This document shows, piece by piece, positions 1 through 64,000 of a stretch of 64,000 bases of DNA. Under the pieces are notes generated by a model. It ran no database searches and was not told where the DNA came from. It was given only the letters and a program-made list of their open reading frames with translations. Numbering within the stretch: the first letter of the stretch is position 1; the number at the start of each line of letters is the position of its first letter. A program made the translations under genes and the position numbers. This DNA is from Pseudoclavibacter triregionum (GTDB lineage: Bacteria > Actinomycetota > Actinomycetes > Actinomycetales > Microbacteriaceae): positions 2,046,001 to 2,110,000 of the forward strand of contig OU365335.1 in the NCBI GenBank assembly GCA_910822395.1, given 5' to 3'.

Positions 1-308
1 ACAACTACGACTACGACGAGATCTGGGTCGCCGAGGCGCCCGCCGAGGTGCGCATCCAGCGGCTCGTCGAGTCGCGCGACATGCCCGAGGACGAGGCCCG
101 CGCCCGCGTCGAGGCCCAGGCCGGCGACGACGAGCGCCGCGCGCTCGCCGACGTGCTCATCGACACGACCGGGACGATCGAGGAGACGCTCGCCCGCGTC
201 GAGGAGGAGTTCGCGCGCGTGCAGGCGGGCGAGGCCGCCGAGGCGAGCGAGATCTCGTACGACGGCGTCCGCCCGGATCGCCCGGAGGAGGAGCGCGAGG
301 GGGAGTAG
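1..308 (+). CDS. coaE: Dephospho-CoA kinase, C-terminal part (cut by window start)
   Basis: Last step of coenzyme A synthesis: phosphorylates the 3'-OH of dephospho-CoA. Only about the last 102 residues are inside the window, and the reading frame is open from base 3. Visible are the lid/C-terminal features of the family: APAEVRIQRLVESR, then ARARVEAQA and the closing ADVLIDTTGTIEETLARV segment, which is how CoaE proteins end. The P-loop lies upstream, outside the window. A short acidic tail (about 35 residues) follows the conserved part. A coaE gene next to uvrB is the usual actinobacterial order, which supports the call; here yigZ and dps sit between them. The identification is by pattern only. 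Confidence 0.85.
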   Translation, partial: NYDYDEIWVAEAPAEVRIQRLVESRDMPEDEARARVEAQAGDDERRALADVLIDTTGTIEETLARVEEEFARVQAGEAAEASEISYDGVRPDRPEEEREGE

Positions 309-344
309 CCCTCCGCGCTGGCGCCCGTCGGTAGCCCCTGCCCG

Positions 345-1052
345 CTAGCGAGCAGCCGGGATCGGCGACTCGATCCAGTCGACGCCATCGTCGGCGAGCG
401 CGCGCCCGTGCGCGATCTCCGCGGCGAGGGCGCCCGCGTGCGCGATCGGCTCGGGGGCATCGGCGACCGCCATCCGCAGCGTCGCCGTCCGCGAGCCGTA
501 GCCGGTCTCGAGCAGCTCGAGCCCGCGGGCCCGCAGCTCGTGCTCCCAGCGGCCCGCCTCTGCGTGCGGCGCCTCGAGGGCGAGGATGCGCATGCGGCGG
601 CGGGCCGCGAAGCGCGCCTCGTGGAGCGCCTCGGAGACCGCGTCGCCGTACGCCCGGGCGAGCCCGCCCGTGCCGAGGAGCACGCCGCCGAACCAGCGGA
701 CGACCACCGCGACGACATCCGAGAGGTCGCGCTCGCCGCGAGGGCCCACGGACGCGCCCGAGAGCGCCTCGAGCATGGGCGCGCCCGCCGTGCCGGAGGG
801 CTCCCCGTCGTCGTTCGAGCGCCGCAGCTCGCGGCCGGGCCCCACGAGGAACGCCGAGCAGTGGTGCCGGGCGAGCCGGTGCTCCTGCCGGACGCGGGCG
901 ATGACCTCGCGCGCCGCCTCCTCGCCGTCGACGCGCTCGAGCATGCAGAGGAAGCGGGAGCGCTTCACCTCGATCTCCGCGGAGGCGGGCGCCGCGAGCA
1001 CGGTGTAGCCGGGCGCCGCGGCGGGGTCGTCGGAGGGCGGGGTGTCGTCCAT
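345..1052 (-). CDS. yigZ: YigZ / IMPACT family protein (UPF0029)
   Basis: 235 residues. The N-terminal two thirds carry the IMPACT (UPF0029) fold: EIEVKRSRFLCML, then HHCSAFLVG, the family signature SNDDGEPSGTAGAPML around residues 80-95, and VVVRWFGGVLLGTGGLARAY around 115-135. The remaining C-terminal part (about 85 residues) matches the position of the DUF1949 domain of YigZ. In eukaryotes IMPACT modulates GCN2; the bacterial role is uncertain (ribosome or RNA related). The ATG at 1052 was chosen because the conserved region begins about 25 residues later and a GAGAAT -10-like hexamer lies 7 nt upstream (1064-1059), suggesting a leaderless message. It faces coaE convergently. Confidence 0.88.
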   Translation of the reverse strand: MDDTPPSDDPAAAPGYTVLAAPASAEIEVKRSRFLCMLERVDGEEAAREVIARVRQEHRLARHHCSAFLVGPGRELRRSNDDGEPSGTAGAPMLEALSGASVGPRGERDLSDVVAVVVRWFGGVLLGTGGLARAYGDAVSEALHEARFAARRRMRILALEAPHAEAGRWEHELRARGLELLETGYGSRTATLRMAVADAPEPIAHAGALAAEIAHGRALADDGVDWIESPIPAAR

Positions 1053-1109
1053 CCCGCCATTCTCCCGCGTGCGCCCGCCGTCGCGCGATTCCGTGATCGG
1101 ACCAGGTTT

Positions 1110-1123
1110 CCCCTGATCAGGGG
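1110..1123. promoter_or_regulatory. 14-bp perfect palindrome upstream of dps
   Basis: CCCCTGATCAGGGG is a perfect two-fold palindrome in the 184-base gap between the divergent yigZ and dps genes, about 115 bases before the dps start. It has the look of a dimeric repressor or activator site. Dps genes are commonly under redox, iron or starvation regulators, but I do not recognise the cognate protein. The rest of this gap holds no gene that I can see. Confidence 0.45.
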
Positions 1124-1236
1124 CAGGCCTCTCACCGCCGATCTTCGGCTTCCGCGCCGCCGCCTCCCAGCGCGGCCTGGTTCCGTGAGGGGAATCGCCG
1201 CACCTTCCCTGAGCGGCCCGACGACAGGAGCCCATG

Positions 1237-1860
1237 ATGGCCACCTCGAATTCCTCGACCACGAAGTCGACTAAGCACGCGTCGTTCACCGTCCCCGGCC
1301 TCTCGCTCAAGGACGGCCGCAAGGTCGGCGACACCCTGCAGATGCGCCTCCACGCGCTCAACGACCTCCAGCTCACGCTCAAGCACGCGCACTGGAACGT
1401 CGTCGGCCGCGAGTTCATCGGCGTCCACGAGATGCTCGACCCGCAGATCGAGCTCGTCCGCGCGTACGCCGACGACGTCGCCGAGCGCATGGCGGCCCTC
1501 GGCGTCGCCCCGAACGGGCTTCCGGGCGCCCTCGTCGCGGCGCGCAGCTGGGACGACTACTCGATCGACCGGGCCGGCGCCGACGAGCACCTCGCCGCCC
1601 TCGACGTCGTCTACACGGGCGTCATCGAGTCGCACCGCAAGGCGATCGAGGAGTTCGACTCGCTCGACCTCGTGAGCCAGGACATGCTCATCGGCCAGGT
1701 CCACGAGCTCGAGAAGTTCCAGTGGTTCCTCCGCGCCCACCTCGAGAACGGCGACGGCACGCTCGACGACGCCGGCGCGACGTCCGAGACGGCGGCCGCG
1801 GCGAAGATCCGCCAGGCCGATAAGACCGGCAAGGCGCAGGACAAGACCTCGAAGAAGTAG
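1237..1860 (+). CDS. dps: Dps-family ferritin-like DNA protection protein
   Basis: 207 residues. Dps dodecamers bind DNA, oxidise Fe(II) with hydrogen peroxide and store iron, protecting DNA in starvation and oxidative stress. Family signatures are clear: LKHAHWNVVG (first ferroxidase His) around residue 45, and HEMLDPQIELVRAYADDVAERM with the ferroxidase Asp/Glu. Ser/Thr/Lys-rich N-terminal residues (about 25) and a Lys-rich tail ending KTGKAQDKTSKK flank the four-helix core; such tails are the usual DNA-binding elements of Dps. Two ATGs are adjacent (1234, 1237); AGGAG at 1226-1230 is spaced better for the second. A hairpin terminator follows. Confidence 0.93.
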   Translation: MATSNSSTTKSTKHASFTVPGLSLKDGRKVGDTLQMRLHALNDLQLTLKHAHWNVVGREFIGVHEMLDPQIELVRAYADDVAERMAALGVAPNGLPGALVAARSWDDYSIDRAGADEHLAALDVVYTGVIESHRKAIEEFDSLDLVSQDMLIGQVHELEKFQWFLRAHLENGDGTLDDAGATSETAAAAKIRQADKTGKAQDKTSKK

Positions 1861-1887
1861 CGCGCATCGAGCGCGGAAGGTCTCGGC

Positions 1888-1920
1888 AGGTCGGGAGGCG
1901 GCGAGTGCGCCCCCCGACCT
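1888..1920 (+). terminator. Terminator hairpin after dps
   Basis: AGGTCGGGAGGCG (1888-1900) pairs with CGCCCCCCGACCT (1908-1920) with a single A-C mismatch and a 7-nt loop, followed by TCTTCC. It ends dps transcription just before the uvrB promoter. Confidence 0.7.
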
Positions 1921-1940
1921 TCTTCCATGCCGCCCCGCCG

Positions 1941-1946
1941 TAGGCT
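1941..1946 (+). promoter_or_regulatory. -10 element, leaderless uvrB promoter
   Basis: TAGGCT ends 8 nt before the ATG at 1954, so transcription should begin at or next to the start codon. No good -35 and no LexA-type GAAC-N4-GTTC box is visible nearby. Confidence 0.6.
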
Positions 1947-1953
1947 TCCGGGC

Positions 1954-4038
1954 ATGGAGCCGACGCGCATGGTGCACCCCTTCGAGGTCGTGAGCGAGTA
2001 CAAGCCCTCCGGCGACCAGCCGCAGGCGATCGCCGAGCTCGCGAAGCGGCTCCGCGCCGGCGAGCCGGACGTCGTCCTCCTCGGCGCGACCGGGACAGGC
2101 AAGTCGGCGACGACGGCCTGGCTCATCGAGGAGCTCCAGCGCCCCGCGCTCGTCCTCGCCCACAACAAGACGCTCGCCGCCCAGCTCGCGAACGAGTTCC
2201 GCGAGCTCATGCCGCACAACGCCGTCGAGTACTTCGTCTCGTACTACGACTACTACCAGCCGGAGGCGTACGTCCCGCAGACGGACACCTTCATCGAGAA
2301 GGACTCCTCCATCAACGAGGAGGTCGAGCGCCTCCGCCACTCGACGACGAACGCGCTGCTGAGCCGCCGCGACGTCGTCGTCGTCTCGACCGTCTCCTGC
2401 ATCTACGGCCTCGGCAAGCCCGAGGAGTACTACGACCAGATGCTCGCGCTCCAGGTCGGCGACGTCATCCCGCGCCAGGAGCTCATCCGCCGCTTCGTGA
2501 ACATGCAGTACACGCGCAACGACGTCGCCTTCCAGCGCGGCACCTTCCGGGTGCGCGGCGACACGATCGAGATCATCCCGATGTACGAGGAGCTCGCGAT
2601 CCGCGTCGAGCTCTTCGGCGACGAGATCGACGCGATCTCCGCCCTCAACCCGCTCACCGGCGACGTCGTGCGCGAGATGGAGGCCGTGAGCGTCTTCCCG
2701 GGCTCCCACTACGTCGCGGCCGAGGACGTCATGCGCCGCGCCATGCGCGGCATCCGCGACGAGCTCGACGAGCGCCTCCAGCAGCTCGACCGCGAGCAGA
2801 AGCTCCTCGAAGCGCAGCGCCTCCGCATGCGCACGAGCTTCGACCTCGAGATGATGGAGCAGATCGGCTTCTGCTCTGGCATCGAGAACTACTCGCGCCA
2901 CATCGACGGCCGCCAGGCGGGGGAGCCGCCGCACTGCCTCCTCGACTACTTCCCGGACGACTTCCTCACCGTCATCGACGAGTCGCACGTCACCGTGCCG
3001 CAGATCGGCGCGATGTTCGAGGGCGACGCGAGCCGCAAGCGCACCCTCGTCGAGCACGGGTTCCGCCTGCCGTCCGCCCTCGACAACCGCCCGCTCACCT
3101 GGAGCGAGTTCTCCGACCGGGTCGGCCAGACCGTGTACCTCTCGGCGACGCCTGGCAAGTACGAGCTCGCGCAGGCGGACGGCGTGGTCGAGCAGATCAT
3201 CCGCCCGACCGGCCTCATCGACCCGAAGATCGTCGTGAAGCCGTCGAAGGGGCAGATCGACGACCTCCTCGAAGAGATCCGCACCCGAGTCGAGAAGGAC
3301 GAGCGCGTGCTCGTCACGACGCTCACGAAGAAGATGGCGGAGGAGCTCACGACGTTCCTCGGCGAGCACGGCGTGCGGGTGCGCTACCTCCACTCGGACG
3401 TCGACACGCTCCGCCGCGTCGAGCTGCTCACGGAGCTTCGCCAGGGCCAGTACGACGTGCTCGTCGGCATCAACCTCCTCCGCGAGGGCCTCGACCTGCC
3501 GGAGGTGTCGCTCGTGGCGATCCTCGACGCGGACAAGGAAGGGTTCCTGCGCTCGACGACCTCCCTCATCCAGACGATCGGCCGCGCGGCGCGCAACGTC
3601 TCGGGCGAGGTGCACATGTACGCGGACGTCATGACGGACTCCATGGCGAAGGCGATCGAGGAGACCGAGCGTCGCCGCGAGAAGCAGATCGCGTACAACA
3701 CGGAGCACGGCATCGACCCGCAGCCGCTGCGGAAGAAGATCCGCGACATCACGGACCAGCTCGCGCGCGAGGAGCAGGACACGGCGGAGCTGCTGCAGAC
3801 CCGCCGCGGCAACGCGCGCGCCGACCACGCGCAGAAGAAGGCGCCGACGCCGCGCCTCAAGCGCGAGGGCATCGCCGCCGAAGGCGCGACCGAGCTCGAG
3901 GCGCTCATCGAGGACCTCAACGGCCAGATGCTCGCGGCCGCCGGCGAGCTGAAGTTCGAGCTCGCGGCGCGCCTTCGAGACGAGCTGCAGGACCTCAAGC
4001 GCGAGCTGCGGGCGATGGAGAAGGCGGGGCACGCGTAG
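1954..4038 (+). CDS. uvrB: Excinuclease ABC subunit B
   Basis: 694 residues, normal length. UvrB is the damage-verifying helicase of nucleotide excision repair, loaded by UvrA and partner of the nuclease UvrC. Walker A GATGTGKS is at residues 44-51; the damage-clamping beta-hairpin with [12 protein letters not shown] is near 95-110; the DESH box (VIDESHV) is near 342; helicase motifs include [13 protein letters not shown] and QTIGRAARN; the C-terminal UVR motif that binds UvrC is at about 650-690. The start at 1954 is preferred over an in-frame ATG at 1927 because that one lies upstream of the -10 box TAGGCT. Confidence 0.98.
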
Positions 4039-4053
4039 CGGGGCGCGTCGGAG

Positions 4054-4076
4054 CCCTTCGCCGGGGGCGAGCAGGG
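4054..4076. terminator. Probable bidirectional terminator between uvrB and gntR
   Basis: CCCTTCGCC (4054-4062) can pair with GGCGA and AGGG (4066-4076) with a 2-nt bulge and a GGG loop. It sits exactly between two convergent stop codons. Confidence 0.45.
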
Positions 4077-4078
4077 GT

Positions 4079-4768
4079 CTAGGCCGTGCCGACGTCGCCC
4101 TCCAGGCGGGAGAGCTCCTCGAGGAGCACGCGCTCGGACTCCCCGAGGTAGGCGCGCAGCTCCTCTGCGGCCTCGGCGACCCGGTTCGCCTCGACGAGCG
4201 CGAGGAGGCCCGCGTTCCGCTCGATGAAGGGCTCGTGGAAGCCGCCCTGATCCCGCACCCGGACGAAGGCGAGACGCAGCTCCGCGGACATCCGCTCGCC
4301 GAAGGCCGAGATGCGCGGCGAGTCGGCGAGGTCGAGGATCGCGCAGTGGAAGCCCATGTTCGCGGTGCCCAGCGCCGTCCAGTCGGCGCGCGCGCATGCG
4401 GCCCGGCTCTCGTCGAGGCGGGCCCTCATCGCGTCGAGGGCCGGATGCGCAGGCGAGGCCATCGCGATCGCGCCGACCTCGAGCATCGTCCGCATCCGGT
4501 AGGTGTCCGCGACCTCGGCGGGACCGGGGGAGCGGACGAAGACGCCGCGATGACGCCGGTGCTCGACGAGCCGCTCGAGCTCGAGGAGGCGGAACGCCTC
4601 CCGGAGCGTGTTCCGGGAGACGCCCAGGCGGTCGGCCGTCGCCTCCTCGGCGAGCTGGACACCGGGCAGGTGCACCCCGGCGACGAGCTCCGAGCGAAGC
4701 CGCGCGGCGACCTCCGCGGTGAGCGAGGCGGCGCGGCCGGCATTCGGGGTGCGCGGGGCTGGCGTCAT
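4079..4768 (-). CDS. GntR-family regulator, FCD (FadR) subfamily, of the pxp operon
   Basis: 229 residues. N-terminal winged helix: [22 protein letters not shown], then [30 protein letters not shown] (recognition helix near residues 47-60) and the wing [10 protein letters not shown]. The C-terminal all-helical FCD ligand domain begins near residue 85 ([16 protein letters not shown]) with metal/ligand-type His residues ([25 protein letters not shown]). It is divergent from the transporter-pxpA-pxpBC-biotin carboxylase operon and is its likely ligand-responsive regulator; the ligand could be 5-oxoproline, by inference from context only. The start at 4768 is supported by TAGGCT 8 nt upstream. 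In B. subtilis the equivalent locus uses KipR, an IclR-type protein, so the regulator differs. Confidence 0.9.
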
Positions 4769-4775
4769 GCCGGGA

Positions 4776-4781
4776 AGCCTA
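4776..4781 (-). promoter_or_regulatory. -10 element, leaderless gntR promoter
   Basis: Read on the minus strand the hexamer is TAGGCT, ending 8 nt before the ATG at 4768. It is identical to the uvrB -10 box. Confidence 0.55.
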
Positions 4782-4802
4782 GAGACTTCGCGACGCCACC
4801 GC

Positions 4803-4832
4803 TTGCGCGATTGTTCAACAATGCCGTACGGT
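4803..4832 (+). promoter_or_regulatory. Promoter of the pxp operon
   Basis: TTGCGC (4803-4808), an 18-base spacer and TACGGT (4827-4832) form a plausible sigma-70-type promoter, giving a leader of about 50 bases before the transporter start. The 13-bp operator lies inside the spacer. Confidence 0.45.
4810..4822. promoter_or_regulatory. Operator-like palindrome ATTGTT-C-AACAAT
   Basis: A perfect 13-bp dyad with a single central base, AT-rich in a very GC-rich genome, lying between the divergent gntR gene and its putative target operon and within the promoter spacer. FCD-type GntR proteins generally bind short dyads of this kind. Binding would block RNA polymerase, so repression released by ligand is the simple reading. 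Confidence 0.6.
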
Positions 4833-4887
4833 CTCACGAGGAGCGCGGCGCCCGCCCGCACCCCCTCAACGACGATGGGACCCAGTC

Positions 4888-6186
4888 ATGACCTCTTCCC
4901 ACCCGCGGCCGGCCTCCCCCGGCGGGACGGACGCCAGCGACGCCGCCGCCCCCGCCGGCACGACGCGCGACTTCGCGAAGGAGCGGCGCTCCTCGCTCAT
5001 CGGCGCCGTGTTCCTCATGGCGACCTCCGCCATCGGCCCGGGCTTCATCACGCAGACGGCGAGCTTCACCGTCGCCGCCGGCGCCGCCTTCGCCTTCGGC
5101 ATCCTCGCCTCGATCGTCGTGGATTTCGCCGTCCAGCTGAACATCTGGCGCATGATCACCGTGACGAGGATGCGCGCGGGCGACCTCGCGAACCGCGCCG
5201 TGCCCGGCGCGGGCTACCTGCTCGCCGCGCTCATCATCTTCGGCGGCCTCGTCTTCAACATCGGCAACATCGCCGGCGCCGGCCTCGGCCTCAACGCGCT
5301 CCTCGGCATCGACCCGAAGGTCGGCGGCCTCCTCTCGGCCGCGCTCGCGATCTGCATCTTCCTCGTGAAGCGCTTCGGGGTCATCGTCGACCGCGTCGTC
5401 GTGGTGCTGGGCCTCGTCATGATCGTCCTCACCGTGTGGGTCGCGATCGCCTCGGCCCCGCCCGTCGGCGAGGCGCTCCGGCAGACGGTGCTGCCCGACT
5501 CCGTGAACTTCGCGACGATCACGACGATCATCGGCGGCACGGTCGGCGGCTACATCACCTACGCCGGCGCGCACCGCTTCCTCGACGGCGGCCACGCCGG
5601 GGTCGACCACATCCCGCAGGTGAACCGCGCCGCGCTCAACGGCATCCTCGTCACGGGCATCATGCGCTACGTGCTCTTCCTCGCGGTGCTCGGCGTCGTC
5701 GCGAGCGGCGTCGCGATCGACACCTCGGGCCAGGCGGCCAACCCGGCCGGACAGGCCTTCCAGCACGTGCTCGGCGACGCGGGCCTGCGCATCTTCGGCG
5801 CCATCTTCTGGGCCGCGGCGATCACCTCGGTCATCGGAGCCGCCTACACCTCGGTGACCTTTCTCCAGACCTTCTCGAAGCGGATCGAAGGCCGCGCCCT
5901 GAGTGTCGCGACGGTCCTGTTCATCCTCGTCTCGCTCGTCGTCTACCTCCTCCTCGGCACCGCGCCTGCGGCGCTCCTCGTCTTCGCCGGCGGCCTCAAC
6001 GGCCTCATCCTCCCGATCGGCCTGACGATCTTCATGTTCATCGGATGGGCCCGCTCCGACCTCATGGAGGGATATCGCTATCCGCGATGGCTGCTCGTCA
6101 TCGGCACGCTCGCGACGCTCCTCACCTGGTACATGGCGGCGGTCTCGGTGCAGCCGATCTTCGCCCTCCTCGCCCCCGGGGCATGA
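4888..6186 (+). CDS. Nramp-fold membrane transporter of the 5-oxoprolinase locus (YcsG-like)
   Basis: 432 residues, about 11 membrane helices after a 35-residue polar N-terminus. The family is Nramp (natural resistance-associated macrophage protein), but the metal-binding signatures are absent: where classical Nramps have Asp-Pro-Gly-Asn in helix 1 this protein reads [14 protein letters not shown] (near residues 45-60), and the helix-6 Met-Pro-His motif is replaced by [12 protein letters not shown] (near 220). It is therefore unlikely to carry Mn or Fe. B. subtilis has the same association (ycsG beside ycsF). It is first in an operon with pxpA, overlapping it by ATGA. Uptake of 5-oxoproline or a related lactam is my inference. 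Confidence 0.85.
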
Positions 6187-6986
6187 CGATGCCGACCTCC
6201 GCCATCGATCTCAACGCCGACCTCGGCGAGAACGGACCTGAGGGCACCGTCGCGGACGACACCGCGATGCTCGACCTGGTCTCGAGCGCGAATGTCTCCT
6301 GCGGCGTCCACGCGGGCACCCCGGAAGGCATCCGCACGACGCTCGCGGCCGCGGTGGAGCGCGGCATCTCGATCGGGGCGCACCCGTCCTACCGAGACCG
6401 GGAGGGATTCGGACGCCGCGAGCTCGAGGTGACCGCTTCGGCCCTGCAGGCGGAGGTCGAGTATCAGCTCGGCGCCTCGATGGGCCTCGCGGCGGCCGTC
6501 GGCGGGCGCGTGCGGTACGTGAAGCCGCACGGGGCGCTCTACAACCGGATCGCCGTCGACGCCGGGCTCGCAGGGGTCGTCGCGGCGGCCGTGCGCGCCA
6601 TCGACCCGGGACTCGTGCTGCTCGGCCTCGCCGGAGGCGCCGCCCTCGAGGTCGCCGAGCGAGCGGGCCTCGAGACGGCCGCGGAGGCCTTCGCCGACCG
6701 CGCCTACACGGCCGACGGCCAGCTGGTGCCGCGTTCCGCCGCCGGCGCCGTGCTCCACGACGCCGAGGCGATCGCCGCGCGGATGGTGCGCCTCGCGACC
6801 GACGGCGAGCTCGAGGCGTCCGACGGCTCGACGATCCGGCTCCGCGCCGATTCGATCTGCGTGCACGGCGACTCGCCGGGCGCCGTCGCGCTCGCCCGCG
6901 CGACCCGTGATGCGCTCGAGGCGGCGGGCGTCGCGATCCGACCTTTCGTCGGCCCGCACGCGCAGGCAGCCGAGGCGGGGCGCTGA
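6183..6986 (+). CDS. pxpA: 5-oxoprolinase subunit A (LamB/YcsF family)
   Basis: 267 residues, normal length. PxpA works with PxpB and PxpC in ATP-dependent opening of 5-oxoproline to glutamate. The family motifs are intact: DLNADLGE (residues 9-16), [11 protein letters not shown] (about 35-45), [16 protein letters not shown] (about 62-77), [12 protein letters not shown] (about 111-122), [17 protein letters not shown] (about 175-191) and [12 protein letters not shown]. It is a metal-dependent TIM-barrel-like enzyme. The start ATG at 6183 overlaps the transporter stop (ATGA), and its stop overlaps the start of the next gene (TGATG), so the three genes are translationally coupled. Confidence 0.95.
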
Positions 6987-8566
6987 TGCGCCGCATCCTC
7001 ACCGCCTCAGATCGGGCGCTGCTCGTCGAGGAGGAGGACCTCCCGGCGACCGTCCGTCTCCTCCGCGCGCTCGAGGCGGCGGCGCTGCAGGGCGTGGAGG
7101 AGCTCGTGCCGGCGGCGCGGACCGTGCTCGTCCGCTTCGATCCTCACGCCGCCAGAGCCGCCGAGCTGCGCGAGGCGATCGCGGCGCTCAACCCCGAGGA
7201 GGCGAAGGCGGGCCGAGCGCGGGAACACCTCATCCCCGTCCGCTATGACGGCGAGGATCTCGAGGAGGTCGCGTCCCTCCTGGGCATCGCGCCGGACGAG
7301 CTCGCGCGGCGCCACCAGGCCGCGACCTGGACCGTCGCCTTCACCGGATTCGCGCCGGGCTTCGGCTATCTCGTCGGCGACGACCCGATCTTCGACGTGC
7401 CGCGCCGACCCTCGCCGCGCACCCGCATCCCGCGCGGCGCGGTCGCGCTCGCCGGGCGCTACTCGGGCGTCTACCCTCGGGAGAGCCCCGGCGGCTGGCA
7501 GCTCATCGGTCAGACCGATGTCGCGATGTGGGACCTCGGCCGGGAGCGGCCCGCCCTGCTCGCGCCCGGGGACGTCGTGCGCTTCACGGATGCCGCGCCG
7601 GGCCCGGCGTCGGCGAGCCCGACGCCCGAGACCACGGGCGTCCTGCCCGCCGGCGACGATGCCCGCGCGCTGCGGCCCGCCCTCGAGGTCGTCACCGCCG
7701 GCGCCCAGCTCCTCCTGCAGGATCTCGGGCGGCCAGGGCTCGCCGCGCTCGGCGTCTCGGCCTCCGGCGCGGCCGACCGGCGCGCGCTCCGGGAGGCGAA
7801 TCGCGCCGTCGGCAACCCAGAGACCGCCGCTGGCCTCGAGCACGCCGGCGGCGGCGCCGTCCTCCGCGCCCGCGGCCCGGCTGTGGCCGCGGTCGCCGGT
7901 GCCGAGGTCAATGCTCGGATCGACGGCGAGCGGGGGCTCCGGACGGTGCGCGCGGGCGAGCCGTTCCCGCTCGACGACGGCGACGAGGTCCGCATCGACC
8001 GCATCCTCGCCGGCCTCCGCGTCGTGATCGCCGTCCGGGGTGGCATCGCCCTGCCGAGCGTCCTCGGCAGCCTCGCGAGCGACACGCTCGCGGGCCTCGG
8101 CCCCCGCCCGCTCCGCGCTGGCGACGTGGTGCCGCTCAGGGGATCCGCTTACGCGACGTCGGCGGTCGATCCGCACCCGGCGCCCGTCCGGAACCTCCCG
8201 CGACCCGGCGAGGAGGCGGTGCTCCGCGTCACCCTCGGCCCCCGTGACGACTGGTTCTCCGCATCCGCCGTGCGAGCGCTCGAGCACCAGGCCTGGACCG
8301 CGACGCCCCACTCCGATCGCGTCGGCATCCGGCTCCGGGGCGAGACCCCCCTCGAGCGCGCCCGCGACGGCGAGCTCGAGAGCGAGGGCTCCGTGATCGG
8401 CGCCATCCAGGTCCCGCCGGACGGGCAGCCTGTCCTCTTCCTGCCCGACCATCCGCTCACGGGCGGCTATCCCGTCATCGGCGCGGTCATCGACGACGAC
8501 CTCGATCTCGCGGGACAGATCCCGCCCGGCGCGACGGTGCGGTTCCGCATCGTCCTACGAGGCTGA
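6986..8566 (+). CDS. Fused 5-oxoprolinase subunits B and C (KipI-KipA / AHS1-AHS2)
   Basis: 526 residues joining two proteins that are separate in E. coli (PxpB, PxpC) and B. subtilis (KipI, KipA). Residues 1-205 are the AHS1/PxpB part, with AFTGFAPGFGYL, VPRRPSPRTRIPRGAVALAG and YPRESPGGWQLIG. A linker rich in Pro/Thr/Ala follows near 205-235. Residues about 235-526 are the AHS2/PxpC part, with LLLQDLGRPGLAALGVSASG, REANRAVGNP and a C-terminal VIGAIQVPPDGQPV plus HPLTGGYPVIG. In urea carboxylase the same two domains form the carboxyltransferase, which matters because a biotin carboxylase follows in this operon. Start ATG overlaps the pxpA stop. Confidence 0.93.
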   Translation: MRRILTASDRALLVEEEDLPATVRLLRALEAAALQGVEELVPAARTVLVRFDPHAARAAELREAIAALNPEEAKAGRAREHLIPVRYDGEDLEEVASLLGIAPDELARRHQAATWTVAFTGFAPGFGYLVGDDPIFDVPRRPSPRTRIPRGAVALAGRYSGVYPRESPGGWQLIGQTDVAMWDLGRERPALLAPGDVVRFTDAAPGPASASPTPETTGVLPAGDDARALRPALEVVTAGAQLLLQDLGRPGLAALGVSASGAADRRALREANRAVGNPETAAGLEHAGGGAVLRARGPAVAAVAGAEVNARIDGERGLRTVRAGEPFPLDDGDEVRIDRILAGLRVVIAVRGGIALPSVLGSLASDTLAGLGPRPLRAGDVVPLRGSAYATSAVDPHPAPVRNLPRPGEEAVLRVTLGPRDDWFSASAVRALEHQAWTATPHSDRVGIRLRGETPLERARDGELESEGSVIGAIQVPPDGQPVLFLPDHPLTGGYPVIGAVIDDDLDLAGQIPPGATVRFRIVLRG

Positions 8567-8590
8567 TCCGACCGCGCCCGCCCCCGCCGG

Positions 8591-8709
8591 CCCGTTCCGA
8601 CGCTCGGCCCGTTCCGACGCTCGACCCGTTCCGACGCTCGACCCCTTCCGACGCTCGACCCCTTCCGACGCTCGACCCCTTCCGACGCTCGATCCCTTCC
8701 GACACCCAG
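8591..8709 (+). repeat. 17-bp tandem repeat, six full copies plus a degenerate seventh
   Basis: Units CCCGTTCCGACGCTCGA / CCCCTTCCGACGCTCGA start at 8591, 8608, 8625, 8642, 8659 and 8676; a decayed unit (8693-8709) runs into the ribosome-binding site AAGGAG of the biotin carboxylase gene. Units differ at position 4 (G in the first three, C later) and at the last base of unit 1. The array fills most of the 156-base gap between pxpBC and the biotin carboxylase. The unit is not a multiple of three and contains no start codon in frame with the gene. Confidence 0.97.
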
Positions 8710-8722
8710 CAAGGAGCTCACC

Positions 8723-10456
8723 ATGCAGAAGGTCCTCATCGCCAACCGAGGCGAGATCGCGGTCCGCGTCATCCGCGCCTGCCGGGATGAGGGCCTTCGC
8801 TCCGTCGCGGTCTACGCCGACCAGGACGCGGACGCCCTCCACGCTCGGCTCGCCGACGAGGCCTGGGCCCTCCACGGCGCGACCCCGGCCGAGAGCTACC
8901 TCGACATCCCCGCGCTGCTCGCGGCGGCGACCGCCTCGGGAGCCGACGCGGTCCATCCCGGCTACGGCTTCCTCTCCGAGAGCGCCGAGTTCGCGCGCGC
9001 CGTCGAGACGGCGGGGCTCGTCTGGATCGGACCGACGCCCGAGTCGATCGAGCTCCTCGGCGACAAGCTCAGGGCGCGCGACATCGCCCGCCGGGTGGGC
9101 GCGCCTCTCGCACCGGGCTCCCAGGATCCGATCGGCGACGCGCGCGACGCGATCGCCTTCGCCGAGGCGCACGGCCTCCCGGTGATCGTGAAGGCGGCTT
9201 TCGGCGGCGGCGGCCGGGGTCTGCGCATCGCCCGCTCGCTCGAGGAGGTGCCCGCGGCGTTCGACTCCGCGAGCCGCGAGGCGATCGCCGCCTTCGGCCG
9301 GGGCGAATGCTTCATCGAGCGCTTTCTCGAGCGTCCGCGCCATCTCGAGGTGCAGGTGCTCGGAGACGGCGAAGGCGGCGTGCTCGTCGTCGGCGACCGC
9401 GACTGCTCGCTCCAGCGCCGCGGCCAGAAGCTCGTCGAGGAGGCGCCGGCGCCAGGGCTCACGGCCGAGGAGCGGGAGCTGCTCCACCGCTCGGCCCGCG
9501 AGCTCTGCGCAGCCGTGCGCTACCGCGGGGCGGGCACCGTCGAGTTCCTGCGCGGCGAGGACGGGACGATCTCCTTCCTCGAGGTGAACACCCGCCTGCA
9601 GGTCGAGCACCCCGTCACCGAGCTCGTCGCCGACGTCGACCTCGTCCGCGAGCAGCTCCGCATCGCGGCAGGCGAGCGGCCCTCGTTCGACGCCACGCCC
9701 GCGCCACGAGGGCACGCCATCGAGTTCCGGCTCAACGCGGAGGACCCCGGCCGCGGCTTCCTGCCGGCGCCGGGGCGCATCGAGCGCCTGCGCGTGCCGG
9801 CGGGCCCGGGCATCCGCTGGGATGCAGGCGTCGAGGAGGGCGACCGGATCGAGGCCGCGTTCGACTCGCTCGCGGCGAAGCTCATCGTGCACGGCGACGA
9901 CCGCGAGCACGCGATCCGACGGGCCCGGCGTGCGCTGGCCGAGCTCGTCGTCGAGGGCGTGCCGACCGTGACGCCATTCCACCGGGCGGTGCTCGAGGAG
10001 CCGGCCTTCGCCGAGGTCCCGCTCCGCGTCTCCACCCAGTGGATCGAGGCGGAGCTCATGCCCCGACTCGAGCAGGCACCCCGCCCGATTTCGTGCGAGG
10101 GGCCGACCCTTCGGCGCCTCTCGATCGAGCTCGACGGCCGTCTCGTCGAGCTCGGCCTGCCCGCCTCGCTCCTGTCCGCCCTGGGCGGGGTGGGCGCGAT
10201 GGGCGGCCTCGAAGCCGAAGGCGCCGGTCCCGTCGAGGCCCGCGACGACAGCGTGCTCCCCGCGCCCATGCCGGCCGCGCTCATCCGCTGGCTCGTCGAT
10301 GACGGGGTCGAGGTGGAGGCGGGGGAGGAGCTCGCCGTCGTCTCTGCGATGAAGATGGAATCGCGGGTCGCCGCGCACCGCGCGGGCCGGCTCGAACGGC
10401 TCGCCGCCGAGGGCGCGCAGCTCGAAGCCGGCACGCCGCTCGCGCGCATCCGATGA
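8723..10456 (+). CDS. Biotin carboxylase fused to biotin carboxyl carrier domain (AccC-like, pxp operon)
   Basis: 577 residues. Biotin carboxylase N domain 1-110 ([20 protein letters not shown]), ATP-grasp about 115-325 with the glycine-rich loop FGGGGRGLR (about 157-165), the catalytic EFLRGEDG and [14 protein letters not shown] region, and the C domain [17 protein letters not shown] near 335-440. The last 70 residues are a biotinyl domain with the attachment site AMKME (Lys544). AAGGAGCTCACC precedes the ATG. No acyl-CoA carboxyltransferase gene is beside it. It is last in the operon after pxpBC, so it may be the carboxylating half of a urea-carboxylase-like enzyme rather than of acetyl- or propionyl-CoA carboxylase; that is inference. 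Confidence 0.93.
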
Positions 10457-10458
10457 GC

Positions 10459-10474
10459 GCGGGCGGTCGCCCGC
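10459..10474 (+). terminator. Hairpin after the biotin carboxylase gene
   Basis: GCGGGCG (10459-10465), a 2-base centre and CGCCCGC (10468-10474) start two bases after the stop codon. There is no T-tract; the stem is GC-rich. It likely ends the pxp operon before the uvrA promoter. Confidence 0.45.
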
Positions 10475-10512
10475 CGGCACCCCCGCGCGGAGGAAACGTC
10501 GGCGCTCGCTCG

Positions 10513-10518
10513 TAGACT
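10513..10518 (+). promoter_or_regulatory. -10 element, leaderless uvrA promoter
   Basis: TAGACT ends 7 nt before the GTG at 10525, placing the transcription start on the start codon. This decides between that GTG and the in-frame ATG at 10549. Confidence 0.6.
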
Positions 10519-10524
10519 CGTCGC

Positions 10525-13542
<3,018 letters not shown>

Positions 13543-13544
13543 CC

Positions 13545-15473
13545 GTGGCCGACGTCCTCCCGTACCGCCCGAAGACCGGAGACATCCCGGCGGCCCCGGG
13601 CGTCTACCGCTTCCTCGACGCGAACGGCCGCGTGCTCTACGTCGGCAAGGCGAAGACCCTCCGCTCGCGCCTCTCGAACTACTTCGCGCCGCTTCGCACG
13701 CTCCACGAGCGCACGCGGGCGATGGTGACGAGCGCCTCGAGCGTCGAGTGGACGGTCGTCCGGAACGAGATCGAGGCGCTCCACCTCGAGTACACGTGGA
13801 TCAAGGAGTTCGATCCGCCCTTCAACGTGAAGTTCCGGGACGACAAGACGTACCCGATGATGGCCGTCACCGTGCAGGAGGAGGCGCCCCGCGTCTTCGT
13901 CACCCGTAACCGGAAGATCCGCGGCGCCCGCTACTTCGGCCCCTACCCGAAGGTGTGGGCCGTCAACGAGGCCATCGAGCTCATGATGCGCGTCTACCCG
14001 ATGCGCACCTGCAAGGACAGCGACTACGAGCGCGCCATGAAGACCGGCCGCCCCTGCTTCGCCGGACAGATCGGCCGCTGCGGCGGGCCCTGCTCGATGA
14101 AGGTGACGATCGAGGAGCACCGCGAGCTCGTCGACCAGTTCGTCCGCTTCATGGAGACCTACGACCGCTCCGCCCTCGTCGAGCTCGAGCGCAAGATGAA
14201 GGCCGCCGCCGCCGAGCACCTCTTCGAGAAAGCCGCCGTCTACCGAGACCGGATGATCGCCCTCGAGACCGTCCTCGAGAAGAGCGCGGTCGTCCTGCCC
14301 GACTCCGTCGACGTCGACCTTCTCGGCGTCGCCATGGACGAGCTCGCCGCCTCGATCCAGGTCTTCAGCGTCCGCGGCGGGCGCGTGCGCGGCGTCCGCG
14401 GCATGGTCGTCGACACCGAGCTCGACCTCACGATGGGGGAGCTGCTCGACCAGACCGTCCAGTCGCTCTACGGCGACGGCGGGCTCTTCCCGCCGCCCGA
14501 GATCATCGTCCCCGAGCTGCCCGAGGACGCCGACGCCCTCTCCGAATGGCTCGCCGAGCGCCGCGGCACCGCCCGCGTCCGACTCAAGACCGCGCAGCGC
14601 GGGCCGAAGGCGGCCCTCATGGAGACGGCGACCGTGAACGCCAAGGGCGCCCTCTCGCAGTACAAGCTCAAGCGCACCGCCGACTACGTGGCGCGCACCG
14701 ACGCGCTCACCGACATCCAGGAGGCCCTCGGGCTCTCCGAGGCGCCCCTGCGCATCGAGTGCTTCGACATCTCGCACCTCGGCGGCACCGGCATCGTCGG
14801 CTCCATGGTCGTCTTCGAGGACGGCCTGCCGAAGAAGTCCCACTACCGCCGTTTCTCGATCGCCTCCGCCCGCGACGACACGGACGCCATGAACCAGGTG
14901 CTCCGCCGCCGCCTCGCGCACCTCGCCCCCGAGGCCCCGAGCGAGGCCGAGCGCGCCCTCGCCGAGCGCCCCGACCCGCACGCCGAAGGCGAGGTCGAGG
15001 GCGGCGACCCGCGCTCGAGCCGCCCGAAGTTCGCGTACCGCCCGCAGCTGCTCCTCATCGACGGCGGCCTTCCGCAGGTGAACGCCGCCCAGCGCGCCCT
15101 CGGCGAGTCGGGCGTCGAGGGCATCGCCATCGCCGGCCTCGCGAAGCGTCTCGAGGAGCTCTGGCTCCCCGGCGACGAGTTCCCGGTCATCCTGCCCCGC
15201 AATTCGGAGGCGCTCTTCCTCCTCCAGCGCCTCCGCGACGAGGCGCACCGCTTCGCGATCAGCCACCAGCGCACGACCCGCAAGCGCTCGCTCGCGAGCG
15301 AGCTCGAGTCGGTGCCCGGCCTCGGGCCGACCCGCGTGAAGGCGCTCCACGCGAAGTTCGGCTCCCTCAAGCGCATCCGCGACGCCACCCCCGAGGAGCT
15401 CGCCGAGGTGCCCGGCATCGGCCCCGCCACCGCCCAGGCGATCGCGCAGGCGCTGTCCGCCGAGCGCCGCTAG
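13545..15473 (+). CDS. uvrC: Excinuclease ABC subunit C
   Basis: 642 residues. Dual-incision nuclease of excision repair. N-terminal GIY-YIG domain (GVYRFLDANGRVLYVGKAKT near 16-35), a Cys cluster CFAGQIGRCGGPC near 167-180, the UVR motif LEHLFEKAAVYRDRM-like segment near 225-240 that contacts UvrB, an RNase-H-like 5' nuclease domain (CFDISHLGGTGIVGSMVVF, then LLIDGGLPQVNAA) and a tandem helix-hairpin-helix at the C-terminus (SVPGLGPTRVKAL, EVPGIGPATAQAIAQAL). Start GTG at 13545, two bases after the uvrA stop, begins VADVLPYRPKTGDIP, which matches where UvrC proteins begin. It is co-transcribed with uvrA. Confidence 0.97.
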   Translation: MADVLPYRPKTGDIPAAPGVYRFLDANGRVLYVGKAKTLRSRLSNYFAPLRTLHERTRAMVTSASSVEWTVVRNEIEALHLEYTWIKEFDPPFNVKFRDDKTYPMMAVTVQEEAPRVFVTRNRKIRGARYFGPYPKVWAVNEAIELMMRVYPMRTCKDSDYERAMKTGRPCFAGQIGRCGGPCSMKVTIEEHRELVDQFVRFMETYDRSALVELERKMKAAAAEHLFEKAAVYRDRMIALETVLEKSAVVLPDSVDVDLLGVAMDELAASIQVFSVRGGRVRGVRGMVVDTELDLTMGELLDQTVQSLYGDGGLFPPPEIIVPELPEDADALSEWLAERRGTARVRLKTAQRGPKAALMETATVNAKGALSQYKLKRTADYVARTDALTDIQEALGLSEAPLRIECFDISHLGGTGIVGSMVVFEDGLPKKSHYRRFSIASARDDTDAMNQVLRRRLAHLAPEAPSEAERALAERPDPHAEGEVEGGDPRSSRPKFAYRPQLLLIDGGLPQVNAAQRALGESGVEGIAIAGLAKRLEELWLPGDEFPVILPRNSEALFLLQRLRDEAHRFAISHQRTTRKRSLASELESVPGLGPTRVKALHAKFGSLKRIRDATPEELAEVPGIGPATAQAIAQALSAERR

Positions 15474-15503
15474 GCTGGCCGTCGTCGGGCTGGCCGTCGT
15501 CGG
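15474..15503 (+). repeat. 15-bp tandem duplication before rapZ
   Basis: GCTGGCCGTCGTCGG occurs twice head to tail (15474-15488 and 15489-15503), directly after the uvrC stop and running into the GGAGGGAG ribosome-binding site of rapZ. A TAGGCT hexamer overlaps the uvrC stop codon and first repeat (15471-15476) and could be an internal -10 box. Confidence 0.9.
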
Positions 15504-15513
15504 AGGGAGCGAG

Positions 15514-16398
15514 ATGACCGAATCGCCGGAAGAGGGCGAGCGCCAGCACATCCTCGTCGTCACGGGCATGAGCGGCGCGGGCCGCTCCACCGCCTGCAAG
15601 GCCCTCGAGGATCTCGACTGGTTCGTCGTCGACAACCTGCCGCCGCAGATGATCCGCCCCCTCATCGAGATGGCGGGCAAGGCGCGCGACTCCCTCCCCA
15701 AGCTCGCCGTGTCGATCGACATCCGCGGCGGCCGCCTCCTCGCCGAGTTCAACGACCTCATCGCCTCCCTCAAGGAGACGCACGAGGTCACCGTGCTCTT
15801 CCTCGACGCCGCCGACGACCGCCTCGTGCGCCGCTTCGAGTCGGTCCGCCGTCCCCACCCGCTCCAGGGGGAGGGCACGCTCCTCGACGGCATCGCCCTC
15901 GAGCGCGAGCGCCTCGCCGAGATCCGCGCGAGCGCCGACATCATCATCGACACGAGCGAGCTCAACGTCCACGAGCTCTCGAGCCGCATCACCCACCGCT
16001 TCGGCGAGCTCGAGCAGACGAAGGTCGCCGTCACCGTCATGAGCTTCGGCTTCAAGTACGGCGTGCCCGCCGACGCCGACCTCGTCGCCGACATGCGCTT
16101 CATCCCGAACCCGTTCTGGAACCCGGAGCTGCGCCCCTACAACGGCCGCGACGCGCGCGTCTCCGAGTACGTGCTCGCCCAGGAGGGCGCCGAGGAGTTC
16201 CTCGACGCGTACGAGCGGATGCTCGACCCCGTGCTCCGCGGCTACGAGCGCGAGAACAAGCGCCACGTCACGATCGGCATCGGCTGCACCGGCGGCAAGC
16301 ACCGCTCGGTCGCCATGACCGAGGCGCTCGCCAGCCGCCTCCGCGGGCGCGAGGACGTCACCGTGAGCGTGCGCCACCGCGACCTCGGACGCGAGTAG
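15514..16398 (+). CDS. rapZ: RapZ / YvcJ family P-loop nucleotide-binding protein
   Basis: 294 residues. Walker A GMSGAGRS at 18-25, [15 protein letters not shown] near 35-50, the Walker-B-like strand [15 protein letters not shown] near 95, [16 protein letters not shown], and the C-terminal [16 protein letters not shown] near 255-270 are all diagnostic. RapZ in E. coli is an RNA adaptor that senses glucosamine-6-phosphate; in Gram-positives (YvcJ) it binds and hydrolyses nucleotides and its job is less clear. It follows uvrC with a 40-base gap and precedes whiA. The yvcK (glmR) gene that stands between rapZ and whiA in many actinobacteria and firmicutes is absent. Confidence 0.96.
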
Positions 16399-16483
16399 GC
16401 TCGCTCTTCGGCCCAGCGCCGACCAGCTTCCGGCTCCCGCCGGCATCCCGTTCCCCACCGCACGACCCGCCTGGAGGCAGCCG

Positions 16484-18606
<2,123 letters not shown>

Positions 18607-18668
18607 CCGAGCAGCCACCACCACCGAACCGACCCCGCGGCGCAGATAGAAGAAGGCAGGACCCGAAC

Positions 18669-19873
<1,205 letters not shown>

Positions 19874-19880
<7 letters not shown>

Positions 19881-20662
19881 CCTCGCGCCGCCCGCTCATG
19901 GCGGGCAACTGGAAGATGAACCTCGACCACCTCCAGGCGATCGCCTTCGTGCAGAAGGTCGCCTGGACGCTCAAGGACGCGAAGCACGACTTCGAGTCCG
20001 TCGAGGTCGCCGTCTTCCCCCCGTTCACCGACCTGCGCAGCGTCCAGACCCTCGTCGACGCCGACAAGCTCGGCATCGCCTACGGCGGCCAGGACTGCTC
20101 GCAGCACGACTCGGGCGCCCACACGGGCGATGTGTCGGCCCAGTTCCTCGGGGCGCTCGGCTGCCGCTACGTCATCGTCGGCCACTCGGAGCGCCGCACC
20201 GACCACGGCGAGAGCGACGAGATCGTCGGCGCGAAGGTGCAGGCGGCCCTCCGCCACGGCCTCGTGCCCGTGCTCTGCGTCGGCGAGACCGCGGAGGACC
20301 TCGAGGCCCACGGCCCGAGCGCCATCCCGGTCGCGCAGCTCCGCGCCGCCCTCGAGGGCGTCGCGAAGGACGCCGAGCTCGTCATCGCGTACGAGCCCGT
20401 GTGGGCCATCGGCACCGGCCAGGCGGCGACGCCCGAGCAGGCGCAGACGGTCTGCAAGGCCCTCCGCGAGACGCTCGCCGAGCTGCACGGCGAGGAGCAG
20501 GCGACGCGCACGCGCATCCTCTACGGCGGCAGCGTGAAGGCGGAGAACATCGCCGGCTTCATGCGCGAGCCGGACGTCGACGGCGCGCTCATCGGCGGCG
20601 CGAGCCTCAAGGTGGACGAGTTCACCTCGATCGCGCGGTACCGCCAGCACGTCGGCGCCTAG
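19874..20662 (+). CDS. tpiA: Triosephosphate isomerase
   Basis: 262 residues. Interconverts glyceraldehyde-3-phosphate and dihydroxyacetone phosphate. MAGNWKMN (13-20) with the catalytic Lys, [10 protein letters not shown] with the catalytic His near 99-103, the catalytic Glu in [11 protein letters not shown] near 174-184, and [14 protein letters not shown] near 217. The ATG at 19874 lies inside the pgk 3' end; the GTG one codon later would also serve. Confidence 0.97.
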
Positions 20663-20707
20663 CCGCCGCGCCAAGCCCAGACCGCGGGGCCCGGACGCCC
20701 CCTCGCC

Positions 20708-20713
20708 TATACT
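20708..20713 (+). promoter_or_regulatory. -10 element of secG-rbpA
   Basis: TATACT, the closest match to the -10 consensus in the window, sits in the 102-base tpiA-secG gap. Transcription would start about 20720, leaving a 45-base leader with GGAAAGG before the secG GTG. Confidence 0.6.
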
Positions 20714-20764
20714 CGACGGGGGCCTCCGGGCCCGGCTGTCTTCCCTCGATCGGAAAGGTCCCTC

Positions 20765-21034
20765 GTGGACGTCGCCCTCGTCATCCTGCAGGTGGTGCTC
20801 GCCATCGCGAGCCTCCTGCTCATCCTGCTCATCCTGCTCCACCGCGGCCGCGGCGGCGGCCTCTCCGACATGTTCGGCGGCGGCGTCACCTCGAGCCTCG
20901 GCTCGTCGGGCGTGGCGGAGAAGAACCTCAACCGCCTCACGGTGTGGGTCGCGGTCATCTGGGTGCTCTGCCTCGTCGTCATGGCCGTGCTCATGAAGAT
21001 CCAGGCCGCGGCTCCGACGGTGGGGGCGGTCTGA
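20765..21034 (+). CDS. secG: Preprotein translocase subunit SecG
   Basis: 89 residues with two membrane helices (about 3-25 and 59-82) around the conserved cytoplasmic loop HRGRGGGLSDMFGGG and SSGVAEKNLNRLT, the SecG signature. SecG assists the SecYEG channel. GTG start with GGAAAGG upstream. The stop overlaps the rbpA start (TGATG), so the two are coupled. secG after tpiA is the usual actinobacterial order. Confidence 0.96.
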   Translation: MDVALVILQVVLAIASLLLILLILLHRGRGGGLSDMFGGGVTSSLGSSGVAEKNLNRLTVWVAVIWVLCLVVMAVLMKIQAAAPTVGAV

Positions 21035-21399
21035 TGGCGCAGGGCGGCAGCGCGATCCGCGGATCGCGAGTGGGCTCGGGCCCCATGGGCGAGCAGGACC
21101 ACGGCAACCACGCGCCCCGCGTGCGCGTGACGTACTGGGACGCGCTCGGCAACGAGACCGTCCGCTACTTCTCGGCGGACGTCGCGCCGGAGGACATCCC
21201 GGAGATCATCGACTGCCCGGTCTCGGGCCTTCCCGCCGGCCGCGACAAGGACAACCCGCCGTCGCCGGAGAAGCACGAGCCGTACAAGACGCACCTCGCC
21301 TACGTGAAGGAGCGCCGCTCCGACGCGGAGGGCGCCCAGCTGCTCGAGGAGGCGCTCGAGAAGCTCCGCGCCCGCCGCGGCACGAAGGTGCCGAGCTAG
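21034..21399 (+). CDS. rbpA: RNA polymerase-binding protein RbpA
   Basis: 121 residues. Actinobacterial general transcription factor that binds RNA polymerase and group 1/2 sigma factors and stabilises open complexes. AIRGSRVGSGPMGEQD (N-terminal tail and core start, 7-22), a central RbpA core, SGLPAGRDKDNPPSPEKHEPYKTHLAYVKERRS linker and sigma-interacting helix LEEALEKLRARRG are clear. The zinc-ribbon cysteines of many RbpA proteins are mostly lost: the core reads YWDALGNETVRYF and IIDCPVSGLPAG, so just one Cys remains. As far as I recall this is typical of Microbacteriaceae. Coupled to secG by TGATG. Confidence 0.93.
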   Translation: MAQGGSAIRGSRVGSGPMGEQDHGNHAPRVRVTYWDALGNETVRYFSADVAPEDIPEIIDCPVSGLPAGRDKDNPPSPEKHEPYKTHLAYVKERRSDAEGAQLLEEALEKLRARRGTKVPS

Positions 21400-21412
21400 G
21401 CGATCCAGACCC

Positions 21413-21454
21413 ATGAGGAAGGGCCCCAGGAGATCTCCCGGGGCCCTTCCTCAT
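21413..21454. terminator. Bidirectional terminator, 15-bp perfect stem
   Basis: ATGAGGAAGGGCCCC (21413-21427) pairs perfectly with its complement at 21440-21454; the 12-base loop itself contains the palindrome GGAGATCTCC. It lies between two convergent genes (rbpA and the HXXEE gene) and serves both directions. Confidence 0.85.
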
Positions 21455-21470
21455 GTTCGGGCAGGCTGGG

Positions 21471-22046
21471 TCACTCCTCGTCGGCGAGCGGCCGCCGCAC
21501 GCCCATCGCCCGCCGGATCGCCCAGGCCGCCCCGTGGACGGCGAGGAGGAAGGCCGGCATGCCGACGACGAACGGCCACGAGACCCGCTCCGTCGGGTCG
21601 ACGCCGCGGCGGCGCAGGGCCCAGGAGGCGAGCAGCCAGTAGGGGATGACGACGGTCGGGCTCGTCCTCGCGCCCGAGGTCCAGCGCCGCATCGCCGCGG
21701 CCTGGGCGAGGTGGCCGAAGCCGTGGATGCCGAAGCCGAAGAGCGCGGTCTGGAAGACGCGGCCGCGGCCGCCCGTCCGCACGCCGTCCGCGCTCGCCGC
21801 GAGCATGAGGCCGCCCATCATCGCGATGCCGAGCTCGATGTGGGACTGCGAGATGCCGCGCTCGCGCACGGCCGCGGGGATGGGGAGGACGCGCGAGGCG
21901 AGGCGCATGGCGTCCTTCGAGTCCTCGTGCATCGTCGCGAGCTCCTCGAGGTCGTTCGCGAGCCAGGCGAGGAAGAGGCCGGGCGCGATGAGGCGGTCGG
22001 CGAGGGAGCGCGGACCGTCCGCGCGGGTCGCAGGGATGGTGGACAT
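21471..22046 (-). CDS. HXXEE-type membrane protein paired with a TetR regulator
   Basis: 191 residues with about five hydrophobic segments. It resembles HXXEE-domain membrane proteins: the motif in the first helix reads LANDLEELATMHED near 22-35 (Asn in place of the first His), followed by SQSHIELGIAMMGG and the C-terminal FGIHGFGHLAQAAAMRRW with a conserved Gly and Pro (TSPTVVIPYW). Function of the family is unknown; conserved His and Glu in membrane helices suggest a metal or redox site. It is divergent from the TetR gene with a 17-bp palindrome between them, so it is probably the regulator's target. The start at 22046 (MSTIPATRADG) is chosen as the last ATG before the conserved part; 22082 is possible. 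Confidence 0.7.
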   Translation of the reverse strand: MSTIPATRADGPRSLADRLIAPGLFLAWLANDLEELATMHEDSKDAMRLASRVLPIPAAVRERGISQSHIELGIAMMGGLMLAASADGVRTGGRGRVFQTALFGFGIHGFGHLAQAAAMRRWTSGARTSPTVVIPYWLLASWALRRRGVDPTERVSWPFVVGMPAFLLAVHGAAWAIRRAMGVRRPLADEE

Positions 22047-22085
22047 GATCGGCCCCGATTCCGGGCGGCATCCCGCCGCCACTTT

Positions 22086-22102
22086 CGCAACCGTCGGTTG
22101 CG
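22086..22102. promoter_or_regulatory. 17-bp perfect palindrome, probable TetR operator
   Basis: CGCAACCG-T-CGGTTGCG lies between the divergent HXXEE and tetR genes, 40 bases from the former start and 29 from the latter. The size and perfect symmetry match operators of TetR-family repressors. A second small palindrome TAGCGCTA (22113-22120) overlaps the tetR -10 box. Confidence 0.7.
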
Positions 22103-22118
22103 CTACTCACCGTAGCGC

Positions 22119-22124
22119 TATCGT
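22119..22124 (+). promoter_or_regulatory. -10 element, leaderless tetR promoter
   Basis: TATCGT ends 7 nt before the ATG at 22131. The palindrome at 22086-22102 covers the -35 region, consistent with autoregulation. Confidence 0.55.
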
Positions 22125-22130
22125 GGGCGC

Positions 22131-22727
22131 ATGGCAAGCGTCGGACGTCCCCGCGAACCCGAGCTCGACGAGCGCATCCTCCGCGCCACCGTCGAGGTGC
22201 TCGTCGAGCGCGGACTCAAGGGACTCCGGATGGACGAGGTCGCGCGGGTCTCGGGCACGCCGAAGTCGACGATCTACCGGCGCTGGCCGAGCTCGCGCCG
22301 GCTCGTCGTCGACGCCATGGCCCACGCGGTCGGCCACGTCGAGCCGCCGCAGCCGGGCGACCCCGCGGAGGACCTGCGGGGGATCGCCGCGCAGCTCTCG
22401 GCCGTGCTCGCCTCGCCGACCGGCGCCGCGCTCGTGCAGCTCGGCGCCGAGCTCTCGGACGATCCGGAGCTCTCCGCCGACTACCGCGCCCGCCTCGTCG
22501 ATCCGAACCGCGATGCGGCCATCGACGCCGTGCGCCGGGGGCAGGCGGCGGGCGTCTTCCGAGCGGACGCCGACGCCGAGCTCGCCGTCGACGGCGCGAT
22601 CGGCGCGCTCGTCTACCGGGCGCTCATCCTGCGCATGCCGCTCGACGCGGCCCTCGGGCAGGCCGTGACGCGCGAGCTCTTCGCTCGGCTCGCGCCGCCC
22701 GCGGAGGCCGAGACCAGCCCCGGCTAG
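22131..22727 (+). CDS. TetR/AcrR-family transcriptional regulator
   Basis: 198 residues. N-terminal TetR helix-turn-helix: ILRATVEVLVERGLKGLRMDEVARVSGTPKSTIYRRWPSSRRLVVDAM (residues about 17-62) with the recognition helix KSTIYRRW. The rest is a helical ligand-binding domain of the kind seen in the TetR_C_11/16 groups (ELSDDPELSADYRARLV, RRGQAAGVFRADADAELAVDGAIGALVYRALI). Its stop codon shares the palindrome CTAG (22724-22727) with the stop of the convergent pgl gene. Most likely controls its neighbour, the HXXEE membrane protein, and itself. Confidence 0.9.
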   Translation: MASVGRPREPELDERILRATVEVLVERGLKGLRMDEVARVSGTPKSTIYRRWPSSRRLVVDAMAHAVGHVEPPQPGDPAEDLRGIAAQLSAVLASPTGAALVQLGAELSDDPELSADYRARLVDPNRDAAIDAVRRGQAAGVFRADADAELAVDGAIGALVYRALILRMPLDAALGQAVTRELFARLAPPAEAETSPG

Positions 22728-23473
22728 CCGAGCTGTGCGGCGGCGTCCTCGTCGAGGACGAGCAGGGTCTCGAGCCGGCCCGTCGCGGCGCCGAGCGGCG
22801 ACACCGCCGCGTCGTCCGAGCGGACGGCGAGGGCGACGGCGTCCGCCTTGCCCGAGCCCGTCACGACGGCCCACACGCGGTCGGCGGCGCGGATGGCGGC
22901 GAGCGAGAGGCTCACGCGCTCCGGCGGCGGCTTGGGGGAGTCGTCCACCGCGATGACCGCGGCGCGCTCCTCCTCGTGGCCCGCGCGGCCCGGGAAGAGC
23001 GAGGCGGTGTGGCCGTCGGGGCCCGCGCCGAGCAGGACGAGGTCGAGGCGGGGCATCCCGTCGTCGCCGGCGGGGAGCATCGTCGCGAGCTCGTGCGCGT
23101 ACGCGTCGGCCGCGCCGGCGAGGTCGGCGCCCTCGTCGCTCGCGAGGGCGGCGTGGAGGTGCTCGGGCGCGAAGCCGTGCGCCGAGCGCAGGGCGGCCGC
23201 GATCGGCGTCGCGTTCCGCTCGGGGTCGCCGCGCTCGAGGAAGCGCTCGTCGGCGAACCAGACGTGGAGGCGCGACCAGTCGAGCTCGGCGGCGTTCCCG
23301 GCCTCGACGATCGCGGGCACGACGGCGGTCGCGACGGAGCCGCCGCTCACGGCGACGTGCCACTCCGCGCGATCCGCGAGCTCGCTCTGCGCGAGGCTCA
23401 CGAAGCGGCGGGCGGCCTCGAGCGCGGCGAGGTCGGCGGTGAGGGCGACGACGAGGTCGCGCTCGGCGCTCAT
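22724..23473 (-). CDS. pgl: 6-phosphogluconolactonase
   Basis: 249 residues, DevB/SOL family. Hydrolyses 6-phosphogluconolactone in the oxidative pentose phosphate pathway. WHVAVSGGSVATAVVP near 38-53, LHVWFADERFLERGDPERN near 70-88, and the nucleotide-sugar-binding DLVLLGAGPDGHTASLFPG near 144-162 are diagnostic. Last gene of the pentose-phosphate operon; its ATG overlaps the opcA stop (ATGA). Confidence 0.96.
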   Translation of the reverse strand: MSAERDLVVALTADLAALEAARRFVSLAQSELADRAEWHVAVSGGSVATAVVPAIVEAGNAAELDWSRLHVWFADERFLERGDPERNATPIAAALRSAHGFAPEHLHAALASDEGADLAGAADAYAHELATMLPAGDDGMPRLDLVLLGAGPDGHTASLFPGRAGHEEERAAVIAVDDSPKPPPERVSLSLAAIRAADRVWAVVTGSGKADAVALAVRSDDAAVSPLGAATGRLETLLVLDEDAAAQLG

Positions 23474-24525
23474 GCGGGGGCCCCCTCGCCGCCGGCGATG
23501 GCCTGCGCGGCGAGGGTGCGGGCCTCGGCGCCGTGCTTCCGGTCGCGGTTGCCGTCGCGCACGAGCGGCACGCCCTCGCGGAGGACGCGGCCGAGAAAGC
23601 GGTCGGGCGCGAGCGAGCGGAGCTCCTCGCGGAGCACGCCCGAGAGGTCCGAGAGCGGCACGGCGACCTTCTGCGGGGGCAGGTCGGTCTGGAGCAGCTC
23701 GATGGTCTCGTCCGAGAGCCGGCGCAGGGCGACCTCGCCGCCGTCGCGGCGGAGGACGACGCTGAACAGGCCCGCGTGGAGCTCGCGCGCGGCTTCAGCG
23801 TCAGCGGGCAGCCCCGTGGAGGCGAACCACTCCTCCGCCTCGAGGTGGTCGAGCGAGACGGGCACGCGGAGGGCGAGGGCGAGCCATCCGGCCATGAGGA
23901 TCGACGTCGCGGTGCCGGCCCGGCCCGTGACGCGGGCCTCTCGGATCGCGTCGTAGGGCGGCTGGTCGAGCACCGAGGCGAGGAGGGCGCGCCAGGCCGT
24001 GAGGCGGGTCCAGGCCAGGTCGGAGTCGCCGGGGGAGAAGCCCTCCGCGAGGTTCGCGATGGCGCGGCTGCCGTCGGGCTCGCGGACGCAGTCGGTGATG
24101 CGCAGCTGGGCGATCCGGCCGAGCGGCTCGGCGGAGGGGCGCTCGACGGCCTCGGCCGTCCACCACGTCACGACGGGCGCGTCGGGCAGGAGCAGGCCCT
24201 GCACGAGCGTCTCGGGGTCGGCGGCGGCCTCGCCGGTCGCGCGGAGGCGGATGACCTCGCTCGCGCCCGCGTCGCCGCCCACGCGGATCTCCGCGTCGAG
24301 GCGGGCCTCGCCGGCCTCGGGGGCGCGCTCGAGCACGATGACGCGCATCGGGTGCTCCGAGCTCGCCTCGTTGGCGGCGGCGATGGCCGCCTCGTCGGTC
24401 TCGTCGCCGGTCACGATGAGGAGCGTGAGCACGCGGCCGAGGGCGACTGCGCCTCCCTCCTCGCGCACGGCGATGAGGCGCTTCGCGATCTCGGAGGTCG
24501 TCGTCGCGGGCAGGTCGATGATCAC
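23470..24525 (-). CDS. opcA: Glucose-6-phosphate dehydrogenase assembly protein OpcA
   Basis: 351 residues. OpcA is needed for active or redox-regulated glucose-6-phosphate dehydrogenase in cyanobacteria and actinobacteria. The N-terminus VIIDLPATTTSEIAKRLIAV is the standard OpcA start; further on HPMRVIVLERA, LLLPDAPVVTWWTAEAVERP and RITDCVREPDGS are conserved. The start is GTG at 24525, overlapping the zwf stop (GTGA), which fixes it better than any upstream ATG. Placed between zwf and pgl as in other actinobacteria. Confidence 0.95.
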   Translation of the reverse strand: MIIDLPATTTSEIAKRLIAVREEGGAVALGRVLTLLIVTGDETDEAAIAAANEASSEHPMRVIVLERAPEAGEARLDAEIRVGGDAGASEVIRLRATGEAAADPETLVQGLLLPDAPVVTWWTAEAVERPSAEPLGRIAQLRITDCVREPDGSRAIANLAEGFSPGDSDLAWTRLTAWRALLASVLDQPPYDAIREARVTGRAGTATSILMAGWLALALRVPVSLDHLEAEEWFASTGLPADAEAARELHAGLFSVVLRRDGGEVALRRLSDETIELLQTDLPPQKVAVPLSDLSGVLREELRSLAPDRFLGRVLREGVPLVRDGNRDRKHGAEARTLAAQAIAGGEGAPA

Positions 24526-26120
24526 GGGCGCCTCCAGACACGTCCATCGCGGGCGAGCAGCGCCGCGGCCGAGCTCGGGCCCCAGCTGCCGGGGGCGTAC
24601 TGCTCCGGGCGGCCGGCGGCGGCCCAGAACTCCTCGACCGGGTCGAGGATGCGCCACGAGAGCTCGACCTCCTCGTGGCGGGGGAAGAGCGGCGGGTCGC
24701 CGAGGAGGACGTCGAGGATGAGCCGCTCGTACGCCTCCGGGCTCGACTCGGTGAAGGCGTGGCCGTAGCCGAAGTCCATCGTCACGTCGCGGACCTGCAT
24801 GCCCGGGCCCGGCACCTTCGAGCCGAAGCGGAGGGTGACGCCCTCATCGGGCTGCACGCGGATGACGAGTGCGTTCGGCCCAAGCGAGGCGCGCTCCGAG
24901 GGGTCGAAGAGGTAGAGCGGCGCCTGCTTGAAGGTGATCGCGATCTCCGTGACGCGGCGGCCGAGGCGCTTGCCGGTGCGGAGGTAGAACGGGACGCCCA
25001 TCCAGCGGCGGGTGTCGATCTCGAGGCGGACGGCCGCGTAGGTCTCGGTCGTGGAGTTCGGGTCCATGCCCTCCTCCTCGAGGAAGCCGAGGACCTTCCG
25101 GCCGCCCTGCCAGCCGCCGGCGTACTGGCCGCGCGCGGTCGTCGTGGCGAGGTCGTCGCCGAGGCGGACGGCGGCGAGCACCTTCTCCTTCTCGGCGCGG
25201 AGGTCCTTCGCGCCGAAGGAGAGCGGCTCCTCCATAGCGGTGAGGGCGAGCAGCTGGAGGAGGTGGTTCTGGATGACGTCGCGGGCGGCGCCGACGCCGT
25301 CGTAGTAGCCGGCGCGGCCGCCGACGCCGATGTCCTCGGCCATCGTGATCTGGACGTGGTCGACCGAGTTCGCGTTCCAGAGCGGCTCGAACATGTGGTT
25401 CGCGAAGCGGACGGCGAGGAGGTTCTGCACCGTCTCCTTGCCGAGGTAGTGGTCGATGCGGAAGATCGAGTCCGGCTGGAAGACCGACTCGACGACCTCG
25501 TTGAGCTCGCGAGCCGAGGCGAGGTCGTGCCCGAAGGGCTTCTCGATGATCACGCGGCTCCAGGCGTCCTTCTTCGCCTCGGCGAGGCCCGATCGCTTGA
25601 GCTGCGCCGTCACCTCGGGGAAGGACTTCGGCGGGATCGACAGGTAGAAGGCGTGGTTGCCCCGCGTACCCTGCGCCTCGTCGAGCTCGCGGAGCACCTC
25701 GGCGAGCCGGTCGAAGGCGGCGTCCTCGTCGAAGTCGCCGCGCACGAAGCGCATGCCGTCGGCGAGCTGCTCCCACACCTCCTGCGAGAACTGGGTGCGG
25801 GCGTGCTGCTGGACCGACTCGAGCACGAAGGCGCGGAACTCGTCGTCGCTCCACTCGCGGCGGCCGAAGCCGACGAGGCCGAAGCTCGGCGAGAGGAGGC
25901 CGCGGTTCGCGAGGTCGTAGACGGCGGGGAGGAGCTTCTTGCGCGCGAGGTCGCCCGTGACGCCGAAGAACACCATCGTCGAGGGCCCGGCGATGCGCGT
26001 GAGGCGGCGGTCGTCGGGGGAGCGGAGCGGGTTCCGGCCCGGGCCGAGGGCGGCGTGCTGGAGCGGCTCGAGGCTCGGCGAGGTGGGGTGGGCCGGGGAG
26101 GGCCGTGCGGCGGGGGTCAT
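24522..26120 (-). CDS. zwf: Glucose-6-phosphate 1-dehydrogenase
   Basis: 532 residues. First step of the oxidative pentose phosphate pathway. NADP-binding VFFGVTGDLARKKLLPAVYDL near 50-70, VIIEKPFGHDL near 190, and the substrate-binding RIDHYLGKETVQNLLAVRFAN near 220-240 with the catalytic His region. The N-terminal 40 residues are not conserved (Pro/Ala-rich), so the true start could be a little further in. Downstream it overlaps opcA by 4 bases; upstream a 12-bp hairpin separates it from pgi. Confidence 0.97.
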   Translation of the reverse strand: MTPAARPSPAHPTSPSLEPLQHAALGPGRNPLRSPDDRRLTRIAGPSTMVFFGVTGDLARKKLLPAVYDLANRGLLSPSFGLVGFGRREWSDDEFRAFVLESVQQHARTQFSQEVWEQLADGMRFVRGDFDEDAAFDRLAEVLRELDEAQGTRGNHAFYLSIPPKSFPEVTAQLKRSGLAEAKKDAWSRVIIEKPFGHDLASARELNEVVESVFQPDSIFRIDHYLGKETVQNLLAVRFANHMFEPLWNANSVDHVQITMAEDIGVGGRAGYYDGVGAARDVIQNHLLQLLALTAMEEPLSFGAKDLRAEKEKVLAAVRLGDDLATTTARGQYAGGWQGGRKVLGFLEEEGMDPNSTTETYAAVRLEIDTRRWMGVPFYLRTGKRLGRRVTEIAITFKQAPLYLFDPSERASLGPNALVIRVQPDEGVTLRFGSKVPGPGMQVRDVTMDFGYGHAFTESSPEAYERLILDVLLGDPPLFPRHEEVELSWRILDPVEEFWAAAGRPEQYAPGSWGPSSAAALLARDGRVWRRP

Positions 26121-26146
26121 GCGGTGCTCGCTTCCGCGCGAGAAGG

Positions 26147-26174
26147 GGGGCCCGGGCGCATCCGCCCGGGCCCC
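26147..26174 (-). terminator. Strong 12-bp hairpin between pgi and zwf
   Basis: GGGGCCCGGGCG (26147-26158) and CGCCCGGGCCCC (26163-26174) form a perfect stem with a 4-base loop inside what is otherwise one operon. No T-tract follows. It may reduce or attenuate read-through from pgi into zwf, or act as an RNA stability element. Confidence 0.55.
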
Positions 26175-26183
26175 GTTCGCGCG

Positions 26184-27785
26184 CTAGATGGCGGACAGGA
26201 GGTCGCGCAGCGTGGCCGCGCCGCGCTCGGGCTCGGTGAGCTCGAGCTGGAGGACGGGCCGGCCGTGGCCTTCGAGGACGGAGCGGTCGCCGTCGGCCTG
26301 CGCCCGGATGAGCGTGCCGAAGGTGAACGGGCGCTCCGGGATCTCGAGATCCTCGGCCTCGCGCGAGGTGATCTGGAGGAACACGCCGACCGCCGGGCCG
26401 CCCTTGTGGAACTGGCCGGTCGAGTGGAGGAAGCGCGGCCCCCAGCCGAAGGCGACGGGCCGGCGGGCCCGGTGCGCCACGAGGTCGCGGAGCTCCGCGA
26501 GCTCGCCGAGGCGCGTGCGGTCGACATACGCCTGGATGGCGACGTAGCCTCCCTCCGGGAGCTGCGCGAGGAGCGCGTCGAGGGCGCCCGAGACCGTGCT
26601 CTGGCCGTCCACGACGACGCCGGTGCCGCGCGCCTCGACGCCCTGCTCGGCGAAGGCGGCGGGCGCCTGCTCCGGCATCGCGTCGAGGAGGCCGCGGGCG
26701 GCGACCTTCGCCGACTCGACGTCGGGCTGGTCGTAGGGGTTGATGCCGAGGAGGCGGCCGGCGACGGCCGTCGCGACCTCCCAGAGGAGGAACTGCGCGC
26801 CGAGCGGGCCGGAGACGGCGATCTCGTCGCCGAGGGCCTGCGTCTCGGCGGCGTCGGCGACGACGCGGACGAGCTGGAGGTCCGGGATCGGCGCGCCGAC
26901 CTCGGGCGAGTCGTCGTCGAGGACGACCGGGAGGATGCCCGTGCCCTCCTTGCCGGTCGACTCCGCGATGAGCTGCTCGGCCCAGTCGCCGAAGCCGACG
27001 ATCGAGGTGCCCTCGGAGAGCACGCCGAGGTAGGTGGCGCGCGGGTCGCGGGCGGCCATGGCGGCGCCGAGCACGAGGCCCGGGTTCGTCTCGCCATCCG
27101 CGGCGAGCTCGCCCGCGACCGAGGCGGCGTCGTCGAGGAGCTTCGCGATGTCGACGCCAGCGAGACCGGACGGCACGAGGCCGAAGGCCGTGAGCGCCGA
27201 GAAGCGGCCGCCCACCGAGGGGTCGGCGAGGAAGACGCGGTGGCCGGCCTCCTTCGAGGCGGCCTCCATCGGCGAGCCCGGGTCGGTGACGACGATGATG
27301 CGGCCGGCCGGGTCGATGCCCGCGGCGCGGAAGGCGGCGACGAAGGCGCGGCGCTGCGAGTCGGTCTCGATCGTCGAGCCCGACTTCGAGGAGACGACGA
27401 CCGCCGTGGCCTCGAGGCGCTCGGAGATCGCGGCGCGCAGCTGGGCGGGATCCGTCGTGTCGACGATGACGAGCTCGACGCCCTCGGTGCGCGCGATGAC
27501 CTCGGGCGCGAGCGAGGAGCCGCCCATGCCGCAGAGGACGATGCGGTCGACGCCCTCGGCGCGGAGCTCGTCGCGGAGGGCGAGGATCGGCTCGACGAGC
27601 GGGCGCGAGACCTCGTGCGCCTTCGTCCAGCCGAGGCGCTTCGAGGACTCGTCCTCGGCGGCCGGGCCCCAGAGCGTCGCGTCGCCCGAGAAGAGGCGCG
27701 AGGCGAAGCGATCCTCGACGAGCTGCGGGAGCGCGCGCTCGACGGCGTCGCTCGCGGCGCCTGCGGTGCTCACGGTGATGGTCAT
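26184..27785 (-). CDS. pgi: Glucose-6-phosphate isomerase
   Basis: 533 residues. Interconverts glucose-6-phosphate and fructose-6-phosphate. SIS-type sugar isomerase motifs: [16 protein letters not shown] near 87-102, [15 protein letters not shown] near 134-148, [17 protein letters not shown] near 190-206, and the C-terminal [18 protein letters not shown]. It belongs to the diverged form found in Micrococcales rather than the E. coli form (which has a different C-terminal signature). Start ATG overlaps the tal stop (ATGA). Its presence links this operon to glycolysis. Confidence 0.94.
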
Positions 27786-28924
27786 GCGGTGGCCTCCTTC
27801 GCCGCCTCGAGCTGGCCCGCGACGGTCGCGCGCAGCTCGTCCCAGGACGCGAGGAACTTCTCGACGCCCTCTCGCTCGAGCTTGTCGGTCACCTCGGCGT
27901 AGTCGATGCCGAGCGAGGCGACCGCGTCGAGCGTGGCGTTCGCCTCGTGGTACGTGCCGGCGATCGCGTCGCCGTGGACCTCGCCGTGGTCGGCGAGCGC
28001 CTCGAGCGTGGGCTCGGGCATCGTGTTCACCGTGTGCGGGGCCGCGAGCTCGGTGACGTAGAGGGTGTCGGGGAGGGACTTGTCCTTGACGCCGGTCGAG
28101 GCCCAGAGCGGGCGCTGCGGGTGCGCGCCCTCGGCGAGGAGGAGCTTCGCCCGCTCGGAGGCGAAGGAGGTCTCGAAGACGTCGTAGGCGAGGCGCGCGT
28201 TCGCGAGCGCGGCCTTCGAGCGGACGGCCTTCGCCTCGTCGGTGCCGATCGCGTCCAGGCGGGCGTCGATCTCCGTGTCGACGCGGGAGACGAAGAACGA
28301 GGCGACCGAACGGATCGTCGAGAGGTCGCGGCCGGCCTCGCGCGCGCGCTCGAGGCCCGTGAGGTACGCGTTCACGACCTCGCGGTAGCGGCCGAGGCTG
28401 AAGATGAGCGTGACGTTCACGCTGATGCCCTCGGCGATGGCGTCCGCGATGGCCGGGAGCCCCTCGGGCGTCGCGGGAATCTTCACCATGACGTTCGGGC
28501 GGTCGACGTCCTTCCAGAGCCGGCGGGCCTCCTCGATCGTCGCGGCCGAGTCGGCGGCGAGCGCGGGGGAGACCTCGATCGAGACGCGGCCGTCCTCGCC
28601 GCCCGTGCGCTCGTAGACGGGCATCATGACGTCGCAGGCGCGGCGGACGTCCTCGGTCGTGAGGGCGTGGATCGCCTCCTCGACGCTCGCGTCCGCCTGG
28701 GCGAGGGGCTTGAGCTGCTCGGCGTAGGCCTCGCCGTTCGCGAGGGCCTTCGCGAAGATCGTCGGGTTCGTCGTGACGCCGACGACGTCGCGCTCGGCGA
28801 TGAGGCGCTCGAGCGAGCCCGAGTCGAGCCGCTCGCGCGAAAGGTCGTCGAGCCAGATGCTCACGCCCTGGGCCGAGAGCGCGGCGGTGGGCGTCTGCGC
28901 GGCGCCGTCCTGCTGGGTGGTCAT
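27782..28924 (-). CDS. tal: Transaldolase
   Basis: 380 residues, the longer transaldolase type of actinobacteria. Transfers a dihydroxyacetone unit between sugar phosphates. [14 protein letters not shown] near 49-62, [13 protein letters not shown], the Schiff-base lysine in [13 protein letters not shown] near 142-154, [14 protein letters not shown] near 170-183, [15 protein letters not shown], and [20 protein letters not shown] near the C-terminus. RBS AAGGAGCG is directly upstream. The 76-base tkt-tal gap carries several CGGATG repeats on the plus strand. Confidence 0.96.
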
Positions 28925-29000
28925 GTCGCTCCTTGCTCGTGCCGGATGGCCGGATGCGGATGTCGTTCGGATGCTGATGCGGGCGGGAGCCGCCTCGCCG

Positions 29001-31145
29001 CTACTGCGCGGCGAGCGACTCGCGGGCCGCGCGCACGACGGTCTCGGGGACCATGCCGTACTCGCGGTAGAGGACGTCGCCGTCGGCGGAGGCGCCGAAG
29101 GTCTCGATCGAGACCGAGCGGCCGCGGTCGCCGACGAAGCGGCGCCAGCCCATGGCGATGCCGGCCTCGACGCTCACGCGGGCCGTGACCGAGGAGGGGA
29201 GCACCGACTCGCGGTAGGCCTCGTCCTGCTCGTCGAACCACTCGACGCACGGCATCGAGACGACGCGCGTCGGCGTGCCCTCGGCCTGGAGCGTCTCGCG
29301 GGCGGCGAGCGCGATCTCGACCTCGGAGCCCGTCGCGATGAGGATGACCTCCGGCTGACCGCCCTTCGCCTCGGCGAGCACGTAGCCGCCCTTCGCGAGG
29401 CCCTGGGCAGAGCCGAGCTCGGACTCCGTCGCCTCGCCCGCGCCGCGCTCGAGGACGGGGAGGTCCTGGCGCGAGAGCACGAGGCCGACGGGGCCGAAGT
29501 GGCGCTTGAGCGTCTCCATCCACGCGACGGCCGTCTCGGGGCCGTCGGCGGGGCGGACGACCGCGAGGTTCGGGATCGCGCGCAGCGCCGTGAGGGTCTC
29601 GATGGGCTGGTGCGTCGGGCCGTCGCCGCCGAGGGCGATCGAGTCGTGCGTCCACACGAAGATCGTCGGTACGTTCATGAGCGCCGCGAGGCGGACGGCC
29701 GGGCGCATGTAGTCGCTGAAGATGAGGAAGGTGCCGCCGAAGGCGCGCGTGCGGCCGTGGAGGCCGATGCCGTTGAGGATCGACCCCATGGCGTGCTCGC
29801 GGATGCCGAAGTGGAGCACGCGGCCGTAGCGGTCCGCCGTCCAGCTGCTCGTCGAGCGCTCCGCCGGCGCGAAGGAGGGCGCGGGGGAGATCGTCGTGTT
29901 GTTCGAGCCGGCGAGGTCGGCCGAGCCGCCCCAGAGCTCGGGGAGCTTCGGCGCGAGGGCGTTGATGACCTGCCCGGAGGCCTTGCGAGTCGAGACCTTG
30001 GCGACGCCTTCGAAGGTGGGGAGCGCGTCCTCGAGGCCCTCGGGCAGCTCGCCGGCCTCGACGCGGTCGAGGAGCGCCGCGCGCTCGGGGTTCGCCGCGC
30101 GCCACGCCTCGTAGCGCTCGTCCCAGGCCGCGCGGGCGGCCTTCGCGCGGTCGCCGAGGGAGCGCGTGTGCGCGAGCACGTCCTCCGGCACCTCGAAGGT
30201 CTTCTCGGGGTCGAAGCCGAGGATCTCCTTGACCTTGCCGAGCTCCTCCGCGCCGAGCGCGGCGCCGTGGATGCCGCCCGTGTTCTGCTTCGTCGGTGCG
30301 GGCCAGCCGATGATCGTCTTCAGGATGATGAGCGAGGGGCGCGTCGTCTCCTCCTCGGCGCGGACGGTCGCGGCGTGGAGCGCCTCGACGTCCTCGACGT
30401 ACTCGCCGCCGGCCTTCCAGTCGACCGTCTGGACGTGCCATCCGTACGACTCGTAGCGCGCGGCGACGTCCTCGGAGAAGGCGATGTCGGTGTCGTCCTC
30501 GATCGAGATCTGGTTCGAGTCGTAGAAGACGACGAGATTGCCGAGCTCCTGGAGGCCCGCGAGCGAGGAGGCCTCGCTCGTCACGCCCTCCTGGAGGTCG
30601 CCGTCGCCCGCGATGACGTAGACGCGGTGGTCGAAGGGGCTCTCGCCGGCCGGGGCCTCGGGGTCGAAGAGGCCGCGCTCGAAGCGGGCGGCGTAGGCCA
30701 TGCCGACCGCGGAGGCGAGGCCCTGGCCGAGCGGGCCCGTCGTGATCTCGACATGGTCGGTGTGGTGGTACTCGGGGTGGCCCGGCGTCTTCGAGCCCCA
30801 CTGGCGGAGCTGCCTGAGGTCGTCGAGCTCGAGGCCGAAGCCGCCGAGGTAGAGCTGGCAGTACTGCGTGAGGGAGGAGTGGCCCACCGAGAGCACGAAG
30901 CGGTCGCGGCCGAGCCACTTCGGGTCCTGCGGGTCGAGGCGCATGACCTTCTGGTAGAGCATCGTCGCGAGCGGGGCGAGGCTCATCGCCGTGCCGGGGT
31001 GGCCGCCCTTGGCCTGCTCGACGGCGTCGGCCGCGAGGACGCGCACGGTGTCGGCGGCGCGCCGATCGAGCTCCGTCCACTCGAACGCGGCGGCGTCCGC
31101 GCCGCCCTCCGGTCGGGTTCCCTCGGCCTGCTCGCGAGCGTCCAT
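29001..31145 (-). CDS. tkt: Transketolase
   Basis: 714 residues. Thiamine-diphosphate enzyme of the non-oxidative pentose phosphate pathway. [19 protein letters not shown] near 47-65, [18 protein letters not shown] near 90-107, [25 protein letters not shown] near 124-148, the ThDP motif [16 protein letters not shown]...[14 protein letters not shown] near 175-212, [17 protein letters not shown] near 498-514. First gene of the minus-strand operon; SD GAGGAAGAAGG lies before the ATG and a -10 box at 31198-31193. Confidence 0.98.
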
Positions 31146-31192
31146 GCCGCACCTTCTTCCTCGTGGAGTTCAGGGCTCTTCGCCAAGCCCCA

Positions 31193-31198
31193 ACCCTA
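31193..31198 (-). promoter_or_regulatory. -10 element of the tkt operon
   Basis: Read on the minus strand: TAGGGT, giving a start near 31186 and a leader of about 41 bases with a strong Shine-Dalgarno sequence. Confidence 0.45.
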
Positions 31199-31240
31199 GC
31201 GGGGACCGCCGACGAAGCCGCCGTGAACGGGGCCGTGAAC

Positions 31241-31246
31241 TACACT
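31241..31246 (+). promoter_or_regulatory. -10 element of ctaB with phased TGAAC repeats
   Basis: TACACT would start transcription near 31253, 27 bases before ctaB. TGAAC occurs at 31224, 31236 and 31247, spaced 12 and 11 bases (about one helical turn), two of them inside the longer repeat GCCGTGAAC (31220-31228, 31232-31240). These flank the -10 box and could be a regulator site. Confidence 0.45.
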
Positions 31247-31279
31247 TGAACGCAGTCTGCCGATCGTCCGAGGAAGTCC

Positions 31280-32236
31280 ATGACCCTGCCAGTCGAAGCG
31301 CCCGCCGAGCCCGGAGCCGCCGCCGCCCCAGAGGCGCGTCCCTCCCGCGACCCGATGCGGAAGCTCAAGGCCTACGTCGCGCTCACGAAGCCGCGCATCA
31401 TCGAGCTCCTCCTCATCACGACGGCCCCGACGATGTTCCTCGCGGCGCACGGCATGCCGAACCTCTGGCTCGTGCTCGGCGTCCTCTTCGGCGGCGCGCT
31501 CTCGGCCGGCTCCGCGAACGTCTTCAACTGCTACCTCGACCGCGACATCGACCGGCTCATGAAGCGCACGGCGAAGCGCCCGCTCGTGACCGGCGAGGTG
31601 AGCGACCGCGAGGCCCTCGCGCTCGCGTGGACGCTCGGCGTCGTCTCGACCGTCGTGCTCTGGCTCGTCGCGAACCCGCTCACGGCGGCGCTCTCGGTGG
31701 CGGCGATCCTGCTCTACGTCGTCTTCTACACGATGCTGCTCAAGCGCCGCACCGAGCAGAACATCGTCTGGGGCGGCATCGCGGGCTGCATGCCGGTGCT
31801 CATCGGCTGGGCGGGCGTCACAAACTCGCTCGCGTGGGAGCCGGTCATCCTCTTCACGGTCATCTTCCTCTGGACGCCGGCCCACTACTGGCCGCTCTCG
31901 GTGAAGTACCGCGACGACTACGAGCGCGCCTCCGTGCCGATGCTCTCGGTGACCGAGGGCGAGATGTCGGTCTCGCTGCAGACGGTGCTCTACGCGTGGG
32001 CGACCGTCGCGTGCTCGCTCCTGCTCGTGCCGGTCGGCGGGATGGGCTGGATCTACACGATCACCGCCCTCGCCGCCGGCGCCTGGTTCGTGTGGGAGAG
32101 CCACGTGCTCTACCACCGCACGGTGCGCGACGGATCGGGGAAGCCGATGAAGGTCTTCCACCTCTCGATCACGTACCTCACGCTCGTCTTCCTCGCGGTC
32201 GGCGTCGACCCGCTCGTCCACCTGCCGCTCTCCTAG
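31280..32236 (+). CDS. ctaB: Protoheme IX farnesyltransferase (heme O synthase)
   Basis: 318 residues, UbiA-type prenyltransferase with about nine membrane helices after a 30-residue polar N-terminus. Adds the farnesyl chain to heme b, giving heme O for cytochrome oxidase. The Asp-rich active-site motif [20 protein letters not shown] is at about 79-98; [17 protein letters not shown] near 152-168; a second Asp-containing loop [15 protein letters not shown] near 212-226. GAGGAAG precedes the ATG. It is divergent from tkt, as in Mycobacterium, and functionally partners ctaA below. Confidence 0.97.
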
Positions 32237-32266
32237 AGCGCGCGCTTCAGCTCGCGGGTTCCGCCC

Positions 32267-32282
32267 CAGGTGTCCTCACCTG
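32267..32282. repeat. Small hairpin after ctaB
   Basis: CAGGTG-TCCT-CACCTG forms a 6-bp stem with a 4-base loop 30 bases after the ctaB stop; GGTGTCC/GGACACC just around it offers an alternative pairing. Possible bidirectional terminator between ctaB and the convergent pyruvate-kinase-like gene. Confidence 0.35.
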
Positions 32283-32336
32283 CAGCGGACACCGCGACCT
32301 GAGGCGCGTCCGGGCCTGTCTGCGGCGCCCGGCCCT

Positions 32337-32407
32337 TCCCAGAAATTCGCGTAGGTGATCGGTGACGCGCTCTGCGGGTCCGCTGCGTCCATGGCGAATT
32401 TCTGGGA
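32337..32407. repeat. 14-bp perfect inverted repeat with 43-base spacer
   Basis: TCCCAGAAATTCGC (32337-32350) and its exact complement (32394-32407) bracket 43 bases. The arms contain AT-rich AGAAATT, unusual for this sequence. It fills the middle of the 229-base gap between the convergent ctaB and pyruvate-kinase-like genes, where I see no coding sequence. It might be a miniature element remnant, a protein binding site or a long-loop terminator. Confidence 0.85.
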
Positions 32408-32465
32408 CGCTCGGCGCTGAGACCAGCGTCCCGAACGTGGCTGCTGAGGCGACCGCCGCGTGCGC

Positions 32466-34304
32466 TCAGTCCTCGAGCGCGTCCTCCCAGGCGCGGAGGC
32501 GGCGCAGGAGCGAGCGCTTCTTCTCGACGTGGCCGCCCATGCGGGCGAGGATCGAGTCGAGCGCCGCGATCGCGTCGACGATGTAGGGACCCTTGTTGAG
32601 CATGACGCACTCGGCCCGGCGCCCCATCGCGGCGTCGGTCACCTCCGAGCGCGAGGGCGCGCCCGTGCGCGCGAGCGTGTCGAGCACCTGCGTCGCCCAG
32701 ACGACGGGCGCGTGCGCGGCCTCGCAGAGCCAGAGGATCTCCTCCTGCACCTCCGCGAGCCGCTCGAAGCCGACCTCCACGGCGAGGTCGCCGCGGGCGA
32801 TCATGACGCCGACGGGCCCGAAGCGCATCGCCTCGAGGAGCATCGCCGGCAGCGACTCGAAGCCCGAGTTCGTCTCGATCTTGAGGACGATCCCGAGCTC
32901 GCGCGCCTCGAGCCGCTCGAGCTCCTCGATGAGGTCGCGCACGTCCTGCGGGCTGCGCGCGAAGGAGAGGCTCACGACGTCGGCGTGCTCGGCGACGAAG
33001 GGCAGGTGCTCGCGGTCGGCCGCGGTGAGCGCCGGCACGCGGATCGTCGTGTCGGGCAGATTGATGCCCTTCTCCGCCTTGAGCTTCGCGCCCTCGAGCC
33101 CCGCCCGGGTGACTTTCACGGAGAGCTCGCGCGCCTCGCCCCCGCCCTGCACGGCCTCGATGACGCCCTCGATCTTGCCGTCGTCGAAGAGGATGCGGTG
33201 CCCCGGCTCCGCGTCGCGGAGCGCCTCGGGGAGCGTGCAGCCGATGCGGTGGCGGCCGTGGTCGGTGGCCTGCGCGGGGGAGAGGTCCGCCGTGAGCACG
33301 AGCTCGTCGCCCTCGCGCACGCGGAGGGCGCCCGCGACCGGGGGCAGCTCGCCGACGACGATCCGGCCCGCGGCGACCGGCAGCTCGAGGCCCGTCTCCC
33401 AGTAGACGGTCTTGCGGCACGAGACGAGCAGCGCGCCGTCGTCGTCGATGCGGACGATCTTGAGCTTGCGCTTCGAGTCGCGCGCGTCGCGGAGCACGAG
33501 GACGTCGCCGACGCGCGGCTCGACCTCGTCGAGGCCGAGCACCGGGATGACCGCCGTGTCGGCGGGAGTCGTCGGGAGGACGCGGTCCTCGACGCGAGCG
33601 GGGTCGGCGAGGAGCGCCATCGAGCGGGCGAGGACGCGGCCCTCGGGGTCGCGGGCGGGGCGGAGCTTCACGACCTTCGGGCCGGGCTCGATGGGGCCGG
33701 TGCGCAGCTTCGGGCCGCCGAGGTCCATGGCGATCCGGCCGGGGCGCTGGCGGCGCGCGGCGGCATCGCGGACGAAGCCGATCATCGAGCGCCAGGCCTC
33801 GGCGCCGTCGTGGGCGCAGTTCACGCGGGCGAGGTCCATGCCGGCCTCGGTCATGCGATCCACGAGGACGGAGTCGTGCGCCGCCTCGGGCGGCATCGTC
33901 ACCATGATGCGCGTGTCGCGTCCGGGGGCGGCCGGGCCGAGCAGCTCGTCGGCGTGCGCCGCGAGCGTCGCGTCGGCGGCGTCGATCGAGCGGGCCTCGT
34001 CGACGGGGCGCCGCTCGGATCGCTCGACGAGCGCGTCGACCGTCGCGAGGAGCTCCTCGACGGAGGCGAGGACCCGGCCCTCGAGCCGTCCGAGCGAGGA
34101 GAGCCCGTAGGCGGCGAGGTCGCGCTGGAGCTCGCGGTGGTCGTGCTCGCGGAGCGCGAGGTAGTGCACGAGGTTGCGCGCGCTCTCGCGGCGCGCCTCG
34201 GGGATGCGCCCGAGCACCTCGCGGGCGTCCTCCTCGCCGTGCACGAGGTCGCTGCGGAGCTCGTGGAGGGCGGCGGACAGGTCGCGGAGGCTGCGGGCGG
34301 TCAT
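32466..34304 (-). CDS. Pyruvate-kinase-like protein with N-terminal extension and no C-terminal regulatory domain
   Basis: 612 residues. Residues 1 to about 130 are a helical, charged extension (LHELRSDLVHGEEDAREVLGRI and onward). Then comes a pyruvate kinase barrel: RIMVTMPPEA, ARVNCAHDGAEAW in place of the usual RLNFSHG, MDLGGPKLRTG in place of DTKGPEIRTG, a long B-domain-like insert, VSLSFARSPQDV, LKIETNSGFESLP, GVMIARGDLAVEVGFERLAEVQEEI, and PVVWATQVLDTLARTGAPSRSEVTDAAMG. The protein ends about 50 residues later, so the allosteric C-domain of ordinary pyruvate kinase is missing. K and metal-binding Glu/Asp seem retained, so PEP-dependent phosphotransfer is plausible, but substrate and role are unknown. 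The start is the ATG at 34304 with GGAG before it. Confidence 0.85.
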   Translation of the reverse strand: MTARSLRDLSAALHELRSDLVHGEEDAREVLGRIPEARRESARNLVHYLALREHDHRELQRDLAAYGLSSLGRLEGRVLASVEELLATVDALVERSERRPVDEARSIDAADATLAAHADELLGPAAPGRDTRIMVTMPPEAAHDSVLVDRMTEAGMDLARVNCAHDGAEAWRSMIGFVRDAAARRQRPGRIAMDLGGPKLRTGPIEPGPKVVKLRPARDPEGRVLARSMALLADPARVEDRVLPTTPADTAVIPVLGLDEVEPRVGDVLVLRDARDSKRKLKIVRIDDDGALLVSCRKTVYWETGLELPVAAGRIVVGELPPVAGALRVREGDELVLTADLSPAQATDHGRHRIGCTLPEALRDAEPGHRILFDDGKIEGVIEAVQGGGEARELSVKVTRAGLEGAKLKAEKGINLPDTTIRVPALTAADREHLPFVAEHADVVSLSFARSPQDVRDLIEELERLEARELGIVLKIETNSGFESLPAMLLEAMRFGPVGVMIARGDLAVEVGFERLAEVQEEILWLCEAAHAPVVWATQVLDTLARTGAPSRSEVTDAAMGRRAECVMLNKGPYIVDAIAALDSILARMGGHVEKKRSLLRRLRAWEDALED

Positions 34305-34371
34305 GCGCTCCACCGTGCCAGGCCGAGTTGAACGTCCGGCGACGGGCCGCGGGAGCGCCCTTGAGCGGCCG

Positions 34372-34827
34372 CTACCGAGCGGCGAGGCCCGCCGCGAGCG
34401 CGACGACGGCGAGCGCGAGCACCGCGACGCGGACGGCGTGAAGGCGATCCCACTCGCGGACGTCCCGCGCCCACGCTGCGACCTCAGCGTCACTCGCGGG
34501 AACCCGTCCGATGCGCGCGTTCCGCGGGACGAGCAGCGCGAGCGTGGCCACGATCGCGAGCGCGAGCAGCCCCGCCGCCGTCCATCCCGGCAGCGCGGGG
34601 ACGGCGCCGAGGAGGGCGGCCGCGGCGATCGCGGCGAGGGCGTACCAGGCCGGCATCCCGGCCCCGAGACGGCGCGCGAGGGCGGCGCGAGCCGGCCGCC
34701 CCGCGTCGCCGAGCGAGGCGACGGCGGGGTGCACGAGCGCCGCGACAGCGAGCTCGGCGCCTGCAAGCGAGGCGGCCAGGGCGAGGGCGACGAGGCCGAG
34801 GGCGGTGCCCGGGAGGATGGCGTCCAT
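34372..34827 (-). CDS. DUF1772-family membrane protein
   Basis: 151 residues, four hydrophobic helices. The pattern of the DUF1772 (anthrone-oxygenase-like) family is visible: [16 protein letters not shown] in helix 1 with a His, a central [12 protein letters not shown] loop, and [16 protein letters not shown] (Trp-Asp-Arg-Leu-His) leading into the last helix. The biochemical function in bacteria is not established. It is about 70 bases upstream of the pyruvate-kinase-like gene on the same strand and may be co-transcribed with it; a strong terminator separates it from ctaA. Confidence 0.75.
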
Positions 34828-34851
34828 GCGGCCATCCCACCGGACGCGAGC

Positions 34852-34888
34852 GCGCGCCGGGAGGGAGATGGCCCCCCTCCCGGCGCGC
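34852..34888 (-). terminator. Terminator after ctaA, 14-bp perfect stem
   Basis: GCGCGCCGGGAGGG (34852-34865) pairs with CCCTCCCGGCGCGC (34875-34888), 9-base loop, 27 bases after the ctaA stop on the minus strand. Confidence 0.75.
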
Positions 34889-34915
34889 GGCGTGATTCGG
34901 CGCGGCCTGCGTGCC

Positions 34916-35923
34916 CTAGACGGCGACGGCCTCCGGCGCGGCGCGGTCGACGAGGTCGTCCTCGCCGCCGAGGTGGCGGCGGTCGACCGAGCGGATCGCC
35001 GCGGTCGAGAAGCAGGTGATGAGCGCGATCGCGACGCCCGCGAGGAGCATGTGGAGCACGACGAGGCCCTCCGGCAGGCCCGTGCGGGCCTGGATGATGC
35101 CGACCGCCATCTGGACGAGCAGCACGCCGAGGAAGGCGCCGATGAGCTTCGCGAGGCCGCCGAGGCCCTGGCGCACGGCGAGCCAGAGCGCGATGAGCGT
35201 CGCGGCGAGGAGGAGATAGGCCGGCCACGAGTGGACGTGGCTCATGATCTCCGTGTCGAGGCCGTTGCGGGCGGCCTCGCTGTCGCCGGCGTGCGGGCCC
35301 GCGCCGGTCGTGAGGACGCCGACGAGCACGGTGATCCAGCCGAGGACGGCCGCGACCATGGTCGCCGCGAGCACGACGCGGTTCGCGCGATGCGGCGGCA
35401 CGGGCTCGCCGCGGCGGACGCGGAGGAGGAGCACCGCCGAGATCGCGACGATGAGCGCCGAGAAGACGAAGTGGACGCCGACGATGCGGGGGTCGAGCGA
35501 GGCCCACACGCTGAGGCCGCCGATGACGGCCTGCACGATGATGAGCACGCCGATCCACACCGCCGGGGTGACCAGGCGCAGGCCCGAGCGCGCCGTCTTC
35601 AGCACCGCCAGGAAGGTGAGGAGCGCGACGACGCAGAGCACGCCCGTGAGCGTGCGGTTGCCGAACTCGATGAGGCCGTGGACGCCCATCTCCGGGGTCG
35701 GCACGAGCGACTCGCTCGTGCACTTCGGCCACGTCGGGCAGCCGAGTCCGGAGCCCGTCACGCGGACGAGGCCGCCGGTGGCGATGATCCCGATCTGGAC
35801 GACGAGGGTGGCCCAGGCGCACAGGCGGGTCCAGCCAGTGATCGTCGCGGGCATGAGCCGCTCCTTGAGGGTCGGGCGCTCGCCCGAGCCCGGGATGTCG
35901 GTGGTGGGGGATGTAGTGGGCAC
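34916..35923 (-). CDS. ctaA: Heme A synthase (COX15/CtaA family)
   Basis: 335 residues, about eight membrane helices in two bundles. Oxidises heme O to heme [21 protein letters not shown] near 48-67, [15 protein letters not shown] near 80-95, and His-containing helices ([33 protein letters not shown]) supply heme ligands. CPTWPKC gives the cysteine pair (C-x5-C) expected of CtaA. Start codon GTG at 35923. With ctaB and SURF1 it serves cytochrome aa3 oxidase assembly. A -10 box on the minus strand at 36053-36048 would give a leader of about 118 bases. Confidence 0.96.
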
Positions 35924-35964
35924 GATGCTTTCCGAGGCGTGGGGATGCGGGCGGCCGGTCTGGC

Positions 35965-35970
35965 TAGACT
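35965..35970 (+). promoter_or_regulatory. Candidate -10 element of the suf operon
   Basis: TAGACT on the plus strand; transcription from about 35977 would give a 178-base leader for sufB. It lies inside the would-be leader of ctaA. Confidence 0.4.
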
Positions 35971-36047
35971 TGGCCGCGCTGTCCGCCGCGCGCGGATGCC
36001 ATCGCGTCGAGCGGCGGCCGGGAACAGAAGCGAACCGGCTGGCGTTG

Positions 36048-36053
36048 AGTCTA
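36048..36053 (-). promoter_or_regulatory. Candidate -10 element of ctaA
   Basis: TAGACT on the minus strand, the same hexamer as the facing suf box. Starts near 36041. The two promoters point toward each other's leaders, so their 5' ends would be complementary over about 65 bases. Confidence 0.4.
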
Positions 36054-36154
36054 CCGAGCCGTGCTCCCGGCGGCCCCCGCGCCGCGGGGTGGACGCCCCG
36101 GATCGAGGTGGCGGGCCCGGATGCGGCCCCGCGCGCAGAACGAAAGAGGTTGCG

Positions 36155-37573
36155 ATGTCAGATGTCCTGATCGACCGCCCCGAGCTCGAGGGGCTCGGAC
36201 GATACGAATTCGGCTGGCACGATGCCGACGTCGCCGGCGCGTCCGCCAAGCGCGGCATCGACGAGAAGGTCGTAGCGGACATCTCCGGCATCAAGGGCGA
36301 GCCCCAGTGGATGCTCGAGCGCCGCCTCAAGGCGTACCAGCTCTTCGAGAAGAAGCCCATGCCCTCGTGGGGCGCCGACCTCTCCGAGATCGACTTCGAC
36401 AACATCAAGTACTACGTGCGCTCCACCGAGCAGCAGGCCCAGACCTGGGACGACCTGCCCGCCGAGATCAAGGAGACGTACGAGAAGCTCGGCATCCCCG
36501 AGGCCGAGCGCCAGCGCCTCGTCGCCGGCGTCGCCGCGCAGTACGAGTCCGAGGTCGTCTACCACCAGATCAACGAGGAGCTCGAGCGCCAGGGCGTCAT
36601 CTTCATGGACACCGACACGGCGCTCCGCGAGCACCCGGAGTTCTTCGAGGAGTACTTCGGCTCGGTCATCCCCGCCGGCGACAACAAGTTCGCGGCCCTC
36701 AACACGGCCGTGTGGTCGGGCGGCTCCTTCGTCTACGTGCCGAAGGGCGTCCACGTCGAGATCCCGCTCCAGGCCTACTTCCGCATCAACACGGAGAACA
36801 TGGGCCAGTTCGAGCGCACGCTCATCATCGCCGACGAGGGCTCGTACGTGCACTACATCGAGGGCTGCACGGCCCCGATCTACAAGTCCGACTCGCTCCA
36901 CTCGGCCGTCGTCGAGATCATCGTGAAGAAGAACGCCCGCGTGCGCTACACGACGATCCAGAACTGGTCGAACAACGTCTACAACCTCGTCACGAAGCGC
37001 GCCATCGCCGAGGAGGGCGCGACGATGGAGTGGGTCGACGGCAACATCGGCTCCAAGGTGACGATGAAGTACCCGTCGATCTACCTCGCCGGCCCGCACG
37101 CCAAGGGCGAGACGATGTCCGTCGCCTTCGCCGGCCCCGGCCAGCACCAGGACGCCGGCGCGAAGATGATCCACATGGCGCCGCACACCCAGTCGGCGAT
37201 CACCTCGAAGTCGATCGCCCGCGGCGGCGGCCGCGCCGGCTACCGCGGCGAGGTCCGCGTCGACGCGAACGCGCACTCGTCCTCGAACTCGGTCGTCTGC
37301 GACGCCCTCCTCGTCGACACGATCTCGCGCTCGGACACCTACCCGGCGATCGACATCCGCGTCGACGACGTGCAGCTCGGCCACGAGGCCACCGTCACGC
37401 GCGTCTCCGAGGAGCAGCTCTTCTACCTCATGAGCCGCGGCCTCCCCGAGACCGAGGCGATGGCGATGATCGTGCGCGGCTTCATCGAGCCGATCGCGCG
37501 CGAGCTGCCCATGGAGTACGCCCTTGAGCTCAACAAGCTCATCGAGATGAGCATGGAAGGATCGGTCGGCTAG
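36155..37573 (+). CDS. sufB: Fe-S cluster assembly protein SufB
   Basis: 472 residues. Core scaffold subunit of the SufBCD complex. N-terminal [27 protein letters not shown] near 45-71 and [18 protein letters not shown] are the SufB signature; [18 protein letters not shown] near 197-214, [11 protein letters not shown] near 232, [14 protein letters not shown] with the conserved Cys near 380, and [28 protein letters not shown] at the C-terminus. GAGG precedes the ATG. First gene of the operon; the SufR repressor gene that often precedes sufB in actinobacteria is not present. Confidence 0.97.
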
Positions 37574-37576
37574 CAC

Positions 37577-38764
37577 ATGTCGGTCATCACGAACCCCCTC
37601 AGCGTCCGCGAGCACAGCCACGGCGGGCCCCTCGTCCCCGTGCAGACGCGCTCGGAGCGCCCGGCCTCGACGAACCCGGCCGACTTCCCGAAGGTCACCG
37701 GCCGCGAGGTCGAGTGGCGCTACACGCCCGTCCGCGAGCTCGCGGACCTCATCGACGGCGAGCTCGACGGCTCGCGCGGCGAGGTCGCCGACCCGGGCGT
37801 CGACGGCGTCTCGATCTCGTGGATCGGCCGCGACGACGCTCGCATCGGGTGCGCCGGCACGCCCGAGGACAAGGCCTCCGCGAACGCCTTCGCGAGCTTC
37901 GGCGAGGCCCTCCTCGTCGAGGTGTCCGGCGAGGAGCAGAAGACGGCCGTCATCGACCGCTCGGGCCTCGGCTCGGCGGCCCGCGCCGGCCACGTCGTCG
38001 TCGACATCAAGCCGCACGCCCGCGGCCTCGTCATCCTCCGTCACCGCGGCGAGGCGAGCCTCGTCGAGAACGTCGAGATCCTCGCGGGCGACGGCTCGAA
38101 CGTCACCGTCGTCTCGATCCAGGAGTGGGAGGACGGCGCCCGCCACCTCTCGAGCCACTTCGCGACGGTCGGCCGCGACGCCTTCCTCAAGCACATCGTC
38201 GTCTCGCTCGGCGGGAAGATCGTGCGCCTCAACCCCTCCGTGCACCTCGACGCCCCTGGCGCCGACTCGGAGCTCTACGGCCTCTACTTCTCCGACGCCG
38301 GCCAGCATCTCGAGCAGCAGGTCTACGTCGACCACAACGCCCCGCAGACCCGCTCGCGCGTGAACTACAAGGGCGCGCTCCAGGGCGAGGGCGCGCGCTC
38401 GGTGTGGATCGGCGACGTGCTCATCCGTCAGGTCGCCGAGGGCACCGACTCCTACGAGGAGAACCGCAACCTCGTCCTCTCGGACGGCACGCGCGCCGAC
38501 TCGGTCCCGAACCTCGAGATCGAGACCGGCGACATCGAGGGCGCCGGCCACGCCTCGGCGACCGGCCGCTTCGACGACGAGCAGCTCTTCTACCTCATGG
38601 CTCGCGGCATCTCGGAGCCGGTGGCCCGCCGCCTCGTCGTGCACGGCTTCCTCAACGAGATCCTCCAGCAGATCGACGACGAGTCGGTCCGCGAGGAGCT
38701 CGAGGGCCGAGTCGAGGAGGAGCTCCACCGCTCGACGAGCGCCCTGCTCGGAGCGAGCCGATGA
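37577..38764 (+). CDS. sufD: Fe-S cluster assembly protein SufD
   Basis: 395 residues. Partner of SufB in the scaffold complex. DFPKVTGREVEWRYTPVREL near 35-54, a central beta-helix, SELYGLYFSDAGQHLEQQVYVDHNAPQTRS near 233-262 with the conserved His, and DDEQLFYLMARGISEPVARRLVVHGFLNEI at the C-terminus. ATG 3 bases after the sufB stop. The stop overlaps the next start (ATGA). Confidence 0.95.
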   Translation: MSVITNPLSVREHSHGGPLVPVQTRSERPASTNPADFPKVTGREVEWRYTPVRELADLIDGELDGSRGEVADPGVDGVSISWIGRDDARIGCAGTPEDKASANAFASFGEALLVEVSGEEQKTAVIDRSGLGSAARAGHVVVDIKPHARGLVILRHRGEASLVENVEILAGDGSNVTVVSIQEWEDGARHLSSHFATVGRDAFLKHIVVSLGGKIVRLNPSVHLDAPGADSELYGLYFSDAGQHLEQQVYVDHNAPQTRSRVNYKGALQGEGARSVWIGDVLIRQVAEGTDSYEENRNLVLSDGTRADSVPNLEIETGDIEGAGHASATGRFDDEQLFYLMARGISEPVARRLVVHGFLNEILQQIDDESVREELEGRVEEELHRSTSALLGASR

Positions 38765-39095
38765 GCTTCGTCCGCGTCTGCCCGCTCGAGGACGTCCAGA
38801 TCGACACGCCCCAGCGCGTGGAGATCGAGGGCGAGGCGATCTCGCTCGTCCGCGCCTCCTCCGGCGAGGTGTTCGCGATCGGCGACCGCTGCTCGCACGG
38901 GGAGATCTCCCTCGCCGAGGGCTTCGTCGAGGGCGACACCCTCGAGTGCTGGGCCCACGGCTCGCGGTTCTGCCTCCGCGACGGCTGGCCGCAGAACCTC
39001 CCCGCCTACGAACCCGTGCCCGTCTACGAGGTGAAGCTCGAGGACGGCGACATCTACATCGACCCCACCCCGAAGATCGAGGACAAGAACCAGTC

Positions 39096-39099
<4 letters not shown>
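38761..39099 (+). CDS. Rieske-type [2Fe-2S] ferredoxin of the suf operon
   Basis: 112 residues. A small Rieske protein: CSHGEISLAEG (Cys-x-His) near 44-54 and CWAHGSRFCL (Cys-x2-His) near 63-72 give the 2Cys-2His ligands; RDGWPQNLPAYEPVPVYEVKLEDGDIYI is the usual C-terminal strand of NirD/BphF-like ferredoxins. Overlaps sufD (ATGA) and sufC (ATGA), so it is a built-in member of the operon. It may supply electrons for cluster assembly or repair; that is inference from context. Confidence 0.93.
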
Positions 39100-39860
<761 letters not shown>

Positions 39861-39862
39861 CC

Positions 39863-40195
39863 ATGGCGCTCATCGAGCTGGACCCGAAGCGCTACGACGA
39901 GATCGAGGAGGCGCTGAAGAACGTCGTCGACCCCGAGCTCGACGTGAACATCGTCGACCTCGGCCTCGTCTACGACCTCAACTGGGAGGACGAGCTCGAC
40001 GCGCTCGTCATCTCGATGACGCTCACCTCGGCGGGCTGCCCGCTCACCGACGTCATCGAGGCCGACACGGCCCAGGCCCTCGACGGGGTCGTGGAGCGCT
40101 TCAAGATCAACTGGGTCTGGATGCCGCCGTGGGGCCCCGAGCGCATCACCGACGACGGCCGCGAGATGATGCGGGCCCTCGGCTTCAACATGTAG
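39863..40195 (+). CDS. sufT: Metal-sulfur cluster biosynthetic factor (DUF59/SufT-like)
   Basis: 110 residues, MIP18/DUF59 family. EEALKNVVDPELDVNIVDLGLVYDL near 16-40 is the family signature, TLTSAGCPLTDVIEADT with the conserved Cys near 60-70, and WMPPWGPERITDDGREMMRALGF at the C-terminus. SufT maturates Fe-S proteins. In mycobacteria the order is sufB-D-C-S-U-T; here sufT directly follows sufC and sufS/sufU are missing from the operon. Confidence 0.92.
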   Translation: MALIELDPKRYDEIEEALKNVVDPELDVNIVDLGLVYDLNWEDELDALVISMTLTSAGCPLTDVIEADTAQALDGVVERFKINWVWMPPWGPERITDDGREMMRALGFNM

Positions 40196-40220
40196 CCGAG
40201 GCCGCGCGTCCGCGCCGCCC

Positions 40221-40254
40221 GACGGCCCCGTCCTCCCCGGAGGGCGGGGCCGTC
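40221..40254 (+). terminator. Terminator of the suf operon
   Basis: GACGGCCCCG (40221-40230) pairs with CGGGGCCGTC (40245-40254); the loop TCCTCCCCGGAGGG can pair internally. It lies 26 bases after the last suf gene. Confidence 0.75.
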
Positions 40255-40285
40255 GCCGTGCGCGGGCGGGGCCGTCGCCGTGCGC
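40242..40285 (+). repeat. 22-bp perfect tandem duplication overlapping the suf terminator
   Basis: The 22 bases at 40242-40263 are repeated exactly at 40264-40285. The unit includes the right arm of the terminator, so the left arm has two possible partners (40245-40254 and 40267-40276). Confidence 0.95.
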
Positions 40286-40308
40286 GGTCGGCCCTGCTGT
40301 CGCCGCAA

Positions 40309-40314
40309 TAGGCT
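40309..40314 (+). promoter_or_regulatory. -10 element of the old yellow enzyme gene
   Basis: TAGGCT, start near 40321, leader about 48 bases with TAGGAG in front of the ATG. Confidence 0.5.
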
Positions 40315-40368
40315 GGAGTTCCGCCGCCGAGCGTCCCGCGCGCCGCGGCGCCAGCACCTAGGAGCACG

Positions 40369-41442
40369 ATGACCGCCCTCGCCGCCCAGCCCATCCGCCT
40401 CCGCGAGCTCGAGCTCGCGAACCGCATCTGGATCTCGCCGATGTGCCAGTACTCGGCCGTCGACGGCGTCGTGCAGGACTGGCACCTCGCGCACTACGGC
40501 GCGCTCGCGACCGGCGGCGCCGGCCTCGTCATCGCCGAGGCGACGGCCGTCTCGCCCGAGGGCCGCATCTCGCCGCTCGACGCGGGCCTCTGGAACGACG
40601 AGCAGGTCGAGGCCTGGCGCCGCATCACCCGCTTCGCGCGCGAGCAGGGCACCCCCATGGGCGTCCAGCTCGGGCACGCGGGCCGCAAGGCCTCGACGCG
40701 CGCGCCCTGGGAGGGCCGCGGCAGCATCCCGCGCGAGGAGGGCGGCTGGGAGACGATCTCCGCCTCGCCCTCCGCCTACGACGACTGGGACGCCCCGCGC
40801 GAGGCGAGCGTCGAGGAGCTCGACCAGCTCGTCCGCGACTTCGGCCACGCCGCCGAGCGCGCCGTCGCGGCCGGCTTCGAGCTCGTCGAGATCCACGCCG
40901 CCCACGGCTACCTCCTCCACCAGTTCCTCTCGCCGCTCACGAACGAGCGAGAGGACATGTACTCCGGATCCCTCGGCAACCGCATGCACCTGCTCGACCG
41001 CATCGTCGGCTCCGTGCGCCGCTCCGTGCCCGCCTCGATGCCCGTCCTCGTGCGCATCTCGGCCGTCGACTGGGCCGAGGGCGGCCTCGAGGAGCAGGAC
41101 GCCGTCGAGATCGGCTGGCGCATGAAGTCGCTCGGCGTCGACCTCGTCGACGTCTCCACGGGCGGGCTCGTGCCGCAGCAGCGGATCCCCGTCGGCCCGA
41201 TGTACCAGGCGTCCTTCGCGCGCGCCGTGCGCAAGGGCGCGGGCATCCCGACCTCGGCCGTCGGTCTGATCGAGACCGGCGAGCAGATCGAGCAGCTCCT
41301 CGAGACCGGCTCCTGCGACGCCGTCATGATCGGCCGGGCGGCGCTGCGGAACCCGCGCTTCCCGCTCGCGGCGCTCATGGAGCTGGGGGAGTCGCCCGAG
41401 TGGCGCCCGCAGCTCTCGCGTGCCGTGCCCCGCCGCCGCTAG
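40369..41442 (+). CDS. NADH:flavin oxidoreductase, old yellow enzyme family (YqjM-like)
   Basis: 357 residues. FMN-dependent TIM-barrel ene-reductase that reduces activated double bonds with NAD(P)H. SPMCQYSAVDG near 24-34 contains the Cys that marks YqjM-type (class III) enzymes; GVQLGHAGRKAS near 101-112, IHAAHGYLLHQFLSPLTNEREDMYSGS near 174-200 with His-Xaa-Xaa-His substrate ligands, and the phosphate-binding CDAVMIGRAALRNPRFP near 318-334. Stands alone between the suf operon and convergent bioY. Physiological substrate not predictable. Confidence 0.94.
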   Translation: MTALAAQPIRLRELELANRIWISPMCQYSAVDGVVQDWHLAHYGALATGGAGLVIAEATAVSPEGRISPLDAGLWNDEQVEAWRRITRFAREQGTPMGVQLGHAGRKASTRAPWEGRGSIPREEGGWETISASPSAYDDWDAPREASVEELDQLVRDFGHAAERAVAAGFELVEIHAAHGYLLHQFLSPLTNEREDMYSGSLGNRMHLLDRIVGSVRRSVPASMPVLVRISAVDWAEGGLEEQDAVEIGWRMKSLGVDLVDVSTGGLVPQQRIPVGPMYQASFARAVRKGAGIPTSAVGLIETGEQIEQLLETGSCDAVMIGRAALRNPRFPLAALMELGESPEWRPQLSRAVPRRR

Positions 41443-41446
41443 CCGC

Positions 41447-41542
41447 CGCGTCGCCTGGCTCCCTCGCGTCGCCGACGTGCCGGTGCACGCAGAGGCACTG
41501 CCGTAGGCGACGCGGCCCTCGAACGTCGGAGCGGTCGAGGGC
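41447..41542. terminator. Compound hairpin region between convergent OYE and bioY genes
   Basis: CGCGTCGCC occurs at 41447 and again at 41465; the second copy pairs with GGCGACGCG (41506-41514), and GTGCC/GGCAC pair inside. A second hairpin GCCCTCGA (41515-41522) with TCGAGGGC (41535-41542) follows directly. Together they fill the 122-base gap and probably end transcription from both sides. Confidence 0.55.
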
Positions 41543-41564
41543 CTCGTGAGGGGTCGCGGAGGTG

Positions 41565-42182
41565 CTAGCTGCGCTCGTCGAGCGCCTTGACGGCCCTCCA
41601 CGCGAGCGGCAGCACCGCCGCGGCGATGGCCCACTTCACCAAGCCGCCGATGATGAACGGCGTGACGCCCATGTTGATCGCGCCCATGGCGTCCACCGGC
41701 TGGCCCATCGCGGCGAGCACGGCGGCCATGTAGGGCACGCCGATGAGGAACGGCACGAGCGTGGCGAGGCCGAAGACGGCGATCGAGAGGAGCGGGCGGC
41801 GGTCCCAGCGGCGCTCGGCGAGCCATCCGGCGAGGAAGGCCGCGACGATGAAGCCGATGATGTAGCCGAAGGACGGCTTGCCTAGGGTGGCGAGGCCGCC
41901 CGTGAAGCCCGCGAAGACGGGCAGGCCCGCGAGGCCGGCGACCATGTAGGTCACCATGGCGGCCGCACCGCGCCACGCGCCGAGGGCGGCGCCGGCGACC
42001 ATGACGCCGAGCGTCTGGCCGGTGATCGGGACGGGCCACATCGGGATCGAGACCTGCGCGAGGAGCGCGACGAGCGCCGCGCCCGCCAGGACGAGCATCG
42101 CGTCCTTCGCGAGGCCGCGCGAGCGCACGAAGCGATCGGCGAGGACGGTCCCGCGGCTGGCGGGAAGGGCGGTGGTCGACAT
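41565..42182 (-). CDS. bioY: Biotin transporter BioY (ECF S component)
   Basis: 205 residues, six membrane helices. BioY takes up biotin, alone or with an ECF energising module (none is present here). IPMWPVPITGQTLGVMVAGAALG near 44-66 is the BioY signature; YMVAGLAGLPVFAGFTGGLATLGKPSFGYIIGF near 80-112. ATG at 42182. Biotin uptake is relevant to the biotin carboxylase in the pxp operon, though they are 31 kb apart. A cupin gene lies 82 bases upstream on the same strand. Confidence 0.95.
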   Translation of the reverse strand: MSTTALPASRGTVLADRFVRSRGLAKDAMLVLAGAALVALLAQVSIPMWPVPITGQTLGVMVAGAALGAWRGAAAMVTYMVAGLAGLPVFAGFTGGLATLGKPSFGYIIGFIVAAFLAGWLAERRWDRRPLLSIAVFGLATLVPFLIGVPYMAAVLAAMGQPVDAMGAINMGVTPFIIGGLVKWAIAAAVLPLAWRAVKALDERS

Positions 42183-42264
42183 GGTGCTCCTCGTCGTGGT
42201 CGGTGCCGGCGGGCGGCGGATGTGCTGGTTGGTTGAGAGTCGGCGGGTCGTCGCGGCGGGCCGC

Positions 42265-42537
42265 TCAGGCCGCCGGTGCGATCGGGCGCCCGAGGTGCTC
42301 GATCTCGGTGAAGACGATGCGCGCCTCGCCGCGGTTCTCCACGCGGTGCGCGGAGCCGGCGGGGCGCTCGTAGGGCTCGGAGCCGTCCTCGAGGACGACG
42401 TGCATCTCGCCGCCCTCGCGGGGGAGGACGACGCAGTCGTGCTCGTGGACGTGGAACTCGATGGCGTCGCCGGGCTCGATGGTCCAGGTCGTGACGCGGA
42501 AGGCGTCCGACGCGAACTCCACCACGCTCTCGGCCAC
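42265..42537 (-). CDS. Small cupin-domain protein
   Basis: 90 residues, a single cupin barrel: IEFHVHEHDCVVLPREGGEMHVVLEDG near 27-53 (cupin motif 1 with His, His, Glu) and RPAGSAHRVENRG near 58-70 (motif 2 His). Start GTG at 42537 with GGGAGA upstream. No enzyme-specific feature is visible; single cupins of this size are often metal-binding isomerases, dioxygenase-like or sensors. Possibly co-transcribed with bioY. Confidence 0.8.
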   Translation of the reverse strand: MAESVVEFASDAFRVTTWTIEPGDAIEFHVHEHDCVVLPREGGEMHVVLEDGSEPYERPAGSAHRVENRGEARIVFTEIEHLGRPIAPAA

Positions 42538-42704
42538 GGATCTCCCTCGATTCGCTCCACGCGGGCCGCCTGGGCCCGTCGGCGCGGGGCCCGCGCCAGG
42601 CTCCTATCCTGCCAGACCGCGGGCGGTTCGTGCGACCGCCGCGGCCGGCGGCGCCGCCCGCGACCCGAGCGCCGCCGCGCCGCGCCGCGCGGGCGCCCCG
42701 CTGA

Positions 42705-42710
42705 TAGCCT
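42705..42710 (+). promoter_or_regulatory. Candidate -10 element of the ABC-F gene
   Basis: TAGCCT within the 285-base gap between the divergent cupin and ABC-F genes. The rest of the gap is extremely GC-rich and I see no gene in it. Confidence 0.35.
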
Positions 42711-42822
42711 CGAGAGGTTGCGCGCCGCTCCCGGCGCCGCCGCCGCGCCGGGCATTCCCGCCGCGCGGCCCCACCGCCACCGCGCCCCGCGCCCGTCCGC
42801 CCGTCGACCCCCTGGAGTGCCC

Positions 42823-44421
42823 GTGCTCGCCGTCCACGATCTCGAGATCCGCGTCGGCGCGCGCACGCTCATGTCCGGCGTGAACTTCCGCGTCGAGGCG
42901 GGCCAGAAGGTCGGGCTCGTCGGCCGCAACGGCGCCGGCAAGACGACGCTCACGAAGACGCTCGCGGGGGAGACGCTCCCGACGGCGGGCTCGATCGAGC
43001 GCTCCGGCGAGATCGGCTACCTCCCGCAGGACCCGCGCTCGGGAGATCCCGAGCAGCTCGCGCGCACGCGCATCCTCGACGCCCGCGGCCTCGGCGAGCT
43101 GCGGCTCAGGATGACCGCCGCAACGGAGGGCATGAGCTCGAGCGATCCGACTCTCGCCGACGCGGCCATGCGCGACTACTCGCGCCTCGAGGACCGCTTC
43201 CTCGCGCTCGGCGGCTACGCGGCCGAGGCCGAAGCGGCGTCGATCGCCTCGAACCTCTCGCTGCCCGACCGTGTCCTCGACCAGCCGCTCAAGACGCTCT
43301 CCGGCGGGCAGCGCCGCCGCATCGAGCTCGCGCGGATCCTCTTCTCCGGCGCCGAGACGATGATCCTCGACGAGCCGACGAACCACCTCGACGCCGACTC
43401 GGTGACCTGGCTGCGCGAGTTCCTCACGCTGTACCAGGGCGGCGTCATCGTCATCTCCCACGACATCGAGCTCGTGGGGGAGACCGTGAACCGCGTCTTC
43501 TACCTCGACGCGAACCGGCAGGTCATCGACGTCTACAACATGGGCTGGAAGCACTACCTGCGCCAGCGCGAGGCCGATGAGGAGCGCCGCAAGAAGGAGC
43601 GCGCGAACATCGAGAAGAAGGCGACCGTGCTCCAGCAGCAGGCCGCGAAGTTCGGCGCGAAGGCGACGAAGGCCACCGCCGCGCACCAGATGCAGCGCCG
43701 CGCCGAGAAGATGCTCGGCTCGCTCGAGGAGGTGCGCCAGACCGACCGCGTGGCCGCGCTGCGCTTCCCGACGCCCGCACCCTGCGGCAAGACGCCGATC
43801 ATGGCTGAGAACCTCTCGAAGTCGTACGGATCGCTCGAGATCTTCACGGCCGTCGACCTCGCGATCGACCGGGGCTCGAAGGTCGTCATCCTCGGCCTCA
43901 ACGGCGCCGGCAAGACGACCCTGCTGCGGATGCTCGCGGGCGTCGACGAACCGGACACGGGGCGGATCATCCCGGGCCACGGCCTCAAGGTCGGCTACTA
44001 CGCCCAGGAGCACGAGACGCTCGACGTGAACCGCTCCGTCCTCGAGAACATGGTCTCGGCCTCGCCGCACCTCACCGAGACGGAGGCGCGGCGCGTGCTC
44101 GGCTCGTTCCTCTTCACGGGCGACGACGTCCGCAAACCGGCCGCCGTCCTCTCCGGCGGCGAGAAGACGCGTCTCGCGCTCGCCACGCTCGTCGTCTCGA
44201 GCGCGAACGTGCTCCTGCTCGACGAGCCGACGAACAACCTCGACCCGGCCAGCCGCGAGCAGATCCTCGACGCGCTCGCGCACTACGAGGGCGCGACGAT
44301 CCTCGTGAGCCACGACGAGGGCTGCGTCGAGGCGCTCAACCCGGAGCGCGTGCTCATCATGCCGGAGGGCACCGAGGACCACTGGAACCCAGGGTACTTC
44401 GACCTCGTGTCGATGAACTAG
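42823..44421 (+). CDS. ABC-F family ATPase (ribosome-associated type)
   Basis: 532 residues, two ABC domains without membrane segments. Domain 1: Walker A GRNGAGKTT near 33-41, signature LSGGQRRRIELARI, DEPTNHLDADSV. The linker (about 240-300) is strongly charged (READEERRKKERANIEKKA) and corresponds to the P-site-tRNA interaction motif region of ABC-F proteins. Domain 2: LNGAGKTTLLRML, LSGGEKTRLALA, DEPTNNLDPASRE. ABC-F proteins relieve ribosome stalling or give antibiotic resistance; DEPTN is typical of the group. Start GTG at 42823 with TGGAG 8 bases before. Confidence 0.94.
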   Translation: MLAVHDLEIRVGARTLMSGVNFRVEAGQKVGLVGRNGAGKTTLTKTLAGETLPTAGSIERSGEIGYLPQDPRSGDPEQLARTRILDARGLGELRLRMTAATEGMSSSDPTLADAAMRDYSRLEDRFLALGGYAAEAEAASIASNLSLPDRVLDQPLKTLSGGQRRRIELARILFSGAETMILDEPTNHLDADSVTWLREFLTLYQGGVIVISHDIELVGETVNRVFYLDANRQVIDVYNMGWKHYLRQREADEERRKKERANIEKKATVLQQQAAKFGAKATKATAAHQMQRRAEKMLGSLEEVRQTDRVAALRFPTPAPCGKTPIMAENLSKSYGSLEIFTAVDLAIDRGSKVVILGLNGAGKTTLLRMLAGVDEPDTGRIIPGHGLKVGYYAQEHETLDVNRSVLENMVSASPHLTETEARRVLGSFLFTGDDVRKPAAVLSGGEKTRLALATLVVSSANVLLLDEPTNNLDPASREQILDALAHYEGATILVSHDEGCVEALNPERVLIMPEGTEDHWNPGYFDLVSMN

Positions 44422-44452
44422 CGGCCAGGTCGCGTCGGCGCGCGCGGGGTAC

Positions 44453-45304
44453 CTACCGCCCGGCCGCGTCGATGAGCTCGTCCTCGATCTCCGAGTCGGT
44501 CTTCTTCCGCTTCGCGCGGCGCTCCGCCTCGCGGGCGAGCGCCGCCTTCACCTTGGGGTCGTCGGGGTTCCGGTAGCGGTACTCGTTCCGGATGCCGAGC
44601 GCGAGGCCGACGGCGCCGATGAGCGCGAAGATGATCCACTGCACGGCGTACGAGAGGTGGTTGCCCTCCGTGAGCGCGGGCTTCGGCGCGAGCGATCCAG
44701 TCTCCGCCGAGGGCGACTCGCTCGCGAGGAGGCCGTACGCGCCCGTGTAGACGCGGTCCTCGCCGAGGTTCGCGGCGAAGGTCTGGAGGCGGATCGTCGC
44801 GATCTGGCCGGGCGGCGCCGAGCGGCCGGGGATCTCCGGCTCGCCGGGCTTCAGGCGCGCGACGACGGTCACGCGGCCCTCGGGCGGCGCCGGCACGTGG
44901 TCGGGCTCGTCCTGCGCGCTGCCGGTGGGCACCCAGCCGCGGTCGACGATGAAGATGCGCCCGTCGTCGGTCTGGAACGGGGTGAGGATCTCGAATCCCG
45001 GGAAGCCGTTGAACGGACGCGCGCGCGCGAGGAGCTGCTCCTCGACGAGATACCGCCCCTCGAGCTCGACCGGGAGCCACTCCTGCGAGAGGTCGTAGTC
45101 CGCGAGCCCGGGCAGCGCCTCGGAGATCGGCACCGGCTCGTGGTCCCAGTTCGCCTCGATGCGGTGGTTCTCCTCGACCTTCTCCTCGCGGCGATCGAAC
45201 TGCCAGCGGCTGAGCAGGGCGCACGCGATGGCGAACACGATGAGGAGGGCGAGGTAGCCGAGCCAGCGCCGGGAGAAGGCGAACGCCCAGCGGGAGGACC
45301 TCAC
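44453..45304 (-). CDS. SURF1-family cytochrome oxidase assembly protein
   Basis: 283 residues. Two membrane helices (about 15-31 and 215-235) flank an extracytoplasmic domain, the SURF1 layout. GYLALLIVFAIACALLSRWQFDRR near 16-39, VELEGRYL near 75, FEILTPFQTDDGRIFIVDRGWVPTG near 99-123 (SURF1 signature), HLSYAVQWIIFALIG near the end, followed by a basic cytoplasmic tail. SURF1 helps insert heme A into subunit I of cytochrome oxidase, matching ctaA/ctaB. Start GTG overlaps the upstream stop (GTGA). Confidence 0.94.
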   Translation of the reverse strand: MRSSRWAFAFSRRWLGYLALLIVFAIACALLSRWQFDRREEKVEENHRIEANWDHEPVPISEALPGLADYDLSQEWLPVELEGRYLVEEQLLARARPFNGFPGFEILTPFQTDDGRIFIVDRGWVPTGSAQDEPDHVPAPPEGRVTVVARLKPGEPEIPGRSAPPGQIATIRLQTFAANLGEDRVYTGAYGLLASESPSAETGSLAPKPALTEGNHLSYAVQWIIFALIGAVGLALGIRNEYRYRNPDDPKVKAALAREAERRAKRKKTDSEIEDELIDAAGR

Positions 45305-45570
45305 GAGATGGGCTCCTCGTCGAGCTCATCGGCCATGTCGTGGATGCGGACGGGGAAGGAGCGGTCCTTCAGGAAGCCGACGAGGTAGCCGAGGTGCTCC
45401 TCGCAGGCGAGCCAGATCTTGATGCGCTCGCGCGAGTGGATGCGCGGGTTGCGCCACTCGATGCGGCTCGTCGCCGGGTTGTCGCACCCCGCCCGCGAGC
45501 ACACGGGCTCGGGGAACTCGCGCTGGCCGGCCGCCAGCCGTGCGAGGAGATCGAATTCGCCGCTGCTCAC
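45301..45570 (-). CDS. Small conserved Cys-rich protein, probable zinc-binding
   Basis: 89 residues, unknown function. VCSRAGCDNPATSRIEWRNP (about 23-42) and WLACEEHLGYLVGFLKDRSFP (about 53-73) give a Cys-x4-Cys ... Cys-x2-His arrangement suited to bind one zinc. No signal peptide or membrane helix. It is joined by 4-base overlaps to DUF3099 upstream (ATGA) and SURF1 downstream (GTGA), so it is made with them. Relatives in other actinobacteria are, as I recall, sometimes labelled as acetone carboxylase; nothing here supports that. Confidence 0.8.
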   Translation of the reverse strand: MSSGEFDLLARLAAGQREFPEPVCSRAGCDNPATSRIEWRNPRIHSRERIKIWLACEEHLGYLVGFLKDRSFPVRIHDMADELDEEPIS

Positions 45571-45896
45571 GCCGCCTCCTGACGGGCGCGCTCGCGGGCG
45601 TCGTCGGCCGCGGGCGCGAGGATGACGGTCGCCGGGCGCTCCACGTGGTCGGGGCCGCGGCGCCTAACGTGGTTCGCGAGGACGACCGCGAAGTAGGGGA
45701 GGAAGATGGCGCCCGCCGCGAAGACGAGCATCCAGGGGCCGCGCACCCAGATGAGCGCGAGGAAGCACGCCGTCCGGATGCCCATGGTGAGGGCGTAGGT
45801 GCGCATGCGGTGCACGCGCTCCTCGTGCGCGGTCTCCGGCATCGAGGTGATATTCGCGGCCGAGCCGCTCGAGCCCCTCGCGCCTGCGAGCCTCAT
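45567..45896 (-). CDS. DUF3099 membrane protein
   Basis: 109 residues. Two adjacent membrane helices (about 36-51 and 54-74) with RMRTYALTMGIRTACFLALIWV and GPWMLVFAAGAIFLPYFAVVLANHVRR, the DUF3099 pattern found near SURF1 in actinobacteria. GAGGAGG precedes the ATG. Function unknown; the position at the head of a SURF1 operon suggests a link to respiratory complex assembly. Confidence 0.85.
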   Translation of the reverse strand: MRLAGARGSSGSAANITSMPETAHEERVHRMRTYALTMGIRTACFLALIWVRGPWMLVFAAGAIFLPYFAVVLANHVRRRGPDHVERPATVILAPAADDARERARQEAA

Positions 45897-46001
45897 CGCG
45901 CACCTCCTCGAACGTTCCTTCTGGCCTCCGCGGGCGCCGTTCGCCCGCTCCGGTCAAGCCTACTCTCGCCTCGCCGACCGAATGCCCTGCGCGCGCCGCC
46001 C

Positions 46002-46748
<747 letters not shown>

Positions 46749-46759
46749 CGTCGGCGAGT

Positions 46760-46788
46760 CGCGTCGACGCCGCTGGGGCGTCGACGCG
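46760..46788. terminator. Bidirectional terminator between fabG and serB
   Basis: CGCGTCGACGCC (46760-46771) pairs perfectly with GGCGTCGACGCG (46777-46788), 5-base loop, between convergent stop codons. Confidence 0.8.
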
Positions 46789-46795
46789 GATCCGC

Positions 46796-47479
46796 CTAGC
46801 CCGCGAGGCCGAGCAGGGGGAGCGTCTGCGCGAGGTCGCGCTGCGGCATCGAGACCGACGCCTGCTCGCGCACGACCGGCTTCGCGTCGAAGGCGATCGA
46901 GCAGCCCGCGACCGACATCATCCCGAGGTCGTTCGCGCCGTCGCCGATCGCGACCGTGCGCTCGAGCGGCACGCCGAGCTCGGACGCCCACTGCTCGAGC
47001 GTCTCGCGCTTCGCCTCGCGGCCGATGATCGGGCCGTCGACCTCGCCCGTGAGGGCGCCGTCCTCGCCGACGGCGAAGCGGTTCGCGCGCCAGCGGTCGA
47101 GGCCGAGGCGCTCGGCGAGCGGGTCGAGGATCTCGTGGAAGCCGCCCGAGACGACGCCGACGACGCCGCCCGCGCGGTGCACGCCCTCGACGAGCTCGGG
47201 CACGCCCTTCGTCACGGTGACCTCGTCGCGGATCGCGTCGAGGCGCTCGCGCGGGATGCCCGCGAGGAGGCGCACCCGCTCGCGCAGGGATCCCTCGAAG
47301 TCGAGCTCTCCGCGCATGGTGCGCTCGGTGATCTCCGCGACCTGCTCGCGCTTGCCGGCGCGCTCGGCGACGAGCTCGATGACCTCGTCCTCGATGAGCG
47401 TGGAGTCGACGTCGAGCACGACGAGGAAGCGCGCCCGGCGCGCGCGGCGGCGGGCCGGGGCCTGGGGGAGCGGGCTCAC
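46796..47479 (-). CDS. serB: Phosphoserine phosphatase
   Basis: 227 residues, HAD superfamily. Last step of serine synthesis. Catalytic [25 protein letters not shown] near 17-41 (Asp-x-Asp), [24 protein letters not shown] near 105-128, and [28 protein letters not shown] near 178-205. No regulatory ACT domain is attached, so it is the short form. The start is GTG at 47479 overlapping the glgC stop (GTGA). Why serB is coupled to glgC is not obvious. Confidence 0.93.
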
Positions 47480-48717
47480 GGGAGGATGACGCCGTTCTTC
47501 TCGACGACCGTGATGCCGGAGTCGGTCACGGTGAAGCCGCGGCGGAGGTCGTGCTCGCGGTCGACGCCGACCTGCGCGCCCTCGTGGACGACGACGTTCT
47601 TGTCGAGGATCGCGCGGCGCACGACCGCGCCGGGGCGCACGGTGACGCGGTCGAAGAGGATCGAGTCGACGACGGCCGAGCCCGACTCCACCTTCGCCCA
47701 CGGGCCGAGCACCGAGCGCTCGATGTGGGCGCCGGAGATGACCGAGCCGAGCGAGATGATCGAGTCGATCATCGTGCCCGTCGAGCCGCGGCCGTCGCGC
47801 ACGAACTTCGCGGGCGGCGAGTTGAGCTGCTGCGCGAAGATCGGCCACTGCTCGTTGTAGAGGTTGAAGATCGGCAATGTCGAGATGAGGTCCATGTGGG
47901 CCTCGTAGAACGAGTCGATCGTGCCGACGTCGCGCCAGTAGTAGCGGTCGCGCGGGGTCGCGCCCGGAACGTCGTTGTCGTTGAGGTCGTAGACGCCGCA
48001 GTCGTCGTTCGCGACGAAGGCGGGGATGATGTCGCCGCCCATGTCGTGCGCGGAGCCCTCGAGGTCCGAGTCGCGGATAACGGCCTCGACGAGCTTGTCG
48101 GCGTCGAACACGTAGTTGCCCATCGAGGCGAGGATCTCGCCGGGGGATTCGGGCAGGCCCGCCGCGTGCTCCGGCTTCTCGAGGAAGCGGGCGATCTTCC
48201 GCGGATCCTCCGGATCGACCTCGATGACGCCGAACGAGCGCGACATCTCGAGCGGCTGGCGGATGGCGGCGACCGTCGCGCCGCGGCCGGAGGCGATGTG
48301 CGCGTCGACCATCTGCGAGAAGTCCATCCGGTAGACGTGGTCGGCGCCGACGACGACGACGATGTCGGGGTTCTCGTCGTGGATGAGGTTGAGCGACTGC
48401 CGGATCGCGTCGGCCGAGCCCTGGAACCAGTGCTTGCCGAGGCGCTGCTGCGCGGGCACCGAGGCGACGTACGAGTTGAGCATCGCGGGGAGGCGCCAGG
48501 TGTGCGAGACGTGGCGGTCGAGCGAGTGCGACTTGTACTGCGTGAGCACGACAATCTTCTGGATGCCCGAGTTGAAGAGGTTCGAGAGGGCGAAGTCCAC
48601 GAGCCGGTACTGGCCCGCGAACGGGACCGCGGGCTTCGCCCGGTCCGCCGTGAGGGGCATGAGCCGCTTGCCTTCGCCGCCCGCGAGGACGATGCCGAAC
48701 ACCTTCTTCTGCGCCAT
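47476..48717 (-). CDS. glgC: Glucose-1-phosphate adenylyltransferase
   Basis: 413 residues. Makes ADP-glucose. [16 protein letters not shown] near 7-22, [20 protein letters not shown] near 26-45, DADHVYRMD-like [10 protein letters not shown] near 127, IARFLEKPE near 180, [18 protein letters not shown] near 265, and a C-terminal left-handed beta-helix ([20 protein letters not shown]). The ATG at 48717 (MAQKKVFG) is chosen because TACGAT lies 8 nt upstream on the minus strand. Divergent from glgA/glgM, with which it works. Confidence 0.97.
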
Positions 48718-48724
48718 GCGCAGG

Positions 48725-48730
48725 ATCGTA
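48725..48730 (-). promoter_or_regulatory. -10 element, leaderless glgC promoter
   Basis: TACGAT on the minus strand, 8 nt before the glgC ATG. Confidence 0.6.
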
Positions 48731-48763
48731 CGGGGCGCACATGAACGGTTTCCGACCATCGTC

Positions 48764-48769
48764 TAGCGT
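48764..48769 (+). promoter_or_regulatory. -10 element, leaderless glgA/glgM promoter
   Basis: TAGCGT, 8 nt before the GTG at 48777. It lies only 33 bases from the opposing glgC -10 box; their -35 regions therefore overlap. Confidence 0.6.
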
Positions 48770-48776
48770 GAACGAC

Positions 48777-49964
48777 GTGCGCATCGATGTGATCTCCCGC
48801 GAATACCCGCCCGCCGTCTACGGAGGCGCCGGCGTCCACGTCACCGAGCTCGTCAAGGCCATGCGCCGCGACATCGAGGTGAACGTCCGCTGCTTCGGCG
48901 AGGCCCGCGACGAGGAGGGGACCTTCGCCTACACGGCCCCCGAGTCCCTCTCGGGCGCGAACGCCGCGCTCGAGTTCCTCGGCACCGACCTCGAGATCGC
49001 GAAGGACGTCGAGGGCGCCGACCTCGTGCACTCGCACACCTGGTACGCGAACGAGGCCGGCAACGTCGCGAAGCTCCTCCACGGCATCCCGCACGTCATC
49101 ACGGCGCACTCACTCGAGCCGCTGCGCCCGTGGAAGGCCGAGCAGCTCGGCGGCGGCTACCGCCTCTCGAGCTGGATGGAGAAGACGAGCTACGAGAACG
49201 CCGACCGGATCATCGCCGTCTCCAACGGCATGCGGAACGACATCCTCCGCGCCTACCCCTCGCTCGACCCCGAGAAGGTCGTCGTCGTCTACAACGGCAT
49301 CGACCTCGAGGCGTGGCAGCGCAACGACGACCCCGAGGCCGCCCGCGAGCTCGGCATCGACCCCGACCGCCCCTCGGTCGTCTTCGTCGGCCGCATCACG
49401 CGCCAGAAGGGCCTCCCGTACCTCCTCCGCGCGGTGCGCGAGCTGCCGAAGGAGGTGCAGATCGTCCTCTGCGCCGGCGCCCCCGACACCCCCGAGATCG
49501 AGGCCGAGGTGAAGGGCCTCGTCGAGGAGCTCCAGCAGGAGCGCGACGGCGTGATCTGGCTCTCCCGCCACCTCTCGAAGCCGGAGATCATGGTCGCCCT
49601 CTCGGCCGCCACCTGCTTCGTCTGTCCCTCCATCTACGAGCCGCTCGGCATCGTGAACCTCGAGGCGATGGCCTGCGGCACGGCCGTCGTCGGCACCGCG
49701 ACCGGCGGCATCCCCGAGGTCGTGCAGGACGGCGTCACCGGCCGCCTCGTGCCGATCGAGCAGGTGCAGGACGGCACGGGCACGCCCGTCGACCCCGATC
49801 GCTATATCGCGGATCTCGCCGCCGTGCTCAACGAGGTCGTCTCCGACCCCGAGAAGGCCGCCGAGTACGGCCGCGCCGGGCGCGAGCGCGCCGAGCGCGA
49901 GTTCACCTGGAGCCGGATCTCCGAGGAGACGCAGGCCATCTACCGCGAGCTCATCGGGAAGTAG
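48777..49964 (+). CDS. glgA: Glycogen synthase-like GT4 glycosyltransferase (GlgA/GlgM)
   Basis: 395 residues. The actinobacterial GlgA type belongs to family GT4 and, where studied in mycobacteria (GlgM), makes alpha-maltose-1-phosphate from ADP-glucose and glucose-1-phosphate for the GlgE pathway. RIDVISREYPPAVYGGAGVH at the N-terminus, LVHSHTWYANEAG near 80-92, KTSYENADRIIAVSNGMR near 135-152, FVGRITRQKGLPYLLRA near 203-219, PSIYEPLGIVNLEAMACGTAVVGTATGGIPEVV near 283-315. The GTG at 48777 is preferred to the ATG at 48741 because that one precedes the -10 box. Confidence 0.93.
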   Translation: MRIDVISREYPPAVYGGAGVHVTELVKAMRRDIEVNVRCFGEARDEEGTFAYTAPESLSGANAALEFLGTDLEIAKDVEGADLVHSHTWYANEAGNVAKLLHGIPHVITAHSLEPLRPWKAEQLGGGYRLSSWMEKTSYENADRIIAVSNGMRNDILRAYPSLDPEKVVVVYNGIDLEAWQRNDDPEAARELGIDPDRPSVVFVGRITRQKGLPYLLRAVRELPKEVQIVLCAGAPDTPEIEAEVKGLVEELQQERDGVIWLSRHLSKPEIMVALSAATCFVCPSIYEPLGIVNLEAMACGTAVVGTATGGIPEVVQDGVTGRLVPIEQVQDGTGTPVDPDRYIADLAAVLNEVVSDPEKAAEYGRAGRERAEREFTWSRISEETQAIYRELIGK

Positions 49965-50053
49965 CGCCGGCCCTCGTCCCACGCATCGCCCCGAGCGCGC
50001 TCTCCGCATCCCGCGGACGGGCGAGCTCGGGGGTTCGGCGGCCTCCCTCGCGC

Positions 50054-50059
50054 TACCCT
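50054..50059 (+). promoter_or_regulatory. -10 element, leaderless promoter of the ABC ATPase gene
   Basis: TACCCT ends 7 nt before the ATG at 50066. An 8-bp inverted repeat CCCCGAGC/GCTCGGGG (49989-49996, 50025-50032) just upstream may end glgA transcription. Confidence 0.5.
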
Positions 50060-50065
50060 GACGGC

Positions 50066-50848
50066 ATGAGCGCCGTCGTCGAATTCTCCGGGGTCACCGT
50101 CGTCCGCAACCGCAGCCCGATCCTCGATCGGCTCGACTGGACGGTGAACGAGACGGATCGCTGGGCGATCCTCGGCCCGAACGGCGCCGGGAAGTCGACC
50201 CTCCTCAACCTCGCCGCCGCGCAGCTCCACCCGACCCGGGGCGAGGCTCGCGTGCTGGGGGAGCGGATCGGCCGCACCGACGTCTTCGAGCTGCGCACCC
50301 GCATCGGCTACGCCTCGACCGCGATGGCCCGCCGCATCCCCGCCGACGAGACCGTGCTCGACGCCGTCCTCACCGCGGCCTACGCCGTGACCGGCCGCTG
50401 GCGCGAGGAGTACGAGTCGTTCGACGAGGAGCAGGCGAAGGCCGTCCTCGACGAGTGGCAGCTCCTCGAGCTCGCCGACCGCACCTTCGGCACGCTCTCG
50501 GACGGCGAGCAGAAGCGCACCCAGATCGCCCGCGCCGTCATGACCGACCCGGAGCTGCTCCTCCTCGACGAGCCGAGCGCCTCGCTCGACCTCGGCGCCC
50601 GCGAGAACCTCCTCGCCTCGCTCTCCGAGTACGCCTCGAGCGAGCTCGCGCCGGCGATCGTCATGGTCACGCACCACGTCGAGGAGATCCCGGTCGGGAT
50701 CACGCACGCGATGCTCCTCCGCGAGGGCCGCTCGGTCGCGCAGGGCCCGATCGACGAGGTGCTCACGAGCGAGCGCCTCACGGAGGCCTTCGGGCTGCCC
50801 CTCACGGTGCAGAAGACGGACGGCCGCTTCACGGCCCGCGCGGCGTAG
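50066..50848 (+). CDS. ABC transporter ATP-binding protein, orphan
   Basis: 260 residues, one ABC domain. Walker [16 protein letters not shown] near 36-50, Q-loop [12 protein letters not shown], signature [15 protein letters not shown] near 145-159 (Asp in place of one Gly of LSGGQ), Walker [19 protein letters not shown]-loop [10 protein letters not shown]. The layout resembles the ModF/YlmA-type iron/molybdate-associated ATPases that lack an adjacent permease. No membrane or substrate-binding protein gene is nearby, so the partner is unknown. Confidence 0.9.
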
Positions 50849-50876
50849 GCCGGCCTCGGCCGTCAGGAGATGCCTC

Positions 50877-50903
50877 GACGCGGCGCGCCGCGCGGCGCGT
50901 CGG
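50877..50903 (+). terminator. GC-rich hairpin after the ABC ATPase gene
   Basis: CGACGCG (50877-50883) pairs with CGCGTCG (50897-50903); the interior GGCGCGCC is itself palindromic. Probable terminator before the rpmE2 promoter. Confidence 0.45.
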
Positions 50904-50929
50904 CCTTCCCGGGGATGCCCCCGGCCTGG

Positions 50930-51042
50930 TAGTGTCGTCTCTTGGCTTGCGCGCCGGCGGTCGACCGGCGCCCCAGACGCTCACCCCGCGCTCCGCGTGC
51001 TCGCGCATGCAGGGCGCCGACCACTCCAAGCGAAGGACCATC
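50930..51042 (+). promoter_or_regulatory. Promoter and structured leader of the L31 gene
   Basis: TAGTGT (50930-50935) is a plausible -10 box, giving a leader of about 100 bases. In it GCGCCGG (50951-50957) pairs with CCGGCGC (50965-50971). Leader RNAs of L31 genes are known in actinobacteria and act in feedback control; whether this one belongs to such a family needs a covariance-model search. Confidence 0.4.
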
Positions 51043-51303
51043 ATGAAGAAGGACATTCACCCCGACTACCGCACGGTGGTGTTCAACGACCTCGCGTCGG
51101 GCGAGAAGTTCCTCACCCGCTCGACGGTCCCCACCACCGACAAGACGATCGAGTGGGAGGACGGCAACACGTATCCCGTCATCGATGTCGAGATCTCGTC
51201 GGCCTCGCACCCGTTCTACACGGGCAAGCAGCGCATCCTCGATTCGGCCGGCCGCGTCGAGAAGTTCAAGAACCGCTACGCGAAGTTCGGCGGCAAGAAG
51301 TAG
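51043..51303 (+). CDS. rpmE2: 50S ribosomal protein L31 type B
   Basis: 86 residues. [20 protein letters not shown] and [27 protein letters not shown] are the type B signature. The four zinc-binding cysteines of type A L31 are absent, so this is the zinc-independent form often induced on zinc starvation. No obvious Zur box is visible to me upstream. RBS AAGGA precedes the ATG; a strong terminator follows. Confidence 0.96.
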
Positions 51304-51315
51304 CCAGCCGCTTCA

Positions 51316-51343
51316 GGAAGGCCGCCCCTCGGGGCGGCCTTCC
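51316..51343. terminator. Bidirectional terminator after rpmE2
   Basis: GGAAGGCCGCCCC (51316-51328) and GGGGCGGCCTTCC (51331-51343) are exact complements, forming a long stem with a minimal loop, between rpmE2 and the convergent exonuclease gene. Confidence 0.85.
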
Positions 51344-51367
51344 GCGCTTCCGGGGGCGGCTCGGGAC

Positions 51368-52074
51368 CTACGCCGACCGCACGGGCCAGCCGCGGGGCGC
51401 GGAGAAGGCCGGGTCGCGCTGGCGGCGCATGTAGTCCTCGAAGTCGGCGGCCTGCTCGTCGAACCAGGCGGCCTGGCGGCGGTGCAGCTCCTCGAGCGGC
51501 ATCTGGCCGACCTCGTCCGGGAAGGCCCGCGCGATCGCGAGCGCGACCTGCCCGCCGGCGATCGCGTCGTCGGCGGCCGAGTGCGCGTCGAGCAGCTCGA
51601 CGCCGTACGCGGCGGCCTGGTCGACGAGCGTCCGCTTCCCCTTGCGATAGCGGTCGATGGCCTTGTCGATGACGAGCGGGTCGACGACCTGCGGACCGAG
51701 CAGCGGCGACACCGGCTCCATGCCGTGCCGGCGGCACTCGGCGTCGAGGAGGGTGAGGTCGTAGGGCGCGTTGAAGACGACGAGCGGCACCCGGTTCCGG
51801 GCGATCCACTCGATCGAGGCGCGCACCTTCGCGATGACCTCCGCCGCCGGCTCGCCCTCCTCCCGCGCCATCTCGGTCGTGATGCCGTGCACGGCCGCGG
51901 CCTGCTCGGGGATCTCCACGCCCGGGTCGGCGAGCCAGTCGGTGCCGCGCTCGACCTCGCCGTTCTCGTCGATGAGGCCGACGAAGGCCGTGACGATCCG
52001 GGCCTCGAGCGGGTCGACGCCGGTCGTCTCGGTGTCGAAGACGGCGAGGCGGGAGGTCCAGGGGGCGAGCTCGG

Positions 52075-52078
<4 letters not shown>
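51368..52078 (-). CDS. 3'-5' exonuclease, DEDDh (DnaQ-like) family
   Basis: 236 residues. The four acidic sites and His of DEDDh exonucleases are visible: AVFDTETTGVDP near 12-23 (Asp, Glu), VVFNAPYDLTLLDAE near 102-116 (Asp), and LLDAHSAADDAIAGGQ near 165-180 (His, Asp). There is no polymerase-linked domain, so it is a stand-alone proofreading or RNA/DNA trimming enzyme. Start ATG overlaps the treS stop (ATGA), so it is co-translated with treS, an odd metabolic pairing. Confidence 0.92.
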
Positions 52079-53874
<1,796 letters not shown>

Positions 53875-53937
53875 GTCGGGCGCTCCTCGGATGTGGCCGA
53901 GCGCGCGGGGCTCGGAGTCGGCTCGGATGGGTCCGCC

Positions 53938-53943
53938 TACACT
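53938..53943 (+). promoter_or_regulatory. -10 element, leaderless hydrolase promoter
   Basis: TACACT ends 9 nt before the ATG at 53952. Same hexamer as the ctaB box. Confidence 0.5.
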
Positions 53944-53951
53944 CTTCCACG

Positions 53952-54938
53952 ATGCGACCTGAGAGCTTCTCCATGGGCGCCGGGCGCTCCGTGGCCCCGC
54001 GCGGCCCCCACGCCCCGAGCGATCTCCTCGACGACGAGCGGCCGGCGATCCGCCATGAGGCCGAGATCGCGGGGGCCCGGACGGCGTGGTGGGAGTGGCC
54101 CGCGATCGGGCCGGCGAGCGCGGTGCGGACGTCGTCCGCCACGGCGTCGGCGGGCGACGGCGCGGGCGAGTCGGCCCCGACGATCGTGCTCGTGCACGGC
54201 TTCCGCGGCACGCACCTCGGCCTCGCGCCCCTCGTCGCGCAGATGCCCGAGGCGCGCTTCCTCGCGCCCGACCTCCCGGGCTTCGGCGAGTCCGGGGCGA
54301 TGCCGCGCGAGCACGACCTCGACGGCTACGCGGCCTGGCTCGAGGCGCTCCTGGCCGAGCTCGACCCGGCGGGGGAGGCGATCGTGCTCGGGCACTCCTT
54401 CGGCTCGCTCGTCGTGTCGCGACGCGCGGCGCGCCTCGGCGGGCGCCGGATCGTCCTCGTGAACCCCATCGCCGAGAACGCGCTCGAGGGGCCGGAGCGG
54501 CTCCTCACGGGCCTCGCGATCCTCTACTACCGACTCGGCGCGCTCCTGCCGGAGCCGCTCGGCCGGGCCATCCTCGCGAGCCCGCTCATCACGCGCGTCA
54601 TGAGCGAGGTCATGGCGACGACGCGGAACCCGGCGCTGCGGCGCTGGATCCACGCGCAGCACGACGCCTGGTTCTCGGCGTTCAGCGACCGCGACCGCCT
54701 CCTCGAGGCGTTCCGCGCCTCCGTCTCCGACTCCGTGCTCGCGCACGCGGCCGAGCTGCCGGAGGGCGTGCTGCTCGTGGCGGGGGAGCGCGACGCGATC
54801 GCGCCGCTGCCCGCCCAGCGGCGCCTCCACGCCGCGATGCGCGGGGCGACCCTCGAGGTCATCGCGGGCGTCGGCCACCTCATCCACTACGAGACGCCCG
54901 TCGCGCTCGCGCGGGCCATCCGGGGGTTCCTCGCATGA
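53952..54938 (+). CDS. Alpha/beta-fold hydrolase
   Basis: 328 residues. Non-conserved first 75 residues, then VLVHGFRGTHLGLAPLV (oxyanion region) near 78-94, FLAPDLPGFGESG near 104, the nucleophile elbow VLGHSFGSLVVSRRAA near 143-158, Asp in LLVAGERDAIAPL near 277-289 and His in GVGHLIHYETP near 306-316. Substrate unknown. Its stop overlaps the start of the glycosyltransferase (ATGA), so both may act on the same glycolipid or cell-wall pathway; that is inference. Confidence 0.9.
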   Translation: MRPESFSMGAGRSVAPRGPHAPSDLLDDERPAIRHEAEIAGARTAWWEWPAIGPASAVRTSSATASAGDGAGESAPTIVLVHGFRGTHLGLAPLVAQMPEARFLAPDLPGFGESGAMPREHDLDGYAAWLEALLAELDPAGEAIVLGHSFGSLVVSRRAARLGGRRIVLVNPIAENALEGPERLLTGLAILYYRLGALLPEPLGRAILASPLITRVMSEVMATTRNPALRRWIHAQHDAWFSAFSDRDRLLEAFRASVSDSVLAHAAELPEGVLLVAGERDAIAPLPAQRRLHAAMRGATLEVIAGVGHLIHYETPVALARAIRGFLA

Positions 54939-56083
54939 GCGAGCCGACCGCCGCGGCGGCGCCTGCCTCGTCCGCGGCCCGCATGCGCCTCGCCGTCGAC
55001 TGCCGCTACGTGCGCACCGACCGCCACGACGGCATCTCCCGCTACACCGCCGAGCTCGTCACGGCGCTCGCGCGCCTCCACCCGGTCACGATGCTCATCT
55101 CGGACGGCCGCCAGCTGCGCCTCCTGCCCGACCTCCCGTGGCGCATGCTCTCGGCACCCACGAGCCCGCGCGAGCCGCTCGTCGCGCTCGAGGCGAACCG
55201 GCTCGACATCGAGGGCGGCGCGCCCGACGTCATCGTCTCGCCCATGCAGACGATGGGCTCGATCGGGCGGCGCTACGGGCTCGTCCTCACGATCCACGAC
55301 CTCATCTACTACGAGAACCGCACGCCGCCGCGGCAGTTCGCCTGGCCCATCCGCCTGCTCTGGCGCGCGTACCACCTGAGCTTCGCGCCGCAGCGGATCC
55401 TCCTCGGGGGCGCCGACGCCGTCGCCGTCATCTCCGAGACGACGGCCGGGCTCATGCGCCGCCACCGGCTCACCTCGAAGCCGATGCCGCTCGTGCCGAA
55501 CGCGCCGGACCCCTCGTTCGCGGCCGAGCCGCGGTCGACGCCTCCCGCGGGCGCGCCGAATCTCGTCTACATGGGCTCGTTCATGCCCTACAAGAACGTC
55601 GAGACGGTCGCCGCGGCCCTCCGCGAGCTGCCGGGCTGGACGCTCCACCTCTGCTCGAAGGCCGACGAGGCGACGCTGCGCCGCCTCGAGGCGCTCGCCC
55701 CGGCGGGCTCGATCATCGCCCACCAGGGCGTCTCGGACGACGTGTACCGCGAGCTCCTCGCGGGAGCGACCGCGCTCGTGACGGCGTCGCGGAACGAGGG
55801 CTTCGGGCTGCCGGTCATCGAGGCGATGTCGGCCGGCGTGCCGGTGCTCTGCTCGGACATCCCGATCTTCCGCGAGGTCGCCGAGGACGCGGCCATCCGC
55901 TTCGACCCCGACTCGCCCGCCGAGCTCGCGCGGGCGGCGCGGACGCTCGAGGACCCGGCCGAGTGGGCGCGGCGCTCGGCGGCGGGCGTCGAGCGGGCGC
56001 GCGCGTACTCGTGGGACGCCTCGGCGCGGTCGCTGCTCGAGGCCTGCGAGCGCGTGCACGCCGAGCGTCTCGCGCACGGCTAG
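54935..56083 (+). CDS. Glycosyltransferase family 4 protein
   Basis: 382 residues, GT-B fold. N-terminal domain begins RLAVDCRYVRTDRHDGISRYTAELVTAL near 18-45; C-terminal donor domain contains NLVYMGSFMPYKNVETVAAAL near 209-229, the nucleotide-sugar motif SRNEGFGLPVIEAMSAGVPVLCSDIPIFREVAEDAA near 286-321 (Glu-x7-Glu). Resembles mannosyltransferases of the GT4 family; donor and acceptor unknown. Coupled to the upstream hydrolase gene by ATGA. Confidence 0.9.
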   Translation: MSEPTAAAAPASSAARMRLAVDCRYVRTDRHDGISRYTAELVTALARLHPVTMLISDGRQLRLLPDLPWRMLSAPTSPREPLVALEANRLDIEGGAPDVIVSPMQTMGSIGRRYGLVLTIHDLIYYENRTPPRQFAWPIRLLWRAYHLSFAPQRILLGGADAVAVISETTAGLMRRHRLTSKPMPLVPNAPDPSFAAEPRSTPPAGAPNLVYMGSFMPYKNVETVAAALRELPGWTLHLCSKADEATLRRLEALAPAGSIIAHQGVSDDVYRELLAGATALVTASRNEGFGLPVIEAMSAGVPVLCSDIPIFREVAEDAAIRFDPDSPAELARAARTLEDPAEWARRSAAGVERARAYSWDASARSLLEACERVHAERLAHG

Positions 56084-56110
56084 CGGGGCCCTCGCGCCGC
56101 CGGCTCGCGA

Positions 56111-56980
56111 CTAGCGGGGTCCCGACCCGGTCGTCCCGATCGGCCCCGTGCGCGTCGGGAGCAGGCGCTCGGCGAGCGCGGCGAGCGTCTCCGAGGTGCC
56201 GGCGTCGAGCACGAGGTCGGCGAGCGCGTCGACGCCCGTCTCGCCGCGGTTCACGATCGCGACCGGGATGCCGCGGCGGCGCGCCCGATGCACCATGCGC
56301 ACGCCCGTGTTCACGACGAGCGAAGTGCCTGCGACGAGGAGCGCGTCAGCCTCGTCGACGAGCTGCTCGGCGGCGCGGGTCGCCTCGGTCTTCGCGAATT
56401 CGCCGAAGAACACGACGTCCGGCTTGAGGAGGCCGCCGCAGACGAGGCATTCGGGCACGACGAAGCGCTCGAGGTCGCCGACCTCGGCGTCGCCGTCCGG
56501 CCGCATCTCGTGCTTCGCCGGATCGGGGTCGAACCACGGGTTGAGCTCGCGGATGCGCGCGGCGAGGCGATCGCGCGGCTCGGCTGTGCGGCAGTTGCGG
56601 CAGCTCGCCGTGCGGAGGTGGCCGTGCACCTCGACGACGCGGTAGCTGCCGGCGCGGAAGTGGAGCGAATCGACGTTCTGCGTGGCGACGCCGAGGACGG
56701 CGCCGAGCCGCTCGAGCTCGGCGAGGGCGAGGTGGCCGGGGTTCGGCGCGGCGGCGTCGAAGCGCGCCCAGCCGATCGCGGAGCCCGCCCAGTAGCGGCG
56801 GCGGTCGCGCTCGGAGCCGAGGAAGCGCTCGACGGTCATCGGGTCGCGGCGGGGGCGGCTGCCGTCGCCGCGGTAGTCGGGGATGCCGGAGTCGGTGGAG
56901 ATGCCGGCGCCGGTGAGCACGGCCGTGCGGCGGCCGCGGAGCAGATCGGCGAGCGCGTCGAGCGCGGGCCAGCCGTCCAT
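56111..56980 (-). CDS. Sirtuin (NAD-dependent protein deacylase)
   Basis: 289 residues. NAD-binding AVLTGAGISTDSGIPDYRGDGS near 20-41, ATQNVDSLH near 98-106, catalytic His in VVEVHGHLRTASC near 115-127, and zinc-binding Cys pairs CRNC (about 127-130) and CLVC (about 181-184), with GTSLVVNTGVRMV near 222. Removes acyl groups from lysines using NAD. The start at 56980 (MDGWPALD) is the first ATG placing the NAD motif normally. Convergent with the glycosyltransferase gene and divergent from the rRNA methyltransferase. Confidence 0.94.
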   Translation of the reverse strand: MDGWPALDALADLLRGRRTAVLTGAGISTDSGIPDYRGDGSRPRRDPMTVERFLGSERDRRRYWAGSAIGWARFDAAAPNPGHLALAELERLGAVLGVATQNVDSLHFRAGSYRVVEVHGHLRTASCRNCRTAEPRDRLAARIRELNPWFDPDPAKHEMRPDGDAEVGDLERFVVPECLVCGGLLKPDVVFFGEFAKTEATRAAEQLVDEADALLVAGTSLVVNTGVRMVHRARRRGIPVAIVNRGETGVDALADLVLDAGTSETLAALAERLLPTRTGPIGTTGSGPR

Positions 56981-57097
56981 CCGCGCCTCCTTCCGGGGGT
57001 CGTCAGGCGGCCGCTCGCGCGGGGGCCGGGGGCGCCCGGCGGCGGGGCCGCCCTCCGCGGACCGGGGATCGTCCGCGTGCCTGCGAGAATGGCACAC

Positions 57098-57940
57098 ATG
57101 CGCGTACGGAAGCTGACGAGCCTCGACGACCCCGAGCTCGCCGACTTCGCGAGCCTCACCGACGTGGCCCTGCGACGCCGCCTCGAGCCCGAGGGCGGCC
57201 TCTACCTCGCGGAGTCGCCGAAGGTCATCGAGCGGGCCATCCGCGCCGGCCACCGCCCGCGGGCGCTGCTGCTCCAGGAGCAGTGGCTGCCGAGCGTCGA
57301 GCCGCTCCTCGAGGCCTTCCCGGAGGTGCCGGTCCACGTCGGCACGAGCGAGCAGCTCGAGCAGCTCACGGGCTTCCGCATGCACCGCGGCGCGCTCGCC
57401 TCGATGCACCGGCCGGCGCTGCCCGACCCGGCAGAGCTGCTGCGCGAGATCGCCTCGCGGCCCGGCCCGCGCACGGTCGTCGTCCTCGAGGACATCGTCG
57501 ACCACACGAACGTCGGCGCCGCCTTCCGCGCCGCGGCGGGCCTCGGGCCCGACGCCGTGCTCGTCACCGAGCGCTGCGCCGACCCGCTCTACCGCCGAAG
57601 CGTCCGCGTGAGCATGGGGACGGTGCTCCAGGTGCCGTGGACCCGCCTGCCCGCCTGGCCGGAAGCCGGCCCGCTCTTCCGCGCCGAGGGCTTCGAGCTC
57701 GCGGCCCTCGCCCTCGACGAGCGCGCGGTGTCGCTGCGCGACTACGCCGCGAATCGGCCAGAGCGCGTCGCCGTCGTCATGGGCACGGAGGGCGACGGGC
57801 TCAGCCGGCGCGCGCTCGCCGCGGCCGACGCGACGGTCATCATCCCGATGCTCCACGGCGTCGACTCGCTCAACGTCGCGGCCGCGAGCGCGGTCGCGCT
57901 CTACGCGCTCATCCCGGATCCCGACGGAGCGGTCGGATGA
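57098..57940 (+). CDS. TrmH/SpoU-family RNA methyltransferase
   Basis: 280 residues. N-terminal substrate-binding domain (LESPKV-like AESPKVIERAIRAGHRPRALLLQE near 42-65), then the SPOUT domain with the trefoil-knot motifs NVGAAFRAAAGLGPDAVLV near 148-166, VVMGTEGDGLSRRAL near 225-239 and IPMLHGVDSLNVAAASAVALY near 248-268. 2'-O-methylation of tRNA or rRNA ribose; target not predictable. ATG at 57098 is favoured by GAGAAT 8 nt upstream; ATG 57089 is an alternative adding MAH. The stop overlaps the lipoprotein start (ATGA). Confidence 0.92.
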   Translation: MRVRKLTSLDDPELADFASLTDVALRRRLEPEGGLYLAESPKVIERAIRAGHRPRALLLQEQWLPSVEPLLEAFPEVPVHVGTSEQLEQLTGFRMHRGALASMHRPALPDPAELLREIASRPGPRTVVVLEDIVDHTNVGAAFRAAAGLGPDAVLVTERCADPLYRRSVRVSMGTVLQVPWTRLPAWPEAGPLFRAEGFELAALALDERAVSLRDYAANRPERVAVVMGTEGDGLSRRALAAADATVIIPMLHGVDSLNVAAASAVALYALIPDPDGAVG

Positions 57941-57978
57941 GCTCGGGCCGCCGGATGAGCCCGGGCCGCCGGATGATC
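57934..57978 (+). repeat. 18-bp direct repeat multiplying the lipoprotein start codon
   Basis: CGGATGAGC(T/C)CGGGCCGC occurs twice in tandem (from 57935 and 57953) and a third CGGATGA begins at 57971. Each unit encodes Met-Ser-x-Gly-Arg-Arg, so the repeat keeps the frame. Confidence 0.85.
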
Positions 57979-58554
57979 GCCCGCCCGCGCGCCCGCGCCC
58001 TCGGCGCCGTCCTCCTCGCCGCCGCGACGGTCCTGCCGCTCTCGGCCTGCTCGCCGCTCGGCCCCGATCCCGTGCCGGAGACCATGCCCGAGGGGGAGCG
58101 AGTCTGCGACGGCGTCGCGCGGCTCTCCGTCGAGCGCATCCTCGGCGAGGGCGTCACCGCGCACCAGACCGGCGACTGGCGCTCCCTCAAGGAGACGGGC
58201 TTCGCCTGCTACGCGGACTCTCCCGCGGGCGTCCTCGACGTCGTCGTCACGCCGTTCCCGGAGGAGACCGCGGCGGCCGAGCTCGCGAGCCGCGTCGACG
58301 CGTGGCGGCAGGCGGGGGAGCCCATCGCCGATCCGAACGGATCGCCCGGCCAGGGCTACCTCGCCGGCGAGCCGGGCCAAGTCGTCACGGCGTCCTGGGC
58401 CTGCACCGACCGCACGGTCGAGGTGCGGCTGGAGGACGTCTGGGTCGACGAGCGGCGCGACCAGCGCGTCGACGCCGAGCGGCTGCTCGTCTCCGTGCTC
58501 GGCTACGCCTGCCGCAAGCTCGAGGTGCCGGGCGTCGACTACACGGCGGGCTGA
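57937..58554 (+). CDS. Lipoprotein, DUF3558-like
   Basis: 205 residues. Signal peptide with basic N-terminus, hydrophobic ALGAVLLAAATVLPLSAC and lipobox cysteine at residue 38 (Leu-Ser-Ala-Cys). The mature part has four cysteines (VCDGVAR, FACYAD, SWACTD, GYACRK), suiting two disulfides, and resembles DUF3558 lipoproteins of actinobacteria; function unknown. Three ATGs 18 bases apart (57937, 57955, 57973), each in CGGATGA, arise from an 18-bp repeat; the third gives the most normal signal peptide. The first overlaps the methyltransferase stop. Its 3' end overlaps the convergent esterase gene by 16 bases. Confidence 0.8.
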   Translation: MSSGRRMSPGRRMIARPRARALGAVLLAAATVLPLSACSPLGPDPVPETMPEGERVCDGVARLSVERILGEGVTAHQTGDWRSLKETGFACYADSPAGVLDVVVTPFPEETAAAELASRVDAWRQAGEPIADPNGSPGQGYLAGEPGQVVTASWACTDRTVEVRLEDVWVDERRDQRVDAERLLVSVLGYACRKLEVPGVDYTAG

Positions 58555-59432
58555 GCCGGGCCGTCGGCCGCCGGGGCGCCGTCGCCGCCGAGGCCCGACT
58601 CGAGGTCGTCCGCCGAGACGTCGGCCGGGTGCTCGATCGGGAAGAGCGGCTCGTCGAAGGTCGGCCGCTTCGGCGTCACCGCGTCGCCCGAGGAGGTGCC
58701 GCGCAGGCGCCGCATGACCCACGGCGCGAGGTGGTTCCGCACCCACACGGCGTCCTCGGCGCGGGCCGTGCGCCACGGGCGCGCGGCGAGCGGCTCGGGC
58801 CGCATGGGCTCGAGCTCGTGCTCGACGTCGAGCGCGTCGAGCACCATCCGCGCGACCTCGTGGTGGCCGAAGGAGTTGAGGTGGAGCCGGTCGTCGGTCC
58901 ACATGTCGCGCCGCTGGATCGAGCGCAGGCCCCACTGGTCGGCGACGAGGCAGCCGTGGTGCTCGGCGATCGCGCGGATGTGCTCGTTGTAGATCGCGAC
59001 GCGGCCGCGCATGCGGGCGAAGACGGGCTGGAAGTGCACGTCGATCCCCGTGATGACGACGATCGTCGCCTCGCTCGTCGCGAGCCGCTCGATGACGCGC
59101 TCGAAGCGGGCGGCGATCGCGTCGGGGTCGGAGCCGGGGCGGATGATGTCGTTGCCGCCCGCCGAGATGGTGATGAGGTCGGGGTGGAGCGCGAGCGCGG
59201 GCTCGACCTGCTCGGCGGCGATCTGGTCGAGGAGGCGCCCGCGGATCGCGAGGTTGGCGTACGAGAAGCCGGGCGCCTGCACCGCGAGCTGCTCCGCGAC
59301 GCGGTCGGCCCAGCCGCGGAGGCCGTTGGGAAGGTCCGGCTCCGGGTCGCCGACGCCCTCTGTGAACGAGTCGCCGAGGGCGACGTAGCGGGTCCAGGGG
59401 TGGGCGGCGGGGGCGGGCTCGATCGCGGTCAT
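58539..59432 (-). CDS. SGNH/GDSL-type esterase
   Basis: 297 residues. Block I YVALGDSFTEGVGDPEP near 16-32 (nucleophile Ser), block III ITISAGGNDIIRPG near 90-103 (Gly, Asn), and block V WTDDRLHLNSFGHHEVAR near 186-203 (Asp, His) are all intact. There is no signal peptide, so the enzyme is cytoplasmic. The C-terminal 60-70 residues are acidic and not part of the fold. The start at 59432 follows the -10 box TATGTT. Substrate unknown. Confidence 0.92.
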   Translation of the reverse strand: MTAIEPAPAAHPWTRYVALGDSFTEGVGDPEPDLPNGLRGWADRVAEQLAVQAPGFSYANLAIRGRLLDQIAAEQVEPALALHPDLITISAGGNDIIRPGSDPDAIAARFERVIERLATSEATIVVITGIDVHFQPVFARMRGRVAIYNEHIRAIAEHHGCLVADQWGLRSIQRRDMWTDDRLHLNSFGHHEVARMVLDALDVEHELEPMRPEPLAARPWRTARAEDAVWVRNHLAPWVMRRLRGTSSGDAVTPKRPTFDEPLFPIEHPADVSADDLESGLGGDGAPAADGPAQPAV

Positions 59433-59439
59433 CCCGGCC

Positions 59440-59445
59440 AACATA
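59440..59445 (-). promoter_or_regulatory. -10 element, leaderless SGNH esterase promoter
   Basis: TATGTT on the minus strand, 8 nt before the ATG at 59432. Confidence 0.55.
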
Positions 59446-59504
59446 GCCCCGGATCGGCGGGAGGCGATGCGGCACGCCGGGCTCGGGATGTCCGAGCACG
59501 CGAG

Positions 59505-59510
59505 TACCGT
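59505..59510 (+). promoter_or_regulatory. -10 element, leaderless acyl-CoA dehydrogenase promoter
   Basis: TACCGT ends 7 nt before the ATG at 59517. GGAGG lies directly against the ATG, too close to act as a normal Shine-Dalgarno sequence. Confidence 0.55.
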
Positions 59511-59516
59511 GGAGGC

Positions 59517-60695
59517 ATGTCCGCGGATCCTCTCGACCTCCTGCCCGACGACCTCCTCGAGGCGATGCGCGAGCGCGCCGACCGGGTCGACGCCGAGAAC
59601 GTCTTCCCCGTCGACGACCTCGACGCGCTGCGCGAGATCGGGTACCTGAAGCTGCTCGTCCCGCGCGAGATGGGCGGCCTCGGCTGGACCCTCGAGCAGG
59701 CCTGCCGCGCCCAGCGCCGCCTCGCCCAGGCGGCTCCCGCCACGGCGCTCGCCGTGAACATGCACCTCATCTGGTCGGGCATGGCGCGCGTGCTCCGCGA
59801 GCGCGGCGACCACTCGCTCGACCGCGTCCTCGAGGAGATCGCGGCCGGACACATCTACGCGCTCGGCATCTCCGAGCCCGGCAACGACGCCGTGCTCTTC
59901 GATTCGACCGTGCGCGCCGAGCCGGACGGCGAGGGCGGCTACCGCTACTCGGGCATGAAGATCTTCACCTCGCTCTCGCCCGTGTGGACGCGCCTCGGCA
60001 TCTTCGGCAAGGACGAGTCGGGCGAGGAGCCGCGCCTCGTGCACGGCATCCTCGAGCGCGGCGACGAGGGCATCACGATCCACGACGACTGGGACACGGT
60101 CGGCATGCGCGGCACGCAGTCGCACTCGACGAGCTTCGACCGGGCGCATGTGCCGGCCGAGCGGATCGTCGCGAGCCTGCCGGTCGGCCCGAACGCCGAG
60201 CCCTTCGTGTTCGCGGTCTTCGCGAACTTCCTCCTCCTCGTCGGCGCCTGCTACCTCGGCATCGGCGAGCGCGCGATCATGCTCGCCGTCGAGGCCGCTC
60301 AGCACCGCACGAGCCGCTCGCAGGGCGGCCGGCCGCTCGCCGACGACCTGCAGATCCGCGACCTCGTCGCGGAGATGGGGATGCGCCAGCTCGCGGCCCG
60401 CACGATGCTCGAGGCCGTCGCGCGCGACGTCGACGAGCAGGCCCAGCACGGCTCGGGCTGGTTCCCGCGCCTCACCGGCGCGAAGGTGCAGGCCACTCGC
60501 GCCGCGCGCCGCACGGTCGAGGACGCCCTCGAGGTCGTCGGCGGCGCCGCCTTCCGCACGGGCCACGAGCTCGGCCGCCTCTACCGCGACGTCGCCGCGA
60601 GCGTCTTCCACCCCTCGCAGGAGCGCAGCGTGCGCCAGACGTACGCGAACTGGATCCTCGGCCCGATCGGAGCGACCGCCGGAGCGGATGAGTAG
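59517..60695 (+). CDS. Acyl-CoA dehydrogenase family protein
   Basis: 392 residues, FAD-dependent. N-terminal helical domain (FPVDDLDALREIGYLKLLVPREMGGLG near 28-54), middle beta domain ALGISEPGNDAVLFDSTVRAEPDGEGG near 118-144 with YRYSGMKIFTSLSPVWTRL, and C-terminal helical domain ending EVVGGAAFRTGHELGRLYRDVAASVFHPSQER. The catalytic Glu position of classical enzymes is not evident, so it may belong to the DszC/HpaH-like monooxygenase or an atypical dehydrogenase group. Its last 8 bases overlap the helicase start. Confidence 0.85.
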   Translation: MSADPLDLLPDDLLEAMRERADRVDAENVFPVDDLDALREIGYLKLLVPREMGGLGWTLEQACRAQRRLAQAAPATALAVNMHLIWSGMARVLRERGDHSLDRVLEEIAAGHIYALGISEPGNDAVLFDSTVRAEPDGEGGYRYSGMKIFTSLSPVWTRLGIFGKDESGEEPRLVHGILERGDEGITIHDDWDTVGMRGTQSHSTSFDRAHVPAERIVASLPVGPNAEPFVFAVFANFLLLVGACYLGIGERAIMLAVEAAQHRTSRSQGGRPLADDLQIRDLVAEMGMRQLAARTMLEAVARDVDEQAQHGSGWFPRLTGAKVQATRAARRTVEDALEVVGGAAFRTGHELGRLYRDVAASVFHPSQERSVRQTYANWILGPIGATAGADE

Positions 60696-62496
60696 CCCGG
60701 CGGAGCCCGGCGCCGCCGGCCGCGTCCCCGGCACCTACGCCGCCGAGCACCTCTCGCCGGCCTTCCCGCAGCGCGCCCCGCGCGGCGCCGCAGCGACCCT
60801 GCGCGCCTGGCAGCAGGAGGCGCTCGACGCCTACTTCGAGCGCGAGCCGCGCGACTTCCTCGCGGCCGCGACCCCCGGCGCCGGCAAGACGACCTTCGCG
60901 CTCCGCCTCGCGACCGAGCTGCTCCACCGCCGCACCGTGAACCGGGTCGTCGTCGTCGCGCCCACCGACCACCTCAAGAAGCAGTGGGCCGACGCCGCCG
61001 CCCGCGTCGGCATCCGCCTCGACCCCGGCTTCTCGAACACCGACCGCACGCTCTCCCGCGACTACCACGGGGCCGCCGTCACCTACGCGCAGGTCTCGAT
61101 GAAGCCGCGCGTCCACGAGACGATGACGACGGGCGCACGCACGCTCGTCATCCTCGACGAGGTCCACCACGGCGGCGACGCGCTGAGCTGGGGCGACGGC
61201 ATCCGCGAGGCCTACCAGTACGCCGAGCGGCGCCTCTCGCTCACGGGCACGCCGTTCCGCTCGGACACGGCGCCGATCCCGTTCGTCACCTACGCGCCGG
61301 ATGACGAGGGCATCCGCACCTCCGTCACCGACTACTCCTACGGCTACGGCCGCGCGCTCGCCGACGGCGTCGTCCGCCCCGTGCTCTTCATGGCCTACGG
61401 CGGCTCGGTGCGCTGGCGCGACACCCACGGGGAGGAGATGTCCGCCGGCCTCGCCGAGGACAACACGAAGGACGTCACCTCCCAGGCGTGGCGCACCGCC
61501 CTCGACCCCGAGGGGCAGTGGATGCCGCAGGTGCTCAAGGCCGCCGATCAGCGGCTGTCGGAGGTGCGCGACCACGTGCCCGACGCGGGCGGCCTCGTCA
61601 TCGCGACCGACCACAGCACGGCGCGCGCCTACGCCGCCCTCCTTCGCGAGCTCACGGGCACGGCGCCCGCGCTCATCCTCTCCGACGACAAGAGCGCCTC
61701 GAAGCGCATCGACGAGTTCTCCGCGAACCCGGCGGAGCGCTGGATGGTGGCCGTCCGCATGGTGACGGAGGGCGTCGACGTGCCGCGCCTCGCCGTCGGC
61801 GTCTACGCGACGAACGCCTCGACGCCGCTCTTCTTCGCGCAGGCGATCGGCCGCTTCGTGCGCGCCCGCCGCCGCGGCGAGGTCGCGACGGTGTTCCTGC
61901 CGACCGTCCCCGTGCTCACGGACCTCGCGAAGGAGCTCGAGCGCGAGCGCGACCACGCCCTCGATCGCCGCACGGGGGAGGGCGCGGAGGGCGACGAGCT
62001 GCTCGACCCGCTCCAGGCGGAGGAGCGTCCCGAGCAGGCCTCCGACGAGCTCGAGCGGTACGCCTTCCAGGCGATCTCCTCGGAGGCGACCTTCGAGCGG
62101 GTGCTCTACGATGGCGGCGACTTCGGCTTCACCGCGGAGGTCGGCAGCGAGGAGGAGCTCGAGTTCCTCGGACTCCCGGGCATCCTCAACCCGGAGGAGG
62201 TGCGGCAGGTGCTCTCGCAGCGGCAGAGCCGCCAGCACCGCATCCAGGAGGAGCGGCGCCGCAAGCTCGGCGAGCCGCCCGTGCCGCGCGACCACCAGCC
62301 GATGTACCGCTCGCTCAAGGAGCAGCGGGCGCTCCTCAACTCGCTCGTCGGCCTCTACGCGAAGCAGTCCGGCCAGGCGCACGGCATCATCCACGCGCAG
62401 CTGCGCCGCCAGTGCGGCGGGCCGGCGGTGCCGCAGGCGACGGTGACGCAGCTCCAGCAGCGCATCGACGCGCTGCGGCGGATGCTGCGGAGCTAG
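60688..62496 (+). CDS. Superfamily 2 DEAD/DEAH-type helicase
   Basis: 602 residues. Motif I ATPGAGKTTF (61-70), motif Ia VVVAPTDHLKKQW near 87, motif II ILDEVHH near 149-156 (DEVH), motif III LTGTPFR near 180-190, motif V TEGVDVPRLAVGVYATNAST near 355-375, motif VI FFAQAIGRFVRARRRG near 378-395. The C-terminal 200 residues are charged and family-specific (RQSRQHRIQEERRRK). Resembles the XPB/UvrB-like SF2 helicases conserved in actinobacteria; function unknown. The ATG overlaps the acyl-CoA dehydrogenase stop by 8 bases, an unexpected coupling. Confidence 0.92.
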   Translation: MSSPAEPGAAGRVPGTYAAEHLSPAFPQRAPRGAAATLRAWQQEALDAYFEREPRDFLAAATPGAGKTTFALRLATELLHRRTVNRVVVVAPTDHLKKQWADAAARVGIRLDPGFSNTDRTLSRDYHGAAVTYAQVSMKPRVHETMTTGARTLVILDEVHHGGDALSWGDGIREAYQYAERRLSLTGTPFRSDTAPIPFVTYAPDDEGIRTSVTDYSYGYGRALADGVVRPVLFMAYGGSVRWRDTHGEEMSAGLAEDNTKDVTSQAWRTALDPEGQWMPQVLKAADQRLSEVRDHVPDAGGLVIATDHSTARAYAALLRELTGTAPALILSDDKSASKRIDEFSANPAERWMVAVRMVTEGVDVPRLAVGVYATNASTPLFFAQAIGRFVRARRRGEVATVFLPTVPVLTDLAKELERERDHALDRRTGEGAEGDELLDPLQAEERPEQASDELERYAFQAISSEATFERVLYDGGDFGFTAEVGSEEELEFLGLPGILNPEEVRQVLSQRQSRQHRIQEERRRKLGEPPVPRDHQPMYRSLKEQRALLNSLVGLYAKQSGQAHGIIHAQLRRQCGGPAVPQATVTQLQQRIDALRRMLRS

Positions 62497-62499
62497 GGG

Positions 62500-62533
62500 A
62501 GCGGCACGCCTCGGGCCGCCGCGGCGCGCCGCT
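62500..62533. terminator. Bidirectional terminator between helicase and DedA genes
   Basis: AGCGGCACGCC (62500-62510) pairs with GGCGCGCCGCT (62523-62533), 10 of 11 bases, between convergent stop codons and overlapping the dedA stop. Confidence 0.65.
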
Positions 62534-63287
62534 AGCGGCGGGGGAGCTGCGGGCCCTCGCCGAGCTCGTGGTCGTCGCTCGTCGCCTCGTGGGCGGCCTT
62601 GAGCCCGCGGTGCTTGCGGACCTTCGAGACGACCCACCAGATGACCGCGAGCACGACCGCGACGATGACGATGTTCTGGAGGATGTCGGCGTACTCGAGC
62701 ACGACGTCCCACTGCGAGCCGAGGAAGAAGCCCGCGAGCACGAAGATCGAGTTCCAGATGAGGGATCCGAGCGTCGTGAGCAGGCCGAAGGTGAGCATCG
62801 GCATCTTCTCGATGCCGGCGGGGATCGAGATGAGCGAGCGGAAGATCGGCAGCATGCGGCCGAAGAAGACCGCCTTGTTGCCGTGCTGGTGGAACCAGTT
62901 CACGGTCTTCGTGATGTCCGCCGAGTCGACGAGCGGGATCTTGTCGGCGATCCACACCATGCGGTCGTGGCCGAGCGCGCGGCCGAGGCCATAGAGCAGG
63001 TACGCGCCGACGACCGAGCCGAGCGTCGCCCAGAGGATCGCCTCGATGACCGTGAACTCGCCGCGCTGCGCCGCGAAGCCGCCGAGGGGGAGGATGACCT
63101 CGCTCGGGATGGGCGGGAAGAGGTTCTCCGCCGCGACGAGCACGCCGATGCCGGGAGCTCCGAGCATGCCCATGACGTCCACCGCCCACTGGCCGAAGGT
63201 GCCGAGGGCCGACTGGTCGACGTTGCCGGTGTCGGCGGCGGCGAGGAGCGAGGCGTGGGCCGCGGCGGCGTGGAGATGCGAGAGCAT
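62532..63287 (-). CDS. DedA-family membrane protein
   Basis: 251 residues, about five membrane helices. GVLVAAENLFPPIPSEVILPLGGFAA near 45-70 is the DedA signature (Glu, Pro-rich re-entrant segment), GRALGHDRM, and FFGRMLPIFRSLISIPAGIEKMPMLTFGLLTTLGSLIWNSI near 145-185 with the conserved Arg residues. DedA proteins are lipid transporters/scramblases thought to flip phosphatidylethanolamine or undecaprenyl phosphate. ATG at 63287 has GGAAGGA upstream. A basic C-terminal tail follows the last helix. Confidence 0.93.
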   Translation of the reverse strand: MLSHLHAAAAHASLLAAADTGNVDQSALGTFGQWAVDVMGMLGAPGIGVLVAAENLFPPIPSEVILPLGGFAAQRGEFTVIEAILWATLGSVVGAYLLYGLGRALGHDRMVWIADKIPLVDSADITKTVNWFHQHGNKAVFFGRMLPIFRSLISIPAGIEKMPMLTFGLLTTLGSLIWNSIFVLAGFFLGSQWDVVLEYADILQNIVIVAVVLAVIWWVVSKVRKHRGLKAAHEATSDDHELGEGPQLPRR

Positions 63288-63342
63288 GCGCGTCCTTCCG
63301 GGGATCGTGGGCGGGCGGCCGCTCAGGCGGCGCCGGGGATCC

Positions 63343-63348
63343 ACCGTA
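63343..63348 (-). promoter_or_regulatory. Candidate -10 element of the dedA gene
   Basis: TACGGT on the minus strand, giving a leader of about 49 bases. Confidence 0.4.
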
Positions 63349-63423
63349 CGCGTCGAGCACCGCGAGCAGGCGAGGGCTGGCCGGAATGTCGGCCCGCCGA
63401 GGCAGAGCGCGGCGACCCTGCCC

Positions 63424-64000
63424 TCAGGCCATGCGCTCGACGAAGCGTCGCCAGACCTCGAGCTGCGCCGGGCTCAGCGCCTCCGCCTGGAGCTGCTCGA
63501 CGATCGGCCCCAGATCGGGCGCGGCGCCTTCCGCGGCTCCGCTGGCGTCGAGTCCGGCTGCCGCGGCGAGCGCGGTCGCGAAGGCCGCGAGCCGCTCGGC
63601 CAGGTCGTCCGCGGTCGCGGGGTCGATGGAGTCCGCCGACTCGAGCGCCTCGAACTCCGGATGCCAGCTGGCGGCCAGCTCCGCGAGCTCGGGCGTCGAG
63701 AGCGCCTCGGCCACCGCGGTCGCTGACGCCGCGTCGATGGCGCCGCTCGCCGTCGCGAGCGTCCACAGGTCGGCGTCGAGCCTCTGCGTGCGCGACGGCG
63801 TCGGGCCGCCTGGGGTTCCGGCGGCGAGGCCCGCGGAGGCGAAGGCGCGCAGCTCGGCGATGGCGGCGCGCTGCCGCTCGATGAGCGCGGCCTGCTCCGC
63901 GAGCGCCGCCTCGAGCTCGTCGAGCGCCGCGGCCTGCCGTCCGGCGTCGCGGTCGAGCACCTCGCCGATCGAGCGCAGCGGCATCCCGCTCGCCGCGAGC
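63424..64000 (-). CDS. MerR-family transcriptional regulator, C-terminal part (cut by window end)
   Basis: About 192 residues are visible, the N-terminal winged helix being outside the window. The sequence enters as LAASGMPLRSIGEVLDRDAG, the usual second half of the MerR DNA-binding domain, followed by the long dimerisation helix LDELEAALAEQAALIERQRAAIAELRAF. The remaining 130 residues are Ala/Glu-rich helices resembling a TipAS-like or other effector domain. Effector unknown. An ATG at 63984 exists but lies inside the conserved domain and is not the start. Confidence 0.8.
   Translation of the reverse strand, partial: LAASGMPLRSIGEVLDRDAGRQAAALDELEAALAEQAALIERQRAAIAELRAFASAGLAAGTPGGPTPSRTQRLDADLWTLATASGAIDAASATAVAEALSTPELAELAASWHPEFEALESADSIDPATADDLAERLAAFATALAAAAGLDASGAAEGAAPDLGPIVEQLQAEALSPAQLEVWRRFVERMA

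Follow-up and report, generated by a model that had tools for sequence, protein, structure and literature searches.

The locus described here raises the question of why a gene for a biotin carboxylase with a carrier domain (BC-BCCP) lies behind genes for the 5-oxoprolinase proteins PxpA, PxpB and PxpC. 5-Oxoproline forms in all cells. The way in which PxpABC couples ATP to the opening of the ring has been assumed, not shown (PMC13274462), and the association of one clade of biotin carboxylases with PxpBC in two phyla points to a testable answer. We studied a window of 64,000 nucleotides from Pseudoclavibacter triregionum and searched the literature, in which we found no paper proposing a biotin-dependent 5-oxoprolinase.

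We propose that the BC-BCCP is dedicated to PxpBC. The biotin carboxylase would use ATP and bicarbonate to form carboxybiotin on its own carrier domain, which would swing into the carboxyltransferase fold of PxpBC, and PxpBC would carboxylate 5-oxoproline on its lactam nitrogen, in the manner of urea carboxylase with urea. PxpA would then hydrolyse the activated ring, and the resulting N-carboxyglutamate would lose CO2 to give glutamate. We infer the carboxyl transfer, the identity of the acceptor and the PxpA step. To the carboxyl-transfer chemistry by PxpBC and BC-BCCP we give an even chance. The full reading, a biotin-dependent 5-oxoproline carboxylase that together with PxpA opens the ring through N-carboxylation, with bacteria that have no such biotin carboxylase perhaps borrowing the general AccA3-type subunit, is tentative and falls somewhat short of even. 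If true, it would describe a carboxylase of a lactam nitrogen and a way to glutamate that does not go through phosphorylation.

Gene order and regulation

ORF calls and Pfam searches gave four genes in the same direction at 4888-10456 (+) (Table 1), and every Pfam domain assigned to them scored above its curated cut-off. The order given in the first-pass annotation (an Nramp-fold transporter, PxpA, a PxpB-PxpC fusion and BC-BCCP) was confirmed by both, together with the overlaps of 4 bases between the transporter and PxpA genes and of 1 base between those of PxpA and the fusion. Likewise, Pfam and the motif SAMKMES bore out the assignment of a 577-residue biotin carboxylase plus biotinyl domain, with Lys544 (10352-10354) as the biotinyl lysine.

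Table 1. Features of the pxp locus and its upstream region (positions in the window)
Feature	Position	Strand	Basis
Divergent PxpR-like GntR/FCD regulator	4079..4768	-	GntR 49.5 bits, FCD 51.4 bits
PxpR operator core ATTGTTCAACAAT	4810..4822	.	motif from C. glutamicum (PMC13274462)
PxpT-type Nramp-fold transporter	4888..6186	+	Pfam Nramp 65.9 bits, over the curated cut-off
PxpA (LamB/YcsF family), proposed hydrolase	6183..6986	+	LamB_YcsF 302.5 bits; NF003814 324.9
PxpB-PxpC fusion, 526 aa	6986..8566	+	CT_C_D 210 bits, then CT_A_B 265.2 bits
Tandem array of a 17-bp unit (6.6 copies) in the fusion-BC intergenic gap	8591..8703	.	
BC-BCCP, 577 aa	8723..10456	+	Biotin_carb_N, CPSase_L_D2, Biotin_carb_C, Biotin_lipoyl, all over curated cut-offs

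The stop codon of the fusion and the start of the BC gene, which is preceded by AAGGAG, are 156 bases apart. The BC gene could thus have a promoter of its own in this gap, which counts against the carboxylase reading. A promoter and terminator scan of positions 4700-10600 detected nothing within the gap, and its folding was no better than that of shuffled sequences (z 0.24).

The divergent GntR/FCD regulator and the operator were absent from the first-pass annotation. The domains were scanned in the longest ORF (GTG at 4861), which would cross the operator; thus, we placed the start of the regulator at ATG 4768. The match to the operator core is perfect, and its centre lies 72 bases upstream of the transporter start. 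With up to one mismatch allowed, the shuffled window sequence gave 0 matches and the genome contained no second copy of the core. For this regulator, tblastn gave a match (34-51% identity) in 22 of the 40 family loci described below.

This arrangement resembles PxpTABC of Corynebacterium glutamicum (PMC13274462), which also comprises an Nramp-family transporter, PxpA, PxpB, PxpC, a divergent GntR regulator and the operator core. In contrast, PxpB and PxpC are separate genes in C. glutamicum, and the operon was described without a biotin carboxylase; as pxpTABC allows C. glutamicum to grow on 5-oxoproline, this system argues against the carboxylase reading. By analogy with C. glutamicum pxpT, the transporter is proposed to be a 5-oxoproline importer. 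The best explanation of the operon is the uptake and degradation of 5-oxoproline (pyroglutamate) under a PxpR-type repressor.

Linkage of the biotin carboxylase to pxpBC

A biotin carboxylase gene lay directly behind pxpBC in 23 of 40 family loci, chosen for spread (not at random) from 227 genomes with a match, and in 69 of 80 named loci, in which BC-linked fusions are probably over-represented because these were the best 80 of at least 596. The linkage was seen in Actinomycetota and Pseudomonadota, and its recurrence suggests that some bacteria open the 5-oxoproline ring with biotin and bicarbonate. We called a locus unlinked if no same-strand BC began within 1 kb after pxpC. Such loci count against the carboxylase reading; they numbered 17 of the 40 family loci and 11 of the best 80 named loci, although one of these 11 (L093) has a contig edge just past pxpC and several contigs are short. 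No in-frame fusion of PxpC with the biotin carboxylase was found in 92 linked loci, which also counts against that reading.

The pairing itself has been published before, for Staphylococcus aureus. As far as the available part of the report goes, a six-gene operon bound by CcpE holds pxpB, pxpC, pxpA, accB and accC, which are presented as genes of 5-oxoprolinase and of acetyl-CoA carboxylase (PMC11315280). The S. aureus operon thus resembles the present one in combining BC and BCCP genes with pxpABC, but the two are separate genes there and are named acetyl-CoA carboxylase. Our results suggest that genes next to pxpABC, when annotated as second subunits of acetyl-CoA carboxylase, have a different function. 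A physical counterpart is found in PDB 9yx5, in which, according to the title and chain names of the entry, mycobacterial homologues of PxpC and PxpB (MSMEG_0435-MSMEG_0436) are bound to a long-chain acyl-CoA carboxylase complex containing an AccA3-type BC-BCCP; unlike here, the partner is that complex and not a biotin carboxylase encoded beside pxpBC.

In the first BC tree, all linked biotin carboxylases, including that of the window, formed one clade, separate from the unlinked AccA-type ones. The comparison set consisted of the biotin carboxylases of 25 relatives and of the fetched loci, none of which was an unlinked one from Pseudomonadota; thus, the exclusiveness of the linked subfamily applies to the comparison outside Pseudomonadota, a limit that counts against the carboxylase reading. 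One row labelled 'oth' (L011) duplicated the BC of the window. The second tree had one urea carboxylase outgroup (branch 4.73), which fell within the linked set; constraining the linked rows to group raised the likelihood by 3.9 (p-AU 0.577). We preferred the first tree because it had more outgroups. On the PxpBC tree (117 rows, shorter rows having been dropped), the BC-linkage label needed 10 changes, with starred branches forcing 6, which counts against the carboxylase reading. Distance correlations between the BC and Pxp proteins (0.68-0.79) were uninformative, since the values among the Pxp proteins were no lower (0.80-0.82).

The earlier claim that PxpBC and the biotin protein are partners is upheld by the linkage in two phyla, the single BC clade, the operator, the lack of a match to an acyl-CoA carboxyltransferase beside the linked loci in a search with one query, the second AccA-type subunit available in the genome (both below) and, as far as its title and chain names go, the 9yx5 structure. 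We therefore regard a dedicated functional partnership of the two as highly probable.

Comparison with urea carboxylase and the role of the biotin carboxylase

PxpBC has a carboxyltransferase-type fold. In the PDB fold list, the urea carboxylase rows span model residues 214-526 only, so that the PxpB half lies outside the comparison. The list also has cupin and Pictet-Spenglerase rows with middling Z. Like Kluyveromyces lactis urea carboxylase (3va7/5i8i), the last two genes provide BC, BCCP, CT_A_B and CT_C_D modules; unlike them, that enzyme is one polypeptide and acts on urea. Against TIGR02712 (cut-off 1303.85), the two genes, not being one chain, scored 175.3 and 524.4 bits.

Lys1605 of urea carboxylase is the likely general base (PMC5770610). 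In the sequence alignment, as distinct from superposed coordinates, this residue (KlUA numbering) corresponds to Arg140 of the fusion (7403-7405). The position was Arg in 120/120 PxpB rows, BC-linked or not, from which a PxpB in two pieces (L166) was excluded, and Lys in both urea carboxylase rows (L084 and KlUA; of the five such loci, L085, which did not fit the boundary pattern, and L086-L088 were left out). The earlier proposal that the last two genes make a urea-carboxylase-like enzyme thus stood in its domains and partnership and did not stand at the general base; the loss of urea carboxylase carboxyltransferase residues, which it had named as evidence to the contrary, was found in part. 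A search for residues tracking BC linkage (at least 90% in linked rows and at most 55% in unlinked rows) gave three weak positions in PxpC and none in PxpB. PxpBC with and without a linked BC thus differ at no near-invariant residue, which argues against the carboxylase reading and leaves the claimed distinctness from the E. coli 5-oxoprolinase unproven.

These results bear on a doubtful but possible alternative, in which PxpABC is an ordinary ATP-dependent, phosphorylating 5-oxoprolinase, and the linked BC-BCCP binds it and either enhances or controls its activity or recaptures CO2, outside the catalytic path. Both the Arg position and the lack of linkage-tracking residues favour it, as do systems such as that of C. 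glutamicum with no BC in the operon (PMC13274462).

The residues of the biotin carboxylase point the other way. The nine residues checked at E. coli catalytic positions, in what we take to be the E. coli numbering, are all present in the window's protein. In an alignment of the window and 91 linked loci, eight of them were kept in 92/92 rows and Arg291 in 88/92, and a BCCP followed the BC in 66 of the best 80 named loci. Such conservation counts against a purely structural partner, because such a partner need not keep these residues or the BCCP. We know of no ATP site located in PxpBC, which also counts against a non-catalytic BC. On the other hand, recombinant Bacillus subtilis PxpABC was reportedly active alone in the work of Niehaus in 2017, which counts against biotin-dependent carboxylation. 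So do the linked biotin carboxylases of three loci (L076, L077 and L113), in which the BCCP is missing and the residues Asn289, Arg291 and Gln293 have been lost. Among these three, the NG86 dN/dS was 0.34-0.42, compared with 0.14-0.26 for PxpB and PxpC of the same loci; this degenerate lineage still looks constrained, less than its PxpB and PxpC, as would suit a non-catalytic role.

Acyl-CoA carboxylation and other acceptors

It is improbable that the BC-BCCP is a second acyl-CoA carboxylase alpha subunit whose position merely couples glutamate and lipid synthesis. Its closest solved relative is AccA3, its single chain fits the size of AccA3-type alpha subunits (about 580-600 aa), and the accB/accC labels of the S. 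aureus operon, in the available part of that report (PMC11315280), agree with such a function. However, the linked BC clade is separate from the unlinked AccA-type proteins, and the operon carries a 5-oxoproline operator. The genome has one Carboxyl_trans gene only, for which another AccA-type BC subunit is available. The absence of an acyl-CoA carboxyltransferase, noted earlier for this locus, held beside all 92 linked loci, where phmmer with this genome's protein as the one query gave no match in flanking DNA of up to about 7-10 kb on each side, a reach and query that a distant AccA/AccD type could escape.

Family models bear on the substrate. PxpA scored 324.9 bits against the subfamily model NF003814 (cut-off 226), and its scores for the equivalog models NF003815, NF003812 and NF003813 were below their own cut-offs. 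The fusion exceeded the cut-off of TIGR00724 (233.3 vs 230.2 bits); its PxpB and PxpC parts fell below those of the equivalog models TIGR00370 (118.7 vs 145.55 bits) and NF045499 (169.7 vs 500 bits), and thus we filed it as a PxpB/PxpC family protein, not an equivalog. These last two scores would suit a complex that carboxylates a different lactam or amide in an operon not mainly for 5-oxoproline, but this is very improbable given the PxpA subfamily score, the PxpR operator, the PxpT-type transporter and the D-glutamate cyclase family genes that lie inside the operon or close to it in 11 of the 40 family loci and 33 of the 80 named loci (the best 80 of at least 596).

Operon, operator and linked biotin carboxylases

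The four ORFs that the first-pass annotation had assigned to one operon were located at the same coordinates (see the table), and the sequence junctions agreed with the overlaps that it gave. Pfam models, every protein scoring above the curated cut-off, identified an Nramp transporter, PxpA (LamB_YcsF), a PxpBC fusion (a single 526-aa chain, CT_C_D then CT_A_B), and a 577-aa biotin carboxylase (BC) with a carrier domain (BCCP), containing Biotin_carb_N, CPSase_L_D2, Biotin_carb_C and Biotin_lipoyl. The biotinyl lysine is residue 544, as had been read. Tandem repeats of a 17-bp unit (6.6 copies at 96% matches) occupy most of the gap between PxpBC and BC. Elsewhere in the genome, this unit occurs just twice, each time as a single copy with one mismatch; the gap folded no better than shuffled sequences. 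On both sides of the operon, translations of ORFs resemble, by eye, UvrB, UvrA and UvrC, as if the pxp operon had been placed within a uvr gene cluster.

A gene for a GntR/FCD regulator lies upstream, in the divergent orientation. Its longest ORF, beginning with GTG at 4861, would extend across the operator, and translation more probably starts from the ATG at 4768. The sequence between the regulator and the operon includes ATTGTTCAACAAT, which matches the core of the Corynebacterium glutamicum PxpR operator agattgttcaacaatct (PMC13274462). According to that paper, PxpR binds 5-oxoproline and represses pxpTABC, expression rises when the motif is lost, and growth on 5-oxoproline requires pxpT and pxpABC; the motif centre lies 65 bases before pxpT there and 72 bases before the transporter start here. 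Shuffled windows gave zero matches at one mismatch, and the same search found this site alone in the whole genome. Because the PxpR operator is present here, and pxpT and pxpABC are needed for such growth in C. glutamicum, the business of the operon is very probably 5-oxoproline.

A PxpBC match was detected in 227 of 398 genomes of the same family, from which 40 were chosen; from named genomes, we took the best 80 of 596 matches. A same-strand BC directly behind pxpC, the arrangement for which a survey had been suggested, was present in 23/40 family loci and in 69/80 named loci (66/80 with BCCP as well), the latter spanning alpha-, beta- and gamma-Proteobacteria and many Actinomycetota; the gaps in these linked loci are 21 to 310 bases (median 68.5). 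The 11-base core TTGTT[CG]AACAA occurred in 9/23 linked versus 0/17 unlinked family loci, and in 53/69 linked versus 2/11 unlinked named loci (best 80 of 596), and each of five control palindromes of similar composition in 0 to 2 of all 120 loci. Of the 62 linked loci having the core, 49 carry a copy 33-110 bases ahead of the start of the first pxp match detected downstream of it; in the remaining 13, at 1.2-3.3 kb, it presumably precedes genes outside the models used. The core is missing from 30 of the 92 linked loci in the two samples. Its presence in linked loci ties BC to 5-oxoproline independently of gene position.

An Nramp transporter was found in the fetched stretch of 20/23 linked versus 0/17 unlinked family loci, and of 33/69 linked versus 1/11 unlinked named loci (best 80 of 596). 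Inside the pxp operon or close to it, 11/40 family and 33/80 named loci (best 80 of 596) have a D-glutamate cyclase family gene, PF07286 being confirmed in two (L044 and L055); none lies within window 4079 to 10456.

Coordinates of features in the window, in the genome (kb) and in fetched pxpBC loci (L-numbers)
Feature	Source	Position	Strand
UvrB-, UvrA- and UvrC-like ORFs	window	1927-4038, 10525-13542, ~13500-15473	
GntR/FCD regulator, longest ORF	window	4079-4861	
PxpR operator core	window	4810-4822	
Nramp transporter	window	4888-6186	+
PxpA	window	6183-6986	+
PxpBC fusion	window	6986-8566	+
17-bp tandem array	window	8591-8703	
BC-BCCP	window	8723-10456	+
AccA-type BC, 702-aa frame	genome	1,126 kb	
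Carboxyl_trans gene	genome	1,141 kb	
Third BC, 1,206-aa frame	genome	2,247 kb	
pxpABC, then Carboxyl_trans, BC outside linked clade, BCCP	L054	3080-8237	
D-glutamate cyclase family gene	L044	8567-9364	
D-glutamate cyclase family gene	L055	8127-8900	
Linked BC without BCCP	L076	4154-5704	-
Linked BC without BCCP	L077	4007-5592	-
Linked BC without BCCP	L113	8668-10197	+
PxpB in two pieces (MAG)	L166	7007-7600	

Carboxyltransferase partners and trees

As had been noticed, no acyl-CoA carboxyltransferase partner lies near the window BC. The genome (one contig, 2,360,996 bases, estimated 90% complete) contains one Carboxyl_trans gene, one CT_C_D match (that of the window), and three BCs, the 1,206-aa frame being presumed to be pyruvate carboxylase; therefore, another AccA-type subunit is available to the only acyl-CoA carboxyltransferase found. 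The biotin/lipoate ligase family has two matches in the genome, one of them 1.1 kb from the Carboxyl_trans gene. Urea carboxylase gave no match in the genome at E 1e-300, the threshold at which five true ones of 198 genomes appeared. When the genome's own Carboxyl_trans protein was used as a phmmer query, none of the 92 linked loci and 1 of the 120 loci gave a match, namely the unlinked family locus L054 (PF01039 confirmed), where an apparently complete acyl-CoA-type carboxylase stands in the place of the linked BC.

In a first BC tree (123 rows, with no unlinked BC of Pseudomonadota among them; quick method, SH-aLRT support alone), the 95 linked BCs, including that of the window, formed a single clade with support 100, whose sole other row duplicates the window BC. 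Outside it fell the five urea carboxylases, the presumed pyruvate carboxylase, and the AccA-type unlinked BCs from related Actinomycetota, presumably general acyl-CoA carboxylase subunits. In a second tree, the best BC of family genomes with unlinked pxpBC grouped with unlinked BCs in 17/17; the lone urea carboxylase outgroup, with its very long branch, was placed among the linked rows, and a tree constrained to keep those rows together gained 3.9 log units (p-AU 0.577). In the PxpBC tree of 117 rows, explaining linkage takes 10 changes, at least six of them forced by starred branches; therefore, BC was repeatedly gained or lost while PxpBC was retained.

Catalytic residues and evidence against a biotin route

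The window BC has the nine residues that were checked at catalytic positions of E. coli BC (E. coli numbering). Eight are conserved in all 92 aligned rows (91 linked BCs and the window), and Arg291 in 88. The related linked BCs of L076, L077 and L113 end without a BCCP domain and have Asn289 replaced by Gly, Arg291 by Ala, and no Gln at the position of Gln293. Their frames are intact, with NG86 dN/dS of 0.34-0.42; for comparison, PxpB/PxpC from these loci gave 0.14-0.26, and three further pairs of BCs 0.09-0.44. Such a BC would hardly be catalytic by itself, and the lineage would be a natural near-knockout of BC catalysis beside pxpBC. In L166, PxpB is in two pieces and Trp occupies the Arg291 position of the linked BC, reflecting either decay or an assembly error.

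Recombinant Bacillus subtilis PxpABC was reportedly active without an added biotin protein (Niehaus 2017). C. glutamicum pxpTABC, an operon described without BC, supported growth on 5-oxoproline (PMC13274462).

The likeness to urea carboxylase that had been proposed does not extend, by sequence alignment, to the likely general base. For urea amidolyase of Kluyveromyces lactis, Lys1605 is said to be the residue that "most likely serves as the essential general base"; the K1605A variant retained 8% of the overall kcat/Km (PMC5770610). By counting along the printed alignment, this residue lies within GTKYNPSR of CT_C_D. MAFFT aligned Arg140 of the window PxpBC to it, and Arg occupies the position in all 91 linked and 28 unlinked PxpB rows, with Lys in both urea carboxylase rows aligned. 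On this sequence-based placement, PxpBC may use another base, the Arg may suit a different acceptor, or the chemistry may differ. No near-invariant site differs between linked and unlinked PxpBC; thus, if linked PxpBC depends on biotin, unlinked PxpBC may also do so, using borrowed AccA3. This is consistent with PDB 9yx5, which by its title and chain names holds MSMEG_0435-MSMEG_0436 (PxpC/PxpB homologues) bound to an AccA3-containing complex.

Preferred reading and literature

We infer our preferred reading from the logic of the domains, from the binding structure and from co-regulation: BC would use ATP to form carboxybiotin, PxpBC would N-carboxylate the lactam, PxpA would hydrolyse the activated ring, and the resulting N-carboxyglutamate would lose CO2. 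If so, the ATP step would lie in BC. No proposal of a biotin-dependent 5-oxoprolinase was found in the literature searched, which mostly excluded subscription journals, where one may be in print. The closest in print are a report of a six-gene Staphylococcus aureus operon that includes pxpB, pxpC, pxpA, accB and accC, the last two assigned to fatty-acid synthesis (PMC11315280), and a 2011 survey (PMC3199775) that points out neighbouring pairs of urea-carboxyltransferase-like genes, without data on function.
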